Of a stretch of DNA of 64,000 nucleotides, positions 1 through 64,000 are shown piece after piece (positions within the stretch are counted from its first letter, which is position 1; every line of letters begins with the position of its first letter). This DNA is from an uncultured Phocaeicola sp. (lineage in GTDB: Bacteria; Bacteroidota; Bacteroidia; Bacteroidales; Bacteroidaceae). The stretch lies in NCBI GenBank assembly GCA_947581855.1, contig CANPVZ010000012.1, positions 1 through 64,000 on the forward strand, given 5' to 3'. Position numbers and translations under genes: made by a program. The notes below the pieces were generated by a model. The model saw nothing but the letters and a program-made list of their open reading frames with translations. It did not search any database and was not told where the DNA came from.

Positions 1-2
1 CG

Positions 3-170
3 ATAGTTTACGTAAAAGAGGCTGTTGAATGGAAAATTTACTATATTTGTAGGGACTACCTGGGATGCATCACTCATCTGGTGAATGCCGACGGGAGTTT
101 GGTTCAGGAGCTCAATTATGATGCGTGGAGTCGGTCGAGAAACCCGCAAATCCTGGGAATCTTTCCCTAA
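3..170 (+). pseudogene. RHS core fragment, 5' end outside window
   Basis: Read from base 3, this gives the conserved RHS/YD-repeat segment found just before the variable tip, including YYICRDYLG, then NADGSLVQELNYDAW, then RNPQILGIFP and a stop at 168-170. In intact Bacteroidales RHS proteins the segment after RNP continues for roughly 70 more residues (GRGYTGHE...DPSG) before the toxin. That part is missing here, and the toxin domain that follows is in another frame. The fragment is therefore a recombined, displaced tip rather than the end of a working gene. A second copy of the same segment lies at 1087-1203. The call rests on motif recognition; the upstream part of the gene is not visible. 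Confidence 0.7.
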
Positions 171-447
171 AGCAAGTGTGTATGAACTTCGTCCCAAGGT
201 TGATGGATATTATCGGAAAGTCAGAGGTGGTCAAGTATACATGACGAAAAAGGATGTGTGGAAGATTGGCGAAACGACTCAAGGAGTAGATCGATATAAT
301 GTAAATTCTTATAAGCGTAAGAATTTTGATATGATGCCTATTTATTATGGGAATAAAATGGAAATCCTAATACAGGAAAAGCGTATGATATACGGATATT
401 TCTTCAGGAATGGTACATTGCCTCCGGGAAATAGAATTTTTAGATAA
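85..447 (+). pseudogene. Orphan polymorphic-toxin C-terminal domain, GIY-YIG-like
   Basis: The recognisable domain runs from about base 169 to the stop at 447, in a different frame from the RHS fragment before it. It has GGQVYMTKKDVWKIG, then ETTQGVDRY, then an EILIQEK helix, and ends LPPGNRIFR. This order (Y..K.G....RY, a glutamate in a later helix, a terminal LPPGN) resembles tip domains of Bacteroidetes RHS toxins that look like GIY-YIG/URI nucleases; that family label is inference from memory of such tips. The in-frame ATG at 85 lies inside the old RHS core, so the first 28 residues are out-of-frame junk. No secretion signal remains, so the domain is probably silent or expressed only after recombination into a full RHS gene. 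The next gene starts 17 bases downstream and is its likely immunity partner. Confidence 0.5.
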
Positions 448-464
448 CTTAAAATTATGGTGGT

Positions 465-911
465 ATGAAAATAGATGTTAGAAAAACTCTTTCTTTTGAA
501 CTTGAGGAAAAAAGGGAACAATTAGGTGAATTAGTGTTATTGCTTTCTAAATATTTTGAAGGAAAATGTTATTCAGAAGATGTAGAAACATGCGAGATTT
601 ATATAATTTGTGTAAGTCAAGGATTTGATCCATTCTTTATAGTTAAGCGTCCTGCATATCATAGAGACAAAACTTATGCAAATGGATTACATTTCATAAA
701 GACTTTGCTTTTTGATATTAAATTGGATTTTTCAACGTTTTATCAATCAGATAAAATAGGAGGGTATACTATTGTAGGAAATACTCTTTTGAAATATCTG
801 AAAGAGATGAAGTATCCGGTAGCTATAAGGAAAAGTTTCGATAAGGAACGTTTCAATAAAGATATGGAGGAGTTCTTTCAAAGTTTGGGATGTAAATTAA
901 ATGTAGAATAA
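465..911 (+). CDS. Candidate immunity protein for the first orphan toxin tip
   Basis: This 148-aa soluble protein has no signal peptide or membrane segment and a mixed, charged composition, ending in an amphipathic stretch (KDMEEFFQSLGCKLNVE). I do not recognise a named family. The immunity role is inferred from position: it starts 17 bases after the stop of a toxin-like tip domain, on the same strand, inside a block of RHS tip remnants, and a hairpin terminator follows its stop. The reading frame is intact while the toxin next to it is detached from its RHS body. That is what one expects if the immunity gene is kept to protect against related cells carrying the active toxin. Confidence 0.5.
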   Translation: MKIDVRKTLSFELEEKREQLGELVLLLSKYFEGKCYSEDVETCEIYIICVSQGFDPFFIVKRPAYHRDKTYANGLHFIKTLLFDIKLDFSTFYQSDKIGGYTIVGNTLLKYLKEMKYPVAIRKSFDKERFNKDMEEFFQSLGCKLNVE

Positions 912-930
912 ATAGTAATACTGTGATAAG

Positions 931-977
931 AAAAAGCTCCTGGTTATGCTTTATGGCATTTTCAGGAGCTTTTTTTG
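931..977 (+). terminator. Intrinsic terminator after the first toxin/immunity module
   Basis: The 12-base arms AAAAAGCTCCTG and CAGGAGCTTTTT pair around a 20-base loop and run into T7. It lies 20 bases after the stop of the candidate immunity gene and separates the two tip modules. Confidence 0.8.
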
Positions 978-1049
978 TTGTGTTAGCACCTCTTAAAATG
1001 ATAGCGGTTTCTTGTTCTGTTCAGTACCTTGTACGCGGATGATATGAAA

Positions 1050-1203
1050 GTGTTGTTGTATATTAACGGATATGCATATTCCTCAACGATAGTTTACGTA
1101 AAAGAGGGTGTTGAATGGAGAATTTACTATATTTGTCGTGACTACCTAGGAAGCATTACCCGCTTGGCGAATGCCAACGGAGGTCTAGCACAGGAGTTGA
1201 TAA
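1050..1203 (+). pseudogene. Second RHS core fragment
   Basis: This repeats the segment at the start of the window: bases 1087-1203 match 1-117 closely, with scattered substitutions. The translation includes YYICRDYLGSITRLANANG and then QEL, after which the RHS match stops. The YDAWGR and RNP parts that should follow are gone, and the next recognisable domain (ART) is in a different frame. Upstream, residues LYING and YAYSS may be the preceding RHS part, but no full repeat can be traced. Two copies of the core segment, each joined to a different tip, fit recombination through conserved core sequence, the process by which RHS loci collect displaced tips. Confidence 0.65.
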
Positions 1204-1209
1204 GGGATA

Positions 1210-1503
1210 ATGGAGTCTGGAAAAATATTACCATCTATTGGAAAAGTTCATGCGAGGTATGGGAATGGACAATATTTTACGGATTTAAAAGCTTCGGATT
1301 ATACAGCCGGTCAGATTTTAAGAAGATTATATAGAGTACCTTGGAATACAAAGTCTATTACGAATTATATATAGATAGATATAAAAGGTTTAAATATAAT
1401 CCAAAATGCTCCACATAATTATTCGTTGCCCAATAATGAGCCTTTTAATATAAATGGAAGAGTTGTTAATCATGGAATAACCATTTTTAAAATAAAGTTT
1501 TAA
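1210..1503 (+). pseudogene. Broken HYD1-type ADP-ribosyltransferase toxin domain
   Basis: Read from the ATG at 1210, the frame gives MESGKILPS, then ARYGNGQYFTDL, then LRRLYRVPWN and SITNYI, a TAG stop at 1372-1374, then IDIKGLNII, YSLPN, GRVV and a final TAA at 1501-1503. The spacing and motifs (ESGKI.PS, YG.GQYFTD, the N-Y-x-x-I-D-I strand) match the Tox-ART-HYD1 class of ADP-ribosyltransferase toxins. The N-terminal part that normally carries the L-x-HYT motif is absent, and a single nonsense codon interrupts the conserved TNYIxID strand. The toxin is therefore dead here by three lesions: loss of the N-terminus, frame break from RHS, and nonsense. Its natural stop overlaps the start of the macro-domain gene by one base. 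The family call is from motifs only. Confidence 0.6.
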
Positions 1504-2201
1504 TGAAAGATTTATATATAAAGAAGTTCTGGGATGAAGAAAATATCCTGTTTTATTTGCATTCTCGGGATAATGTCATTGTCAGACAGATAGAAATTCA
1601 GGGAACAAGGAAAGTTTGTCTGGATGAAAAGAATCCTTGTCAGGGTGAATATGCTTTGGCTGATGTCACATTATCGGAATTGGATATAGAATATCCTGTT
1701 TATATTACGGAAGAAGAATTTGAGTCTGTATGGAATAATGAAAACAATGTGGTGTTTATTCCGAAAGGCGACATTTTTAGATTAGCATATGTAACCTCTT
1801 ATGCGCATGGCTGTAATTGTGCAGGTGCGATGGGGAAAGGCGTTGCTTTACAATTTAAAGAACGATTTCCGCAGATGTATGAAGAATATAAATCTTTATG
1901 TAAAAAGCGGCAGTTTACATTAGGGGATGTATTTGTTTATCCCCACCATACCAATGGCTTTGTTTATAATTTGGCTACCCAACAGGATTGGCGTACAATG
2001 GCAAATCTCGAGGCTATAAAGAGCGCATTGATAAAAATGCTTGAACATGCCTCGGCGTCCCAAGTCCGTATGATAGCATTGCCTAAGATTGGTGTGGAAT
2101 TTGGGGGACTTAATTGGAAGGATGTGAAGATTGTAATACAACAGGTTTCGTCTCAATATCCTAATGTAAGGCTGTTTGTTATAGAATCATATTTGCGTTA
2201 G
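1503..2201 (+). CDS. Macro-domain protein, probable ADP-ribosyl hydrolase immunity factor
   Basis: This 232-aa protein has two parts. Residues 1-80 form a small acidic domain (FYLHSRDNVIVRQIEI, later ITEEEFESVWN) of a type I associate with Bacteroides RHS neighbourhoods. Residues from about 88 to 232 form a macro domain with the ADP-ribose loops GAMGKGVALQF and ALPKIGVEFGGLNW, close to the ALC1/TARG1/DarG class that removes ADP-ribose from targets. Its ATG overlaps the stop of the ADP-ribosyltransferase remnant (TAATG at 1501-1505), so the two were translationally coupled. The natural reading is an immunity enzyme that reverses the toxin's modification. The frame is intact although the toxin is broken. 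DarG of a DarTG system is the main alternative, but no DarT-like gene is adjacent. Confidence 0.75.
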   Translation: MKDLYIKKFWDEENILFYLHSRDNVIVRQIEIQGTRKVCLDEKNPCQGEYALADVTLSELDIEYPVYITEEEFESVWNNENNVVFIPKGDIFRLAYVTSYAHGCNCAGAMGKGVALQFKERFPQMYEEYKSLCKKRQFTLGDVFVYPHHTNGFVYNLATQQDWRTMANLEAIKSALIKMLEHASASQVRMIALPKIGVEFGGLNWKDVKIVIQQVSSQYPNVRLFVIESYLR

Positions 2202-2693
2202 AGAATGCCTATAGCTTGTTAGGCAGAGGTGCTTTCCTGTAAAGTGATTATGACTCGTATAGAAGTGAAAGCATTAATGTTGTAGATTATAAGGGAGGGA
2301 CTTCAGAGAGTATGTAATACATACTTTTTGGAGCTTTCCTTTATATATGTAATTCCTAAATAACAGATTTAGCTATACGCAAGCGAGCAAGCCCTATGCG
2401 GTAACGGGGGAGTGAGTGCTGGGGTATCAATCAGACCTTTGCCTATAACGCAAGCGGCGACTGTATTGAGAAAAGCAATTTGACATAGCTGCGGTTGCAG
2501 GTAGAATAATATAGTTGGCTGTTTGGGTGGATACCGCTGCCAAATTGAGTAAACAGGCTTAAAATGCTTGTCAGTCAAACGAATATTGCTCGTTGATAGC
2601 AATATTTCTTTTGTAAGGACGTGATTGTCTATTAAGTTATGTAACTTTACCATGTTATTTGGCGTATGTAGTCTATGTCTTATCGGAAAATTT
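2202..2693. other. Gene-free stretch with decayed RHS core sequence
   Basis: No intact gene is visible. Bases 2386-2409 translate as SKPYAVTG, and in another frame 2429-2460 gives NQTFAYNASGD; both are landmark pieces of Bacteroidales RHS repeats (KPYAVTG..., NQTLTYNAFGR), here split by frameshifts and stops. This part is a third, older RHS scrap. Bases 2202-2380 show nothing recognisable. Bases 2560-2693 are the upstream region of the hydrolase; TAACTTTA at 2642-2649 differs from the Bacteroidales -7 box at its last base and is only a weak promoter candidate. Confidence 0.45.
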
Positions 2694-3530
2694 ATGAAAC
2701 AGAAAATTATGATTCTTTTGGCGGCTTTTCTCTCAAGCCAAATTTGTGTCACGCTGGCACAGACAGTCGCTCGGCAACAATTATCGTCAACGAGCGAAGT
2801 ATTTATCAAATCGGGTGTGGAAAATATCTTCGGTATCCTGAGCAAGCCTGTCACGACCGAAGTCAGGCAACCGGTGGCTATCATTGCCCATGGTTTCAAC
2901 GGTACGCACCTCTTTGGGAAAAATTACTTCGAAAGGTTCAATCGTATGGGTTATCAATGCTATGCGTTTGATTTTCCTTGTGGCTCGGTGAACAGTCGCA
3001 GTAACAACAACACTATGGGTATGTCCGTCATTGACGAGCAGCAGCATCTCGAAGCTGTGGTGCGCCACTTCCAATCGCAACCAGACGTGGATGCCAGTCG
3101 CATTGTGCTGATAGGCGAAAGTCAAGGTGGATTGGTGGCGGCACTTGTGGCGGCCAACGCTTCTATGAACATTCACCGGCTGATTCTGGTGTTTCCCGCT
3201 CTTTGCATTCCCGACAATTGGAACGAGCGCTACAAACAGATAGCCGACATCCCCGATACCACTCGCCTTTGGAACGTGCCACTGAGCCGTCGCTTCTTTA
3301 CCGAACTGCGTTATATGAGCCCCTTGGACATCATCGGGCGCTACGAAGGCCCTGTGCTGATTATCCATGGTGATGCCGACACTGTGGTGCCTGTGAATTA
3401 CTCGCGCCGCGCAGCCGAAGTCTATGGTGATGTTCATCTTATTGTCCTCCACGGAGAAGGACACGGCTTCAAGCCTCAAGGCTTCGAACGCTCACTCGAT
3501 GAGATAGAGAATTTCCTCATCGACAAATAA
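2694..3530 (+). CDS. Secreted alpha/beta hydrolase (esterase-like)
   Basis: A 278-aa protein starting at MKQKIMILLAAFLSS, which gives a normal signal peptide ending near LAQ. An upstream ATG-rich extension would bury this signal, so I prefer the inner start. The alpha/beta-hydrolase triad is visible: Ser143 in GESQGG, Asp229 in HGDADTVVP and His257 in HGEGHGF, with the oxyanion motif HGFNG near residue 67. This pattern is shared with feruloyl and acyl esterases; the substrate cannot be read. The gene is clearly richer in G+C than its neighbours, stands alone between an RHS graveyard and a terminator, and may be a recent arrival. Confidence 0.75.
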   Translation: MKQKIMILLAAFLSSQICVTLAQTVARQQLSSTSEVFIKSGVENIFGILSKPVTTEVRQPVAIIAHGFNGTHLFGKNYFERFNRMGYQCYAFDFPCGSVNSRSNNNTMGMSVIDEQQHLEAVVRHFQSQPDVDASRIVLIGESQGGLVAALVAANASMNIHRLILVFPALCIPDNWNERYKQIADIPDTTRLWNVPLSRRFFTELRYMSPLDIIGRYEGPVLIIHGDADTVVPVNYSRRAAEVYGDVHLIVLHGEGHGFKPQGFERSLDEIENFLIDK

Positions 3531-3575
3531 CAGGAAAGGGTACGTAAATAGGGAACCCCATATAAATAAAAATAT

Positions 3576-3614
3576 AAAGGCAACTAATTCATTGCGAATT
3601 AGTTGCCTTTTTTG
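3576..3614 (+). terminator. Intrinsic terminator downstream of the hydrolase
   Basis: The arms AAGGCAACTAATTC and GAATTAGTTGCCTT form a perfect 14-bp stem with a 4-base loop, followed by a T run. It lies about 50 bases after the hydrolase stop. Confidence 0.8.
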
Positions 3615-3917
3615 TGCCTTTAAGCATTGTCCCTCCCCTAAATACGGTTTGATAACTAAAACAGGAGTATCTGAAACAGGAATACAATGTAAGGATACAA
3701 AGAACTCGGGAATAACACCTTCTTTGTGCTTTACAGAATTCGATAGGATGGAAAAATATCGAAAGAGCTTCTCTTGCAATAGTAAACTGGGGAACATTCA
3801 TTCCCTTTTTCCGTTTTCTTCCATCGCTCTGTTTTATTTAACAACAAGACTTGATTATGGAGCTGAATTTCGTACTAAGCACATTCTCTGCTTTTTGATA
3901 AAGCTTGCGTTAGACAC
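3615..3917. other. Intergenic stretch without a recognised gene
   Basis: Short open frames exist on both strands, but none shows a known motif, a plausible ribosome-binding site or biased codon use. The stretch is flanked by a terminator on one side and the 3' end of the S46 peptidase gene on the other. It could be a decayed insertion, but I see no transposase motif. Confidence 0.4.
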
Positions 3918-6077
3918 TTATTCTATAATCGTCATTTCGTTGATTAAGCGTTGACAACCGCCTAATTTCTCAATGATGAACAATACATAACGGATGTCTA
4001 CAGCGATGCAACGCTGTAAATCATTGTCGAAATTAATGTCGCCGCTAAGTGATTCCCAGTTACCATCGAACGCACAGCCTATTAATTCACCTCGTCCATT
4101 AATAACCGGGCTTCCACTGTTACCGCCTGTGATATCGTTGGTTGTAAGGAAGCAAGTAGGCAATTCTCCGTTTTTCATGGCATAACGTCCGTAATCTTTT
4201 TTGTTATATAGCTCTTTCAACTTTTCGGGTACAATGAATTCCGGATTGTTCGGGTCTTCTTTTTCCATAACGCCCTTTAGAGTAGTGTAATAGTTATATA
4301 GTACACCGTCTTTTGGAGAATACGATTTTACATTTCCATATGTTAAACGGATAGTGAAGTTGGCGTCGGCTGCTTTAGGAGTAGGAGCATACATTTCGCA
4401 CAAACCTCTGACATAGATTTTGTGAAGAGGTTCTAATGCTTTCATACTTTCCATATAGCGTGCGTACAACTCTTGGTTGAAAGCGAATTTAGATAAAGAA
4501 TATTCAGTAGCTAAATCTTTTTCAATAGCTTTTACGGTAGGCTTTTTCAAGAACTTGTCCAAATTTGCTTGGGAGGATAGAATGGAATTGTCATACATAT
4601 CATCTACGAAGCGATTGTAATCTCCCTTATATTGTTTTTGAATTATATTGTAAATATCGGGACGTTTGTCGGTCATTTCTGCATAAAGAGGGAACAAGAC
4701 TTTGGCAACCTTACGGTCTACCTCATGATCATAATCCTTATTATGGATAGTTGCATACGCTGTCTTCAACAATTCGCAATATTTCTCGATATCTTTTTTG
4801 TTCTTTTCAGCTAATGCTTTCTTTAAGTTTTTCATGATTTGCGAGGGAGAACCGAATTCCATGCCGCTACGGAAAACCTCGTTGAAAGCGGTAAGCACAT
4901 ACTTCGTAGAATTCATGGAAGCAACCAGTTCATCTATTTTACCTACAACGTTTTCGTATTCTTTATTGTTTTGTGATTTGGCAAATTCGGCAAATCGTGT
5001 TTCCTGCTCGGCTTTGGTCTTCAGCACATTGTTATCGACAATTGCTTTGTTCATACCAATGGAGTTTTTCCAGTAGTTACTGCTTCGTGCGTATTTGGAA
5101 GCATATTGAATACGTACTTTGTCACTTTTAGCCATTTCTTCTTTTAATACATCCTGACGTGCACCACGGACTTTGATACGTGGTTCGTTTTCTGCTTCCA
5201 TCATACTTTTTATTTCGCTGCCGGTAAGATAACGTTCTGTGCTGCCGGGGAAACCGATGATCATAGCATAGTCGCCTTCTTCCAGTCCTTTTAAAGAAAT
5301 GCTCAAATGCTTTTTGCATTTTAAAGGAATATTTTCCGGACTATATGGAGCAGGTTCTCCATTTTTGTCAGCGTAGATGCGGAATACTGAAAAGTCACAA
5401 GTGTGACGCGGCCACATCCAGTTGTCCGTTTCGCCGCCGAATTTGCCGATACTCTGCGGAGGAGCGGCTACCATACGGATATCCGGATATATTTTCTTGA
5501 AAAAGAGATAATATTGATTACCTGCATAGAACGGAAGTAATTCTGTTACTATTCCCGGTTTTCCTTTCAAGTCGCTCTCTTCCAGAAATTGGTTGGCAAG
5601 TGTTCTTAAATAAGGACCGGTTAGCAAGTCTATATCGTTCAAGTTTTTTTCTTTCATGAACCGGTTTACCTCTTCCGTTACATTTTGGATACGTTCGATA
5701 AATGTAAACTGTAATCCTTCAGAGGGAAGTTCTTCTTCTCTGCTCATTGACCAAAAACCGTTTTTTAAGTAATCATGTTCTACAGAACTGTGTTGTTGAA
5801 TAGCATCGAAACCACAGTGATGGTTAGTCAGAATCAATCCGTCTTCCGAAATAATTTCACCGGTACAGCCTCCTCCGAAGATACCAACCGCATCTTTCAG
5901 GGATACCTGATTGGGAGAATAGATATCGTCAGCTTCTAACACAAGACCCTGTTTTTTCATTTGGTCTATCAGATGTTGTTCTTTCATCAATTGCAACATC
6001 CACATGCCTTCGTCAGCTTTTGCCATAAGGCATACAACGGTCAGTACCGCTGTAATAAATAGCTTTTTTTGTTTCAT
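3918..6077 (-). CDS. S46 family dipeptidyl peptidase, DPP7-like
   Basis: A 719-aa periplasmic serine exopeptidase. It starts with a signal peptide ([21 protein letters not shown]) and DEGMW, the usual mature start of S46 enzymes. The catalytic His lies in LTNHHCGFD, the Asp region in [13 protein letters not shown], and the nucleophile is Ser654 in GGNSGSPV. S46 enzymes split on one substrate residue: DPP11 has Arg and prefers acidic P1 residues, while DPP7 has Gly and prefers hydrophobic ones. Here the residue is Gly672 in AFDGNWE, so DPP7 type is inferred. Such enzymes release dipeptides from peptides in the periplasm for uptake. Length is normal for the family. A TACTTTTG -7 box precedes the gene. 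Confidence 0.9.
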
Positions 6078-6106
6078 GTTTTATAAAGGTTTTTTTAATT
6101 ACCCTG

Positions 6107-6114
6107 CAAAAGTA
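6107..6114 (-). promoter_or_regulatory. -7 promoter box for the S46 peptidase gene
   Basis: On the minus strand this reads TACTTTTG, an exact match to the Bacteroidales -7 consensus TAnnTTTG, 29 bases before the ATG. No clear -33 TTTG is seen at the usual distance. Confidence 0.6.
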
Positions 6115-6231
6115 AGATAAAAAGTTTTTCTATGCTTCTTTTGTGTTCAATAATCCTATTAAATTGCTATAAAAGGGCTCTTTAAATTTTAAATATTGAT
6201 AAAAAGCTCTGTTCGATATGTTGAATGATTG

Positions 6232-6239
6232 TACTTTTG
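6232..6239 (+). promoter_or_regulatory. -7 promoter box for the DUF4369 lipoprotein gene
   Basis: TACTTTTG matches TAnnTTTG exactly, 33 bases before the start codon. A partial -33 element (TCTG, 6208-6211) lies 20 bases upstream. This promoter diverges from that of the S46 peptidase. Confidence 0.6.
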
Positions 6240-6272
6240 CCATATATAATGAACGTGTGAGGGAGTATAATC

Positions 6273-6971
6273 ATGAATAAACTGTTTTTATTAACTGCGT
6301 TGATCCTGTCGCTAACTGCTTGCAATAAGTATAAAATAGAAGGAACTTCTTCTGTTTCTAGTTTAGATGGGAAAATGTTGTTTATTAAGGTTTGGGAAGC
6401 TGACCAAATGGTTAGTATGGATTCTTGTGAAATCATTCACGGAAAATTTGCTATGAGTGGAGAGGTCGATTCTGTAGTAATGGCCACTCTGTATATGGAC
6501 GATCAACCCATGATGCCTTTGGTGATAGAAAAGGGAAATATAAAGATAACAATTGATGATTTGAAATTGACGGCTTCGGGTACTGAATTGAATGATAAGC
6601 TAACAGGCTTTATAGAACAACAGAAATCTATTAGCAGCAGAGCAGAGGATTTATCGCACCGGGAAAGTCAGATGATTATGGACGGAAAAGATCCGGAGGA
6701 GATTCAGCGGATGGTGCATGTTGAAAGAGAAAAGCTTTCCGATGAAATGACAAAGCTAATTAATGGTTTTATTACGGGTAATTATGATAATGTATTGAGT
6801 ACTGGAGTCTTTATGATTTTATGCAGTAATATGCCTTATCCGATAATGACTTCGCAGATTGAGGAGATTCTTAGCAAAGCTCCCGATTCATTTAAAAATC
6901 ATCCTTTTATAAAAGAATTTGTGGCGGCTGCCGAAGAGAATATGCAGCGTATGAAATACGGACGGCAATAG
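6273..6971 (+). CDS. DUF4369-domain lipoprotein
   Basis: A 232-aa lipoprotein with a signal peptide and lipobox (LSLTAC, Cys17). Residues about 20-110 look like DUF4369, the domain found at the N-terminus of many Bacteroidales thiol-disulfide lipoproteins: short beta strands, then MDSCEIIHGKFAMSGEVD, then PLVIEKGNIKITID. Unlike many relatives, it has no following AhpC/TSA thioredoxin domain and no CxxC; the C-terminal half is helical and charged. It is therefore a stand-alone DUF4369 protein of unknown function, probably anchored in the periplasm or outer membrane. It has its own promoter and no operon partner. Confidence 0.75.
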   Translation: MNKLFLLTALILSLTACNKYKIEGTSSVSSLDGKMLFIKVWEADQMVSMDSCEIIHGKFAMSGEVDSVVMATLYMDDQPMMPLVIEKGNIKITIDDLKLTASGTELNDKLTGFIEQQKSISSRAEDLSHRESQMIMDGKDPEEIQRMVHVEREKLSDEMTKLINGFITGNYDNVLSTGVFMILCSNMPYPIMTSQIEEILSKAPDSFKNHPFIKEFVAAAEENMQRMKYGRQ

Positions 6972-7196
6972 TTTTGCAGTCCGTATATTTTATTTGCTAC
7001 TGTCTGGTAAAAATAAGATTACCTTCTTTTATGGCTGTTATTTTATTGAATATCAGATGGAGGTTGAGAAAAAGCTTCCAAGGTCGCAGTTGATATTTCT
7101 TGAAAGAAAAAGTAAAGTCCTTCATAGTGGGTTGAAATCTTGTCGGACAGCGATGTGTCTTTATTCTTATTTTTATCCGAGAAATCTTATTGGTAA

Positions 7197-9320
7197 TCAG
7201 TAAGCCAATACATTCCAAAGATTACGAATTCGCTGTTCGGGATCCCATTTGCCGTCGAATGTCCACAAAGCAGTTATACCATGAAATGCAGGAGCATGAT
7301 CTGCCTCTTGTAAATTATTGTTCAGCCAACTGCCGTGACCCCCTTTCCGAGTGCAACCATAGTAATAAGTACGCTGTCCCCATGGACATGGGTCGAGAAC
7401 TTTATCCGAATAAGCATAGCTGATGTTGCAGTCGAGAATTTGTTCCGACATGGTGCAGTGAATCAAGAAGAATTGAGAGTCATGATGATATCTTCCGAGA
7501 ATGGCAGGTGATTTGGCATCAAAGTATGAATTGGTAATAACCAGTTTTTTGCTTTTATCTCCTCTTCCGTCGTGCCAGATTAACGCCCGACCATCGCCAT
7601 AGAAACGACAGCGCGTGGCATAACACCAACCACGCGGGCACAGAAAATCTACGCCCGGACAACGGAGATAGAGGTCGGCATGATAATACATACCATTGCT
7701 TTCCGGAGCCCAAAGAGAAAGAGCATCGTTACCATCGGCCCAAACATTGCAATTTATAACAATGGTGCGTGTAGCGCGTCCGAAAATAGACATCTGGTGA
7801 GTTGTGGTATTCTCAATAGTCGTTCCGTAATTATTATAGATTGTTAAACCGCTGATAACACAATCATCTGCTCCTTTTTGCAGTACTACCACTCCATTGC
7901 CGACAGGACGTCCATGGTAGGTCGTCCTAGTACGGGTTTTGGCAGTTTCGGCCAAAACGATAACTGTACTGTCTCGATTTTCACCTACTAATACGATATT
8001 AGGACGGTCTATGATAACTTTTTGGTTGTAAGTGCCTTTTGAAACTAAAATCTTAAAAGGCTTCTTTGGTGTTTCGGGCGCTTTTTCAATAGCAGCTTGG
8101 ATACTCTCTCCAGGCTTGACCACAATATTGAAAGCTGAGTGGTCGACAGTTGGTTGGCGATACATTTCAATCGTTCCGTTTTCATTAGCTCCCTTGGTTT
8201 CCAGACTCACGTTTACTTTGTGTTTCGGATCATATTTGTCTGCCCAAATTTTATACAAAGCGAAAAGTTCGGCAGGCCGGCTGTTATACCAACTATAACC
8301 GTTACGGCGTTCTGTTCCGATTTCTTCGAGTCGGCGTCGTGGCAAACCATCACGATCGCAAACAAAAGGTTCGCAATATTTTAAATCATAATACCGTGCC
8401 CATATCGGTTTGGCTTGAGGATCTTCCACTAAACGAGTGTTACGTTCCCCTTGCGGTGTTATCGAACGCTCACATCGTAAACCGGTAAGTTTATAGGTAT
8501 CAAACCATTTCATTGCTCCATGAATGGCTCGTTTTACGCGGGCATCAGGTTTGGGCAATGTCATGAGCAGACGCACGATGCCTGCGCTTTCTGACGAGCA
8601 AAATGATGGTAATTCGAAGGCGCGTGCCGGTGCCGGCTTCAGAGTGTTACGGTCGTGTTGTTGGCACCATACCGTAGGATGTCCGTCAACTATAATTTGT
8701 GTTGCCAGGATACACTCAATTCCTTTATCGAAAGCTTTTGACAACCGTTTGCGAAGTGCCTTGTCGGTCAGGTCGCCATCGTAAGGTGGCTGGGCCATCA
8801 TAATGTCATGGAGTATTTCCAACGTGTTGACCATGGCATCATCGTTATAGGTAATATGTACTTGGTAGCCGCGGGTCACCGGCCAGAATTGCGGCCATCC
8901 GCCGTTGTCGTATTGACCGCTTAACAGATATTCTACTGCTGAGCGGAAAGCATCACGGTAACGTACGTCGTTGGTCTGCTGATATAAGCGCGCCAGATAA
9001 ATCATTTGGGTGGTGGTTGCATTGTTATCGATTGTTGAATCATCGCGGCGCGATTTATCTTTCATGACCTGTTTTAATTCCGAGTCGCTCATTCTCCGAA
9101 CCATATCGATGTTTTTCGGCCATCCGCCAGTACAACGTTGGAAAATAAGCAGTTGTTCGCCTATACGACGTGCTTCTTCGGTTTTAAAGAATTCTTTGTT
9201 AGTTTCTCTTAAAGTGTTTTTGCTTAGCTTTTGCTGTGCCATTGCAGGAGGGAATGCCATCAGGCAACCCATCAGAATAACGGCAATGTTCGTCTTTCTA
9301 AAGAATAAGAACTGTTTCAT
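7197..9320 (-). CDS. Two-domain pectin enzyme: PL10 pectate lyase fused to CE8 pectin methylesterase
   Basis: A 707-aa secreted protein with a signal peptide ending near PAMA. Residues about 35-370 match family 10 pectate lyases: QRCTGGWPKNIDM, then STIDNNATTTQM, then YDNGGWPQFWP and YNDDAMVN, ending SWYNSRPAELF. Residues about 405-707 form a beta-helix of the CE8 pectinesterase type, starting FNIVVKPGESIQAAIEKAP. The two conserved aspartates appear to be present (NDALSLW and VDFLCPRGWCY), in a divergent context. Together the domains would strip methyl groups and then cleave polygalacturonate by beta-elimination in the periplasm or at the surface. The gene stands alone, far from SusC/D genes. 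Start and length are normal for this fusion type. Confidence 0.88.
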   Translation of the reverse strand: MKQFLFFRKTNIAVILMGCLMAFPPAMAQQKLSKNTLRETNKEFFKTEEARRIGEQLLIFQRCTGGWPKNIDMVRRMSDSELKQVMKDKSRRDDSTIDNNATTTQMIYLARLYQQTNDVRYRDAFRSAVEYLLSGQYDNGGWPQFWPVTRGYQVHITYNDDAMVNTLEILHDIMMAQPPYDGDLTDKALRKRLSKAFDKGIECILATQIIVDGHPTVWCQQHDRNTLKPAPARAFELPSFCSSESAGIVRLLMTLPKPDARVKRAIHGAMKWFDTYKLTGLRCERSITPQGERNTRLVEDPQAKPIWARYYDLKYCEPFVCDRDGLPRRRLEEIGTERRNGYSWYNSRPAELFALYKIWADKYDPKHKVNVSLETKGANENGTIEMYRQPTVDHSAFNIVVKPGESIQAAIEKAPETPKKPFKILVSKGTYNQKVIIDRPNIVLVGENRDSTVIVLAETAKTRTRTTYHGRPVGNGVVVLQKGADDCVISGLTIYNNYGTTIENTTTHQMSIFGRATRTIVINCNVWADGNDALSLWAPESNGMYYHADLYLRCPGVDFLCPRGWCYATRCRFYGDGRALIWHDGRGDKSKKLVITNSYFDAKSPAILGRYHHDSQFFLIHCTMSEQILDCNISYAYSDKVLDPCPWGQRTYYYGCTRKGGHGSWLNNNLQEADHAPAFHGITALWTFDGKWDPEQRIRNLWNVLAY

Positions 9321-9813
9321 GATTACAGGTTTTATTTCTTTAGATTCTTTTTCTTTCCTAAAGTTTAATTAAGTACTTTATTTCTTTTCTTCTTTTTTAG
9401 AACTTTGTTCATACGCTATAAAGGGGAAACTATGCTGCGCTATAAATTATCCGGGCGTTTTAATTCGGTGTATGAGAAGTATCTTGCATTTTTTATGGTT
9501 TGGTTGCTCATACAGGTTTGTTGAGCGAGCTAGGCGAATGAAGAGGTTGGGGGGAGAAACTTTAGGGAAGGAGAAGCAAAGGAATATATCGGCTAACGGG
9601 CATGATATCTTAGTAACGTTTTTAAGGCAAAGCATGTACACTTCTTTATATAGATAATGTTATCTATGCATTCACATACGGGTAGTGGATGTAACATTAT
9701 TAGGAACGCTTATAGAAGCTATGACAAGCGTATGATATACATATTCAGAATTTTATGGTCTTTAGGGGAAGAAGTAGAGGCTGTTTGGTAATTTGTTTGT
9801 TATAACGGCAACT
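9321..9813. other. Intergenic stretch without a recognised gene
   Basis: A 493-base region between two minus-strand genes. It holds only short open frames with no known motif; the longest on the plus strand (9472-9657) is 61 codons and has no recognisable features. No clear terminator hairpin was found. Confidence 0.4.
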
Positions 9814-10581
9814 TTACATAGTTATAGTTTCTTGTACCGTATTATCCTCTTTTCTATACTTCTCCGGAAGCCCTTCTTGTATGGCAGCATATGCTTTTTC
9901 CATTGTACTTTTAATATTTTCCGGTCCTTGACTTTGGGGGAAGATAGGCTCGTGCAAGGTAAGGATCATTCTGTGACGTTTGATGAAACCGCCTGTACGA
10001 GGAAGGACTTCAAATGAGCCGTTGATGCTTAAGGGTACAACCGGAAGCTGAAGATTATCTGCAAGTTGAAAAGCACCTTTTTTGAAACTACCCATATGTC
10101 CGGTGTAAGTACGACGACCTTCCGGAAACACAACTAACGACATGCCGTCTTTTAACGTATGACGTGCGTGTTCAATGGTTTCCTGCACTTTCTTCGGTCC
10201 GGATTTGTCGACAAAAATATGTCCTGCAGCTTGGCAAGCTTTCCCAACAAAGGGAATGGAACGGAGCGATTTCTTCATCATCCATTTAAAGTTTCGTCCT
10301 AAAAATCCGTAGATAAGGAATATGTCAAATGCACCCTGATGGTTGGCTACGAAAATGTAAGAAGTCTTTCTATGAATATCGTAATGGCCGTTAACTTTTA
10401 CCGGAATGAGCAGAATATAACAAATGAGTTGCGACCAGATTTTTCCAGGATAGTAGCCCCAAAAGCTCGGACTTCCGATAAACGAACCGGCAATAGTTAC
10501 CAATGCAGTAAGGAGAGTCAACACCAATAAAATAGGTGCTGCTATGCAGATCTGATAGATGCGATAAACAATTGTGCCCAT
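9814..10581 (-). CDS. plsC: 1-acyl-sn-glycerol-3-phosphate acyltransferase
   Basis: A 255-aa membrane-associated acyltransferase that makes phosphatidic acid from lysophosphatidic acid. The catalytic HX4D motif is NHQGAFD (His81, Asp86), and the glycerol-phosphate-binding motif FPEGRRTYTG lies near residue 155. Two N-terminal hydrophobic segments (residues 8-38 and about 50-62) anchor it in the membrane. Length is typical of PlsC. It follows the metallophosphoesterase gene with a 37-base gap, but a good promoter in that gap allows separate expression. A related lysophospholipid acyltransferase role cannot be excluded from sequence alone. Confidence 0.88.
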   Translation of the reverse strand: MGTIVYRIYQICIAAPILLVLTLLTALVTIAGSFIGSPSFWGYYPGKIWSQLICYILLIPVKVNGHYDIHRKTSYIFVANHQGAFDIFLIYGFLGRNFKWMMKKSLRSIPFVGKACQAAGHIFVDKSGPKKVQETIEHARHTLKDGMSLVVFPEGRRTYTGHMGSFKKGAFQLADNLQLPVVPLSINGSFEVLPRTGGFIKRHRMILTLHEPIFPQSQGPENIKSTMEKAYAAIQEGLPEKYRKEDNTVQETITM

Positions 10582-10602
10582 ATATAAACGTTAAGTTGGC
10601 GG

Positions 10603-10633
10603 CAAAGTTAATTCTTTTTTACTTACAACGCAA
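10603..10633 (-). promoter_or_regulatory. Promoter of plsC with -33 and -7 elements
   Basis: On the minus strand, TTTG (10630-10633) and TAACTTTG (10603-10610) are separated by 19 bases, the standard Bacteroidales layout. The -33 element lies inside the end of the upstream metallophosphoesterase gene. Confidence 0.7.
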
Positions 10634-11782
10634 AGTTATAACAGTAATTTCAGGCCAGGCGCCAAAACGGAAAGGAAGCATGACTTCTCCCAATCCGATA
10701 TTTACATAAAGTCCGCGTTCGTTTTCGAGATACATTCCTTTGTTTTCGGGATAGAACCATGCGGCAGGAGTGTATCCGCCTATCATAAACTGCATGGCAT
10801 GGGTATGTCCTGCCAACATTAGCTGTATGTCCGATTCAGGTAAAACTTCACGTCGCCAGTGTGTAGGATCATGGCTGAGAAGCACTTTAAACATACCTTC
10901 CGTCCCTTTCATAGCTTTAGGCAAGTCGCCCAGTTGCGGAAAAGGAGGTTCGCCGTCATTTTCTACACCTATTAGAGCAATGGCGCAGCTATCTCTTTTT
11001 AAAATAACGTGGTCGTTGTTCAATAGTTTCCATCCCATACCTGCTTGCCTCCGCTTTAAATCTGCAAGGTTGGCATTTTGCGCCTCCGGACTTTCCCAAC
11101 GAAGATACGTGCTGTAATCGTGGTTTCCTAGTACGGAATATACTCCATCCCGTGCATGGAGTCCGGAGAGGATGGAGTCCACTCCCTCTAATTCATCAGC
11201 TTTATGGTTAACCAAATCGCCAGTGAAGACAATCAGGTCAGCCTGTTGTGCATTAATAATCTCCACGATACGTTGAACATCTTTTGGATAGCCGGCTATC
11301 GTACCGATGTGAAGATCAGAGAACTGTACAATGCGGTATCCATCGAAAGCTTGTGGAAGGTCTTTCGAGGTGAAGGTTACCTCTTTTACTTGAAAATGTC
11401 GCCAGCCTTCTGTTGCGCCGTATATGACCATTGTCATGGATAAGAAGCCAAGAGTAAGACCGGTATAGAACATCACGCTTTCCATCCGTCGCGAGAATAG
11501 ACGGAAAAATCGCCCCAATAGTATACAAATGCAGAACAAGCTTTTAGGAATAGTAATAGCCATATATACTAGTAGGTAGATACCGATGATGTGACTTCTT
11601 TCCGGACTGAAGTTATCACCATATGTAAGGAAAACTAATAAAATAGCTAGTATGAGCGAGGGAAGCCAGAAAAATTGCTTGATGATCCGGTGTTTTTTTA
11701 TCCGGTGCAGAAAACGGGCGTAGATGCAACCGTCGGTGGCAATAAGTAAGGCTAATAAAAAGAAAAATATTCTATAAAGCAT
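10619..11782 (-). CDS. Membrane-anchored metallophosphoesterase
   Basis: A 387-aa protein with four N-terminal hydrophobic helices (residues 1-135) followed by a calcineurin-like phosphoesterase domain. The metal-binding blocks are all visible: FSDLHIG, TGDLVNH, LGNHDY, LSHDP and LAGHTHAMQF. This arrangement matches the YkuE/YaeI-like family of membrane phosphoesterases, some of which act on lipid-linked phosphates such as UDP-diacylglucosamine. The substrate here cannot be read. It lies just upstream of plsC on the same strand, which mildly favours a lipid-related role. Confidence 0.85.
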   Translation of the reverse strand: MLYRIFFFLLALLIATDGCIYARFLHRIKKHRIIKQFFWLPSLILAILLVFLTYGDNFSPERSHIIGIYLLVYMAITIPKSLFCICILLGRFFRLFSRRMESVMFYTGLTLGFLSMTMVIYGATEGWRHFQVKEVTFTSKDLPQAFDGYRIVQFSDLHIGTIAGYPKDVQRIVEIINAQQADLIVFTGDLVNHKADELEGVDSILSGLHARDGVYSVLGNHDYSTYLRWESPEAQNANLADLKRRQAGMGWKLLNNDHVILKRDSCAIALIGVENDGEPPFPQLGDLPKAMKGTEGMFKVLLSHDPTHWRREVLPESDIQLMLAGHTHAMQFMIGGYTPAAWFYPENKGMYLENERGLYVNIGLGEVMLPFRFGAWPEITVITLRCK

Positions 11783-12045
11783 GTTTTGTTACGAATGGTT
11801 TCTGTTAATATGTAATTTAAGAAATTCGGATATTTCGATATTCCCGAATGAAAAAATTTATTTCATACAGAGTTAGAGATATTACGCCTTTCTATATTAT
11901 TCTATCAATAAAACATAGGCTTAAGCCTTTTATGTTTGAATGATTGATAGTTTTTTGTTTTTTATTTCTGTACATGAGAAACTAGATGAAATATTATTAA
12001 ATAAATAGGTATTATCTTAGTTATGGGAGTTTTAAAGCTTTTTCT

Positions 12046-13386
12046 TTATCGCTCGAAACATAATGCCTGTCCCCGGTAATTATCGTTTATAACACCGTCT
12101 GTATAAACAGGAACTCCATTGACAAAAGTGCTTTTTACCTGCCATTGGAAAGTATGTCTCTCCAACGGGCTCCATCCACATTTACTTAAAATATTGTCAG
12201 GTGATACTGTCCATGCGCTGTCGGGAGCCACCAATACGAGGTCGGCTTGGTAACCTTTCCGGATATATCCTCGTTTGCGTATAGAAAAAAGACGGGCCGG
12301 TGCATGGCACATTTTCTCCACTACTTGTTCAATGGTTAACACTCCTTGGTCTGCCAGTTCCAGCATGGCTACAAGCGAAAACTGCACCATCGGCATGCCA
12401 GATACTGCTTTGAAGCAGCCTCCTTGTTTTTCACTTAACAAATGCGGAGCATGGTCGGTTCCGATAATATCAATCCGTCCATCTGTTAAAGCCCGACGAA
12501 GCGCATTACGGTCAGCTTCGGTTTTAATGGCCGGATTACATTTGATACGAGTGCCTAGCGATGCATAGTCTTTATCGCAGAAGTAAAGATGGGCTACACA
12601 AGCTTCTGCTGTGATATTCTTATGGTCGAGTGAAGCGCTATCAAACAGTTCCAACTCTTTAGCCGTACTGATATGGGCAATATGCAACCTCGCTCCGGTT
12701 TCTTTAGCCAGTTTTACGGCTAATGCGGATGAACGGTAACAAGCTTCTACACTTCTTATTTCGGGGTGATATTTTACATCCGGGTCGTTTCCGTATAATT
12801 CCTGATAGTGTTTGGAATTGGCTGTAATAACAGATGTATCTTCGCAATGCGACATAATTAACATGCCGGCTTCTGAGAAAAGTTTCTGTAACGCTTCTGT
12901 TTTGTCCACCAACATGTTTCCGGTGCTGGAGCCCATAAAAAGTTTAATGCCGCATACTTTACTTTTATCCAATAGAGGCAATAAGGTTCCATTGGTATTG
13001 GTCGCTCCGAAAAAGAATGAATAATTTACCCGACTTTTTCGGGCAGCTTCCGTGAACTTATCTTCCAGAGCCTCGAGGGTAGTAGTTTGCGGTATGGTAT
13101 TAGGCATTTCCATATAAGATGTTACTCCGCCGGCGGCAGCGGCACGGCTTTCGCTTTCGATATCCGCTTTATGGGTTAGTCCGGGATCACGAAAATGAAC
13201 ATGATCGTCAATCACTCCCGGTAATAAATATAGTCCGTCAGCTTTGATCGTCTTATCGTAAAAACCTGTCGGTTGCGCTGTACCTTCATATACCTCTGCT
13301 ATGGTTTCTCCGTCGATGAGCACCGAGCCTGTGAAAGTTTTTCCATCATTAACGATGTGGGCATTTTGTATCAGTATGCGTGCCAT
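12046..13386 (-). CDS. pyrC: Dihydroorotase
   Basis: A 446-aa cytoplasmic amidohydrolase that interconverts carbamoyl-aspartate and dihydroorotate in pyrimidine synthesis. The metal-binding DHVHFRDPG (His62, His64) and the following KADIESESRAAAAGGVTS block are those of class I dihydroorotases, and GTDHAPHLL carries the later metal/catalytic Asp. The substrate-binding MPNT block is also present (YMEMPNTIPQTT). Allantoinases share this fold, but the residues around the active site and the usual Bacteroidales neighbourhood with a dolichol-phosphate-mannose-synthase-like gene favour dihydroorotase. It follows that gene on the same strand after 164 bases. Confidence 0.85.
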   Translation of the reverse strand: MARILIQNAHIVNDGKTFTGSVLIDGETIAEVYEGTAQPTGFYDKTIKADGLYLLPGVIDDHVHFRDPGLTHKADIESESRAAAAGGVTSYMEMPNTIPQTTTLEALEDKFTEAARKSRVNYSFFFGATNTNGTLLPLLDKSKVCGIKLFMGSSTGNMLVDKTEALQKLFSEAGMLIMSHCEDTSVITANSKHYQELYGNDPDVKYHPEIRSVEACYRSSALAVKLAKETGARLHIAHISTAKELELFDSASLDHKNITAEACVAHLYFCDKDYASLGTRIKCNPAIKTEADRNALRRALTDGRIDIIGTDHAPHLLSEKQGGCFKAVSGMPMVQFSLVAMLELADQGVLTIEQVVEKMCHAPARLFSIRKRGYIRKGYQADLVLVAPDSAWTVSPDNILSKCGWSPLERHTFQWQVKSTFVNGVPVYTDGVINDNYRGQALCFER

Positions 13387-13550
13387 AATATATCTTATAA
13401 ACTAAAATTAAAAGCTGTGTGATTCGACTTCTAATAGGGTTAAGCTGTGATATTCGTTTCTTTATATTCGGTTTTTTTAATAAGCAGCTGTGATATTCAT
13501 TACTTTAATACCTTAGAGCTACTGTGTGTGAGATTTTGGAGTAACTCTAT

Positions 13551-14294
13551 TTATTGTGCTTTAGGATATTTCTTAAACCATCCGTCCCATCTTAAGCGGA
13601 TTACTCCAAAAATAGCTTCTCCGAAAATACTACTGTTCATCTTCGAGGTACCGAGTTCGCGATTGATAAAGATAACGGGAACTTCTTTTATTTTGAACCC
13701 ACATTTGTAGGCAGTATATTTCATTTCAATCTGAAAGGCGTATCCTTTGAAACGAATTTGATTCAAAGGAATGGTTTCGAGTACTTTCCGGCGATAACAA
13801 ACAAATCCGGCGGTCGTATCATGTATCTTCAATCCGGTGATAATGCGCACATATTTGGAGGCAAAGTACGACATCAGTACTCGTCCCATCGGCCAATTAA
13901 CAACATTCACCCCACTGACGTAGCGCGAACCGATGGAAACATCGTTACCTTCTTCGGCACAAGCAGCGTAGAGGCGTGGCAAGTCGTTCGGATTGTGAGA
14001 AAAATCTGCATCCATTTCGAATATATAATCGTATTGGTGACGGATAGCCCATTTGAAACCTTCAATGTATGCAGTGCCAAGCCCTAATTTTCCAGTGCGT
14101 TGAACCATGAACAATCGTTCGGGAAACTCAATCTGCAATCGTTTTACAATGTCGGCAGTTCCGTCTGGAGAGCCGTCTTCAATCACCAAAATATGGAATA
14201 CTTTTTGAAGATTGAAAACCGCACGAATGATATTTTCAATATTTTCCTTTTCGTTATATGTAGGAATAATAACGATGCTATCGGATGTTTGCAT
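13551..14294 (-). CDS. Polyprenol monophosphomannose synthase-like glycosyltransferase (GT2)
   Basis: A 247-aa family 2 glycosyltransferase of the DPM1 type. The nucleotide-sugar binding start IVIIPTYNEKENIENII, the EDGSPDGTADIV loop and the metal-binding DAD (FEMDADFSHNP) are all visible, with the acceptor-side motif GSRYVSGV and a C-terminal helix rich in basic residues. There is no C-terminal membrane domain, so it is the short, soluble or peripheral form. It would transfer a sugar, usually mannose, to polyprenyl phosphate to supply periplasmic glycosylation. It lies upstream of pyrC on the same strand. A TACATTTG -7 box is at 14321-14328. Confidence 0.85.
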   Translation of the reverse strand: MQTSDSIVIIPTYNEKENIENIIRAVFNLQKVFHILVIEDGSPDGTADIVKRLQIEFPERLFMVQRTGKLGLGTAYIEGFKWAIRHQYDYIFEMDADFSHNPNDLPRLYAACAEEGNDVSIGSRYVSGVNVVNWPMGRVLMSYFASKYVRIITGLKIHDTTAGFVCYRRKVLETIPLNQIRFKGYAFQIEMKYTAYKCGFKIKEVPVIFINRELGTSKMNSSIFGEAIFGVIRLRWDGWFKKYPKAQ

Positions 14295-14320
14295 ACATTT
14301 TTAAGCTTAAAATACAGATG

Positions 14321-14328
14321 CAAATGTA
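14321..14328 (-). promoter_or_regulatory. -7 promoter box for the GT2 gene
   Basis: On the minus strand this reads TACATTTG, matching TAnnTTTG, 26 bases before the ATG. No clear -33 element is seen. Confidence 0.5.
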
Positions 14329-14512
14329 GTGATTATAAGTGAACGCCGGATGAAAGACTTATATTTTTAATTAGTTTTTAATTTTCTACGGTAAATTCAG
14401 TATAGAGGAGAATATCTTTGTCGGCTTTTTCTTTTTAGCAGCCCTTTTGTACCTGTATGTAAAAATTGGAGATGTGTTGCTTGACGAAGTTGAAGAGAAC
14501 ATGATTTAAAAG

Positions 14513-14570
14513 ACTAACGCAGGTTTTCACAGGTCGAATCTAATCGAAACCTTGCGTAACCTGCGTTAGT
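14513..14570. repeat. Inverted repeat with AACGCAG arms
   Basis: The 13-base arms ACTAACGCAGGTT (14513-14525) and AACCTGCGTTAGT (14558-14570) pair perfectly around a 32-base loop. It lies 28 bases beyond the fucO stop and could end fucO transcripts. Its core AACGCAG...CTGCGTT recurs in another hairpin at 40204-40252. Confidence 0.75.
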
Positions 14571-14597
14571 TAAACTAATAATCAGTTGATAGTATGA

Positions 14598-15752
14598 TTA
14601 TAAAACTTTTTTGTAAAGCTCTATAATAACCTCTTCGGTCACATCACGGGGGTTACCCGGCGTACAAACGTCTGTAATAGCTTGTGCAGCTAAAGCCGGA
14701 ATATTTTCTTCCTTAATACCTAGTTCTGATAAGTGTTGAGGTATTCCTACACTGATTGCCAATGCTTTTACGGTATCGCAAGCGGCTTGAGCGGCCTCTT
14801 CTGCACTCATACCGGTAGTGTCGACACCCATTGTGCGGGCAATCACACCATATTTTTCAATGCAACAAGGCATGTTATATTCCATAATAGTGGGGAGCAA
14901 TAAAGCATTTGCCACACCGTGAGGAACATCAAACAGTGACCCCATTGGGTGAGCCATTCCGTGAACCAAGCCTAACCCCACGTTAGAGAAAGCTTGCGCT
15001 GCAATGTATTGAGCCAGTGCCATACCTTCGCGTCCTTTCGGGTTGGTCGGTTCTTCTACCGCTGTGGGCAAATTCTCGGCAATCATTTTAATTGCTTGCA
15101 ATTCGTACATGTCTGACATTACCCAAGCGCCTTTGGTAATATAACCTTCTATGGCGTGAGTCAAGGCGTCCATACCGGTAGCGGCAGTCAAACCTTCCGG
15201 TAAAGAATACATCAGTTCCGGATCGATGATTGCCACAGCCGGAATATCGTTCGGATCTACACATACCATTTTCTTTTGGTGCTCTTCGTCAATAATTACG
15301 TAGTTAATGGTTACTTCCGCACCGGTTCCGGCAGTAGTCGGTAATGCTATGATAGGAATTGATTTATTTTTAGTAGGTGCACATCCTTCCAACGATACTA
15401 CGTCAGCGAATTCAGGGTTGGTAGTCACGATACCGATACCTTTAGCGGTATCCATAGATGAACCGCCGCCGATGGCAATAATACAGTCTGCTCCGGATGC
15501 TTTGAAAGCTTCCACACCTTGTTTAACATTTGTTACAGTAGGATTCGGTTTGATTTCGCTATAGATTTCGTACGGAAATCCAGCTTCATCCAATACATCG
15601 GTTACCATTTTGGCCGTTCCCACTTTAAGTAATCCTTTGTCTGTAGCTACTAATGCTTTGTGTAAGTTAAGGCGGGTTAATACTTCTGGCAGTTGTTTAC
15701 GTGCACCTTCGCCGAAGTAGGAAACTTCATTTAAAATAAATCTGTTAATCAT
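14598..15752 (-). CDS. fucO: Iron-containing alcohol dehydrogenase, lactaldehyde reductase type
   Basis: A 384-aa group III alcohol dehydrogenase. The NAD-binding GGGSSMDTAKG motif lies near residue 98, and the iron site is formed by ATGMDALTHAIEGY and LVHGMAHPMGSLFDVPHG. Across its length it resembles FucO, which reduces L-lactaldehyde to 1,2-propanediol during anaerobic fucose or rhamnose use. No fucose or rhamnose genes are adjacent, so the substrate assignment rests on overall similarity; a general propanediol or butanol dehydrogenase is the alternative. It is transcribed alone, divergent from mfd. Confidence 0.82.
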   Translation of the reverse strand: MINRFILNEVSYFGEGARKQLPEVLTRLNLHKALVATDKGLLKVGTAKMVTDVLDEAGFPYEIYSEIKPNPTVTNVKQGVEAFKASGADCIIAIGGGSSMDTAKGIGIVTTNPEFADVVSLEGCAPTKNKSIPIIALPTTAGTGAEVTINYVIIDEEHQKKMVCVDPNDIPAVAIIDPELMYSLPEGLTAATGMDALTHAIEGYITKGAWVMSDMYELQAIKMIAENLPTAVEEPTNPKGREGMALAQYIAAQAFSNVGLGLVHGMAHPMGSLFDVPHGVANALLLPTIMEYNMPCCIEKYGVIARTMGVDTTGMSAEEAAQAACDTVKALAISVGIPQHLSELGIKEENIPALAAQAITDVCTPGNPRDVTEEVIIELYKKVL

Positions 15753-15895
15753 ATTACTAAATTTAATATTTTGAGTTAGTTTATGTACATCTCATGCCGT
15801 CATTCTTTCTTGTTCCGAATACCGAACGCCGAATTGATTGCAAAGAAAAGAAAATTATTTTAAAGACGGATGATTCTTTAGGAAATATTATTTCT

Positions 15896-15903
15896 TACTT
15901 TTG
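15896..15903 (+). promoter_or_regulatory. -7 promoter box for mfd
   Basis: TACTTTTG matches TAnnTTTG, 17 bases before the mfd ATG, giving a short leader. No convincing -33 element is seen. Confidence 0.6.
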
Positions 15904-15920
15904 CATCGCATTTAATAGCT

Positions 15921-18900
15921 ATGGAAATTTCTGAATTGCAATCTATCTATGCGAAGCATTCCCATACGAAGGCATTCGCATTACTGCTCGAAAATCTCTC
16001 GATAAAGACGGTTTTCCTGGATCATTTGTGTGCCTCTTCTGCAGCATTGTTTTTTTCTTCATTTGTGAAGAGAACTGATCGTCCGTTTGTTTTTGTACTT
16101 AACGACTTGGAAGAGGCCGGTTATTTTTATCATGACCTGGTACAAATTAACGGAGAGAAGAGTATCTTGTTTTTCCCTTCTTCGTATCGGCGTGCCATTA
16201 AGTATGGACAGAAGGATGCCGCTAATGAGATCCTGCGTACCGAGGTATTGAGCCGTTTGCAAAGGACGGAAGAACCGGTTTGTATCGTGACGTATCCTGA
16301 TGCGTTGGCGGAAAAAGTTGTTTCGCAAAAAGCATTGACTGCGAACACTTTGAAAATGGAAGTGGGTGGTCATATGGATATTACGGTAGTGGCCGGGCAA
16401 TTGGATGCGTTTGGTTTTGAGCAGGTGGATTATGTATATGAACCGGGGCAATATGCAGTACGCGGAAGTATTATTGATGTATTCTCTTTTTCTTCCGAAT
16501 ACCCGTATCGTATCGATTTCTTCGGAGATGAGATAGACAGTATCCGTTCGTTCGAAGTAGAGAGCCAGTTGTCCAAAGAGAAGAAAAGTTCGGTGGCTGT
16601 TGTACCGGAACTAACACAGTGCGGAGGTGATGAAGTTTCATTTCTCGATTTCCTGCCCACAGATACTGTATTGGCCTTAAAAGATTTCCTATGGGTACGC
16701 GAACGGATTGATTCGATTCATGCGGAAGTGTTTTCTCCGCACGCAACAGTCGCTTTAGCTGAGGAGGGAGGCGATAAGGTGCACGTCCCTTCTACGATTG
16801 ATGGGAGTGAGTTCTCTTCCGGCGCATTGGAGTTCCGTCGGGTAGAGTTTGGAACGAAACCTACGGGTGTGCCGCAAGCTGTTCTAACTTTCAACACGTT
16901 AGCACAGCCCATCTTCCATAAAAACTTCGATTTGGTAAGTGATACGTTTAAACGTTTTTTAGAGCAAGGATACCATATCTATATTTTAACGGATAGTGCC
17001 AAACAGGCAGATCGTCTGAAAGCCATCTTTGAAGAGCGGGGAGATAAGATCCCTTTTACGCCTGTTAATAAAACATTGCACGAAGGGTTTTCCGACCATG
17101 ACTTACGCTGTTGTTTCTTTACCGATCATCAAATATTCGACCGTTTCCATAAGTATAACTTGAGGAGTGACAAAGCACGGAGCGGTAAGGTTGCTCTTTC
17201 ATTGAAAGAACTCAACCAGTTTGAACCGGGCGATTATGTTGTGCACGTGGATCACGGTGTGGGACGCTTTGGCGGATTAGTGCGCATTCCGAATGGAAAT
17301 ACGACGCAAGAGGTTATCAAGATTGTCTATCAGAATGAGGATGTGGTATTCGTCTCCATTCATTCGTTGCATAAAGTCTCTAAATATAAAGCGAAAGAGG
17401 GCGATGCGCCTCGTTTGAACAAACTGGGAACGGGCGCTTGGGAGAAGTTGAAAGAGAAGACCAAAACCAAGATTAAAGATATTGCCCGCGACTTGATAAG
17501 GCTCTATGCACAACGAAAAGAGGAAAAAGGATATGCATATAGTCCGGATTCATTTATGCAACATGAGCTTGAAGCAAGTTTTATATATGAAGATACACCC
17601 GATCAGTTGAAAGCCACCCAGGATGTGAAAGGAGATATGGAAAGGGAACGTCCGATGGATCGCTTGATTTGTGGAGATGTAGGATTCGGCAAGACGGAAA
17701 TTGCGGTACGCGCTGCTTTCAAAGCTGTCGCAGACAATAAGCAAGTGGCGGTATTGGTGCCCACAACGGTGTTGGCTTACCAGCATTATAAAACATTCAG
17801 TGAGCGATTGAAGAATTTTCCTTGCAAAGTCGATTATCTGAGTCGTGCCCGGAAACCGGCAGATGTGAAACGGATACTGGAAGAACTGAAAGAAGGGAAG
17901 ATTAATATATTGGTGGGAACGCATCGTATTATCGGCAAAGATGTGAAATTTAAGGATTTGGGACTTCTGATTATTGATGAAGAACAAAAGTTCGGTGTGA
18001 CAGTAAAAGAGAAATTGAAACTTCTGAAAGTAAATGTCGATACGCTTACGATGACGGCTACCCCTATTCCCCGGACTTTACAGTTCTCGTTGATGGGAGC
18101 GCGCGATTTGTCGGTTATCCAGACTCCTCCGCCCAACCGATATCCCATTCAGACGGAAGTGCATACCTTTAATGAAGACATTATTGCCGAGGCCATCAAC
18201 TTCGAAATGAGCCGGAATGGCCAGGTGTTTATGGTGAATAACCGCATTCAGAATTTAGGTGAATTGCAGGATATGATTCATCGTCTGGTGCCGGACGCAC
18301 GTATTTGTATTGGGCACGGACAAATGGAGCCGCAGAAGCTGGAAAAGATTATTCTGGATTTTGTCAACTACGATTACGATGTATTGATAGCCACTTCTAT
18401 AATCGAGAGCGGTATCGACATTCCGAATGTGAACACCATTATTATCAATCAGGCGCAAAATTTTGGTTTGAGCGATTTGCATCAGTTGCGTGGTAGGGTA
18501 GGAAGAGGCAATAAAAAAGCTTTCTGTTATTTATTGGCGCCACCGCTTTCTTCTTTAACATCGGAAGCCCGCCGTCGTTTGCAAGCTATCGAAAACTTTT
18601 CTGATTTGGGAAGCGGTATTCACATAGCGATGCAGGATTTGGATATCCGAGGAGCGGGAAACTTGTTGGGAGCCGAACAGAGTGGTTTCATTGCCGATTT
18701 AGGTTATGAGACTTATCAAAAAATTTTAGCCGAGGCTGTTAATGAACTGAAGAACGATGAGTTTGCCGAACTGTATGCCGAAGAGATACAAGCGGGCGAG
18801 GAACAAATCAGCGGTGAAAATTTTGTCAGCGAATGCACTATTGAAAGTGATTTAGAACTTCTGTTTCCTGCTGGTTATATACCAAGCAGCAGTGAGCGTA

Positions 18901-19280
18901 TGTTACTTTATCGCGAACTCGATAGTTTGGAGTTAGACAAAGATGTGCAGGCATTTAAATTACGGTTGGAAGACCGCTTCGGAAGTATTCCACCCGAAGG
19001 ACTGGAATTGTTGCGTATTGTGCCCTTGCGTCGGTTGGGCAAACGTTTGGGAGTTGAGAAGATAATCTTGAAAGCAGGTCGTATGATCTTGTTTTTTGTC
19101 AGTAATCCGGATAGTCCTTATTATCAGAGTACTGCATTTGGAAAAGTGATAGCGTATATGGGGCGATATCCTCGCTTTTGTAACTTGCGCGAGCAAAACG
19201 ATAAGCGCAGTATGGTAGTAAAAGGGGTAGAAAATGTGGAGACGGCAGTTTCTATTCTTCAGGAGATTATTACGATGTAA
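15921..19280 (+). CDS. mfd: Transcription-repair coupling factor Mfd
   Basis: A 1119-aa DNA translocase that removes RNA polymerase stalled at DNA lesions and recruits UvrA. The N-terminal UvrB-like part includes YEPGQYAVRGSIIDVF and IDFFGDEIDSIR. The RNA-polymerase-interaction (CarD-like) domain begins FEPGDYVVHVDHGVGRFGG. The motor has Walker A (GDVGFGKTE, near residue 585), LVPTTVLAYQHY, the Walker B box IIDEEQKFG (near 687) and TMTATPIPRTL, then QLRGRVGRG. The C-terminal TRCF domain is complete (PSSSERMLLYRELDSL). Length and domain order are normal. It is monocistronic, with its own promoter. Confidence 0.95.
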   Translation: MEISELQSIYAKHSHTKAFALLLENLSIKTVFLDHLCASSAALFFSSFVKRTDRPFVFVLNDLEEAGYFYHDLVQINGEKSILFFPSSYRRAIKYGQKDAANEILRTEVLSRLQRTEEPVCIVTYPDALAEKVVSQKALTANTLKMEVGGHMDITVVAGQLDAFGFEQVDYVYEPGQYAVRGSIIDVFSFSSEYPYRIDFFGDEIDSIRSFEVESQLSKEKKSSVAVVPELTQCGGDEVSFLDFLPTDTVLALKDFLWVRERIDSIHAEVFSPHATVALAEEGGDKVHVPSTIDGSEFSSGALEFRRVEFGTKPTGVPQAVLTFNTLAQPIFHKNFDLVSDTFKRFLEQGYHIYILTDSAKQADRLKAIFEERGDKIPFTPVNKTLHEGFSDHDLRCCFFTDHQIFDRFHKYNLRSDKARSGKVALSLKELNQFEPGDYVVHVDHGVGRFGGLVRIPNGNTTQEVIKIVYQNEDVVFVSIHSLHKVSKYKAKEGDAPRLNKLGTGAWEKLKEKTKTKIKDIARDLIRLYAQRKEEKGYAYSPDSFMQHELEASFIYEDTPDQLKATQDVKGDMERERPMDRLICGDVGFGKTEIAVRAAFKAVADNKQVAVLVPTTVLAYQHYKTFSERLKNFPCKVDYLSRARKPADVKRILEELKEGKINILVGTHRIIGKDVKFKDLGLLIIDEEQKFGVTVKEKLKLLKVNVDTLTMTATPIPRTLQFSLMGARDLSVIQTPPPNRYPIQTEVHTFNEDIIAEAINFEMSRNGQVFMVNNRIQNLGELQDMIHRLVPDARICIGHGQMEPQKLEKIILDFVNYDYDVLIATSIIESGIDIPNVNTIIINQAQNFGLSDLHQLRGRVGRGNKKAFCYLLAPPLSSLTSEARRRLQAIENFSDLGSGIHIAMQDLDIRGAGNLLGAEQSGFIADLGYETYQKILAEAVNELKNDEFAELYAEEIQAGEEQISGENFVSECTIESDLELLFPAGYIPSSSERMLLYRELDSLELDKDVQAFKLRLEDRFGSIPPEGLELLRIVPLRRLGKRLGVEKIILKAGRMILFFVSNPDSPYYQSTAFGKVIAYMGRYPRFCNLREQNDKRSMVVKGVENVETAVSILQEIITM

Positions 19281-19487
19281 GTATACGGATAAAATCGATG
19301 ATTTCGTTTCCTTTTAGATGGCGAACATTTGTTTATATAAAGGATAATCCGAATAAGTCGCTTTAGCTTAAAAAAATAAGCTGAAAAAGCTGATTAGGAT
19401 AAGGACGGATGATTCATGGTGAATTCTCAGTCTGTTTTAATTATATCTTGTTTTCTGATACTTCCTCTCTCACAAGTTTGTTTTAAA
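19281..19487. other. Intergenic region after mfd, with a hairpin-like motif
   Basis: Bases 19351-19382 hold AGCTTA and TAAGCT arms within a sequence resembling the hairpin at 63304-63349 (both contain AAGTCG, then TTTAGCTT, then TAAGCT). It may serve as the mfd terminator. Nothing else is recognised. Confidence 0.35.
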
Positions 19488-19675
19488 GAAAGGGAATGTC
19501 CCAAAAATCAGACTGGATTAGTTAAGGTGGCAGGTTGTAACTAACTAAATAAAAACTGCCACTTTAACCTAGGAATATTAGGCATAAAGTGGCGCTTTTT
19601 TCTATACTTGAACCCTGTCAGTTCTAAATTGAACGTTTTAATCTAAACTTTCAGACTTTTTGGACAGCCTCTTTA
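19488..19675. mobile_element. MITE-like element or IS remnant with terminal inverted repeats
   Basis: The left end (19488-19511, containing TGTCCCAAAAATCAGA) and the right end (19651-19674, containing TCAGACTTTTTGGACA) are imperfect inverted copies; the right end read in reverse is GAGGCTGTCCAAAAAGTCTGA. Ends of this form are typical of several Bacteroidales insertion sequences. Only about 140 bases lie between them, with no transposase, so this is a MITE or deletion derivative. Inside is a further imperfect 13-bp hairpin (GTTAAGGTGGCAG with CTGCCACTTTAAC). The right end abuts the stop codon of the next gene. No target duplication was identified with certainty. Confidence 0.5.
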
Positions 19676-20755
19676 TTTTAAAGCTTCTTTAAAAAATCTC
19701 TCTAATTTGTCGAAAGGAATAGCATTTTTGCCACCTCCGTCATATAGGTCTGTATGGACAGCATTAGGGATAATCAGCAGCTCTTTGTTGGCGGCATATT
19801 TAGAGTGGGTGGTCATATCCTTGTAGGCATCGCGGCTAAAATAACAGGAGTGAGCTTTTTCACCGTGAATTATCAATACAGCGGAACGAATTTCGTTGCT
19901 GTAGCAGAGAATAGGCTGGTTCATGAAAGAGATACAGCCAGTCACGTTCCATCCGTTGTTAGAGTTGAGCGAACGTTTATGGTAACCGCGTGAAGTTTTA
20001 TAATAATTGTGGTAATCTTTTACGAAAAAAGGAGCATCATTAGGCACTGGATCCACTACACCGCCTTGGTGTGGATAGTATCCGTTGCGGTAGTCCTCGG
20101 TGCGTTGTTTATTCAGAGCCACGCGGTTTTTATAGCGGCCATCCTCGTCAATGGAGTCAAAATAGCCTTGGCTATTTACACGAGTCATATCATACATCGT
20201 GGAGGCGACAGTAGCTTTGATTCGGGTATCGATGGCAGCAGCGTTGAGTGCCAATCCTCCCCATCCGCAAATGCCGAGAATACCAATACGTTCGGGGTCT
20301 ACGTTCTCTTGTGTAGAGAGGAAATCTACAGCTGCCGAGAAATCTTCGGTGTTGATGTCAGGCGAAGCCATATAGCGTGGAGTACCACCGCTTTCGCCGG
20401 TAAACGAGGGGTCAAAAGCAATGGTCAGAAATCCCCGTTCCGCTATTGTCTGTGCGTACAAGCCGCTAGCTTGTTCTTTTACCGCTCCGAATGGACCGCT
20501 TATTGCAATGGCGGCCAGTTTTCCATTGTAATTTTTCGGTTCGTAGAGGTCTGCTGCTAATGTGATACCGTAGCGATTGACAAAAGTGATTTTGCGATGG
20601 TTTACTTTCTCGCTTTTGGGGAATGTCTTGTCCCATTCTTGCGTGAGCTGCAGTTCTTGTTTTACAATCTTATTATCTATAGCTGTAGTGATTTGTGCCA
20701 TTGTAACCGTTGAAATGGCTACGAAGAGGGCTGTTGTTACTAATAATGTTTTCAT
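19673..20755 (-). CDS. Secreted alpha/beta hydrolase with cysteine at the nucleophile position
   Basis: A 360-aa protein with a signal peptide ending near TMAQ. The alpha/beta-hydrolase fold is evident: NRYGITLAADLYEP, AIAISGPFGAVKEQ (oxyanion region), FDPSFTGESGG, the nucleophile elbow GICGWGG, VLIIHGEKAHS and a final PNAVHTDLYD with the catalytic His. The elbow carries Cys instead of Ser, as in dienelactone-hydrolase-like and YcjY-like proteins. No gene context hints at a substrate. Its stop codon falls at the right edge of the MITE-like element, so the extreme C-terminus may have been set by that insertion. A TAGCTTTG -7 box lies at 20776-20783. Confidence 0.78.
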   Translation of the reverse strand: MKTLLVTTALFVAISTVTMAQITTAIDNKIVKQELQLTQEWDKTFPKSEKVNHRKITFVNRYGITLAADLYEPKNYNGKLAAIAISGPFGAVKEQASGLYAQTIAERGFLTIAFDPSFTGESGGTPRYMASPDINTEDFSAAVDFLSTQENVDPERIGILGICGWGGLALNAAAIDTRIKATVASTMYDMTRVNSQGYFDSIDEDGRYKNRVALNKQRTEDYRNGYYPHQGGVVDPVPNDAPFFVKDYHNYYKTSRGYHKRSLNSNNGWNVTGCISFMNQPILCYSNEIRSAVLIIHGEKAHSCYFSRDAYKDMTTHSKYAANKELLIIPNAVHTDLYDGGGKNAIPFDKLERFFKEALK

Positions 20756-20775
20756 ATAAAGCTAATATTTAATTG

Positions 20776-20783
20776 CAAAGCTA
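20776..20783 (-). promoter_or_regulatory. -7 promoter box for the secreted hydrolase
   Basis: On the minus strand this reads TAGCTTTG, matching TAnnTTTG, 20 bases before the ATG. Confidence 0.5.
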
Positions 20784-21296
20784 TGGTAAATTTATTGATA
20801 AGGATATACCCATTTTACAGATTCCTTGACCTCGATTACGGAAAGAAATATAGGGTCTATCGGGTTCTATGGAAAAAAGTTTTTGTTCCTCCGGTTGGTA
20901 TAGGGAAAAGAATTGCTTTTGAGCCCGTTTCTTCTTTTTTAGGAAAGAAGAAAATGAAACAGATTTGGAAAAGTAAAATTCCCTTGTTGCATTTCTTTAT
21001 TCATCGAATTAAATGTAACAAGGGAACCTTTATAGATGTCGATCGTCGAATTTGCAATAGAAGAAAGAATCATTAGTGTCTTGTTGATTTTGACGCTTCT
21101 ATTTTTCGTTGAAATTCAATAGTAAAGTGTGAATATACAAGCGGCATGATTTATTACTTGACGAATCTCACAGAGAATATAAATTTAAATTTGTGTGTTC
21201 AAAACGTGCCTGTAATCGACAGATTATTAATTACATACAATATTATGTGAATCTTTTAACGGGACCACAGTGAAGGAGAATAATATATAGGTTTAG
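20784..21296. other. Gene-free stretch with one strong hairpin
   Basis: No gene is recognised. Arms of 16 bases at 20979-20994 and 21011-21026 (TTCCCTTGTTGCATTT with AAATGTAACAAGGGAA, one G-T pair) flank a 16-base loop. A T run is not obvious on either side, so it may be a weak terminator or a relic of a mobile element. The rest is A+T rich without structure I can name. Confidence 0.5.
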
Positions 21297-22466
21297 TTAG
21301 CTCATTCGTACCACCCGGGCTTTTTCCTCCAGTTCTTTTGCTTTATTTGGTTGCCCCAATGCTTTTAACAAGGTGGCTTGTAACTTCATGTATTCTGACT
21401 TATGGTATCCGCTTCTTGATTTATCTATTAGCTGTTGCATCCAGGTATGCGCTTCGGTCATCAAATCTTTTGCATCGGTCTTACTTAATTGGATAATATA
21501 TGCCTGAATATAATAGAGCTGGTCGTCTCCACGGAAGATACCGTATTGCAGAACTTGGTGCATCTCGTCGATCATGCCGCGATAATCTCCATCAATCCAG
21601 TGCTTGGCTGTGTAAAGAGATGCAATGTATTGAGGTATCTTATCCCAATTGTTGATAGTTCTCAGGTATTGGTTGAACTCATTGAAATCTTTTTCATTAA
21701 AATGGGGTGATTTTGTTTGGCTCCAGGTATATCCGCTTACTTTGCTGCGGAAAGTATAATCCAGGAACATGTCGACAGAATCTTTTGCCACAATCTGATA
21801 GAAGCGGTTACGATTGGCAAACATTTTTTTTATGATGGGCGACATCGGATTGTTGATGTTGCGAATGATGATATTCCAGCAATCGCGGGAGTAGAATTGT
21901 GTGTCGTTAAAAGTATTGATGAATTCAGTTGCGACTTTGTCCTGTAACGCGGGTTGATAAGATTCGGTGAGCTTGTCAATGAATTTTCTGATAAAAGCTT
22001 CATTGCGTTCGCCTTGCTCATACCTTTGCTGATAAGCGGCTACAGTTTCCGTACCGTTCATGGCAATGTTTCCTTCGGCAATCAGCTTTGCCGGTTTTTG
22101 AAAACCTACAACCGTGTGTACGAGCTTTCCTTCTTTATCGATATAGAGTAAAGTAGGATAGGCTCTGACATGGTATTTCTTTGCCAGCTCCGGACCTTCC
22201 CCTTTTTCCATATCCATCTGTGCACAGATGAAATGTTTATTATAGAAATCGGCTACCGTATCATTTGTAAACACTATTTTAGCAAGCATCTTACAAGGTC
22301 CGCACCATGAAGTGTAGCAGTCGAGGAATATCAGTTTATTTTCTTTCTTAGCTTGTTGCGTAAGGGTATTCCAATCTCCCTGCTGGAAACGGATACTTCT
22401 GTTTTGGCTTTGGGTTGTTCCGCAGAACAAACATGTCAGAATCAATATAAATATGATTTTTTTCAT
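21297..22466 (-). CDS. Thioredoxin-fold protein encoded downstream of the SusC/D operon
   Basis: A 389-aa secreted protein. After a signal peptide (cleaved near TQSQ), residues about 28-140 form a thioredoxin domain with the active site TSWCGPCKM and cis-proline region VRAYPTLLY. The remaining 250 residues are helical and unrecognised. The WCGPC motif implies disulfide reduction or isomerisation in the periplasm. It is the last gene of a run in the same direction (SusC, SusD, DUF4843, PKD-like lipoprotein). A hairpin at 22640-22688 and a 253-base gap separate it from the PKD-like gene, so it may be expressed at a lower level or on its own. Confidence 0.8.
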   Translation of the reverse strand: MKKIIFILILTCLFCGTTQSQNRSIRFQQGDWNTLTQQAKKENKLIFLDCYTSWCGPCKMLAKIVFTNDTVADFYNKHFICAQMDMEKGEGPELAKKYHVRAYPTLLYIDKEGKLVHTVVGFQKPAKLIAEGNIAMNGTETVAAYQQRYEQGERNEAFIRKFIDKLTESYQPALQDKVATEFINTFNDTQFYSRDCWNIIIRNINNPMSPIIKKMFANRNRFYQIVAKDSVDMFLDYTFRSKVSGYTWSQTKSPHFNEKDFNEFNQYLRTINNWDKIPQYIASLYTAKHWIDGDYRGMIDEMHQVLQYGIFRGDDQLYYIQAYIIQLSKTDAKDLMTEAHTWMQQLIDKSRSGYHKSEYMKLQATLLKALGQPNKAKELEEKARVVRMS

Positions 22467-22639
22467 AAATGGAAGTTTTTAGTTAGTAAGGAAATGATTG
22501 ATTGTTTCATTCCATTGGAAATTAGATAATATGCGGTTTGCTTTTAACGTATGGCAGAAATCTCAATGGTTCGCTTGTCTGTATGGAGAAGTTCTTTTAG
22601 TACTTCACCCAGAGTAAAACATTTAATCTTTTTAGTGTG

Positions 22640-22688
22640 TAAAGAAGTTATCCAGCCAGAGTTTAAAAAGGCTGATAACTTCTTTACT
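22640..22688 (-). terminator. Hairpin terminator after the PKD-like lipoprotein gene
   Basis: The arms GTAAAGAAGTTATCCAGCC and GGCTGATAACTTCTTTAC pair with one bulged base around a 12-base A-rich loop. It sits 32 bases past the stop of the last SusC-operon lipoprotein gene. Confidence 0.7.
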
Positions 22689-22719
22689 GCTAAAATGGAA
22701 TGTTATTGTCGGATAAGGT

Positions 22720-24240
22720 TTAATAAGCCTTATATTTATAAATAAAATCTTTGATCTCGCCGAATCCGTCGTAAGATTTGAACGGTTCTTTCTCTTCTTC
22801 CGTAGGTTCTGCTATGCGCCCCAGATAGTCGACCTTTGCGCGGAAGAAGAAACCTTTTCCACTGCTGTTACCGGCAAAGGTAATTTCCTGTTCATCCTTG
22901 TCGCGGTAGAAGATTTTAGTGAATCTCATATTCGTGTCGGGTGACGTATAAAACGGTTCCTCCTCCGTTTTATGCGTAGCCGTGTTATAAATCCATATGG
23001 TGTTGTCAACGGCGTAGTAAAATTTGTCTGCCGTCTTCATAGCACAGAAAGCAGTTGCTTTTTTAAACTGTTCTTGTGTATCGGCATCCAGTTTCAATGG
23101 AGCTTCTGAAGGCTGGAGGATTATATTGTAAAATACACCGGCTCCGTCTTTGAACGTATAAAGCCATAGGGCCTTGTCTTCGTCCTCGAAAAGGAACCAT
23201 AACCGGTCTTCTTTACCGCTGATGTCAGCATAGAATTTCTTTCCGATGCGTTGCGGGTCGAAAGCCATACTGATGACATCCGCCGTTGCAGCCAAAGGCT
23301 GGATATAATTGGTACCATACGCGAAGTTCCACTCGATAAAGCGTCCGTTCAATTCGTCGTAGAAAGCGTAGCGTCCCAGACCATTGGAATTGTGCATGGT
23401 TCCTACTCCAGTGATATTATATTCCGAACCGTCCTGTAGAGAACAACGTACGTTCGCTTTCAGCGGAGAGTTCACATTGTTCATGTAATAGATGCCTCCA
23501 TTGCATACGATGTATTGATCGCGTGCTGCATTATCTGTCAGTATGTGAGTAATGCGTATGGGTGACGGTGCTTCAAAGAACCAGTCGTCTGCTGTCCCTT
23601 GATACGTTAAATCCACCGGGCTGAGCGTTTCACCGTTTTCTGTTTTAGCCAGGTAGAGCCGCTCATCATAACTGAAAGAGCTGTTTACGTAGAACATACG
23701 TTCGGCGTTCCGGATTGTTTCCTGGTTCATTAATGAATATTGGTTCATACGTTTCTTCCCACCCGGATAAGTCACGGCATCGATGTCATATTCGCCATTG
23801 TCTTGTTTGGTCAGTAACAAGTATACTTTAGACAGACCGTTGTCTACGGTGAAACTACAATAAGCCATCGTACGCACGCCGGTAGCTTTATGGATGGCGC
23901 TGAGGCGTAAATCGTACTGACCGATTTCTTCTTGGAAGTTCTCGATATTCAATACTTTGGTATGGGCTATTTCCTTATATACGGGAACTTTCGAAGTGGT
24001 TTGTGCCGCTAGTTCCCACGACCACTCATATTGGTCTTCCGAAGAATCGTGGTAAGTAATCTTTTTGGGTTCTATTTTCAGGTCTTCGCCATACATTACA
24101 ATGGTATCCGGCGTAATTTCCAAGGTGACTGTTCCGATGTCGGAATAATCGTAGTTGCCGTTATCGTCATAACAGGCTCCCGATAAGAGAAGGCTCAGTA
24201 AACCTACTCCCCATATACTGATTTGTTTTTTCATAATCAT
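22720..24240 (-). CDS. PKD-like family surface lipoprotein of the SusC/D operon
   Basis: A 506-aa lipoprotein with lipobox LLLSGACYDD; the ATG two codons inside (24234) is an equally good start. Residues about 28-150 resemble the PKD-like domain of this Bacteroidetes family (LEITPDTIVMYGEDLKIEP, then YEWSWEL), and the C-terminal 350 residues look like a beta-propeller or repeated strands. Such proteins follow SusC/SusD and DUF4843 genes and are presumed surface ligand-binding partners of the transporter. There are no catalytic motifs. The gene begins 13 bases after the DUF4843 stop, in the same transcription unit. Confidence 0.75.
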   Translation of the reverse strand: MIMKKQISIWGVGLLSLLLSGACYDDNGNYDYSDIGTVTLEITPDTIVMYGEDLKIEPKKITYHDSSEDQYEWSWELAAQTTSKVPVYKEIAHTKVLNIENFQEEIGQYDLRLSAIHKATGVRTMAYCSFTVDNGLSKVYLLLTKQDNGEYDIDAVTYPGGKKRMNQYSLMNQETIRNAERMFYVNSSFSYDERLYLAKTENGETLSPVDLTYQGTADDWFFEAPSPIRITHILTDNAARDQYIVCNGGIYYMNNVNSPLKANVRCSLQDGSEYNITGVGTMHNSNGLGRYAFYDELNGRFIEWNFAYGTNYIQPLAATADVISMAFDPQRIGKKFYADISGKEDRLWFLFEDEDKALWLYTFKDGAGVFYNIILQPSEAPLKLDADTQEQFKKATAFCAMKTADKFYYAVDNTIWIYNTATHKTEEEPFYTSPDTNMRFTKIFYRDKDEQEITFAGNSSGKGFFFRAKVDYLGRIAEPTEEEKEPFKSYDGFGEIKDFIYKYKAY

Positions 24241-24253
24241 GTTCGTTTAGAAG

Positions 24254-24973
24254 TTAGAAACTTATTTTATTTCCACGTTCATCCAGCATCGGACCTCCGT
24301 TCGCCTTCTCCCATTTAGCCAGTTCTGATTTCATTTTATCTTTGTAGAAAAGCATCTGAGCTTTGGGAATAGCGTTGTCTCCGCTACTGGGGAAGTCCCA
24401 TATACCTAACGTGTCGATGATAAAGCGGTACTTCACTTGGCTGTATACGCCGAAGTACGGGAGACAATCGTAAATCCACCGGGCCGGCTGAGTCAGAATG
24501 TCGTTGATTTTCAATTTATAGTCTATCCAGCCAGGATTCACATCTGTTCCAAGCCCTTCGGAAGGCAGAATAAGAAACGTTACATAACGTTCTTTTTCGG
24601 CAATAGCTTCCGTACGATTAATCTGCACTTTCAAAGCTGTTTTAAAAGCGCCGGCTGGAATCACTACCGGACTAATTGCGTATTCTTTTCCTTCTACGGC
24701 TGTGGATAGGGAAGCGTCTACCACCACTTTTACATTCCGGTCATACTCGGTTGCTTTGCCAGTTACTACAATAGGAATCTCTATTACATCGGATTCCAGA
24801 TCGGCGGCTTGTACGGCAAATGAGTAAGTAAGGCTGTCGGCTGTTCCTGAGCCGGCTGCCCGTTCGAAATAAACTTGGGCTCCGCCACTGAATGTATCGA
24901 TTTCATCGGTAGAACAGCTATAAAGCGTAGCCATTCCACAAATTCCTGCAAATAGGGTATATTTCAGTTTCAT
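24254..24973 (-). CDS. DUF4843-domain lipoprotein
   Basis: A 239-aa lipoprotein (lipobox LYSCSTDE). Residues about 30-230 match the pattern of DUF4843 proteins: VYFERAAGSGTADSLTYSFAV, then IEIPIVVTGKA, then YAISPVVIPAG and YVTFLILPSEG. The family is consistently encoded between SusD and a PKD-like lipoprotein and is probably a surface component of the SusC/D complex. Function is not established. It starts 13 bases after the SusD stop. Confidence 0.75.
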   Translation of the reverse strand: MKLKYTLFAGICGMATLYSCSTDEIDTFSGGAQVYFERAAGSGTADSLTYSFAVQAADLESDVIEIPIVVTGKATEYDRNVKVVVDASLSTAVEGKEYAISPVVIPAGAFKTALKVQINRTEAIAEKERYVTFLILPSEGLGTDVNPGWIDYKLKINDILTQPARWIYDCLPYFGVYSQVKYRFIIDTLGIWDFPSSGDNAIPKAQMLFYKDKMKSELAKWEKANGGPMLDERGNKISF

Positions 24974-24986
24974 AATCTGTATGTTT

Positions 24987-26417
24987 TTAGTTATTTTGAT
25001 CTGCCACGCCTCCGAACTCTTCTTCCTGTTCCGGTAAGGGGAGTATATATACTTTTTCTTTTCTGTCAGTGATATTCTGAACTAAGTATCCTTCGGCAAT
25101 GGTGTTTGAATCCAACCATTTATAACGGTAGAAGAGTTGGCCTTCGCCGTAAAATTCGCGGCGGTATTCGGCTGTCAGGTAGGTTTCTACAGCAGCAAAG
25201 TCGGCAAACGATTTTTGCTCCAGTGCACGCGCCCGGCGAACTTGGTTCAGCCAGTCGGAGGCTTTGTCTATATCGGTGGTTGATTCAGCTGCGATATAAT
25301 ACATTTCCGAAAGTCGGAGCATGGGAATGCGGTATTTGGAGTAATAGCTGTCTCCACTTTTTGACAGATATTTGGCCAGTTTGCCATTATAATCAGCTAT
25401 GGTGAATTGAGATTCGTAGCGGATATCGTTTCCTAAACCAGCCGCTTTATCATAGAATTCGTCCAGGTAATAGGTCATTTGAAGATAGTCGTATCCCATG
25501 CTGCTGTGGTCGAAATGTTCATCCGCCCAGTTCGACAGATTGTCGACAAATAAGCTGAACAATAATTCAGACGAAATGATACGGTCTTTCTTTACTCCTT
25601 GCATATCGGTGATAAGCGACAACTCTTTGTTTTCTATCAACATAAGCGCGTATTTCAGAGCGTTGGTTTTGTCGCCAGCATAATGATAAATACGTGCCAT
25701 CTCGGCTTGTACGGCATAAAGGTTCAAACGGGTAGTACGGTTCATCCGGTAGATATTGTCTTCGTTTACATCCTTTTTTACAATGGGGTCGTCCACTAAG
25801 AGAGACGCAGCTTCTTCTAAATCTTTGATACATAAGCTCACTACCTCTACCGGAGAGCTGTATGGAGTATTTTTTTTAGAAACTGTTGTTACATAAGGGA
25901 TACATTTACGGTCTTTGTCCATTTTGAAAGAGGGACCGAACAGACGCAGGATATCGAAATGCAAATAAGCGCGTAAAGCCAGAGCTTCTCCTTTTATCAG
26001 TTCGAAATTGTTTTCGGAGAAAATCTTCTTGTTTGCCTTTTCCAGGTTCTCGAGTAGATTGTTGACATTGACAACCGCTTCGTACAGGTTGGTCCAGAAA
26101 GCATTGATGGTAGGACGGACACGTGTATTCTCGTAATCGAACTTCGTCATATAGTACAGAGGGTGGGCTGTACTGCTAATGTAGTAGTTTTGTACCATAG
26201 CTTCGGGCGTTCCCATCGTTAGTTCATCGCCATACAGAGCTTGTCGGCCCATAATGGAATATACGCCGACCAGCGCATCGAAAAATCCGTTTTCGTCTTT
26301 GAACAGGTCTTTCTCTTTTATTTCGGTGCGGGGATCTACGTCAAACCAACTTTCACACGAGGTGAATAGCGTTAGCAGACCAACCAATACATATATATGT
26401 TTTCTTATATTCTTCAT
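24987..26417 (-). CDS. SusD-family outer-membrane lipoprotein
   Basis: A 476-aa protein with lipobox LLTLFTSCESW and the SusD-typical mature start FDVDPRTEIKEKDLF. The N-terminal SusD-like repeats (GVYSIMGRQALYGDEL, then YEAVVNVNNLLENLEKA, then EALALRAYLHFDILRLFG) and the C-terminal RagB/SusD part (LRLSEMYYIAAEST, then LNQVRRAR) are complete. SusD proteins cap the SusC channel and bind the ligand at the cell surface. It begins 12 bases after the SusC stop. With no carbohydrate enzyme in the operon, the ligand may be a peptide, glycopeptide or metal chelate rather than a polysaccharide. Confidence 0.92.
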   Translation of the reverse strand: MKNIRKHIYVLVGLLTLFTSCESWFDVDPRTEIKEKDLFKDENGFFDALVGVYSIMGRQALYGDELTMGTPEAMVQNYYISSTAHPLYYMTKFDYENTRVRPTINAFWTNLYEAVVNVNNLLENLEKANKKIFSENNFELIKGEALALRAYLHFDILRLFGPSFKMDKDRKCIPYVTTVSKKNTPYSSPVEVVSLCIKDLEEAASLLVDDPIVKKDVNEDNIYRMNRTTRLNLYAVQAEMARIYHYAGDKTNALKYALMLIENKELSLITDMQGVKKDRIISSELLFSLFVDNLSNWADEHFDHSSMGYDYLQMTYYLDEFYDKAAGLGNDIRYESQFTIADYNGKLAKYLSKSGDSYYSKYRIPMLRLSEMYYIAAESTTDIDKASDWLNQVRRARALEQKSFADFAAVETYLTAEYRREFYGEGQLFYRYKWLDSNTIAEGYLVQNITDRKEKVYILPLPEQEEEFGGVADQNN

Positions 26418-26429
26418 AATTATCAGGAA

Positions 26430-29400
26430 TTAAAATGAAACGTTGAGTGAAAAAGCAAAGCGGCGGGCGAACGGGTAATCCAGGCCTCGTTCTTGTTTTA
26501 CCGTAGAGCAGCGGAACACATCGTTGAGATAGCCGGTTACTTTCAGGCGTTCGGCTCCGATAAGGCGGAGAATTTGCGGTGAAGTAATATCATATCCCAA
26601 GCTGATGGATTCGCAAGTCAAGTAATCGTTGTCCTGCACGAAACGACTTGTCTGGCGGGTGGGACTTGTATCTTTTACATCCTTGAAGAATGTTATGTCG
26701 CCCGGTTGTCTCCAACGTTGTTCATAAACTCTGCGGTCTACATTCTGGTAAAGATTTGCATTTTCCACCCGATTTACTAAGGTGGTATTGTAAACCTGAC
26801 CTCCGTAGCTGTAACGGAAATTCATGCTGAAACTTAAATCCTTCCAGTTCAGAGACGTTCCGAAGATACCTTCCATTGTAGGGCGAGTATCGCCAACCTT
26901 TACCTGGTCGCTGGAGTTCCATGTATAGGTTTTGATACCTTTTTTGGTCAAATACATTTCTTGACCGTTAGACGGATCGATGCCCAGAGAACGTACGGCA
27001 TAAATGCTTGTTATGGAATTGCCTTCTTCGTAAAGTAGCAACGGGGCGGTAGCGCCTGTTTGGTCGGCTTTTGCAATGACATCCTCATTCCGTTTCTTCA
27101 TGGCATTACTAATCTTGGTAATCTTGTTCGAATTGTGTGCTCCGGAGAAATTTACGCTCCAGTAAAGACGTTTAGAAACATCGCGCAGGAACATATAGCG
27201 CAAAGAGAACTCATATCCGTTGTTTTCCGTTTCTCCGATATTTTCCGTATAAGAAGGAAAACCTAATGACGGGGCAATGGTGACATCTGCCAATAAATTG
27301 GTGGTCAGACGTTTGTATACGTCAAATGTAAAACTCAACCGGTCGTTGAACAAACCAAGATCGATACCCAGGTTCGTTACTTTCGTTTGTTGCCATTTCA
27401 GGTCATCGTTTCCGAGGCCTAACATGTGGGCCGAAATGATGCCGGCGTATTGATGCTCAATGTTGTAGGTGTATTTGCGGATCGACTGGTAAGGCGAGAA
27501 GTTCTGTGAAGCAGTTACACCGTACGAACCTCTTAATTTCAGTTGGCTGAATAAGCTGTTTTCCAGGAACTTTTCTTTATGGATGTTCCATCCGGCGCCA
27601 AGTGACCATACCGGAGCGTAACGCTGGTTGGCTCCGAATTGTGACGAACCGTCGTATTTCAGCGATGCGTCGAACAGATATTTGCTGTCGTATGAATAGT
27701 TGGCTGTCAGTAACACGCCTGCCAATCGGTTGATGTTGTAGGTCGAGGTAGGACGTGTATCCTTATAATATTGTTTGGCAAAGCTGATATCATTCATGTT
27801 CTGGCTGGGAAAACCTTCGGCCTGAATGGTACGTGTGTCGTTGGTCGTTTCGGAAATATTGAATCCCAATACGGAGTAAATATTATGTTTTCCGAACGAT
27901 TGTCCGTAGCGTAAGTTGATGTCTCCCAAAATGCTGAACATTTTTTTGCTTTCCCATTTATATTCGCCACGACGCATATATTCTTCCGGATTGCTTACCG
28001 GATCGCCCATGTTGGCGAATTTAGAATGTTGGGCCGGCAGGAAGTAATCGCTTTCGCCCGACTGGCGAGTTACACTGATACGAGCCATTAATGTCAGTGC
28101 GTTAGTGATGTTCCATTCCATAGAGAAGTTGTTGACGAAATTGAGATAATCTTCTTCATCGGTTATATTCAATTGGGCGTCATAAAGCGGGTTATTGTTA
28201 TAACCTGTAAAGTATTGCGGCACATCCTTGTCGAACAGCTTCACTAAATTGCCGTCCTTGTCATAGGGACGTTGATAAGGGTTCATCGACGTATAATTGG
28301 AAAAACTTCCATAAGGAGAGTTTTCCGCTAGGTTATAGGTAAGTTGCAGATCGTTTTTGAAGATTAAATTCTTTACACGGTAAGAAAGAAACATACCTCC
28401 TTCATAGCTGGTCCGACCCGAGCCTTTCATTACGCCCGGAGCATTCCGTGCAGTAAGGTTCATACTGTACCGCAAAGTCTTGTCGCCACCTTCCAGACGT
28501 AGATTGTGACGGTGTTCGAATGCACTGTGTACAGGCTGGGCAAGCCAGTCGGTATTGACGCCTTCTTCTACGTTGCGTTTCAGGCGTTGATAATAGTCTT
28601 GTAGAGTATTATGAGTTATGTTATTGGTTGCCTCGAAATGTCCTGCATCCACTTGTAGTTGCAATTTCTCACGGGCATTCAGCATATCGTAATCGCTCAG
28701 GTCGGGTACTACTACGGCATAGTCTCCTGTATAGCTGACTCTGATACGCCCCTCTTCCGGAGCTTTCGTCTCGATAACGATTACACCGTTTGCAGAGCGC
28801 GAACCGTATAGTGCAGCGGCTGAAGCATCCTTCAGTATGGTGATAGACTCCACTCGGTTGGGATCCATATCCATTACGCGTTGCAATGTGGTTTCGAAAC
28901 CATCCAGAATGAATAAAGGCTGGTTCGGATTGCCTGTGTAGTTGGCATCCAAATCGGTAATCCCGTTAGCCCCTCGTAATTCTACTTCAGGCAGAGCATT
29001 CGGATTGGAGCCCGTTAAGTTATTTTCTACCAGTTTAAGGGAGGGGTCCAAGGTTTTCAGACTTTGAAGAATGTTCTGGTTACCGATCTGTTTCAGCTCT
29101 TTGGCGGTAATTGTAGTGGAAGCACCGGTTGCCAATTCTTTATTACGGCGGAAAATACCTGTTACGACTACATCTTGTAGCGTTTGTGTGTCTTCGTTTA
29201 ATGTGACATTCAGGGTAGAACTGCCTCGCACCGGCAATTCTTTCGATTCCATTCCGATGAACGAGTAAACAAGGATGGGGTATTTGTCGTCGCCCGGTAT
29301 AGACAACGTATATTTACCATCGAGGTCGGTACTGGTTCCCTGATTGGTATATCCTTTCAGAAGAATGGTTACGCCAGGTAGCGGGGTGCCGGCTTTATCA

Positions 29401-29810
29401 GTGACGGTTCCCTGTATGGTTCGTGCTTTTTTTGTAGCGGCTGTTTTTTGTTTGATAACAATTTCGTTACCCGATATTTCATAAGTCAGATTTGTGCCTT
29501 TTAAGCATTTATCCAGAATCTCATGTATTTCCTTATCTCTCTCTTTGATAGTTATATCCTTTACAGCCTGTACATTTGCCGTACCGTACATGATAACGAC
29601 TCCCGCTTTGTTTTGAATCTCCCAGAGAACCTGTTCCAATGTGGCATGTTCCAGGTCGATAGAGATTTTGTTTGGGATTGTTTGTGCTAGCATTTGCATA
29701 CTGAATATGCAACAAACGATAATAAGTACACTCTTTTTTAAGTTTTTGCAGAGTATTCGTGGTATAGGTTTACCTCGTCCTGCAAACTTTTTGGGATCTT
29801 TCTTTTGCAT
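26430..29810 (-). CDS. SusC-family TonB-dependent transporter with STN signalling domain
   Basis: A 1126-aa outer-membrane transporter. After a long basic N-terminus and signal segment (SVLIIVCCIFSMQMLAQ), residues about 46-115 form an STN domain (ISIDLEHATLEQVLWEI), which contacts an anti-sigma factor in the periplasm. A carboxypeptidase-D-like domain follows (IQGTVTDKAGTPLPGVTILL), then the plug (DGFETTLQRVMDMDPNRVESITILKD and ALYGSRSANGVIVI) and a beta-barrel ending in the aromatic FALNVSF-type terminus (here FAFSLNVSF). With the ECF sigma and FecR genes just upstream this makes a complete cell-surface signalling transporter. It is the first of the structural genes, 51 bases after the anti-sigma stop. 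Confidence 0.93.
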   Translation of the reverse strand: MQKKDPKKFAGRGKPIPRILCKNLKKSVLIIVCCIFSMQMLAQTIPNKISIDLEHATLEQVLWEIQNKAGVVIMYGTANVQAVKDITIKERDKEIHEILDKCLKGTNLTYEISGNEIVIKQKTAATKKARTIQGTVTDKAGTPLPGVTILLKGYTNQGTSTDLDGKYTLSIPGDDKYPILVYSFIGMESKELPVRGSSTLNVTLNEDTQTLQDVVVTGIFRRNKELATGASTTITAKELKQIGNQNILQSLKTLDPSLKLVENNLTGSNPNALPEVELRGANGITDLDANYTGNPNQPLFILDGFETTLQRVMDMDPNRVESITILKDASAAALYGSRSANGVIVIETKAPEEGRIRVSYTGDYAVVVPDLSDYDMLNAREKLQLQVDAGHFEATNNITHNTLQDYYQRLKRNVEEGVNTDWLAQPVHSAFEHRHNLRLEGGDKTLRYSMNLTARNAPGVMKGSGRTSYEGGMFLSYRVKNLIFKNDLQLTYNLAENSPYGSFSNYTSMNPYQRPYDKDGNLVKLFDKDVPQYFTGYNNNPLYDAQLNITDEEDYLNFVNNFSMEWNITNALTLMARISVTRQSGESDYFLPAQHSKFANMGDPVSNPEEYMRRGEYKWESKKMFSILGDINLRYGQSFGKHNIYSVLGFNISETTNDTRTIQAEGFPSQNMNDISFAKQYYKDTRPTSTYNINRLAGVLLTANYSYDSKYLFDASLKYDGSSQFGANQRYAPVWSLGAGWNIHKEKFLENSLFSQLKLRGSYGVTASQNFSPYQSIRKYTYNIEHQYAGIISAHMLGLGNDDLKWQQTKVTNLGIDLGLFNDRLSFTFDVYKRLTTNLLADVTIAPSLGFPSYTENIGETENNGYEFSLRYMFLRDVSKRLYWSVNFSGAHNSNKITKISNAMKKRNEDVIAKADQTGATAPLLLYEEGNSITSIYAVRSLGIDPSNGQEMYLTKKGIKTYTWNSSDQVKVGDTRPTMEGIFGTSLNWKDLSFSMNFRYSYGGQVYNTTLVNRVENANLYQNVDRRVYEQRWRQPGDITFFKDVKDTSPTRQTSRFVQDNDYLTCESISLGYDITSPQILRLIGAERLKVTGYLNDVFRCSTVKQERGLDYPFARRFAFSLNVSF

Positions 29811-29861
29811 AGTAAGTAGTTTATAAATTTAATAGATTGTTTTGATTTCTTTCTGTTCAGG

Positions 29862-31044
29862 TCAGTCGCCCGAGGAAAAGTGAAGCGTGCGCTTTTCCTG
29901 CGATATATTTACCAGATTGGTTTTTATAAGCATATTGATAATAGGTTCCATTGTATTGTAGCGTTGGAAGTAAGCGCCGATACGTACGTTTTTTACTTCC
30001 TCGTCATCGAACCGGTAATCGAAACGATACCAACGTGCCAGCGTACGCAGTATATCTTCCAGACGTTCGTTCCGGAAGAGGAAGTGTCCCTCTTGCCAGG
30101 CTACATATTGCTTTGTATCTACTTTTTTTAGAAGAGTAGTCTGATTTTGTTTGTTGTAGCAGAACTGTTCTCCCGGATGAATTCTTTGTCCGTTAACTTC
30201 CAGAAGGCCGTTTTCGAGAGTGATTTGTATTTGTTCTTCGTCCTTATAGGCCCGCACATTGAAAGAAGTGCCTAAAACCTCAAGTTTTAAGTTTCCGGTT
30301 TTGACAATGAAAGGTTGCTTTTTGTTTTTGGCTACCCGGAAATAAGCTTCTCCCTCCATTTCAACCAGACGTTCTTTTCCTTGGAACATGACGGGATATT
30401 TTAATGTACTTTCGGCATTTAAAAAGATTTGCGTGCTGTCGGCCAATGTAAGTTGATACTCCATGCCGGTAAGGGTGCTTATGCCATTGTATATGAGGGT
30501 GTCTTTTACTTGTGGCGTAGGAAGATAACTTATCCCGCTCGGACTTTGGTGAATCTTGATACCGTTCAGTTCATTGAATACTACAGACCGGTCTACCGAT
30601 AAATAGATTGTTTCTCCGTTGTTTAAAGTTAATTGGGCAGAGTGAATTCCGGGAGGAATATGATAAACCATCGATAAGTTATCTTGATTTCTTGAAGACA
30701 GATAATAATAAGCGGCGCCACCTGCACAAGCAATACATACCAATAAAAGGGCGGCATAGCGGCTTACTGTTTTCCATCTGTGTGAGAAAATCCTGTGGGG
30801 GGGGGGTAAAGGCTTCTATTTGTTTTTCTATAACAGGCCATCTTTCTTCAAAAGGGAAAGTCTCCAAGTCCTTTTCGTGCTGTCTGAAGTTACGGCTCCG
30901 CAGCAGTTCTTTGTATAAACGTTCGTGCTGTACATTATTCAGTTTCCAACTTTTGATATCTTCCAGATCCTGTTCGGTAGCGGTTCCAAGAATCTGACGT
31001 GCTATTTTTTGTGCGATATCATCGTGTTCTTTTTTGTAGTTCAT
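29862..31044 (-). pseudogene. FecR-type anti-sigma factor, frameshifted in a C10 tract
   Basis: Two frames together encode one FecR protein. The first frame runs from the ATG at 31044 (N-terminal cytoplasmic part to EAFTPPP). The second continues as HRIFSHRWKTVSRY, a membrane helix (AALLLVCIACAGGAA), the FecR domain (PPGIHSAQLTLNNGETIYL, then FNVRAYKDEEQIQITLENG) and the C-terminal DUF4974-like part (FRNERLEDILRTLARWYRFD), to the stop at 29862. They are split by a run of ten C on the coding strand (plus-strand G10, 30797-30806). Nine C would restore a single 393-aa frame. The change could be phase variation, fixed loss, or a homopolymer sequencing error. As read, the sigma factor would lack its membrane-bound partner. 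Confidence 0.85.
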
Positions 31045-31208
31045 AATTCTCTTTGTCGAATATAGACTCTATCTGTTTGCGTTAAAATGCCGTTGTGTTT
31101 TTACTTTTCTTTTCTCATTTCTGTTATATATAACAACTGAATGTGAAAAGATGGGTATTCGAAAATGTCTTTTAACAGAAAAAAATGCAGGCTTTTTTAT
31201 CTTTTTGC

Positions 31209-31772
31209 TTATGCCGCCAAAAGAGAGGCTGGTAGCAGAAAGAGTAGATAGAAATGTTGCTTTAGTTTTTTTCTCAGTTTTTTATATGCCGTTTTCTTTA
31301 AAGCGTGCACGGTTCCTTCGGAGATAGCCAATTCGGCAGCTATTTCGCTGTTCTTCTTTCCGCATATACTGAGTTTTATGATACGTTTCATTTGGCTGGG
31401 AAGTTCTTCCACAGCTTTACGGACTAGCAGATAGGTTTCTTGCCGGATAATTTCGTCTTCAATTTTATTTTCAAACTCAAGAAGGCTTTCCGGAGAATAG
31501 GATTCTTCGTTGATAATCTGTTCGTGTTTCAGGTAGTTGAGGCACCGATTGCGCGTAGCTGTATAAAGGAAACTTTTTACTTTGTACAGATCGTTGAAAT
31601 CTTTTCTTCTTTCCCAATAGGTGAGAAGCACTTCTTGCGCAATATCTTTACTGGCCTCTTGATCGAAGATGTATTTATTAGCAAATATGCAAAGAATAGG
31701 GTAGTAGTCTTTGAATAATTGCTTGAATGAATTTTTATTATCATTTCTGATATCTTCGATGATTGTATTCAT
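31209..31772 (-). CDS. ECF-type RNA polymerase sigma factor
   Basis: A 187-aa sigma-70 family protein of the Bacteroidetes ECF group. Region 2 is visible (FKQLFKDYYPILCIFANKY, then DIAQEVLLTYWERR, then KSFLYTATRNRCLNYLK) and region 4 includes LPSQMKRIIKLS and the helix-turn-helix AAELAISEGTVHALKK. I chose the ATG at 31772 because a -7 box at 31805-31812 sits where a longer version would start. It lies upstream of a FecR anti-sigma gene and an STN-containing SusC, so the three form an outer-membrane signal relay that most likely switches on the SusC operon. Confidence 0.9.
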   Translation of the reverse strand: MNTIIEDIRNDNKNSFKQLFKDYYPILCIFANKYIFDQEASKDIAQEVLLTYWERRKDFNDLYKVKSFLYTATRNRCLNYLKHEQIINEESYSPESLLEFENKIEDEIIRQETYLLVRKAVEELPSQMKRIIKLSICGKKNSEIAAELAISEGTVHALKKTAYKKLRKKLKQHFYLLFLLPASLLAA

Positions 31773-31804
31773 TAAGAGTGTTAGTTCTTTAGACAAATGG
31801 GCGC

Positions 31805-31812
31805 ACAAAAAT
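31805..31812 (-). promoter_or_regulatory. -7 promoter box for the ECF sigma gene
   Basis: On the minus strand this reads TATTTTTG, matching TAnnTTTG, 32 bases before the chosen ATG. It supports the shorter start of the sigma gene. Confidence 0.5.
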
Positions 31813-32276
31813 ACAATATAATAATGGATTAACTGTTCTTTTTGAAAAGAAAAAGCCTCGAATCCTTCGGATATGGATATATTATGAGTCTTTATTCTGT
31901 TTAACGGAATACGTCCTTCTTTTGTTTATAAAGGATGCGTCTCTTGTGGTTGAAGACTTTGCTATTTCTTATTTTAATGAAATAGGTTTCCTTTTTCGTT
32001 CTTTGTCAAATTGAGGTAGTAAAAGTATAAAAATGTGTTGAGTAACGATAATCGAGTTAACTTTGAATGAAAGTTATAAGGTAGTTACCTTAAATCGAAA
32101 TCAGGAACACCCCGGAGTTTGCCTCTTTTAGGTTTCCTCATTTTTCGCTATATTCTTTTTTCTGTGAATAGCATTATTAGTTATTGGCGTAGCATTACTT
32201 GTGGGGAGGGATGATATTATTAATTATTCTGCGCAGCATTATTAGTTAGAATAAGGTTGAAATATGTTTACATGAT
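31813..32276. other. Gene-free region upstream of the sigma gene
   Basis: No gene is visible. A 14-base direct repeat AGCATTATTAGTTA occurs at 32170-32183 and 32235-32248, within a stretch rich in GCATTA/TTAGTTA words. No promoter can be assigned with confidence. Confidence 0.4.
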
Positions 32277-32395
32277 TTTTTTGTGCACAAACGCAAGGTA
32301 CAATTGTGCACAAATCCACTTCTCATTTGTGCACAAACGGCAACCCTATTTGTGCACATTCGAGGGTTGCGTTTGTGCACAATTCTGAAAGCATT
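32277..32395. repeat. Five palindromic TTGTGCACAA sites at exact 23-bp spacing
   Basis: TGTGCACA occurs at 32282, 32305, 32328, 32351 and 32374, each exactly 23 bases from the last. The palindrome extends to TTTGTGCACAAA in the best copies, while the 11-13 bases between sites differ. Copies 3 and 5 also form a longer inverted repeat (GTGCACAAACGGCAACCCT at 32330-32348 with AGGGTTGCGTTTGTGCAC at 32363-32380). The arrangement resembles a regulator or iteron array with sites on one face of the helix. It lies between the ECF sigma gene and the 3' end of the YgiQ gene. Confidence 0.85.
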
Positions 32396-32547
32396 TACTG
32401 TAGGGACTTTCAGAGGGGATATTTGTATGAATGGTTAGAAAATGTGTGGTAAAATATGTTGAGATAATATGTATCTTCCGTTTGCTTTCGGTAAAGCTGT
32501 GGATAAAGGTCTGTACCATACGGTTGGGATAAACTGTAAATCCCTGC

Positions 32548-34377
32548 TTATTTACGGTAAAGTCTGTCTATTAAATCAGCCCTGCCGATGCGTCGTAGTT
32601 CTGCTATGATTTTCTTCCGTTCTTCCGGTTTGTACCAAAAAAAGAATTGCCTTTGTGCCAGCTTTTCTTTGGGGGATTTGGCGGAGAATACCGGTTCCAG
32701 ACTATAAGGATGAAAACCTGTGTACCAGGCTTCCGTACTGATGGTCATCGGGGTGGGAGTAAAGTCTTGTACTTGTTCCAAATGAAAGTCCATTTGCTTG
32801 GTCAGTACTGCCAGTTCGGCCATATCCTCTTCCGTACATCCGGGATGGCTAGATATAAAATAAGGTATGAGCTGCTGATTAAGATGTTGTTCTTTGTTAA
32901 TCTTGTCAAATATCTTTTTGAACTGCTGAAACTGTTGGAACGGTGGTTTGCGCATCAAGTAAAGTACCCGGTCGCTGGTATGTTCGGGAGCTACTTTCAA
33001 TCGGCCGCTCACGTGGTTTGCAATCAGCTCTTTGGTATATTCGCGGACACTGCGGTTTACCTGCTCGTCTGCACTTTGGTGCAACAATAAATCATAGCGC
33101 ACACCACTGCCGATAAAGCTTTTCTTTATTTTAGGCAAGGCATCTACCGACTTGTAAATATCCAGTAGAGGGCGATGGTCTGTGTTCAGGTTCGGACAGA
33201 TTCTGGGGTGGATACAGGAAGGACGTTTACATTTACTGCAAATCTTCTTGTCCTTTCCACCCATGCGATACATGTTGGCGGATGGCCCTCCTAGGTCAGA
33301 TAGATATCCTTTGAAATCAGGCATTTCCGTAATTGCTTTCACTTCTTTTAGGATACTCTCCTTACTCCGGCTGACAATGAACTTACCCTGATGGGCCGAA
33401 ATAGTACAGAATGCACAGCCTCCGAAACATCCGCGGTGAATGTTTACCGAGAACTTGATCATGTCGTATGCCGGAATGCGTTTACCTTTGTATTTAGGAT
33501 GCGGCAAACGTGTGTAAGGCAGGTCGAAAGAATGGTCGAGTTCGGTTTCACTCATCGGAGGATAAGGTGGGTTTACTACTACCACCTGTCGGTCCACTTC
33601 CTGCAAGATGCGTTGCGCTTCATATTTGTTCGACTCCTCTTCGATATGGCGTACGTTTAGAGCCTGTTTTTTTTTGTCTTTCAAACATTCCTCGTGCGGG
33701 TAGAGCCATAAGTCTTCTTCACGTATTCCGAAGGGAATATTCTCTTTGCGGCAAAGAAATACGGTTTGAGGGACGTCTGTAGGAAGTTGCTTGTTTCCAG
33801 GATGTTCCAGCATCTTATGGCATAGTTCCACGATAGGTTTCTCACCCATCCCGTAGATAAGCAAGTCTGCTCCTGAATCAATCAGGATACTTTTTTTGAG
33901 TGTGTCCTGCCAATAATCGTAATGCGTAAGACGGCGCATAGACGCTTCGATACCTCCTAACACCACCGGTACATCGGGATAAAGTTCTTTCAATATACGG
34001 GTGTAAACGATAGTCGGGTATTCAGGACGCATATCATGACGCCCGTCCGGTGTATAAGCGTCTTCGGAACGGAGGCGCTTGTTGGCGGTATACTTGTTTA
34101 CCATCGAATCCATGCATCCCGGTGAAATGCCAAAGAACAGCCGCGGGCGTCCCAGTTTCTTGAAATCGCGCAAATCGTCTCTCCAGTTAGGCTGGGGCAC
34201 AATGGCCACTCGCAGACCTTCCGCTTCGAGAATGCGACCTATTACGGCTGCTCCGAAAGAAGGATGATCGACATACGCATCGGCACTGAATAGGATAACA
34301 TCCAGTGTATCCCATTTACGTAGTTCCACCTCTTTCTTAGTAGTGGGTAACCAGTCTGTGAGCTGATATTCTCGCAT
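32548..34377 (-). CDS. YgiQ family radical SAM protein
   Basis: A 609-aa cytoplasmic protein. The radical SAM cluster motif is CFGGCAFC (Cys317, Cys321, Cys324), followed by TISAHQGKFIVSRSKESIL. The N-terminal YgiQ domain is complete (DVILFSADAYVDHPSFGAAVIGRI, then RPRLFFGISPGCMDSMVN), as is the C-terminal part (HVSGRLKVAPEHTSDRVL, then YFISSHPGCTEEDM). An extra cysteine group (ICSKCKRPSCIHPRICPN) probably binds a second metal centre. The reaction of this widespread family is not established. It follows a small conserved gene by 17 bases, probably in one operon. Confidence 0.88.
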   Translation of the reverse strand: MREYQLTDWLPTTKKEVELRKWDTLDVILFSADAYVDHPSFGAAVIGRILEAEGLRVAIVPQPNWRDDLRDFKKLGRPRLFFGISPGCMDSMVNKYTANKRLRSEDAYTPDGRHDMRPEYPTIVYTRILKELYPDVPVVLGGIEASMRRLTHYDYWQDTLKKSILIDSGADLLIYGMGEKPIVELCHKMLEHPGNKQLPTDVPQTVFLCRKENIPFGIREEDLWLYPHEECLKDKKKQALNVRHIEEESNKYEAQRILQEVDRQVVVVNPPYPPMSETELDHSFDLPYTRLPHPKYKGKRIPAYDMIKFSVNIHRGCFGGCAFCTISAHQGKFIVSRSKESILKEVKAITEMPDFKGYLSDLGGPSANMYRMGGKDKKICSKCKRPSCIHPRICPNLNTDHRPLLDIYKSVDALPKIKKSFIGSGVRYDLLLHQSADEQVNRSVREYTKELIANHVSGRLKVAPEHTSDRVLYLMRKPPFQQFQQFKKIFDKINKEQHLNQQLIPYFISSHPGCTEEDMAELAVLTKQMDFHLEQVQDFTPTPMTISTEAWYTGFHPYSLEPVFSAKSPKEKLAQRQFFFWYKPEERKKIIAELRRIGRADLIDRLYRK

Positions 34378-34394
34378 GGGTTTTCAAAAAAAAC

Positions 34395-34721
34395 TTATTC
34401 CGAAACAGTATCCTGTTCTTCTTCCGGTTCCTGCTCGCTTCTCCATTTCACAAAGAGAAGTATGAGTTGATGAAGTCCGAAAGCTTTCATGTTGTTATGG
34501 TAAATCACATCAATGCATAAATCGAGAAGTTCTTTGCAATCTTCCTGTGAAGCGATAATGGAACGGATATTCAGTTTCAGTTTATCGAGGACCGACTCAT
34601 CCACAATCCCATTACTATCGATAAGATGTTGAAAAAGAGCGTATTTTTCAATCGTTTGTAGATTCTCTTCTGAGATTTCCAGGCTTCGTGTTCCAGAAGC
34701 GTTTGTTTGTATTATATACAT
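34395..34721 (-). CDS. Conserved hypothetical protein upstream of ygiQ
   Basis: A 108-aa acidic, helical, soluble protein with no recognised domain. It begins MYIIQTNASGTRSLEI and ends in a glutamate-rich tail. It has its own -7 box (34750-34757) and lies 17 bases upstream of the YgiQ gene, so the two are likely co-transcribed. Clean frame, promoter and operon position support a real gene; the function is unknown. Confidence 0.65.
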   Translation of the reverse strand: MYIIQTNASGTRSLEISEENLQTIEKYALFQHLIDSNGIVDESVLDKLKLNIRSIIASQEDCKELLDLCIDVIYHNNMKAFGLHQLILLFVKWRSEQEPEEEQDTVSE

Positions 34722-34749
34722 GATACGATGTTTTTTATGAATGATATAG

Positions 34750-34757
34750 CAAAGGTA
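34750..34757 (-). promoter_or_regulatory. -7 promoter box for the hypothetical-ygiQ unit
   Basis: On the minus strand this reads TACCTTTG, matching TAnnTTTG, 28 bases before the ATG. Confidence 0.55.
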
Positions 34758-34876
34758 ATGAAAAGATTGGTTGTGAATTCTATTTTGGATGGTTTTTATT
34801 TATTTCGGAAGCAACATTTTACGGGCTTTTCTTTGAAAAACTCCCTATCCATGCAATGTGTTTGTTATTTTTCTGT

Positions 34877-34884
34877 TATTTTTG
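34877..34884 (+). promoter_or_regulatory. -7 promoter box for the GH105 gene
   Basis: TATTTTTG matches TAnnTTTG, 37 bases before the start codon. Confidence 0.5.
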
Positions 34885-34921
34885 TGCCGATAAATAATGA
34901 TTAATAACAATTCAATACACT

Positions 34922-36175
34922 ATGAAGAACCTTATTGCAACTTTATTATTTCTGTTAGTAGGCGTATCTCTTTCCGCTCAAACTTTTTACTCCAAGGAAA
35001 TGGCCCGTTCGCAAGGACATCGTTGGACCCACGGGAAAAACTGGGATTATGTAAACGGTCTGGTAGCTAAGTCGTTGTTGGACCTTTGCGAACAATATGA
35101 CAACGAAGAAGAGAGTGCCACTTTCTATGGCTGGGCGAAGGCTTATGCCGATAATGCAATTAACGAAGATGGCTCGTTTAAAAATTTCCGAAAAGGAAAT
35201 ATCGACAATATAAATTCCGGGAAGGTATTGTTTGAGATTTATCATCACGAAAAGGCGCTGGATGAGAAAAACGGTACACATAATGCTGATAGGTATAAAG
35301 CGGCTGCCGATTTTCTGAAAAACTATTTGCAGACGGAATATCCTCGCATCCAATTCGGTGATGCGAAAGGATGTTTCTTCCACAAAGCCATTTATCCGAA
35401 CCAGATGTGGCTTGACGGCCTTTATATGGGGGCTGCCTTTTATGCGGAATGGCTGGCAAACTTTGCGCCAAATGATATGAATTCATGGAGCGATGTGGCT
35501 CATCAGTTTAAAGTGGTGCACAGACATACTTACGATAGAGAGAAGAAATTGAATTATCATGGATGGTCTGCCGATCCGGAAGATGAAAATTCTTTCTGGG
35601 CTAATAAAACGGAGCCTTTTAAGGGATGCTCTAAGGAATTTTGGGGTAGAGGTATGGGATGGTTCTTTGCCGCTTTGGTAGATGTATTGGAAACAATGCC
35701 GAAGTCTCATCCGGATTATAAAGAGCTTACTGAAATTGTGAATCAAGTGGCTGAAGGGCTTGCCAAGTGGCAGGATAAAAAGAGTGGAGTATGGTATCAG
35801 TTGCTGCAATATAACGACTCGTATATGAGCCACTGCGGAAAGCCGAATTATTTGGAGTCTTCGGCTTCCAGTATGTTTACTTATGCTTATTTGAAAGGCC
35901 TGCGTATCGGGGTACTTCCGTCAAAATATAAGAAAGTGGCATTAAAGGCTTATGACGGTTTGTTGAAAACTTTTGTTACAAAGAATGAAGATGGAACAAT
36001 TAACGTGAATCAGTCTTGCCGTTCCGCAGGTTTAGGTCCGGCCAAGAGTAAGAATCGGGATGGTTCTGCCGATTATTATCTTTGTGGCGGTGACGTGTGG
36101 ATTGTTCATAACGAAGGAAAAGCGGTAGGTCCGTTTATTATGGCAAGCTTGGAATTTGAGCGTATGAGGAAATAA
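34922..36175 (+). CDS. Glycoside hydrolase family 105 unsaturated glycuronyl hydrolase
   Basis: A 417-aa secreted enzyme with a signal peptide ending near SLSAQ. The (alpha/alpha)6-barrel signature of GH88/GH105 is clear: RWTHGKNWDYVNGLVAKSL, then FFHKAIYPNQMWLDGLYMGAAF with the catalytic Asp, then WGRGMGWFFAALVDVLE, then YLESSASSMFTYAYLKG. GH105 enzymes remove the unsaturated galacturonate left at the non-reducing end of pectin fragments by lyases, which fits the PL10-CE8 gene elsewhere in the window. It stands alone, followed by a strong terminator. Confidence 0.88.
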   Translation: MKNLIATLLFLLVGVSLSAQTFYSKEMARSQGHRWTHGKNWDYVNGLVAKSLLDLCEQYDNEEESATFYGWAKAYADNAINEDGSFKNFRKGNIDNINSGKVLFEIYHHEKALDEKNGTHNADRYKAAADFLKNYLQTEYPRIQFGDAKGCFFHKAIYPNQMWLDGLYMGAAFYAEWLANFAPNDMNSWSDVAHQFKVVHRHTYDREKKLNYHGWSADPEDENSFWANKTEPFKGCSKEFWGRGMGWFFAALVDVLETMPKSHPDYKELTEIVNQVAEGLAKWQDKKSGVWYQLLQYNDSYMSHCGKPNYLESSASSMFTYAYLKGLRIGVLPSKYKKVALKAYDGLLKTFVTKNEDGTINVNQSCRSAGLGPAKSKNRDGSADYYLCGGDVWIVHNEGKAVGPFIMASLEFERMRK

Positions 36176-36239
36176 TACCTTACATAATATCTGCAACGTT
36201 GTGTAGGCAAATAGAGCAGCCTGTTTAATGGCAATGAAT

Positions 36240-36288
36240 GCGGATTCTCTCAAATTTAAAATTTACTTTTGAGAGAATCCGCTTTGTT
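36240..36288 (+). terminator. Intrinsic terminator after the GH105 gene
   Basis: The 15-base arms GCGGATTCTCTCAAA and TTTGAGAGAATCCGC pair perfectly around a 13-base loop, followed by a T-rich run. Confidence 0.85.
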
Positions 36289-36561
36289 TTTAATTTATTA
36301 TAGGGTATGGATGAGGACATAATAACCAGTCGGAAGAATTAAAAGATCTTTCCTTTTGTTTGTAATAAGAGGTGAATGATGAAGTTACGGCCTTAAGCAT
36401 GGCTATATGAAGAGATATTTACTGAATATCCCTACGGCAACTGATTCACCCTGAAATAGCAGTTTTATATTTTTTATTGCATATCCTTATGAAATCTATT
36501 CCGGAACTTCTTCAGTTTGTTGACCTTATTTCTTTTATGGCTTGGCTTTATTATATGAAGT
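36289..36561. other. Intergenic stretch without a recognised gene
   Basis: Between the GH105 terminator and the 3' end of the TPR pseudokinase gene. Only shadow frames are seen, and there is no clear hairpin. Confidence 0.4.
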
Positions 36562-38097
36562 CTATTTCTTTGTTTCTTTTGTAATATCTTTAACGTGCAT
36601 GTTGAGCTTCTCCAGATTATTCTGTATAATATTGATGTAAGTTTGAAAATTCTTTTCCGTAAGTTCTTTTTCTTGTAGGGCATGAGAGAAGCCGATAACA
36701 GTGCTTAGAGGTGTTCGCATGCATTGATGGAGGGATGCAATATATTGATTCTTTTCATCATTGGCTTTTTGGGTACTCTCTATGGCCTTGTCCAGTTCTT
36801 TGTTTGCTTTTCTCAACTTATGGTATACAAGAAGCATCCGAGAAAGGGCTATGATAACAAAAAGGCATGCTATGATGATGACTGATAATAAGATACGTTT
36901 TATATTGTTCTGAGTCTTAATATGTGCCAGTTTTCTTTTTTCAATTTGGTAATTATCCAAAATCTGTTGCGACTGTTTTTCAATTGTAGTCCGGTGGATG
37001 GAATCCATATCGTTTAAAATTGTTTTGTAGGTTAAGATTGCTTCCTGCATTCTTCCCATTTCGGCCAATAAATCGGCTTTGTTATTTAAATATTTGGTCT
37101 TTTGGTCATTTCCGGATGTGTAGGAAATGGATAAGTTCAATTCTTGCAAAGCCTTTTCGTATTCTTTTTTTTGCTTATAATATTGGTGACACCAGAAATG
37201 GTAGTCCGAATGATAACTTTCATAGGTCTGTTTATTGAGATATTTGCGTGCTTCAATAATGTGTTTTTCAGCATTTTCTATATCGTTCTGTCTTATATAA
37301 CAAGCCATATAAGTAATCTCTATATATAATAAAATATTAGCATAGCCCCGCTTCTTGTAGGGATTCTTTTTAAGGTGCTCTTTGGTGGCTATTTCAAGCT
37401 TTTTTAAATAGAAAAGACATTTCTCATTGTCACCCATGCTGTCGTATAGAAAGATAAACATGTTGAGGGTGTCATATAAATTGGGATATTTATCTTTTAA
37501 TTCAGGCAGTTGATTTAGTTTATAGGCTTTGTTGAGAAATTCTAAAGCCTTTTGTGTTTTGCCTATGCATTGATAAATATGGCTTAAGTTCTGATAGGCG
37601 CACAATTCGCCTATCAGATTCTTTTCATTTTTCGCTTCGTCCAACAGAGCGAAGGCTTGACTCCTTGCTTTTTCAAACTCTTCATACACAATATCTAGTT
37701 CAATTTGCATGTATATACCCTGAAAATACAAATCTTTATATTCTTCTGTTTCGCTATAATGTTTAAGAGCTTGCAAACATTCTTTGAACCGGGTGGTATC
37801 ATTCATGTTTGAATAAGAGATCATCTGGTTGTAGATAGCCCAGCATTGCATTTCCTGATTTTTAATCTTTTTTGAAAGAGTGAATAATTCTTGTGAATAT
37901 TCTATGTTTTCTTCCGGCGAATTTTGTGTGGCGGCAGCTAATTGTTTCAATAAGCGGATTCGTGCAGTGTCCTGTTGAACTCTGTTTAGCAGCATCAGTA
38001 AGCTGTCTTTGGGTTCTATCGTGATCTCATTTGTTGCAGCTTGACAGAAAGAGCAGATATATAGTAGAACTAATATGGATAATAGGTTCTTTTTCAT
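36562..38097 (-). CDS. TPR sensor protein with truncated, degenerate histidine-kinase domain
   Basis: A 511-aa protein with a signal peptide (MKKNLLSILVLLYICSFCQA), tetratricopeptide-like repeats over residues about 30-380 (for example LCAYQNLSHIYQCIGKTQKALEF), a membrane helix (ILLSVIIIACLFVIIALS, near 405) and a coiled coil leading into a dimerisation domain. The H-box reads ASLHQCMRTPLSTVIGFS. Aligned by RTPL, the phosphorylated His is replaced by Gln and the neighbouring His is one residue off. The protein ends soon after, with no ATPase domain. It is therefore a probable pseudokinase. Its ATG overlaps the stop of the upstream gene by four bases, so the pair is translationally coupled. 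Confidence 0.75.
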   Translation of the reverse strand: MKKNLLSILVLLYICSFCQAATNEITIEPKDSLLMLLNRVQQDTARIRLLKQLAAATQNSPEENIEYSQELFTLSKKIKNQEMQCWAIYNQMISYSNMNDTTRFKECLQALKHYSETEEYKDLYFQGIYMQIELDIVYEEFEKARSQAFALLDEAKNEKNLIGELCAYQNLSHIYQCIGKTQKALEFLNKAYKLNQLPELKDKYPNLYDTLNMFIFLYDSMGDNEKCLFYLKKLEIATKEHLKKNPYKKRGYANILLYIEITYMACYIRQNDIENAEKHIIEARKYLNKQTYESYHSDYHFWCHQYYKQKKEYEKALQELNLSISYTSGNDQKTKYLNNKADLLAEMGRMQEAILTYKTILNDMDSIHRTTIEKQSQQILDNYQIEKRKLAHIKTQNNIKRILLSVIIIACLFVIIALSRMLLVYHKLRKANKELDKAIESTQKANDEKNQYIASLHQCMRTPLSTVIGFSHALQEKELTEKNFQTYINIIQNNLEKLNMHVKDITKETKK

Positions 38098-39893
38098 TCT
38101 TCCGACAAATTAGACATTAAAGGCATTTGTATATATAAACGCATTTTTTTGTATGAACTTTCGCCGATCCATAAACTACCGTTTAGTTTTTGAATAATCG
38201 CTAAGGAATTGGTTAATGTTATATCCGGAATATTGCGTTCTTGCAGTTGGGAATCCGTACCGTTTATGGTAATTAGCACTTGTTGATTATTTTTCTTTTG
38301 CAGGGATAAAGAGATCTCTTTTCCTATGGTATTTCTTCTTACCATAGACATTAGGCTGAAAAGAACTTGCACCAGTTGCATACGGTCCGTTAGAATGGTG
38401 AGAGTTTCTTCATTATTTGCATTCACAAAATTAATATGGCAATTGCTTATATTTTTTTCTGTTATTTTTATAGCTTCTTCGCAGATAGAAACGATGTCTT
38501 CTTTTTCAAAAACTAATTTTTGATGATTATTAGCAATGTTAGAAGCGTTAAGCAATTCGTTGATGTGTTTGAGAAGCATAGTAGAATTGTTTAATATCTT
38601 GTTACACAGAATTGTTTTATTAGTGCCCTTTTCTTTACCCTCTTTAAGAGTCTGACAGTCTTTTTTCAATTCCGATAAGGAATCGTTTACAATCTGGCTG
38701 ATATCCGTGAGGTAAAGATTCTTCGAGTGAATGGAACGTTCCATATTTTGTATAGCTATCGCTCTTTTTTTAATCACGGTATTCAGTCTTTGGGAACTTT
38801 TTCTGATAAGGAGAATTGCCAGAAAAGATATAAGCAGAGTCAATATAATGGCTATAATGAGTGTGGTAATATTCCGGTTTTTGTTTTTCTCTTTCTCAAG
38901 TTCCATTTGATTGATTTGATTATCTGCACGAAGCACGTTCATTTGTCGTGTATAACTCTGGCGATAAATAGAGTCTTTTAATAAAAATATCTTTTGATAA
39001 TCTTTAAAGGCATGAAGTGAGTCTTCTAATTTTTCATAGACTTTTGCTCTGTTCTCCAATGGAGCCAAACTATGGTATACGGAAAATGTATTATCGGACA
39101 ATACAGTGTTATAGGCTATAATAGCTCCTTGGTAATATCCGAAAGTCTGATTATAATACCCTACAACGCTTTCTATTCGCAGGCTGTTATTTGAAGTGTA
39201 AGAAGAAGCTAGATTTTTCTTTTTTGCATTAGAAATCCAATATTTTGCCCTCTCTTGATCATGGATCGTTATGTAGTAAATGGCAAGACCTAAATCTTTG
39301 TGTATGGCTTCAGGATATTGTTTTTCCGGATCTATATGGAGCGTTTCCAGTGTTTGGATATATTCGTAAGCCTTTTCTGTATTTTTACAGTAAATGTTAG
39401 CATAAATCATTTGCAGGAGTAAAGAGTATAGTAATTCTTCGGATTGCTCTATTTGGGTTACTATTTTCAATGCGTCTTCATATAGTTCCAATGCTTTGTT
39501 GAACATGCGTATATAAAGATAAGCGTCGCCAATGGCACAACATGATATGGCTACACCGATAGAATTGTTCAAAGCTTTAGCTTCGTTATTAAGAGCCGTT
39601 GCCTCATTAATGGCAGTTATCCAGTCTCCTTGCATAGCTAGAATGTTTACTTTAATCCTCCAGTTATCAAAATAATGGTAGTAATTTTTTTCTTTTTTAA
39701 GTATAGGTTCCAACTGGGTTATATAGTAAAGCACGGAATCGGCAGGATGTTGTTTGTCAAAATATATATCTTGTTTCTTGAGATGATTTAATTTTTGCGA
39801 CCAATCATTATATGGATTAGTCGTAGCTTTCGCGGTGTAAGTGAAGGAGATGAATATTGCGAAAGAAAGGTATACAAGAATATATTTTTTCAT
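38094..39893 (-). CDS. TPR sensor protein with degenerate histidine-kinase-like domain
   Basis: About 599 aa from the ATG at 39893 (MKKYILVYLSFAIFISF signal). TPR repeats fill residues about 30-325 and a membrane helix lies near 345-365 (LIIAIILTLLISFLAILLI). The C-terminal half follows histidine-kinase layout but with key residues lost. The H-box region (LYLTDISQIVNDSLSEL) has no His. The N-box position reads VLFSLMSMV instead of an Asn-containing NLLxNA. The glycine-rich lid is absent, although the last strand (LNGSLWIGES...QMPL) is recognisable. It is probably catalytically dead and may act by binding partners. No response regulator is adjacent. A longer start at 39902 is possible. Confidence 0.75.
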   Translation of the reverse strand: MKKYILVYLSFAIFISFTYTAKATTNPYNDWSQKLNHLKKQDIYFDKQHPADSVLYYITQLEPILKKEKNYYHYFDNWRIKVNILAMQGDWITAINEATALNNEAKALNNSIGVAISCCAIGDAYLYIRMFNKALELYEDALKIVTQIEQSEELLYSLLLQMIYANIYCKNTEKAYEYIQTLETLHIDPEKQYPEAIHKDLGLAIYYITIHDQERAKYWISNAKKKNLASSYTSNNSLRIESVVGYYNQTFGYYQGAIIAYNTVLSDNTFSVYHSLAPLENRAKVYEKLEDSLHAFKDYQKIFLLKDSIYRQSYTRQMNVLRADNQINQMELEKEKNKNRNITTLIIAIILTLLISFLAILLIRKSSQRLNTVIKKRAIAIQNMERSIHSKNLYLTDISQIVNDSLSELKKDCQTLKEGKEKGTNKTILCNKILNNSTMLLKHINELLNASNIANNHQKLVFEKEDIVSICEEAIKITEKNISNCHINFVNANNEETLTILTDRMQLVQVLFSLMSMVRRNTIGKEISLSLQKKNNQQVLITINGTDSQLQERNIPDITLTNSLAIIQKLNGSLWIGESSYKKMRLYIQMPLMSNLSEE

Positions 39894-39899
39894 TGGAAG

Positions 39900-39932
39900 C
39901 AAAGATAGGTAAAAAAAGAGTATCTAAACAAA
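39900..39932 (-). promoter_or_regulatory. Promoter of the TPR pseudokinase pair
   Basis: On the minus strand, TTTG (39929-39932) and TATCTTTG (39900-39907) are separated by 21 bases. Only six bases lie between the -7 box and the ATG at 39893, so the transcript would be leaderless or nearly so. Confidence 0.6.
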
Positions 39933-40332
39933 TGTTGTTACCGATTTTCCTGTATGGGTATCGATTATCTAATGAAATACATCGCTATTATATAGTATCC
40001 ATAATAAAGAGTTTTGCTTATTCGCTAAATTAAAGAAGAATTATTTATTTTAGTTGTGGTTTGTAAGTGGTTAACAGGATCAGTTTGTATGGTAAAAGCT
40101 TTTGTATACCTAAGGATATTATGCTGAATAGAAAGGAAGCAAGAAATGGGAAATCTTTGTAAAAGTCAGACTTCCTGCGAAAAAGTAGTTAAATATAAAA
40201 ATTAACGCAGATTTTCGAGGAAGTCTATATTTGACTTGCGAAAATCTGCGTTGATCTATATTATAATAATGAGGAGTAGTTTGAATTTATATCATCTCCG
40301 CTTTATTAATGTATAAATAAGATTCTTTGTTT
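39933..40332. other. Intergenic region with a palindromic element
   Basis: No gene is visible. Apart from the hairpin at 40204-40252 there is only A+T-rich sequence between the ppiD 3' end and the pseudokinase promoter. Confidence 0.4.
40204..40252. repeat. Inverted repeat with AACGCAG arms, second copy
   Basis: The 14-base arms AACGCAGATTTTCG and CGAAAATCTGCGTT pair perfectly, and inside the loop AAGTC and GACTT extend the structure. The outer arms share AACGCAG/CTGCGTT with the hairpin at 14513-14570. It lies 81 bases beyond the ppiD stop and may also terminate transcription. Confidence 0.75.
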
Positions 40333-42423
40333 TTAGAAGAAAAGATAACGCGAATCTTTTACCTCGCCCTTTAGATACAAATCTCCGATAAAACGGCTCA
40401 TTAAGCGCATGTTCATATTAGATAGGTTCTCTTCTTCTGTTTTAGCATTGAATGTATCGTTTGTCTTTTCTCTATTATAAACTTGGAATACATATACGCC
40501 TCCGTTTCCTTTTACAGGATCACTTAGCTTGTTAAGTTCCGCTCCCATAACTTCACCGCCTAGTACCGGTTCGCTAGAATGGGTAACAGAAACATAGGTA
40601 GGAGCAGAGAACGTTACATGTTTAACAGTGTCAGTCACTACGTTTGCAATCGATTTAATTTCATCGAAGCTTTTAGCATTTTTTAGTTTCTCTGTCAGAA
40701 GTGCAGCTTTTTTATCGCGAAGAATTTCAGCTCTTAAGATATCTGCAACTTTTTCGACCGGACGATATCCTTCTTCATTGATGTCGGAAACAGCAACTAC
40801 TAATAAATGATTATTGTCGCCACAGTCATATAAAGGAGATACTTCACCTTTCTTTGCATCAAATATCCATTTCAACGCATCACGTGTTCCACGAATTCCG
40901 GATACAGTGTGTGAATTGCTCATAAATTCATTGCGTTCCAACAAACGGTAACCATTTTCTTCCGCATTCTTCATCAATTGTTCCAGCGTACCGTTCGATG
41001 CAACAAACTGGCTGAAATCATTGTATGCTTTCGTGTAAGTTTCTTTGCTAAACTCTACCGGACGTTTTACGACTGCTACTTTATATTTGTTTGTCATAGC
41101 TTTTCTGTCTACTACCTGTACAATCAGGTTACCTTGTCCGAATTCGATGTTTGCACTCGCTTTGGGAGCAAGAGTATTTAAAGCATTAAATACTTTTATA
41201 AAGTTTGCATCCATTTGAGCCGTTTCATAATTTTGTGAAACTGCCCAATTACTTTCTCCTGTCTGTCCGTATTTTTTAGCTAATTCTACAAAGTCTGCTC
41301 CGCCTTTGATTGCATTGTTTATACTGTCGGCTAATGTTTTGGTAGCCTCCGGGGTAGCGGCAATGACTTGAATTTGACGGAATTGAATTGAGTCAGGAGC
41401 TAATTGTTTAGAGAGTACTTTAAATGCATTATAGGAATCGTCAGCCTGATTGTAGAACGGACCATAGATTTCTCCTATGGCAACTGAATCCAAACGGTTG
41501 GCAATGTCTGTCGGAAGAGCTGCCTTAGTGATTGGCAGATCGATGAAAGGCACAGTAGAACCGGTAGAACGGATAAATGAAGCAAATTCGTCATTTGTTT
41601 TAGCCAGTTCGTTACTATATTCCGTTACATCATTGAATACTGCAATTCTATCAGCTTCACTCGGAGTGATTTCAACATCTATATATTTGATATCACGAGT
41701 TTCAACTGTATTTTTAAATTGCTCTTTTTTCTTCTTATACAAATCCTTAATTTCTGAAGAAGAAATCGTCACCGTAGAATCTGCTATGGAAGAGTAAGGG
41801 AGAACAGCCAATAGAAGATCTGATTGGTTTGTGCGTGCATTGAATGAATATTCAGCTTCAACCGGATTGGAAATAACCGATTTCATCAATAAATTCTGGA
41901 ACTTGTTGATGAGAAGCGCTCTTTTTAATTGGTTTTCAGTATAATTCATAATCAAAGTAACATCTTCGGGGTTACCTTGTTTTACGAAATAATCCATGAT
42001 ATCTTTGTCAAACCGACGTGTTTGCGGATTGATAAACGGGGTTTGGTTAAGGATGGGGCTTATGCCTTCTTTGATTAGTGCTTTAATTTCTGCATCGGTA
42101 ACTGTTAAACCTAATTTCTTAGCCTCATTTTCAATTAGAGCATACTGCACATATGATTCCCAGATATAATCTTTAGCCTGGGTCAACTCTTCGTCACTAG
42201 TTGTACGTCCATAAAGTTTTTCTTGTACTTTTGTATACTCATCAACCATTGATTGATACTCTTGTGCGGAAATTTCTTTTCCATTGATTTCGCCCACATC
42301 TTGTTTGGTTTGATGAGGCTGGAAGGCTCTCCATGCATCACTTGCAATGAAAGCAAAAAGAGCAAGACCGATAACAATGACCAATAAAGGTCCTTTGTTT
42401 CTGATTTTCTGTAATGTTGCCAT
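40333..42423 (-). CDS. ppiD: PpiD-like periplasmic peptidyl-prolyl isomerase/chaperone
   Basis: A 696-aa inner-membrane-anchored folding factor. One membrane helix near the N-terminus (GPLLVIVIGLALFAFIASDAW) is followed by the SurA/PpiD N-terminal chaperone domain (VGEINGKEISAQEYQSMVDEY), and a parvulin domain lies around residues 345-450 (FRQIQVIAATPEATKTLADSI). A second parvulin-like segment may follow. PpiD proteins help newly exported proteins fold near the Sec translocon. Length fits the Bacteroidetes form, longer than that of E. coli. It is the last gene of an envelope-biogenesis run (coaX to ppiD), 106 bases after the CNNM/CBS gene. Confidence 0.87.
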   Translation of the reverse strand: MATLQKIRNKGPLLVIVIGLALFAFIASDAWRAFQPHQTKQDVGEINGKEISAQEYQSMVDEYTKVQEKLYGRTTSDEELTQAKDYIWESYVQYALIENEAKKLGLTVTDAEIKALIKEGISPILNQTPFINPQTRRFDKDIMDYFVKQGNPEDVTLIMNYTENQLKRALLINKFQNLLMKSVISNPVEAEYSFNARTNQSDLLLAVLPYSSIADSTVTISSSEIKDLYKKKKEQFKNTVETRDIKYIDVEITPSEADRIAVFNDVTEYSNELAKTNDEFASFIRSTGSTVPFIDLPITKAALPTDIANRLDSVAIGEIYGPFYNQADDSYNAFKVLSKQLAPDSIQFRQIQVIAATPEATKTLADSINNAIKGGADFVELAKKYGQTGESNWAVSQNYETAQMDANFIKVFNALNTLAPKASANIEFGQGNLIVQVVDRKAMTNKYKVAVVKRPVEFSKETYTKAYNDFSQFVASNGTLEQLMKNAEENGYRLLERNEFMSNSHTVSGIRGTRDALKWIFDAKKGEVSPLYDCGDNNHLLVVAVSDINEEGYRPVEKVADILRAEILRDKKAALLTEKLKNAKSFDEIKSIANVVTDTVKHVTFSAPTYVSVTHSSEPVLGGEVMGAELNKLSDPVKGNGGVYVFQVYNREKTNDTFNAKTEEENLSNMNMRLMSRFIGDLYLKGEVKDSRYLFF

Positions 42424-42529
42424 TTAATTATTCAATTATTTTATTGTTTATTATTTCTTGTTTTGCAATAAGCGCACGAAGATACAAAAAATGATTATAT
42501 CTATCTATTAATTAGGTGAAAAAAATCCG

Positions 42530-43786
42530 TTAATCGATGACTTTAAGCCTCACTAACTCAATTTTTGTCGTTGTTACTTTAATTATTTTAAATTGATATT
42601 TATCAATGGTTATGATTTCGTGTAATTTGGGAAAACTTTGGTATTGATGCAATATTAATCCGCCGATAGTCAGATATTCATCAGATTCCGGTAAGTTCAA
42701 ATTAAACATTTCGTTAACCCGTTCTATTTCTAATCGGGCTGAAAGGACATATTCGCTTTCATCTATCTTCTTAGCAATGTATGAGCTTGTATCATGCTCG
42801 TCTTCTATTTCACCAAATATTTCTTCTACAAGGTCTTCCAGAGATACGATACCTGCTGTTCCACCAAATTCATCTACTACTACAGCCAAAGATTTTTTCT
42901 GTTGCATAAATAGTTTCATTAGCTTTTGGGCACTCATAGTTTCCGGAACAATAGGTACTTGTTGGATGTGGTGTATCCAGTCGTTGGCATGGCGGAACAT
43001 CTCGGATGAGTGAATATATCCTACAATATTATCAATGTTATTTTTGTAAACAATAAGCTTCGAGTTGCCCGATTCAATGAAACGCGCTTTCAAATCATCC
43101 AGGTTCGTTGTAATGTCTACCGCTTCAATTTCAGTACGCGGAACAATACAGTCCCTGATTTTAATGTTCGAGAAATCTAATGCATTCTGAAATATTTTGA
43201 TTTCCGTTTCTATTTCTTTTTCATCATCCGGAATACTTGATTGAATGAAGTAATCAAGGTCAACTTTTGTAAAAGCTTTATTGGCAGCTTCTTTATTAAC
43301 TTTAATACCAAAAATTTTTAATAAACATTCCGCTACTCCGGATGTGAATTTAGAAACCGGATATAGTATGATGTAGCAGATGAATATAGGAACTGCAAAA
43401 ATTTCAAGTGTGGAATTCGGGTTGATTTTGAATAGTGTTTTGGGAAGAAACTCTCCTGTGACTAATATAATGAGTGTTGAAATAATTGTTTCTATAAGTA
43501 CTAAAAGAAAATGATTCTCTATAATGCCTTGCAAGATATATTGTTCTATAACTTGTGCCATTAAAATGCCATAAATGACTAAAGCTATATTATTTCCTAC
43601 TAATAGGGTAGAGATAAAATTATTTGGATTCCGGTAAAAGATAGAGAGTATTTTCGAGGTGATACTTTGACTGCTTCTATCCATTTCAAAACGCAATTTG
43701 TTGGACGAAACAAAGGCTATTTCCATTCCTGAAAAGAAAGCGGAAAAGGCCATTGAGATAAAAATATAAATGAATGTGCTACTCAT
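42530..43786 (-). CDS. CNNM/CBS-domain membrane protein (hemolysin C/CorC type)
   Basis: A 418-aa membrane protein with the DUF21/CNNM transmembrane domain (residues 1-170, including SGMEIAFVSSNKLRFE and GEFLPKTLF), a pair of CBS domains (about 195-335, with IVPRTEIEAVDI and VVVDEFGGTAGIVSLEDLVEEIFGEI) and a C-terminal CorC/HlyC domain (about 345-415). Family members are tied to magnesium or other cation export. In gliding Bacteroidetes a paralogue, GldE, has the same layout. The start is four bases from the lptC stop, so they are one operon. Confidence 0.87.
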   Translation of the reverse strand: MSSTFIYIFISMAFSAFFSGMEIAFVSSNKLRFEMDRSSQSITSKILSIFYRNPNNFISTLLVGNNIALVIYGILMAQVIEQYILQGIIENHFLLVLIETIISTLIILVTGEFLPKTLFKINPNSTLEIFAVPIFICYIILYPVSKFTSGVAECLLKIFGIKVNKEAANKAFTKVDLDYFIQSSIPDDEKEIETEIKIFQNALDFSNIKIRDCIVPRTEIEAVDITTNLDDLKARFIESGNSKLIVYKNNIDNIVGYIHSSEMFRHANDWIHHIQQVPIVPETMSAQKLMKLFMQQKKSLAVVVDEFGGTAGIVSLEDLVEEIFGEIEDEHDTSSYIAKKIDESEYVLSARLEIERVNEMFNLNLPESDEYLTIGGLILHQYQSFPKLHEIITIDKYQFKIIKVTTTKIELVRLKVID

Positions 43787-43790
43787 ACTT

Positions 43791-44411
43791 TTAGTTTATG
43801 GAATCGCGGCGAATAGAATCGTTTGGCTGCTCTTCAACTGGGAAAATCCCGGCGGTATTACGTATTACATAATCTGTAAATTGTTGGTTCGAATTAAAAC
43901 CATAGCCGGTTATAATTTTGTCTTCTTGTTCTATATGTATGAACTTATCTGAATATACTTTTTCTGTGTTTTGGTTCCAATAAAGCTGTTCGGTATCAAA
44001 TTTTTCGCCTTTTTGATTTCTGATAGAAACATGTCCTCTCAGGTCCCATAGTTTTTGTTTATCGTAATAGTAAGCTGTGTCAGCCTTTATTTTAGCGTCC
44101 ACATGTAAATCGTTGTCAAATTTCTCAAGAAATATTCCTTTTTCAAAAGCCCATCTGGGCGGATTGGTTTTATCAAACACTAACCATTCTTCTGCGATAA
44201 TTTTGTATCGTATGACTCCGGAATCTGAAATAAGTGAAGACACTCCGATTGTTATCATGGATGGAAGCGAATCACGCTCTACGATAGGAGCTGCTAAATC
44301 TTTTTCTTTTCCCGTACACGAAGGAAATAAAATAAGCATAACAGTAGCCCAAAGAGCAACTGTTATGCTTAATCCAATGAAGTTTCTATAATTTTTTTGT
44401 GTAGTAGACAT
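43791..44411 (-). CDS. lptC: LPS export protein LptC
   Basis: A 206-aa protein of the LptC/YrbK family, which links the inner-membrane LptBFG transporter to LptA in lipopolysaccharide export. A hydrophobic N-terminal segment (FIGLSITVALWATVMLILF) ends in a lipobox-like FPSCTG, common in Bacteroidetes LptC. The jellyroll follows: SDSGVIRYKIIAEEWLVFD, then WAFEKGIFLEKF, then IKADTAYYYDKQKLWDLRGHV. The last part (VYSDKFIHIEQEDKIITGYGF) matches the usual LptC end. It sits one base after the TPR gene and four bases before the CNNM gene, so is tightly embedded in the operon. Confidence 0.87.
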   Translation of the reverse strand: MSTTQKNYRNFIGLSITVALWATVMLILFPSCTGKEKDLAAPIVERDSLPSMITIGVSSLISDSGVIRYKIIAEEWLVFDKTNPPRWAFEKGIFLEKFDNDLHVDAKIKADTAYYYDKQKLWDLRGHVSIRNQKGEKFDTEQLYWNQNTEKVYSDKFIHIEQEDKIITGYGFNSNQQFTDYVIRNTAGIFPVEEQPNDSIRRDSIN

Positions 44412-44412
44412 A

Positions 44413-45774
44413 TTATCTAATGACAGTACTTTCTCCTATCCATCCGCCAATTGTAATAGAATCACCTTTCTTAAGATTCAAGAAAAATAAATCTTCGGGT
44501 TTTGGAGTGTGTGCGGCATAGGTGCCTATTAACTTATTTGCTTCTTCCGTAACACTTGGGTCAACATTTTTAGCACGTTGCAATTTATCGATAACCAGAT
44601 AATACGTACATCTGTTTAATGCACTTTCATCGCTCCAATTAGGACTTGATGCATACATAGTAGCAATCAGGATATATGCTTTTCCGTTCTTGTCATTAAA
44701 AGAAATAGCTTTGTTGGCGTAGGCTTTCGCTTTACCCAATTGCTTTTTAGAGAATAAAACTACAGCTGTATTATAAGCATTTTCCGATTTTTTTATTGGA
44801 TCTTCTTCCAGTTCGATAGCTTGATCGAAGAACTGAAGAGTTTTCTCTAAATCACCTTTCTTATAATACATATAAGCGCAACCTACGGCTGTTTCAGCAG
44901 TCGGAGATACTGCATGTACATATTCGGAAGCTTTGAAATAAGCCTCTTGGTCTGTACATTTAAACATTTTCATTAAGGCTACAACTTTCTTCAAATATTC
45001 CAAGTCTGTTTTATTTTCCTCAATTTTGGGTGCATACATAGCTTGCAGGTTCTCACAAGTCGCAGCTCCACTATTTATAAAAATCGCTTCGATATTATTC
45101 TTAGTGATTTCTGTTACCTTTTTCATCTTTTCAGAAGCATTCTTGCATAGATTATCTGCATATCCCGCTGCGAGTTGATAGTCATCGATAAATTTTTCTT
45201 TATGGTTAGGATCCGCCTTGTATTTGCGGGCAGACATATCCATAAAGTCTTGCAATACATAGTAGTCGGTTTCTTCTTTTTCCAAAGAGATAACTTTAGC
45301 CAACATATCATATGCTTTATTTACATCAAGGTTTGCCGCACTGTAAACGATATAATCATGCGCTTTCATTCCTAAAACAGAACCTTCTGTTGTGGGGGTA
45401 CGAACCAATTTATTTAATTCATCCAGATATTTAAGACGTTGATCATATACTCCCATTAACTCGTCAACATATGCAGCGCGTTTAGTTGCATCTTTCTCAT
45501 TTGAGATAAACCAGCGTAAAATTTTAGCTCCATTGATATAAGTTAAAACTTGTGCTTTAGGGCATTCCGTGTAAACTGCTTTCCAAGGGAGGTAAGCATC
45601 TCTGAAGTTGCCTGTTTTTACATACTCAGCATAAATACTTAAGTTTTGTAAGCATCTTAGGCTGTCTTCTCCGTGTCCGAATCTCGAACCATCATCTACT
45701 CCTTTCTGTGCAAATGTACTTGTTGTCCCCAGTGCAAAGACAAGCAAGATTGCGGTAATCATCTTCATTTTCAT
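44413..45774 (-). CDS. Periplasmic tetratricopeptide-repeat protein
   Basis: About 453 aa with a signal peptide (MKMKMITAILLVFALG...TFAQ); an ATG four codons earlier (45786) is also possible. Repeated helical pairs suggest TPR folding, clearest near residues 300-370 (ETAVGCAYMYYKKGDLEKTL and NAYNTAVVLFSKKQLGKAK). The protein lies between a beta-barrel outer-membrane protein gene and lptC. This arrangement recurs in Bacteroidales and points to envelope biogenesis, but the exact role is unknown. Confidence 0.8.
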   Translation of the reverse strand: MKMKMITAILLVFALGTTSTFAQKGVDDGSRFGHGEDSLRCLQNLSIYAEYVKTGNFRDAYLPWKAVYTECPKAQVLTYINGAKILRWFISNEKDATKRAAYVDELMGVYDQRLKYLDELNKLVRTPTTEGSVLGMKAHDYIVYSAANLDVNKAYDMLAKVISLEKEETDYYVLQDFMDMSARKYKADPNHKEKFIDDYQLAAGYADNLCKNASEKMKKVTEITKNNIEAIFINSGAATCENLQAMYAPKIEENKTDLEYLKKVVALMKMFKCTDQEAYFKASEYVHAVSPTAETAVGCAYMYYKKGDLEKTLQFFDQAIELEEDPIKKSENAYNTAVVLFSKKQLGKAKAYANKAISFNDKNGKAYILIATMYASSPNWSDESALNRCTYYLVIDKLQRAKNVDPSVTEEANKLIGTYAAHTPKPEDLFFLNLKKGDSITIGGWIGESTVIR

Positions 45775-45835
45775 CGTATAGAACATTAGTTGTTGTTATT
45801 AATAATTCGTGTATCTTTTTATTTTTGGATTAAGT

Positions 45836-47206
45836 TTATTGAACTTTCCATTTGAGGAACCATAATTCTCCGAAAGTTAATCCGACACTTAGCTTAAGAT
45901 AATTTTCTTTGATAAGATTATTCACTTTCGGGTTAACGTTTACATATTCGGCAGAAACTGTCAAGAATGAGGTTTTGCTGCTATGCGTGTTAAATATGGG
46001 TACTACCACAGCTCCTCCTATCCCATATTCGCGTGTATCCGCTCCTTTTACTTTTACGTAAGGGTCGGAATAATAACCTCCAAGGCGGTATCTCATTCTC
46101 TTAAAAATGCTTCGAGCCGTGAAACTGGGAACATATTCCATACCGATTGCCAGTTTATAGGAATTGTTGAATTTCCAGTTCTCATAATCAACGTTTGAGC
46201 CTGTTGTATGCTCAATAAGTTCTGCGGGCAGATTCGTATTACCATCTTCCTTGGGTTTTGTAGTGAAGTGCGGATATTTCACATTCGCCCATTTCTGTAA
46301 GGTGTAGTCCATGCCCACGGTTAATCGTTTGTCATAAACATACGTAAAACCGATACCAAAACAGTGTGGTATTTGATAAGCGTTTGCTATGGTATCAATA
46401 CGTTGGGTCATTACGCTGGAAGAACCTGAACTTTCGTCCAGTGATTGCTGTATTTTGTATGCGTCAGCCTTTACATTATGTCCTAAAGAATAGGTTGCTC
46501 CCACTGTAACCATATGTTTAGTATTGAATGTTTTGCTGTATTGAATACCAAAATCGGCTTTATAAGTCTTTATTTCGGATGTGTAACTACGTAAAATCGA
46601 CCAGACTGTAGAAGAACTATAACTGTTTTTTATCGTATGGTTCAAATCCCCCCATAAGTATGAAACATTAGCTCCGATAGAGAATCCTTTAAACACTTCG
46701 CCTCCAACACCTAAAAAAGCCTGATTCAACCCCCCGTCTCCGGCAAATGATTCATAAGAGTATACAGTGCCTTCTTCATCTTCTCTTACCTTCTCACTGG
46801 AAGAAAAGCTATAATTGATTTTAGAATAAGGTAAAAATCCCGCTGTCATTCCTATGTTTTTAAACATCCGGAACTGAAAAGCCAGATAATCCAAACTTGA
46901 ATTCTTGGTATTCATTTTTATGGATCCATTATCGAAATTTGCATTTTGTAATGTTATGCCTGCATCGAATAAGAATGTCAAAGAATCAATAGCCGAATAA
47001 GAAGCCGGATTACCGACATTTATCTGGTATTTATTTCTTAGTCCGTAAGAGAGTCCTCCCATACCTTTGTTTGCACTGGTACTCTGATCGGAAAGAAGCC
47101 CGAAACCGTATCGGGAATAAGGGGAGTTAACACCGTTTTGGGCCATTACTACTCCTGCTATCATTGTAAACAATAGCATGCAAAGGGTTTTGTTATATTT
47201 TATCAT
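45836..47206 (-). CDS. Outer-membrane beta-barrel protein (FadL/OmpP1-like)
   Basis: A 456-aa protein with a signal peptide ending near VVMAQ. The mature start [17 protein letters not shown], followed by [26 protein letters not shown], is typical of a Bacteroidetes barrel family distantly like FadL. Alternating strands rich in Tyr, Gly and Phe run to the end, though the last residues (LWFLKWKVQ) are less regular than a classic terminal strand. Transport substrate is unknown. The start overlaps the coaX 3' end by 14 bases, so translation is probably coupled. Confidence 0.78.
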
Positions 47207-47921
47207 TGTATTCTAAAATTCTATTTAAGCCTTTCAGCACTAAAAATTTATCTGCAAAGATGATATTTTTTAAGTTTGTATCAAAAGAAAATTCATCTCC
47301 GCCCGTTAAAAAAACCAAAAGTCCCGGATATTTCTTTTGTAAATGGGTAATGTAACCGTTTATTTCGAATTCCATACCTTTAATTACTCCCGAACGGATA
47401 GCCGTTTCCGTATTATAACCCAACTCCGGCGTATCACCTTCTGCTTCGATAAGAGGCAGTTTGGCCGTATAAGAATGAAGCGCTTTCAAGCGCATTGCTT
47501 TTCCCGGTGCAATGTTGCCTCCATAGTAGTTACCTTGTGCATCTATAAATTCGTAAGTAAGGCATGTTCCGGCATCAATAACCAAAATGTCTTTTCTCGG
47601 TTTAAGGGTTTGAGCTCCCACTACGGCGGCTATACGGTCGCTACCTAACGTTTGAGGCGTTTGATATAGTATTTTTATAGGGAGAACTGTCTGATAGTCA
47701 ATTTGAAGCAATTTACATTTAAGCGTCTTCAATTGTTCAAGGATCGTATTATTCAAGTTTATAACAGTCGATAAGATACTCCTCTCAATGGAATATTGAC
47801 TGCATATGGTTGATAACGTATCCAATGATTGATTTGAATCATAAAAAACATCAATCAATTCATTTTGATGAAAAAGAGCAAGCTTGGCTACAGAGTTTCC
47901 TATATCAATAATTAAATTCAC
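47193..47921 (-). CDS. coaX: Type III pantothenate kinase
   Basis: A 242-aa cytoplasmic kinase catalysing the first step of coenzyme A synthesis, phosphorylation of pantothenate. CoaX hallmarks are visible: [17 protein letters not shown] (phosphate loop), [28 protein letters not shown] and [23 protein letters not shown]. It is the first gene of the coaX to ppiD run. The downstream barrel-protein gene begins inside its last codons. A near-consensus -7 box (TTACTTTG) is at 47943-47950. Confidence 0.92.
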
Positions 47922-47942
47922 AATTCTCTTTAATTAGGCTTG

Positions 47943-47950
47943 CAAAGTAA
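47943..47950 (-). promoter_or_regulatory. Probable -7 box for the coaX operon
   Basis: On the minus strand this reads TTACTTTG, seven of eight positions of the TAnnTTTG pattern, 21 bases before the coaX ATG. Confidence 0.4.
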
Positions 47951-48055
47951 AGTAAAATATGTCATATTTACAGTAATTCCCTTTGCGTTTTTGAAATTTT
48001 TATTTAAGTTTTACGTTCCGCTCTTTTATTTACCCTGCTTTTAAATTCTTGCTTA

Positions 48056-49570
48056 TTACCTTAATATGTAAAATGGGTTTTGATATTTTTCTATCCATTC
48101 CGCATCTTTTTCTTTATCCAATTGTCGAGATACCGGATGACGTTTGCTTACATCTATCGGAGTTCCGTTTGTGTTTCGGCTATTGTATTCCCACAGTCTG
48201 GCCTTAGATGTATCACCTTCCAATGCATTCCATCCTAGCGGATTAACATTGTTCAAGGTGCAATTCAGCAATATAACCTCGGCGGCCGGATAAATATCTG
48301 TTACCGGAGTTCGGGTGAGGATAGCGTTATCGCCGATTCCGTTAAATGTGCAATGATTAAAGACATATCCATGATTTTTCTCCGTTCCTCTTGCACGTGT
48401 CATATAGGATGAACTTGTAATGCTACAGTCTCTGAAAAAGGCCGGTCCCCTTCCCATTACTGTATCTCCATCGCCGATAATGTCGCATCGCTCAAAATAA
48501 GTGGGACCGTTTACTTGTAAAGCGTCTCCCGATCCATCGATAATTACGTTATACACGCTGTTATTAACTCCCATAATCAGCAAAGCCTCGGCTTGTCCTT
48601 TGCAGTCGGTACGTAAAGTCAAGTTCATCAATGTAATTGCATATCCGTTGTCGCACATAAAAGATGCTCGTCTGGAGGGAAAGGTACCGATATTTTCGTT
48701 TGTTTTTATTAATTCGGGATGAGGGTTGAATATTTCGCAATTAGGATAGTGTATAACTACTCCCTCTTTGCTCTCTCCTTCGATGGTTACATGTCGTTTG
48801 TTACGGAAATAAACTATCTCCTCATAATCACCGTTTTTAATATATATATGCCAACCTCCGTTCAGGTCGGTATCCTCCTCTTTTTGTTCCAGACTATGGG
48901 GCGTAAAGTCTGGTATATAATCCAGAGCACCCTGTACGGTGTTGAAATCGGCAGATCCATCTGGACTGACTACGATTTTGTTCCCGATAACCGAAGGATG
49001 TTTTTTAGTGGAAAACTTCCACGGATTATTTTGAGTGAAACCTTTGAATCCTTTGGCGGAGAGAACTCCTTCATCGATGGTAACATAATAGTTCTTTCCA
49101 TATTCCAGTAAATTGTGATGTAAGTAAATAGTTGCGGTTTTATCGTGGATAATGATCGGATAAAAATGGAATCCATCAGTAAAGTGCCCGATAATAGTCA
49201 ATTGGTAAGGCGTGTTTTCGGGCTGGTTACAGCCTGAAGGAGTACCGGGCTTAGTGTTGGCATTGGTATGGTTTGTCGCTATGTACTCATAAGGTATTGG
49301 AGTATAAGTAGCTTTCGGGTTCTTTCTTTTTTCAGTCGGTCCGGCAGGAATGCTTAGATCCAAACAATCGACCAGCCTGTTACTGCCTTCTTCGTAAACT
49401 TTGATACATCCCTTTTCCCCAATAGTCGGTGAATCTGTAAAGTGAAGAACAAGATGGGTATCGATGTTTACATTTTTGGCATTCTGTGCTGGAAAAAGAA
49501 CTTCCTGTGCTTGTGTGGGCATGGTAGCTGCCATAATAAAAACTATCAAATAGATGGTGTAACGATTCAT
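48056..49570 (-). CDS. Secreted CE8 pectinesterase with N-terminal Ig-like domain
   Basis: A 504-aa secreted protein (signal ends near PTQAQ). Residues about 22-190 look like a bacterial Ig-like domain (LFPAQNAKNVNIDTHLVLHF, later YYVTIDEGVLSAKGFKGF). Residues about 197-480 form the CE8 beta-helix: IVVSPDGSADFNTVQGALDYI, then WHIYIKNGDYEEIVYF, then a series of short N-containing strands. In the central region GDALQVNGPTYFERCDIIGDGDTVMG, the aspartates correspond to the active-site pair of classic pectinesterases, in a divergent context. It would release methanol from pectin. A possible TATTTTTG -7 box lies at 49627-49634. Confidence 0.82.
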   Translation of the reverse strand: MNRYTIYLIVFIMAATMPTQAQEVLFPAQNAKNVNIDTHLVLHFTDSPTIGEKGCIKVYEEGSNRLVDCLDLSIPAGPTEKRKNPKATYTPIPYEYIATNHTNANTKPGTPSGCNQPENTPYQLTIIGHFTDGFHFYPIIIHDKTATIYLHHNLLEYGKNYYVTIDEGVLSAKGFKGFTQNNPWKFSTKKHPSVIGNKIVVSPDGSADFNTVQGALDYIPDFTPHSLEQKEEDTDLNGGWHIYIKNGDYEEIVYFRNKRHVTIEGESKEGVVIHYPNCEIFNPHPELIKTNENIGTFPSRRASFMCDNGYAITLMNLTLRTDCKGQAEALLIMGVNNSVYNVIIDGSGDALQVNGPTYFERCDIIGDGDTVMGRGPAFFRDCSITSSSYMTRARGTEKNHGYVFNHCTFNGIGDNAILTRTPVTDIYPAAEVILLNCTLNNVNPLGWNALEGDTSKARLWEYNSRNTNGTPIDVSKRHPVSRQLDKEKDAEWIEKYQNPFYILR

Positions 49571-49626
49571 AGTATGTATTAGCTTAAGAGTTTAACGTAT
49601 AACAATCGTTGGAATGATTGCTTTTA

Positions 49627-49634
49627 CAAAAATA
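49627..49634 (-). promoter_or_regulatory. Possible -7 box for the CE8 gene
   Basis: On the minus strand this reads TATTTTTG, matching TAnnTTTG, 56 bases before the ATG. The -33 element is not evident. Confidence 0.35.
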
Positions 49635-50339
49635 ATACTTATAACTGAAATTGAACCCTTTTTGAGTATCTTTTATTTGATTCCCGTACTGGTATAATGC
49701 CTTGTATTTAGGTTTATAGGTGTTTTCAGCCAAATAATTCTGTGCATTAAATTTCTATTCTTCCGGTCTGTATAAATAAGGTAATAGCTCCGGTATTCTG
49801 CAATTTCATTTCTGTCAAATATCATATCGATATAGGATACTTTTCATAAAGTCCGTTGAAGTTAACGGTGATTTCTTTCTAGGATGTGTTATTCTTCATG
49901 ATGCATTCCTTGCTCCCCTTTAGCTTCCATCAGGTCGTGCAATGTCACAAGTTCATCGGTGAGCGTACCAAATTTGTGTTGGGTTTTTGTCCTCCGTTAC
50001 TTAGAATACAGCAGAAAACACTGTCTTTGTGTCTGTCAAGACTCCAAACTGTTTTCATGAGTTGTATTTATTGGGACATCAAGCCTGTTTTATACTCTTG
50101 AGGCAGGGGAAAACTGCAGACCTCTTTTTTCATACAAAGAGAGTTTCGGTCTGGACTTTCTTATGCATTGGGCGTAAAAAACTCGTTTTTTAATTTCCTT
50201 TGGTGAATAGTGTTGTCAGTTACTGTACTTTTCTGATTTTTATGTTATTAGAAATGAAAGAGGAACGGTGAAGCATGCTTTCAGTAAATTTTCTGTAAGA
50301 GGGGGAAGGTATTTTCTGAGTATAGTGGACAAAGTTCAG
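49635..50339. other. Gene-free stretch before the IS3 remnant
   Basis: No frame with recognisable content. The region may include decayed 5' parts of the insertion sequence whose transposase remnant begins near 50340, but I could not identify the left end. Confidence 0.35.
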
Positions 50340-51215
50340 GTATAACATCTTCTCTTCATTCAGAAGTGGCCTTGCTTCATGTTGGAAACCATCAGATTTG
50401 TCGTACCTTAGAGGAGAAATCTCTTCTTCATAAAGCTAGCGAGGCTTTGATTAATCTGGCGGAATTCACTTATCATATCAATATTCGAAAAAACTCCGAA
50501 GCCAAGTAATCGACACCTTAGTCACGGAGACTTTTCGGTCATCGCTTTCATGGCAGGTTGAAAATCTTCTGTGATTACTTCGGCATAACCGGACAAGGTT
50601 ATTATAAACATGTGGACAGTAAAAAAGGAGGTTAGACGTTCTCATATCATGCGTGAACTTTATGCGTGTTATGTCTCTAAGTTCGGAGAGAAAATGGTTA
50701 TAGACCGTGATCCATGTTACCATGTTTTGTGTGCCAATGGTTTATCTCAAAGAAATGAATGGTCATGTCTGAAGACGACGAATTCAACCCCTAACTTTTA
50801 TATTTGTCCTGATTTACTGAATGTTACTTCCTTGCTCGTGGCACTTCAATCGGAGAGATGGTGTGGCGGATATTACCTCTGTTGCCGCTCGGAAGGAATG
50901 GTCTTATCTCTCCTGGTTTATAGATGTTGCAAGCCATTTTTACAAAACACTTGAAATAGAGGGTGCTCTATGGGCCTTAAAAATGGCTTTAGAGTTTAAT
51001 AAAAGGTTGCATGTGGATTTAAATAAACTGATTTACCACTCCGACCGGGGCATACAGTATGGTTCTAACCAATATGTTGCCGTGCTTATGGAGAAATATA
51101 TATGTTATCAGTATGATTCCATGTGAGAACCCGTTGTATAACGCATTGGCGGAGCGGGTGAACAATACCATCAAAAACGGATGCTTGTTCGACTGTGCAC
51201 AGGAGAGAGTGACGT
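50340..51215 (+). pseudogene. Decayed IS3-family transposase
   Basis: Landmarks of the two-part IS3 transposase are readable across several frames. The orfB start appears as FCDYFGITGQGYYK (about 50570). The DDE integrase core appears as ADITSVAARKEWSYLSWFIDVASH (first Asp, about 50870), LIYHSDRGIQYGSNQYVAVL (second Asp, about 51030) and NPLYNALAERVNNTIKN (Glu, about 51130). Stops and frameshifts break the frame throughout, so the element is immobile. Inverted terminal repeats could not be identified. A perfect 33-bp inverted repeat lies 85 bases downstream. Confidence 0.75.
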
Positions 51216-51299
51216 AATTAGTGATGGATAGTGACGTATTTGGTGGTAAGAAGTGCGGCGTTTTGTCAATGTGTCTGTCTTGTTTGCGGGAGATTAAGT

Positions 51300-51381
51300 C
51301 GTAGGCCTGTCACTTCCCAAGCCGTAGGCTTGGCACTTGCGGTAGCCACAAGCCTACGGCTTGGGAAGTGACAGGCCTACG
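51300..51381. repeat. Perfect 33-bp inverted repeat with 16-base loop
   Basis: Bases 51300-51332 and 51349-51381 are exact reverse complements. Each arm is itself built from shorter units: CGTAGGC, then CTGTCACTTCCC, then AAGCCGTAGGCTTG, the last containing its own small dyad. Local G+C is far above the flanks. It could be a terminator-like structure, a repetitive palindrome, or the end of a mobile unit. It lies between the dead IS3 transposase and the GH3 gene. Confidence 0.9.
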
Positions 51382-51755
51382 GTTTGAGATTAGCTAGGGT
51401 GATGCAATGCCACTGGCCAAGTATAAATAATTCTGTTAGCTAAGTTTGTGCAATTACATAGTCTGGGCTCATGTGATATTCTAAATTTAGGAGTTCTTTC
51501 TTTCTCCTTCTTCAGTACTTTTTTCCTCGTACGAGCGTTTGTTGTTTGTACTTTTACTCTTTGCAGCTTCAGTTCGCATACCACTCGAGTAGTCAGTCGG
51601 TGCAATACACGGTGGATAAGTTTTTATTCAAAGATACTTCCTGTATGGAACAGATGTTGTCATCTGTCATTCGTGTATGCATTCAACTTCGAAGAGGAAG
51701 TTGTATTTTTACACTCAGATATTGTTATCTGTCATTTGTGTGCTGAATCCAACTC
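51382..51755. other. Gene-free stretch with an imperfect direct repeat
   Basis: A segment of about 38 bases at 51651-51687 (CAGATGTTGTCATCTGTCAT...) recurs with changes at 51716-51754, offset 65 bases, ending beside the GH3 stop codon. No gene is recognised; short frames have no motif. Confidence 0.45.
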
Positions 51756-54353
51756 CTATTCAATAGTGATCTGTATACGTTGCAAATCTTGTTCCCTGGA
51801 ACTGCCTCCGTAAAGAATCTCGTAGCGTCCGGTAAGTGGATGCATGGAATTCGTTTTTATATCGAACCACTCGAAAGCGGAGTAGGGAAGTTCTATCGTC
51901 ACTTCTTTGCTGCTTCCTTTCGGCAGGCTGATACGTTGGAATTCTCTTAATGTTTTCAGCGGTCCTTCCATATCGTCGGGACGACGCAGGTAAACTTGTA
52001 CCACTTCTTCACCATCGCGCTTGCCGATGTTTCGTACAGGAATGGTGAGGATAGCCTTTTCGCCGTATTTCAAACTTGTTTTGTCCAGACGAGCTGGCAG
52101 ATAGGTGTATTGCGTGTAACTCAGTCCGTAACCGAAGGGGAACAAGGGCTTCTCTTTGAAATAACGATAAGTGCGTCCTTTCATCGAATAATCCTGAAAA
52201 TCGGGAAGCTGTCCAGTATTTTTGTAGAAGGTTATCGGCAGCCGTCCTGCTGGGTTGTATTCACCGAAGAGTATTCTAGCTACAGCTGTTCCGCCCTCTT
52301 GTCCCGGATACCACGCTTGCAGGATGGCATCACAAGTTTCAGTTTCCGGAGTCAAGGCAATGGCCGAACCTGAATAGTTGACGTAAACAATCTTTTTGCC
52401 TGCTTTTTTCAGCGCTTGCAACACATTGCGTTGTGCGGTGGGAAGTTCGATGTCCTCCCGGTCGCCTCCGCGGAATCCCGGTGCGTCAACACTCATTTGT
52501 TCTCCTTCGAGTAAGGGAGAGATACCTCCTGCAAAGATAACTACATCTGCTTTTTTCAACCGTTTCAGCAAGGCCGTCATGTCTGTCGGCTGCGCTTCCA
52601 CCAAATCGAATTTCAGGAACGCGTCTTCCCGTGTTTGTTCGGTTTTCAGTTCTATCTCATACTCTTTGCCTTGTTCGAAAGAGAATGGGTAATAGTTGGC
52701 CGGTTGTTTCTTGTTGACGATTTCCTGTCCGGCATCTTTACCGTTTACTAGCACACGGACTTTTCCGTTGGTGGCTATACGGAAATGGGCAGTGCCGGAA
52801 TGCTCGGGACGGAAGGTGGAACGGTAGGAAGCGGAGAATTCTTTGGTATTCACTCCCGGAGCAAATACGGTAGCGCCTGCTGCCTGAAATGCGAAGGGGG
52901 TAGGTTGCAGGGCTTCGGCAGAGGGAGTTCCCTGATACGCAGTATTGTTCCAGTAAGTCGCTTCAAAACCGTTGCCTTTCGGTGAGCGGCATTGACCGAA
53001 CAGACTTCCCCAGATGTGTGCATCAGTGTGGCCGCATACTTGTTCGTAAATAATTTGCGATTCCGGAAGTAGTTTTTGTATACCTTTCAGCAATGTTACC
53101 GTGTGGGAAGGCGTACCGTTGTAGTTTCCCCATTGCATCACTGAGTCGTTGGCGTTTGGACCGATAACGGCAACAGTCATCTTTTTATTAAGGGGAAGCA
53201 GATTACGTTTGTTTTGTAATAACACCATGCTTTCTTGCGCCATCTTCAGTGCCAAATCATTATGTTGGGCAGAAGCTACCACCGAGTAAGGAATATGGTT
53301 CCACGGGTGGGTGTCGTCCATTTCTCCCAACTCGAAACGAGCTTTTAGCAGACGGCGTACGGAGATGTCGATGCGCTCTTCGGGAATCAGCCCTTTCCGT
53401 ACCGCATCGGGCAGCTTGCCGTAGTTGCTGCCGCATTCCACGTCTGTTCCGCTTAGTACAGCACTTGCCGAAGCATGGGTGGCATCGGGATGGGTATTGT
53501 GTTTATTTTCCCCGTAGAAGTCGGAAATAGCGCCGCAATCGGATACCACGATACCCTTGAATCCCCATTCGTTACGCAGAATTTGAGTGAGCAGTCGGTT
53601 GCTTCCGCAGCAAGGGTCGCCTTCGTAGCGGTTGTAGGCACACATTACTTCTTTTACCTTAGCTTTTTGTACAAGCTCTTTGAAGGCGGGAAGATAGGTT
53701 TCCCACAGGTCGCGCAGGTCTATATTTTCCGCGTTGAAACTATGGCGGTTCCATTCCGGACCGGAGTGTACGGCAAAATGTTTGGCACAGGCATGCAATT
53801 TGTTGTACCGAGTATCTGCCGGGCCTTGTAACCCGTGTACTACCGCCATACCCATGCGTCCAGCCAAATATGGGTCTTCTCCGTACGTCTCCTGTCCTCG
53901 TCCCCAGCGTGGGTCACGGAAAATGTTTACGTTCGGGGTCCACATGGTAAGGCCTTGGTAACGTTTATACTGGCCTTTGTTATTGAAATATCTGTTTTTG
54001 GCGCGTGCCTCATCCGAGACGGCAGTAAACACCTCGTAGAGCAAACTGTCGTTAAACGAAGCTGCCATACCGATAGACTGTGGAAAGACGGTAGCCAGTC
54101 CGGCACGAGCCACACCGTGTAAGGCTTCGTTCCACCATTCATACGGTTTGATACCAAGCCGTGGAATTGCTTTGGAATTGTTTTGCATTAATAATGCTTT
54201 TTCTTCCAAAGTGAGTCGGCCGAGCAAGTCTTCAGCCCGCTGTTCGGGTGAAAGGTTTGTATCTTGGTAAGGAAGTCTCGCCTCGGTAGCGGTCTGTGCA
54301 AAAGTGCCGCACGAAAGAAACGTGGCAAAGCAAGCAGATAATATTTTTTTCAT
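51756..54353 (-). CDS. Glycoside hydrolase family 3 enzyme with PA14 domain
   Basis: An 865-aa secreted enzyme (signal ends near CGTFAQ). The GH3 N-terminal barrel starts at LSPEQRAEDLLGRLTLEEK and holds GYGEDPYL-type (ETYGEDPYLAG), KHFAVHSGPEWNRH and the nucleophile Asp272 in GIVVSDCGAISD. The C-terminal GH3 domain has SMVLLQNKRNLLPL and VIGPNAND. A PA14-like insert lies at about residues 455-600 (FEATYWNNTAY, then FRIATNGKVRVLVNGK), and a fibronectin-III-like end starts FPFGYGLSYTQYTY. This layout is seen in Bacteroides beta-xylosidases and beta-glucosidases; exact specificity is not readable. It stands alone. Confidence 0.87.
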   Translation of the reverse strand: MKKILSACFATFLSCGTFAQTATEARLPYQDTNLSPEQRAEDLLGRLTLEEKALLMQNNSKAIPRLGIKPYEWWNEALHGVARAGLATVFPQSIGMAASFNDSLLYEVFTAVSDEARAKNRYFNNKGQYKRYQGLTMWTPNVNIFRDPRWGRGQETYGEDPYLAGRMGMAVVHGLQGPADTRYNKLHACAKHFAVHSGPEWNRHSFNAENIDLRDLWETYLPAFKELVQKAKVKEVMCAYNRYEGDPCCGSNRLLTQILRNEWGFKGIVVSDCGAISDFYGENKHNTHPDATHASASAVLSGTDVECGSNYGKLPDAVRKGLIPEERIDISVRRLLKARFELGEMDDTHPWNHIPYSVVASAQHNDLALKMAQESMVLLQNKRNLLPLNKKMTVAVIGPNANDSVMQWGNYNGTPSHTVTLLKGIQKLLPESQIIYEQVCGHTDAHIWGSLFGQCRSPKGNGFEATYWNNTAYQGTPSAEALQPTPFAFQAAGATVFAPGVNTKEFSASYRSTFRPEHSGTAHFRIATNGKVRVLVNGKDAGQEIVNKKQPANYYPFSFEQGKEYEIELKTEQTREDAFLKFDLVEAQPTDMTALLKRLKKADVVIFAGGISPLLEGEQMSVDAPGFRGGDREDIELPTAQRNVLQALKKAGKKIVYVNYSGSAIALTPETETCDAILQAWYPGQEGGTAVARILFGEYNPAGRLPITFYKNTGQLPDFQDYSMKGRTYRYFKEKPLFPFGYGLSYTQYTYLPARLDKTSLKYGEKAILTIPVRNIGKRDGEEVVQVYLRRPDDMEGPLKTLREFQRISLPKGSSKEVTIELPYSAFEWFDIKTNSMHPLTGRYEILYGGSSREQDLQRIQITIE

Positions 54354-54519
54354 GTACTATGTAGATTTAAAGATTTTATTTTGCAATATTACAACATTTT
54401 TATGAATGAGAATGTGTAATATTTGGTCGAAATCGTACAAAAATAAAGAAAAGCTACGGTTTTTGATATAATTCGAGGATAAATGGCGGAAAAGGAAATA
54501 TATATAGGAATTGTATAGA
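54354..54519. other. A+T-rich upstream region of the GH3 gene
   Basis: No gene and no convincing -7 box for the GH3 gene. The sequence runs into the degenerate repeat array that starts at about 54520. Confidence 0.35.
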
Positions 54520-54800
54520 AATGATATAAAGAAGTCCTGTTTTGTCATTATTGGGTGGATATAATATAGAAATGAAGAAAATCTGCTGAAATCATATAGA
54601 TTTAGTATAAAAAGACCTGTTTTGTCATTGTTCGGGGTGATTTGTGTTGAAAATAGGGGTATTTGCTGTAAATCCGCATAAAAACATCTATTTGGGTATG
54701 AAAGATCAATTTTGTTATCAGCTGGTAATTTATGGTAGAAACAGAAATATTTGCGAAAATCTGTGTGTAATCTGCTTTGAAAGTCCTACCTTTGCTCCTC
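54520..54800. repeat. Degenerate tandem array with promoter-like units
   Basis: Four diverged units of about 78-91 bases end in related words: TCCTGTTTTGTCATT (54535), ACCTGTTTTGTCATT (54615), TCAATTTTGTTATCA (54706) and TCCTACCTTTGCTCC (54784). The units are joined by A-rich words such as GAAATCTGCTGAAAT and GCGAAAATCTGTGTG. The last unit contains the true -7 box of the next gene. Confidence 0.55.
54787..54794 (+). promoter_or_regulatory. -7 promoter box for the DUF4105 gene
   Basis: TACCTTTG matches TAnnTTTG, 25 bases before the ATG at 54820. It is the final unit of the degenerate tandem array. Confidence 0.6.
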
Positions 54801-54819
54801 TGATTGGAAAAACTGTTTG

Positions 54820-56013
54820 ATGAAACGATATCTCTTATTCTTATTTTGGATAATATACACAGGATTCGGTATTATTTTACCGGTATCTGCCGCTGAGGAA
54901 GAAGACTCTATCCGTATCAGCCTGCTTACTTGTTCGCCCGGTTCGGAAATCTACGCCTTGTTTGGGCATACGGCTATCCGGTACGAGGATAAAGCGAAAG
55001 GGGCGGATTGGGTGTTCAACTATGGCATGTTCAGCTTTCAAACTCCTAATTTCGTGATGCGTTTCGTAAAAGGAGAGACCGATTACCAACTGGGGGTGAT
55101 TCCTTATATTTACTTTGAAGAAGAGTATGACTCGCGTGGTTCTTACGTGGAACAGCAGGTATTGAATCTCACACCTCGGGAAAAAATGCGTCTGTTCCAA
55201 TTGCTGGATGAGAACTACAGACCTGAAAACCGGACTTACCGCTACAATTATTTTTATGATAATTGTACCACGCGTGCTCGTGATAAAATAGAGGAAAGTA
55301 TCGAAGGAACGGTTATTTATCCGGAATCCGGGAAAGAGCTTTCTTTTCGTGATATTGTTCATCAATATACCGCCGGACATGAATGGTCGGAATTAGGTAT
55401 AGACCTTTGTTTGGGCAGTGAAGCCGACAAACCTATCGATGTGCGTTTGCAGATGTTCGCACCTTTCTATTTGCTTCGTGCGGCAGACGGAGCGGTCATC
55501 AGAGCTGCGGATGGTACGGAACGTCCGCTGATATTGGAAAAACAAAAAATAGTGGATCCTTCTGTATCAGTACACAAAAAAGATTTTCCGATTACACCGA
55601 TGCAAACAGCGATCATATTGCTGGCATTCACCGTGATAATAGGAATAATCGAATTACGTTACCAAAAATGTTTTTGGGGTGTGGATATCCTTTTATTTGG
55701 CGCGCAAGGTATTGCCGGATGCATTATCGCCTTTTTATTTTTCTTTTCCGTACACCCTACGGTAGGTTCCAATTACTTGTTGATTCTGTTCAACCCCATT
55801 CCCTTAATTTATCTTCCGATGATGGTTTATAGATCCATAAAAGGGAAGAAGGATTTCTATCATTGGGTGAATATAGTGGTTTTAACACTTTTTATAGCGT
55901 TTTGGGAAGTGATACCTCAAAAATTTAATTTGGTAGTATTACCTTTGGCCCTGAGTTTGTTGATAAGATCATTGACTCACATAATAGGAATATATAGAAA
56001 ACGACATAAATGA
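54820..56013 (+). CDS. DUF4105 membrane protein, probable lipoprotein N-acyltransferase (Lnb-like)
   Basis: A 397-aa protein from the ATG at 54820. A signal or first membrane helix (YLLFLFWIIYTGFGIIL) precedes the DUF4105 domain (residues about 30-220). Its conserved Cys/His residues lie in LTCSPGSEIYALFGHTAIR, and a second block reads YNYFYDNCTTRARDKIE. Four or five helices follow (about 262-390). From what I recall, the Bacteroides enzyme that adds the third acyl chain to lipoproteins (Lnb) belongs to this family; the match in domain layout and the neighbourhood (phosphatase gene, then secA) support that, but it is inference. The stop overlaps the next gene by four bases. Confidence 0.7.
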   Translation: MKRYLLFLFWIIYTGFGIILPVSAAEEEDSIRISLLTCSPGSEIYALFGHTAIRYEDKAKGADWVFNYGMFSFQTPNFVMRFVKGETDYQLGVIPYIYFEEEYDSRGSYVEQQVLNLTPREKMRLFQLLDENYRPENRTYRYNYFYDNCTTRARDKIEESIEGTVIYPESGKELSFRDIVHQYTAGHEWSELGIDLCLGSEADKPIDVRLQMFAPFYLLRAADGAVIRAADGTERPLILEKQKIVDPSVSVHKKDFPITPMQTAIILLAFTVIIGIIELRYQKCFWGVDILLFGAQGIAGCIIAFLFFFSVHPTVGSNYLLILFNPIPLIYLPMMVYRSIKGKKDFYHWVNIVVLTLFIAFWEVIPQKFNLVVLPLALSLLIRSLTHIIGIYRKRHK

Positions 56014-57599
56014 AAGGAAGATTACTTACTTCGCTCCTTACGGCTTTAACCCTTACAAGTCTTCAGGCACAAACGATTCCCGTTGCTCCGAAATTAGTGT
56101 TGGGTATCACTATCGACCAGTTACGGTCCGATTATATGGAGGCTTTCTCGGCATTGTACGGCGAGAAGGGTTTCAGACGTTTGTTGAAGGAAGGAAGAAT
56201 CTATTGCAGTGCCAATTATAATTTTTCCCCTACCGATCGCGCTTCGGCCGTTGCTTCCATCTATACCGGAACCACGCCTTACAATCATGGAATTATAGGT
56301 GGAGAATGGATGGACCGTAACACGTTGCAGATGGTGCAATGCGTGGACGATAAGGCGTTTATGGGTGTTTATACAGCGGAGAATACCTCTCCCAAGAATT
56401 TGTTGGTTTCTACCATTTCGGATGAACTGAAAGTGGCTACATTGGGAAAAGCTGTCGTATATGCCATCGCTCCGTTTCGGGATGCGGCGGTATTTTCTGC
56501 CGGTCATGCCGCCGACGGGGCATTTTGGTTGAATGACGATACGGGAAAATGGGCTGGTTCTACTTTTTACGGAAATTTTCCTACATGGGTAATAGCATAC
56601 AACGACCGGAACGGACTGGATACTCGTATTCAGGATTTGGTATGGGAGCCTTATCATGCTTCGGGCGCCTACACTTATTTTTCGGCATTGAATTCGGACG
56701 GTTTCAAACATCGTTTTACGGATACTTATCGCAAGTACAGGAACTTTAAAACAAGCGGATTGGTGAATGATGAGGTAAACCGTCTGGCCACTACTTGCTT
56801 GCGGAATACAGCGATAGGAACAGACAATATAACCGATTTCTTGGCCGTTACTTATTATGCAGGTAATTTCGAACATAAGTCGGCGTTTGAGTACCCTATT
56901 GAAATTCAGGATACTTACGCACGTCTCGACCGCCATATAGAGGAGCTGCTGGAAGCAGCGGAAAAGAAGGTGGGTATACAGAATTTGCTGGTCTTTATAA
57001 CTTCCACCGGTTATGCCGATGCAGAAGTGAGTGACTATCTGTCGGAATACCGAATTCCTACCGGGGAATTTTATATGGATCGTTGTACGGCTCTGTTGAA
57101 CATGTTCCTGATGGCGACATACGGACAGGGACAATATGTGGAGGCTTACAACGGACTGCATATTTATCTGGACCAGAAACTAATTGAGAAGAAACAGTTG
57201 AACCTGGTACAAGTGATGGCTAAAGCTGCTGAGTTCTTGGCGCAGTTCAGCGGAGTGAAGTCGGTTTACACATCGCAAGACTTACGTTTGAATGCTTATA
57301 CGCCTGAAGCCATGCGTATGCGTAACGCTTACAACGGCAAGTGTTCCGGCGATATTATTTTGGACGTTGCTCCGGGATGGAAATTAATGAACGAAGATGT
57401 TACTAAAGACCATCCATATAGAATTGTACGGGATTCATATCTGGAGTTTCCTCTTATTTTCTGGGGAGCAGGTACGAAACCCGAACTTATCCATACTCCG
57501 GCTACGGTGGACTGTATAGCTCCCACGTTGGCCCACTTCATGAGAATACGGGCGCCTAACGCTTGTTCGGTAGCTCCTTTAACTGACTTGAACAAGTAA
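56010..57599 (+). CDS. Alkaline-phosphatase-superfamily enzyme (PafA/nucleotide pyrophosphatase-like)
   Basis: A 529-aa secreted protein (signal ends near LQAQ). The superfamily start is VLGITIDQLRSDYMEAFSALY, with the metal-binding Asp. The nucleophile region is YNFSPTDRASAVASIYTGTTPYNHGIIGG in the usual place for PafA-like enzymes, likely with Thr as nucleophile. Later metal ligands are less obvious: the usual GD(H/N)G and HG blocks are not clear, and the closest sequence is TSTGYADAE. Activity is therefore uncertain. The ATG overlaps the upstream DUF4105 stop (ATGA), so the two are co-translated. Confidence 0.72.
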   Translation: MKGRLLTSLLTALTLTSLQAQTIPVAPKLVLGITIDQLRSDYMEAFSALYGEKGFRRLLKEGRIYCSANYNFSPTDRASAVASIYTGTTPYNHGIIGGEWMDRNTLQMVQCVDDKAFMGVYTAENTSPKNLLVSTISDELKVATLGKAVVYAIAPFRDAAVFSAGHAADGAFWLNDDTGKWAGSTFYGNFPTWVIAYNDRNGLDTRIQDLVWEPYHASGAYTYFSALNSDGFKHRFTDTYRKYRNFKTSGLVNDEVNRLATTCLRNTAIGTDNITDFLAVTYYAGNFEHKSAFEYPIEIQDTYARLDRHIEELLEAAEKKVGIQNLLVFITSTGYADAEVSDYLSEYRIPTGEFYMDRCTALLNMFLMATYGQGQYVEAYNGLHIYLDQKLIEKKQLNLVQVMAKAAEFLAQFSGVKSVYTSQDLRLNAYTPEAMRMRNAYNGKCSGDIILDVAPGWKLMNEDVTKDHPYRIVRDSYLEFPLIFWGAGTKPELIHTPATVDCIAPTLAHFMRIRAPNACSVAPLTDLNK

Positions 57600-57854
57600 A
57601 GAATCATTTCTAAACGCGGATATTCTTTCTCATTGCGTATTACGCGGTTTACATCGGAAGATTTAGAAAACGTGAAGACTCTTTTTTAAAACGCATATGT
57701 CCAAGTGGATTCCTGGAAATAATTCTTATTATGATGGATTATCCGGATGATGCAGAAGAATACGAATCACTTCTTGTTATGGGAAAATAAACTTCGGAAG
57801 CTGCCTTTTCCAAAATAATTCAAGGTGAAAGTGTAAATAAATCAGCATTTTATT

Positions 57855-57862
57855 TAACTTTG
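57855..57862 (+). promoter_or_regulatory. -7 promoter box for secA
   Basis: TAACTTTG matches TAnnTTTG, 46 bases before the secA ATG. Bases 57600-57854 hold no recognised gene. Confidence 0.55.
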
Positions 57863-57908
57863 CAGCCTGTAAAACAATCCATAAGATAACAATAAAAATA
57901 GATATAGA

Positions 57909-60900
57909 ATGGGATTTAATGAATTTTTGAGTAAACTATTCGGTAATAAGTCAACCCGGGATATGAAAGAGATACAGCCTTGGGTGGAAAAAATTAAAGC
58001 CGCTTATCCGGATATTGAAAAATTGAGTAATGATGAGCTTCGTGCCAAGACGCAGGAACTGAAACACTATATTCAGACTTCGGCTACGGAAGAGAAAGCG
58101 AAGATTGAAGAGCTGAAAGCTTCGGTGGAAAGTACGGAAATGGAAGACCGTGAGGACCTTTTTGCCCAAATTGATAAATTGGAAAAGGAGGTGTTGGATA
58201 AATATGAGAAGGCTCTGGATGAAGTGTTGCCGGTAGCTTTTTCTATTGTAAAAGATACGGCCCGTCGTTTTACTGAGAACGAAGAAATAGTAGTGACGGC
58301 TACCGATTTCGACCGCCAACTGGCCGCAACCAAAGATTTTGTCCGTATTGAAGGGGATAAAGCTATTTATCAGAATCATTGGATGGCCGGAGGTAATGAT
58401 ACGACGTGGAATATGGTGCATTATGATGTACAGTTGTTTGGTGGCGTAGTGCTTCATAAGGGTAAAATTGCCGAAATGGCAACCGGTGAAGGTAAAACTT
58501 TGGTGGCTACCTTACCGGTGTTCTTGAATGCATTGACGGGAAACGGCGTGCATGTGGTAACTGTGAATGATTATCTGTCGAAGCGTGACTCTGAGTGGAT
58601 GGGACCGTTATACGAGTTTCACGGATTGAGCGTGGATTGTATCGATAAGCATCAGCCTAACTCTGACGCCCGTCGGAAAGCTTATATGGCGGATATCACT
58701 TTCGGTACGAACAATGAGTTCGGTTTCGATTACTTGCGTGACAATATGGCAGGCAGTCCGAAAGATCTGGTTCAACGCCAACATAATTATGCCATTGTGG
58801 ATGAAGTGGACTCCGTGTTGATTGATGATGCCCGTACGCCATTGATTATTTCCGGACCGGTTCCCAAAGGAGACGACCAACTATTTGAAGAACTTCGTCC
58901 GTTGGTGGAACGTTTGGTAGAAGCTCAAAAGAAATTGGCTACTCAATATTTGGCGGATGCCAAGAAGATGATAGCTTCGGACGACAAGAAGACTCAGGAA
59001 GAAGGTTTCCTTGCTTTGTTCCGCAGTCATAAAGCATTGCCCAAAAACAAGGCATTGATTAAATTCTTGAGTGAACCGGGTATTAAGGCCGGTATGCTTA
59101 AAACCGAGGAGATTTACATGGAACAAAACAACAAGCGTATGCCGGAAGCGGTAGAGCCATTGTTCTTTGTGATTGACGAGAAGCTGAATAGTGTGGATAT
59201 GACTGATAAAGGTGTAGACCTGATTACTGGAAATTCTTCCGATCCGACTCTTTTTGTGTTGCCGGATATTGCCGGACAACTTTCAGAACTGGAGAACGAA
59301 AAGGGATTGAGCGATGAAGAAAAGCTGGCCAAGAAAGATGAGTTGCTCACCAATTATGCCGTTAAGTCGGAACGGGTACACACTATCAACCAGTTATTGA
59401 AGGCTTACACCATGTTCGAGAAAGACGACGAATACGTAGTAATCGACGGCCAGGTGAAGATTGTGGACGAGCAGACAGGTCGTATTATGGAAGGTCGTCG
59501 TTATTCCGACGGATTGCATCAAGCTATCGAAGCAAAAGAACGTGTGAAAGTGGAAGCGGCTACGCAGACATTCGCTACTATTACGTTACAGAACTATTTC
59601 CGTATGTATCATAAATTGGCCGGTATGACCGGTACGGCGGAGACGGAAGCGGGTGAACTTTGGGATATCTATAAATTGGATGTAGTGGTGATTCCGACAA
59701 ATCGTCCGATTGCCCGTAAAGATATGAACGACCGCGTTTACAAGACCAAACGCGAGAAATATAAAGCCGTAATAGAGGAAATAGAATCGCTGGTAAATGC
59801 AGGTCGTCCGGTATTGGTGGGTACTACATCGGTAGAAATCTCCGAGATGCTGAGTAAGATGCTGACCATGCGTAAAATAGAACACAATGTATTGAATGCC
59901 AAGTTGCACCAGAAGGAAGCCGACATTGTGGCGAAAGCTGGTTTGAAAGGAACAGTAACTATCGCTACTAATATGGCGGGTCGTGGTACGGATATTAAGT
60001 TAAGTCCGGAAGTGAAAGCCGCCGGTGGATTAGCTATTATCGGTACGGAACGTCATGAATCTCGTCGTGTAGACCGCCAGTTGCGTGGACGTGCCGGACG
60101 TCAGGGAGATCCGGGTTCTTCCGTATTCTTTGTCTCGTTGGAAGACGATTTGATGCGTCTGTTTGCATCCGACCGTATTGCTCATGTAATGGACAAACTG
60201 GGTTTCAAAGAGGGTGAAATGATTGAAGCGAATATGATTTCAAGTTCTATCGAACGTGCCCAGAAAAAGGTGGAAGAGAATAACTTTGGTATTCGTAAAC
60301 GTTTGCTAGAGTATGATGACGTGATGAACAAACAGCGTACGGTTGTATACACCAAGCGTCGTCATGCCTTGATGGGTGAACGTATCGGAATGGATATCAC
60401 CAATATGATATGGGAACGTTGTAACAATGCGGTAGTCAACAATGATTACGAAGGCGCCAAGATGGATATTCTGAAAACATTGGCTATGGAAGCTCCATTT
60501 ACCGAAGAGGATTTCCGTAAAGAGAAACCTGATGATTTGGTAGACAAGACTTTTGAGCAGGCTATGGCTAACTTCAAGCGTAAGATGGACCGTATGGCTC
60601 AGATTGCCCAGCCTGTTATTAAAGAGGTATATGAGAAACAGGGCCAGATGTACGAGAATATTTTGGTTCCGATTACCGATGGTAAGCGCATGTATAATAT
60701 TCCGTGTAACTTGAAAGCTGCTTATGAGAGCGAATGTAAAGAAATTATTAAATCGTTCGAGAAAGCTGTACTGTTACATACCATTGATGAAGCGTGGAAA
60801 GAAAATCTTCGTGAACTGGACGAATTGAAACATTCCGTACAGAACGCAAGTTACGAACAGAAAGATCCGCTGTTGATTTTCAAGTTGGAATCTGTTAACT

Positions 60901-61202
60901 TGTTCGACAACATGGTAGACAAGATAAACAATGAAACTATTTCCGTGTTAATGCGTGGACAGATTCCTGTCCAAGAGCCCGAACAAGTAAGAGAGGCTGC
61001 GCCGGAGAGACCGGCTCCGCGTCAGCAATATCGTGAAACAAAACAGGATTTAAGCGATCCGAACCAGCAAGCAGCGGCTGCTCGCGATACTCGGGAGGTG
61101 AAGCGTGAGCCGATTCGTTCGGAAAAGACTGTAGGACGTAACGATCCTTGTCCGTGTGGTAGCGGAAAGAAGTTTAAGAACTGTCATGGGCGGGGAATCT
61201 AA
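57909..61202 (+). CDS. secA: Preprotein translocase ATPase SecA
   Basis: A 1097-aa motor that drives export of unfolded proteins through SecYEG. Walker A is [14 protein letters not shown] (near residue 195) and Walker B/DEVD is [21 protein letters not shown] (near 298). The preprotein cross-linking domain and second motor domain follow ([20 protein letters not shown], then [12 protein letters not shown] and [14 protein letters not shown]). The C-terminus ends with a linker rich in Pro, Glu and Arg and the zinc-binding SEC-C motif [19 protein letters not shown], which binds SecB or ribosomes in other bacteria. Length is longer than that of E. coli because of insertions typical of Bacteroidetes. 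Confidence 0.96.
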
Positions 61203-61269
61203 TTTAATTGAAAATTGACTGCGAAGAGGCTGTTTTGTAAACTAGTCCAATCGCACATTGAAAATATAG

Positions 61270-61308
61270 AGCGGGAGGTTTCTTTAAGGGAGGCTTCCCG
61301 CTATTTTA
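61270..61308 (+). terminator. Hairpin after secA
   Basis: The arms AGCGGGA (61270-61276) and TCCCGCT (61296-61302) flank a 19-base loop and are followed by ATTTTAAG. It is a plausible but modest secA terminator. Confidence 0.5.
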
Positions 61309-61349
61309 AGATCTTCATGAAACGATTCTCCTTTTTTGGCGCTTGTCCT

Positions 61350-61595
61350 TTGGCATGATTCTTTTACTTGGATTATGATTACGCGATAGAGGCACCCTAT
61401 TTCTTTAGCGTTTGTTTGTATGACTCTCTGCTTGAATAATGATTTACGAGATGGAGATTATTCTATTTCCTTTAATGCTTTAACCTTTTGCATGACTCTC
61501 TTACTTGAATTAGGATGATACGATAGCGGTACTCTATTTTCTTAACGCTTGACCGTTTTCATAAATCTCGCATGGATTATGAAATTGTGTATAAG
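61350..61595. repeat. Degenerate tandem repeat downstream of secA
   Basis: Four diverged units of about 65-72 bases begin with CATGATTCTTTTACTTGG-like words at 61354, 61419, 61491 and 61560 (CATGATTCT, TATGACTCT, CATGACTCT, CATAAATCT). They share inner words such as GATTATGATTACG, CTATTT and TTAACGCTT. No gene overlaps them. Confidence 0.6.
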
Positions 61596-61675
61596 TAATG
61601 AATTCTACTCTTCGTTCTTTACGTTAAACGTAGTTAATCTCAGTGTATTCGTTCGTATAATGCCAAGAATCAAGT

Positions 61676-61683
61676 TATTTTTG
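61676..61683 (+). promoter_or_regulatory. -7 promoter box for the DUF6340 gene
   Basis: TATTTTTG matches TAnnTTTG, 28 bases before the ATG at 61712. Confidence 0.5.
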
Positions 61684-61711
61684 TCAAATCAAGATAAAAA
61701 CCATAATAGTT

Positions 61712-62701
61712 ATGAGTAAATATATAACATTGATTGCATGTTTCGGACTTTTTTCCTGTTCTACTATTGGTTATGTATCAATGGAGTCTTTATATCCGTC
61801 GGAATTAAGCTTCCCACTTGATGTGAAGTCAGTGGGAATAGTAGATAATGCAGTGAATCATGATACTTTATTGGCGAACGGCATTACGATAGGGAAACTG
61901 GAAGGTGACGGAAAAATCATGGCTCGTCAATTCGCTGTCAATCTTGCTGATGCTAACTATTTTGAATATGTTATGCTTTGTGATTCTTCATTGCGTTCGG
62001 GCACGCGGATGGATGCCCCTTTAAAACTATCGCAGGAAAAGGTGCGCCAATTGACCTCGGATTTAAATGTAGATATGTTGGTAACAGTAGACGGTATATC
62101 GATTAAAACATGGCCTGATGTGGAGCTTATGGGAGATCCGCCTTATCCGGTAGAGGTAGTGGAAGGAGAGATATCTACGGTAATAAGCGTGTATGTACCC
62201 TCTCGCAAAGAGCCGATGCATCTGGCTTTAGGAGCTCAAGATACTGTGTTTTGGGAGTTGATAGGACCTCTGACCGAGAAATATATTGTGGAGGATGCTT
62301 CTTCTTATGGTGCTTCGTTGCCTTTGAAATATTTGGTTCCACAGTGGAAACCCGAAGAGCGTTTATATTATTCGGGAGGATGTGTAGAATTGCGTGATGC
62401 GGCGGTATATGTGAAGGAAAATAATTGGGAAGACGCTTTTCTGTTGTGGAAGAAATCTTATGAATCCAGTAAAAGTAAATCGAAGAAAAGAATGCGTAGT
62501 GCACTGAATATGGCTCTTTATTATGAGATGCAAAGTAATATTCCCGAAGCGTTGAAATATGCGAAAGAGGCTATGGACTTGGCGAAGCCTGGAAGTCCGG
62601 ACAAAAAGTACATTACTTTTTACTATTCGGCACAATTGAGTGACAAGTCTGTGAAAATGCAGAAACTTGAACTGCAAATGAAGCGTTTTGATAAGAAATA
62701 A
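61712..62701 (+). CDS. DUF6340 family lipoprotein
   Basis: A 329-aa protein with signal and lipobox (CFGLFSCSTIGY). The first 200 residues follow the DUF6340 pattern: YVSMESLYPSELSFPLDVKSVGIVDNA near the start, a predicted nucleotide-binding-like region (LNVDMLVTVDGIS), then YSGGCVELRDAAVYVKENNWEDAFLLWKK. The C-terminal 100 residues contain TPR-like helices (RSALNMALYYEMQSNIPEALKYAKEAM). The function of this Bacteroidetes family is unknown; it is probably periplasmic, attached to a membrane. It has its own promoter. Confidence 0.75.
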   Translation: MSKYITLIACFGLFSCSTIGYVSMESLYPSELSFPLDVKSVGIVDNAVNHDTLLANGITIGKLEGDGKIMARQFAVNLADANYFEYVMLCDSSLRSGTRMDAPLKLSQEKVRQLTSDLNVDMLVTVDGISIKTWPDVELMGDPPYPVEVVEGEISTVISVYVPSRKEPMHLALGAQDTVFWELIGPLTEKYIVEDASSYGASLPLKYLVPQWKPEERLYYSGGCVELRDAAVYVKENNWEDAFLLWKKSYESSKSKSKKRMRSALNMALYYEMQSNIPEALKYAKEAMDLAKPGSPDKKYITFYYSAQLSDKSVKMQKLELQMKRFDKK

Positions 62702-62710
62702 TCGTTATTA

Positions 62711-62743
62711 TTTGTTGTTAGTACTAAATTTTTTGTACTTTTG
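62711..62743 (+). promoter_or_regulatory. Promoter of the small acidic protein gene
   Basis: TTTG (62711-62714) and TACTTTTG (62736-62743) are 21 bases apart, a full Bacteroidales promoter, 37 bases before the ATG. Confidence 0.7.
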
Positions 62744-62780
62744 AGGTGTATTAGCAAAAGATATTAGAAAGGAAGTCGAT

Positions 62781-63233
62781 ATGAAACTTAGCTCACATTC
62801 TCATTCACTCATAGAACAGACGTTGAGAACTGTATTAGAGGTGTTTCCAGCAAGTAAGGAACAACTTGCGGTAACAGATATACACATTCAGCCAAGATAC
62901 GATTCGGGTGAATTGATTATTTACAATGACGATGATGAAGAATTGGCACGTACGGTAATAGAAGAGTGGGCGGAGAATGAATATACGGATGACCAATTTT
63001 ACGCCGAGGCGGAATCTTTATTCCGTGATATATTGAAGAGTTGGCAAGAAAAAGGAAAATTAGATAGGCTTTCCATTATGAAGCCTTATTCTTTTGTGTT
63101 GGTTGACGATGAGAAAGAAACTATAGCCGAACTTTTGTTAATAGACGATGATACAATGATGCTCAGTGAGGATCTGTTGAAAGGTTTGGATGAAGAACTC
63201 GATGATTTCCTGAAGAAATTATTGGAAGAATAA
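62781..63233 (+). CDS. Conserved hypothetical acidic protein
   Basis: A 150-aa soluble, strongly acidic protein (many Glu and Asp, for example YNDDDEELARTVIEEWAENEYTDD) with no signal peptide. Predicted strands and helices alternate, and the last 40 residues (LLLIDDDTMMLSEDLLKGLDEELDDFLKKLL) are helical. I do not recognise a family beyond similar small Bacteroidales proteins. A complete promoter upstream and a hairpin downstream support it as an independent gene. Confidence 0.65.
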   Translation: MKLSSHSHSLIEQTLRTVLEVFPASKEQLAVTDIHIQPRYDSGELIIYNDDDEELARTVIEEWAENEYTDDQFYAEAESLFRDILKSWQEKGKLDRLSIMKPYSFVLVDDEKETIAELLLIDDDTMMLSEDLLKGLDEELDDFLKKLLEE

Positions 63234-63303
63234 TACTTATTTGTATAAATTCCCTGAGTAATACCCAGTTTGTATAAATACCCTTTTTTCTATATTTTAT
63301 TTG

Positions 63304-63349
63304 ATAAAGTCGTTTTAGCTTCCGAAAATATAAGCTAATGCGGCTTTAT
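63304..63349 (+). terminator. Hairpin after the small acidic protein gene
   Basis: The outer arms ATAAAGTCG and CGGCTTTAT and inner arms TTAGCTT and AAGCTAA pair around a 10-base A-rich loop. There is no strong T run. The sequence resembles the motif after mfd at 19351-19382. Confidence 0.5.
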
Positions 63350-63638
63350 TAGTATACTCTTGAGCTTCTTTTAAAAAGCCTGAAACAAGTTATTCCTTCT
63401 ATAGGCAACTTTCATCCATAAAGATTTTGATTTTCAAATGAGGGAGCATGCATGCCTCCTTATCTTAAAAGACATCCCCCAGTACTTTTTCGGTACAGTA
63501 TAATGCTTCTGTATAGGTATGCTGTTGATTATAGCGCTCTTGCAAAATAGCAATTTTTAGGTATTGTAGCAATTTTTAGCCGACAGTACCTTTGCAGCGA
63601 TAAAAAACAATAGGTATCATAAAATAATATACAGAAAG
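63350..63638. other. Upstream region of the HmuY-like gene
   Basis: No gene. A -7 box TACCTTTG lies at 63587-63594, 44 bases before the ATG, with ATTG at 63563-63566 as a weak -33 element. Just upstream, AGCAATTTTTAG occurs twice (63549-63560 and 63568-63579), offset 19 bases, overlapping the -33 area; this could be a regulator site. No Fur-box consensus was seen. Confidence 0.45.
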
Positions 63639-64000
63639 ATGAAAGTAAAGAAAATTTTAATGTTGTTAGCTGTGGCTTTATGCGTTGCAGCTTGTAGTAG
63701 TGATGATGAACCGGCTAATGGGGGGACTTCTTCCGGAGTGAAATCGATTTCTAATTTAGACGCTTCCGATTATGGTTCGTGGACTTATCTTAATTTGGAA
63801 ACCGGTGAAATGGAAACGGTAATGGATGCGGGCCCTTGGATATATACGGACGGAACGATTAAAAACAATGAAGTGGAGCCGGTCGGTATAAAATGGCATA
63901 TCGCTTTTCATCGGTATGAAATAAAGACAAACGGAGGCTCGGTTCTTGATACTGGTTTGACTGATATGGAGAAAGTGACTTCTTTGCCGAATGGTAACTA
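63639..64000 (+). CDS. HmuY-like haem-binding lipoprotein, truncated by window end
   Basis: The visible 120 residues start MKVKKILMLLAVALCVAACSSDDE, a lipoprotein signal with lipobox VAACSS. The mature part begins like HmuY proteins (ISNLDASDYGSWTYLNLETGE) and contains IKWHIAFHRYEIKTNGG, close to the conserved WDIAFHRY-type strand of the family. HmuY takes haem from host carriers and passes it to the TonB-dependent receptor HmuR, usually encoded next. Haem ligands lie further on and are not visible. The gene has its own promoter with a short direct repeat upstream. Confidence 0.75.
   Translation, partial: MKVKKILMLLAVALCVAACSSDDEPANGGTSSGVKSISNLDASDYGSWTYLNLETGEMETVMDAGPWIYTDGTIKNNEVEPVGIKWHIAFHRYEIKTNGGSVLDTGLTDMEKVTSLPNGN

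Follow-up and report, generated by a model that had tools for sequence, protein, structure and literature searches.

The classic analogue of palindromic repeats scattered between bacterial genes is the REP family, for which we know of no fixed helical register. Plasmid iterons and other phased operator arrays carry sites about two helical turns apart, an arrangement suited to cooperative binding on one face of the DNA. In CRISPR arrays, identical repeats alternate with unique spacers of roughly 30 bp and cas genes accompany them, and the sites of SlmA, Noc and MatP are named examples of sites that organise a chromosome.

The closest described element is BrickBuilt, a MITE of Porphyromonas gingivalis with 23-nt repeats, present in 19 intergenic copies with a leader and a tail (PMC4596501). 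In the part of its description used here, mismatch among the repeats of one element is 0 to 11%, the unit number ranges from 1 to 22.8, and the units contain conserved and less conserved positions, the latter mostly in the second half, with a mention of dyad symmetry (PMC4596501). The same part gives it IS5-type terminal inverted repeats like those of ISPg1 and ISPg9 (PMC4596501). One open-access collection of the literature yielded nothing on such arrays besides BrickBuilt.

The array studied here lies in a stretch of 64,000 nucleotides from an uncultured Phocaeicola sp., referred to as the window. Its surroundings are organised as follows.

31209 to 31772, minus strand: gene for an ECF sigma factor (TIGR02985; open reading frame and profile), start set by alignment with a relative in the congener G011
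32260 to 32273, plus strand: left A/T box AAATATGTTTACAT, consensus AaataTnTTTACAt, at a near-fixed distance to the array across copies (alignments of 16 and of 17 oriented copies)
32280 to 32383, no strand assigned: array of five palindromes (core TGTGCACA) with an exact 23-bp period and four different inner 11-bp spacers (pattern count and copy comparison)
32384 to 32414, plus strand: imperfect inverted repeat TCTGAAA...TTTCAGA, immediately 3' of the array (copy alignment and pattern search)
32415 to 32451, plus strand: linker whose length is constant while its sequence varies, A/T-rich at certain fixed positions (alignment of copies)
32452 to 32464, plus strand: right A/T box, consensus AAAAtannTnnACA, at a fixed distance to the array (alignment of copies)
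32548 to 34377, minus strand: gene for a YgiQ family radical SAM protein (TIGR03904; open reading frame and profile), 3' end towards the element

The five copies of TGTGCACA start at 32282, 32305, 32328, 32351 and 32374, and all four intervals are exactly 23 bp, as an earlier sequence-only reading of the window had proposed. The whole 64-kb window holds seven copies against 0.61 expected, a number that 0 of 100 dinucleotide shuffles attained. The extended 12-bp palindrome TTTGTGCACAAA noted in that reading is complete in copies 1 and 3 only, whereas copies 2, 4 and 5 carry ATTGTGCACAAA, TTTGTGCACATT and TTTGTGCACAAT in its place. The larger inverted repeat said to join copies 3 and 5 is real, with CGGCAACCCTA in spacer 3 pairing with TCGAGGGTTGCG in spacer 4. 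The array is located 166 bp past the 3' end of the ygiQ-type gene, and the sigma reading frame follows about 470 bp downstream. The gap free of genes, first given as 740 bases, measures 739 bp if the sigma frame starts at TTG and about 775 bp if it starts at the ATG aligned with the G011 relative. The right A/T box may belong either to the element or to its target.

A search of the whole genome (a draft assembly of 39 contigs, 88% complete) for two TTGTGCACAA separated by a free gap of 6 to 16 bp returned 35 pairs, all 35 with a 13-bp gap, equal to a period of 23 bp; the reversed control gave 0 matches. The genome search for further arrays that had been suggested with the first reading thus found 17 arrays, 15 of them with five units. 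The other two are a copy with four recognisable units and one degenerate unit (L009) and a copy with three units (L018). Distances between exact cores are 23, or 46 across a mutated unit. A looser pair scan returned 71 pairs compared with 9 in its control, and a few degenerate copies beyond the 17 may have been missed. When the 17 copies were oriented by their flanks, a common element of about 205 bp emerged, consisting of an A/T box (TTTACAT), about 8 bp, the array, the TCTGAAA...TTTCAGA inverted repeat, the linker and a second A/T box. With up to three mismatches allowed, the inverted-repeat pattern matches 14 times in the genome, each time next to an array; three copies, those of the window, L009 and L020, have diverged too far to be matched. 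We place all 17 arrays between genes, taking as spurious the reading frames of 79 to 158 aa that 10 of them overlapped in a first pass. In the window array we have one copy of a repeat element dispersed between genes, not a feature local to the sigma gene. The contrary case named at the outset, in which the units would be decaying minisatellite copies with similar spacers and no other arrays would exist, does not describe this family: more arrays exist, the unit number is nearly constant and the spacers differ.

The copies differ in what they conserve. Across 16 of them the information content is 1.94 bits per column in the cores, 1.14 in the spacers and 0.46 in the linker. On both sides, almost every outer spacer opens with a CGCAA-like word, so that the array as a whole forms a loose inverted repeat; the inner spacers are the most variable. 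Complementarity between spacers was compared with slot-controlled shuffles. It is low for S1:S4 (63 of 3000 shuffles as low) and for S2:S3 (23 of 3000), while three of the six slot pairs are unremarkable and S1-S3 shows the opposite tendency (176 of 3000 as high). In 22 elements of G011, S1:S2 complementarity is far under that of the shuffles (0 of 5000), and the other two of the three slot pairs are unremarkable. Native spacer sets also fold more weakly than slot-shuffled ones, with 6 of 300 shuffles as weak for RNA and 17 of 300 for DNA, the latter a weak result when taken alone. An avoidance of complementarity at the level of units mixes slots and is therefore partly copy ancestry. We read the spacers as being under mild selection, or purging, against long hairpins. 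The A/T modulation of the linker is position-specific (0 of 3000 rotations), with a best period of 8.75 bp that 98 of 3000 column permutations attain, and linker curvature by helically phased A/T is accordingly not claimed. A CRISPR array was considered and rejected, the period being 23 with 11-bp inner spacers, some of which are shared between arrays.

The modules were also compared between copies. Array similarity is correlated with similarity of the left box (r 0.40, p 0.003) and slightly with that of the linker (r 0.21, p 0.03), the latter as plain descent would give; against the inverted repeat 3' of the array the value is r -0.22 (p 0.93). The arrays of L010 and L011 are alike at 42 of 44 inner spacer positions, with 48% identity in the linker and 81% in the inverted repeat. 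L011 and L012 are both oriented by their flanks, yet 36 of 44 spacer positions of their arrays agree when one array is read in inverted register, where 300 null sets reached a maximum of 35. Inverted spacer matches number 66 versus 34 +/- 9.7 under a column-composition null, the largest of 200 null sets being also 66. The copies are mosaic, with one array inverted relative to its own flanks. Dispersed arrays that exchange sequence through their palindromes, by gene conversion or template switching, would fit this pattern; a recombinase could also be the source.

The search was extended to relatives, as had likewise been suggested, with a divided outcome. None of 14 congeners has the exact TGTGCACA pattern, but the same geometry with other palindromes is present in several of them. 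Among 201 genomes of the family, one other genome (G094) has a single three-unit match with one mismatch to the original pattern; the reversed control of this search led to ACACGTGT arrays, which are found at 23 bp in G013 and G004, and also matched once in G135. Samples of 200 kb apiece from four congeners contained 22-bp-period palindrome arrays built on other words, namely CATATG in G013, AAACAATATTGTTT and a CGTACG type in G011, and others in G012; the sample of G014 had two matches, with periods of 21 and 23. CATATG pairs in G013, with the gap left free between 4 and 34, number 178, all at 22 bp among the matches listed, with 0 in the reversed control. In 600 kb sampled from G011, 22 of 31 tandem matches have period 22 and none 21 or 23. 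AAAC-N6-GTTT triplets at 22 bp gave 183 overlapping matches in the whole G011 genome, with at most one mismatch, versus 34 in the reversed control (loci L068-L077 and L159-L178). In a hand-picked G011 set, 93 of 168 units are fully self-complementary and most others differ at the centre. One unit per element in G011 often has a non-palindromic centre, CACTTGTG or its reverse.

A period survey of 97 stretches from relatives (1.826 Mb, dominated by G011 and G013) returned 91 tandem matches, 50 at period 22, six at 21 and three at 23, and its first-order Markov control returned 0. These counts are lower bounds, because a similar scan with a slightly longer window detects just 12 of the 17 known arrays of the original genome. 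Of 53 arrays at period 22 or 23, 26 exceed 95% of column-permuted controls in palindromic symmetry. Nine of 20 further genomes, represented by 1.3 to 40 kb each, have a match of period 20-24, five of these at 22, and the other 11 have none. Of the 34 arrays with a period of 20-24 in the four congeners sampled, 27 lie in gaps of at least 120 bp, the rest inside a called reading frame or at an edge. The two-turn geometry is widespread but uneven among relatives. Constant phase with variable spacers, attributed from the start to selection on spacing, is repeated genome-wide and, with other palindromes, in congeners; spacing is therefore a real constraint. At larger distance, CACGTG triplets at 23 bp were found in 0 of 295 genomes of the order, the reversed control matching only the original genome. 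Hoeflea, Lachnospiraceae and two Acinetobacter have one pair each of the original pattern, with no period-23 stretch found there, and the pattern has no match in phages and none in IMG/VR viral contigs.

The likeness to BrickBuilt raises the question whether the element is a non-autonomous transposon that contains a 23-nt tandem repeat and is mobilised by the transposase of an IS acting on its terminal inverted repeats. Both share the period, the intergenic habit in tens of copies, distinct modules on the two sides and, as far as the part of the BrickBuilt description used here goes, dyad symmetry and conserved next to variable positions within the unit (PMC4596501). Some arrays in relatives (L029; G013 C3:75390) are expanded minisatellites as well. 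In contrast to the near-identical units without spacers given in that part of the description, only the palindrome is alike here, and period-23 self-identity is at best 0.63-0.70 in the 12 of 17 arrays detected by the scan, whereas BrickBuilt units differ by 0-11%. The number of units is nearly fixed at five instead of variable. The BrickBuilt terminal inverted repeat, in the form given there, was found with up to two mismatches within 200 bp of only 1 of the 17 copies, and inside the array, and the 17 copies show no signal of target duplication (mean longest shared word 5.88 within copies versus 6.11 between). A BrickBuilt-type origin is on balance unlikely, though it deserves to be taken seriously. 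BrickBuilt is set apart here by its description, and the two elements may share an origin. Mobilisation of REP/BIME-like repeats by a RAYT (Y1 transposase) would likewise account for short, palindromic, multi-copy, intergenic and species-specific repeats, the properties shared with REP, BIME and REPIN elements. PF01797, however, has no match in four of five genomes, including the original one (an 88%-complete assembly) and G011 with its 183 overlapping triplet matches, and a single match in G013. For the original genome this reading is largely refuted, and overall we give it very little credence.

A cis-regulatory operator of an ECF sigma (SusC/D-type) locus would agree with where the array lies, in a long gap on the upstream side of the sigma gene. 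This position was described correctly from the start, but a link to the sigma gene found no support. The 17 copies adjoin other genes of unrelated look (named by eye except for YgiQ and sigma), and by simple ORF rules the neighbour faces the element with its 3' end at 11 of 17 copies on the left and at 11 of 17 on the right. In G011 the ygiQ and sigma genes (sigma factor 59% identical) stand 49 bp apart with no array between them, so this locus does not carry the element throughout the genus. A ygiQ gene is present in 12 of 15 genus genomes, 11 besides the original one; in the nine of these 11 that were inspected, no TGTGCACA array lies downstream of it, and the order ygiQ-sigma is kept, by eye, only in G011. 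G005 and G006 were covered by the period scan only, which found no array and which missed 5 of the 17 known ones. An operator role is highly improbable. Slightly less so, yet still very improbable, is an action of the array by folding into a long stem, as structured RNA or as a DNA hairpin or cruciform. The palindromes and spacers 3 and 4 of the window copy can pair, and miRNA-precursor models score weakly on the array, all under their gathering scores; no Rfam family reaches its gathering score between 31000 and 33500. The weaker fold-back of native spacers argues against folding, as does the low S1:S4 and S2:S3 complementarity, and the flanking inverted repeat has no covariation beyond shuffles (one double-change pair; 241 of 500 shuffles as high). 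Chromosome-organising sites of the SlmA, Noc or MatP kind, placed by distance from origin or terminus, also have little probability. The arrays of the original draft cluster weakly (p 0.026 for pairs closer than 50 kb, p 0.048 for the length of contig occupied) and are absent from contigs C17 and beyond (p 0.010), but the chi-square p is 0.25. Against such placement, all 33 sites of one fully enumerated G011 subfamily are spread over the 3.71-Mb contig, the vicinity of the GC-skew terminus included; one G011 array is located at 1.818 Mb, in the sampled stretch L077.

Of the roles named in the sequence-only reading, a cooperative DNA-binding protein is predicted to fit best, as occupant of a phased array, and an iteron-like site fits poorly. 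The spacing of about two helical turns is shared with plasmid iterons and phased operators. In contrast to plasmid iterons, the units are palindromic, no replication gene was recognised by eye among the neighbours, and an origin-type role is unlikely because 17 copies are scattered over the chromosome. With about even confidence, we consider that the locus belongs to a mosaic element dispersed between genes, and that the helically phased array at its core consists of predicted sites for a dimeric DNA-binding protein, the protein itself being inferred. Since the palindrome centres are two helical turns apart, the five palindromes would lie on about the same face of the DNA. Each palindrome may be bound by one homodimer, and neighbouring dimers may co-assemble along the array. 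Such a protein would read mainly the palindromes and their register. The spacers would be free to change, apart from those close to the ends of the array, with complementary ones mildly selected against or purged so that no long hairpin forms. Even without function, palindromes and register would persist for some time in copies that descend from a single ancestor. Exchange between dispersed arrays through the palindromes, by gene conversion or template switching, would give rise to the mosaic copies. The specificity of the binding protein presumably turns over between repeat families, because the 22/23-bp geometry is common to congeners while the palindrome differs between families.

More tentatively, and with less than even confidence, these arrays could represent a class of chromosomal elements of Bacteroidaceae-like bacteria that is defined by geometry and not by sequence, with dyads every two helical turns (22 or 23 bp). 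The palindrome would be replaced between species, several families would coexist in a genome, each with its own fast-evolving array-binding protein, and array conversion and inversion would keep the copies mosaic. Bacterial dispersed repeats are usually defined by a conserved sequence, whereas here the sequence changes between relatives and the two-turn register stays; as many as 178 site pairs of one family in one genome, the CATATG pairs of G013, keep it among the matches listed. If true, this would point to an unknown group of array-building DNA-binding proteins, and the 119-bp fragment used as bait, together with half-turn spacing controls, would offer a handle for finding them.

A few minor observations concern individual arrays. 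The outer-spacer word CGCAAAGGTC of L010, L011 and L012 is contained in the 3' terminal inverted repeat CGCAAAGGTCTC of BrickBuilt_5, as given in the part of the description used here (PMC4596501); it lies inside the array and not at the element ends, and the match may be due to chance. G013 has a third family at 22 bp with units centred on ACGGCCGT or ACGGTCGT (L083, 4094-4267; L085, about 1949-2265). At G013 C3:75390-75549 and L029, about 1248-1555, the whole 22/23-bp unit is nearly identical over many copies, apparently as recently expanded minisatellites, and such arrays in G013 suggest that minisatellites and palindrome arrays are related phenomena. Arrays of period 21-22 with other words occur in other genera of the family (G016 L112, G017 L093, G024 L097 and L117, G034 L122), with GTACG-rich units in G034 and CTAACGTTAG-like units in G017. 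Among IMG/VR contigs (L180-L198), 16 carry CATATG triplets at 22 bp and three carry AAAC-type triplets, and these contigs may be pieces of phage or of bacterial DNA alike.
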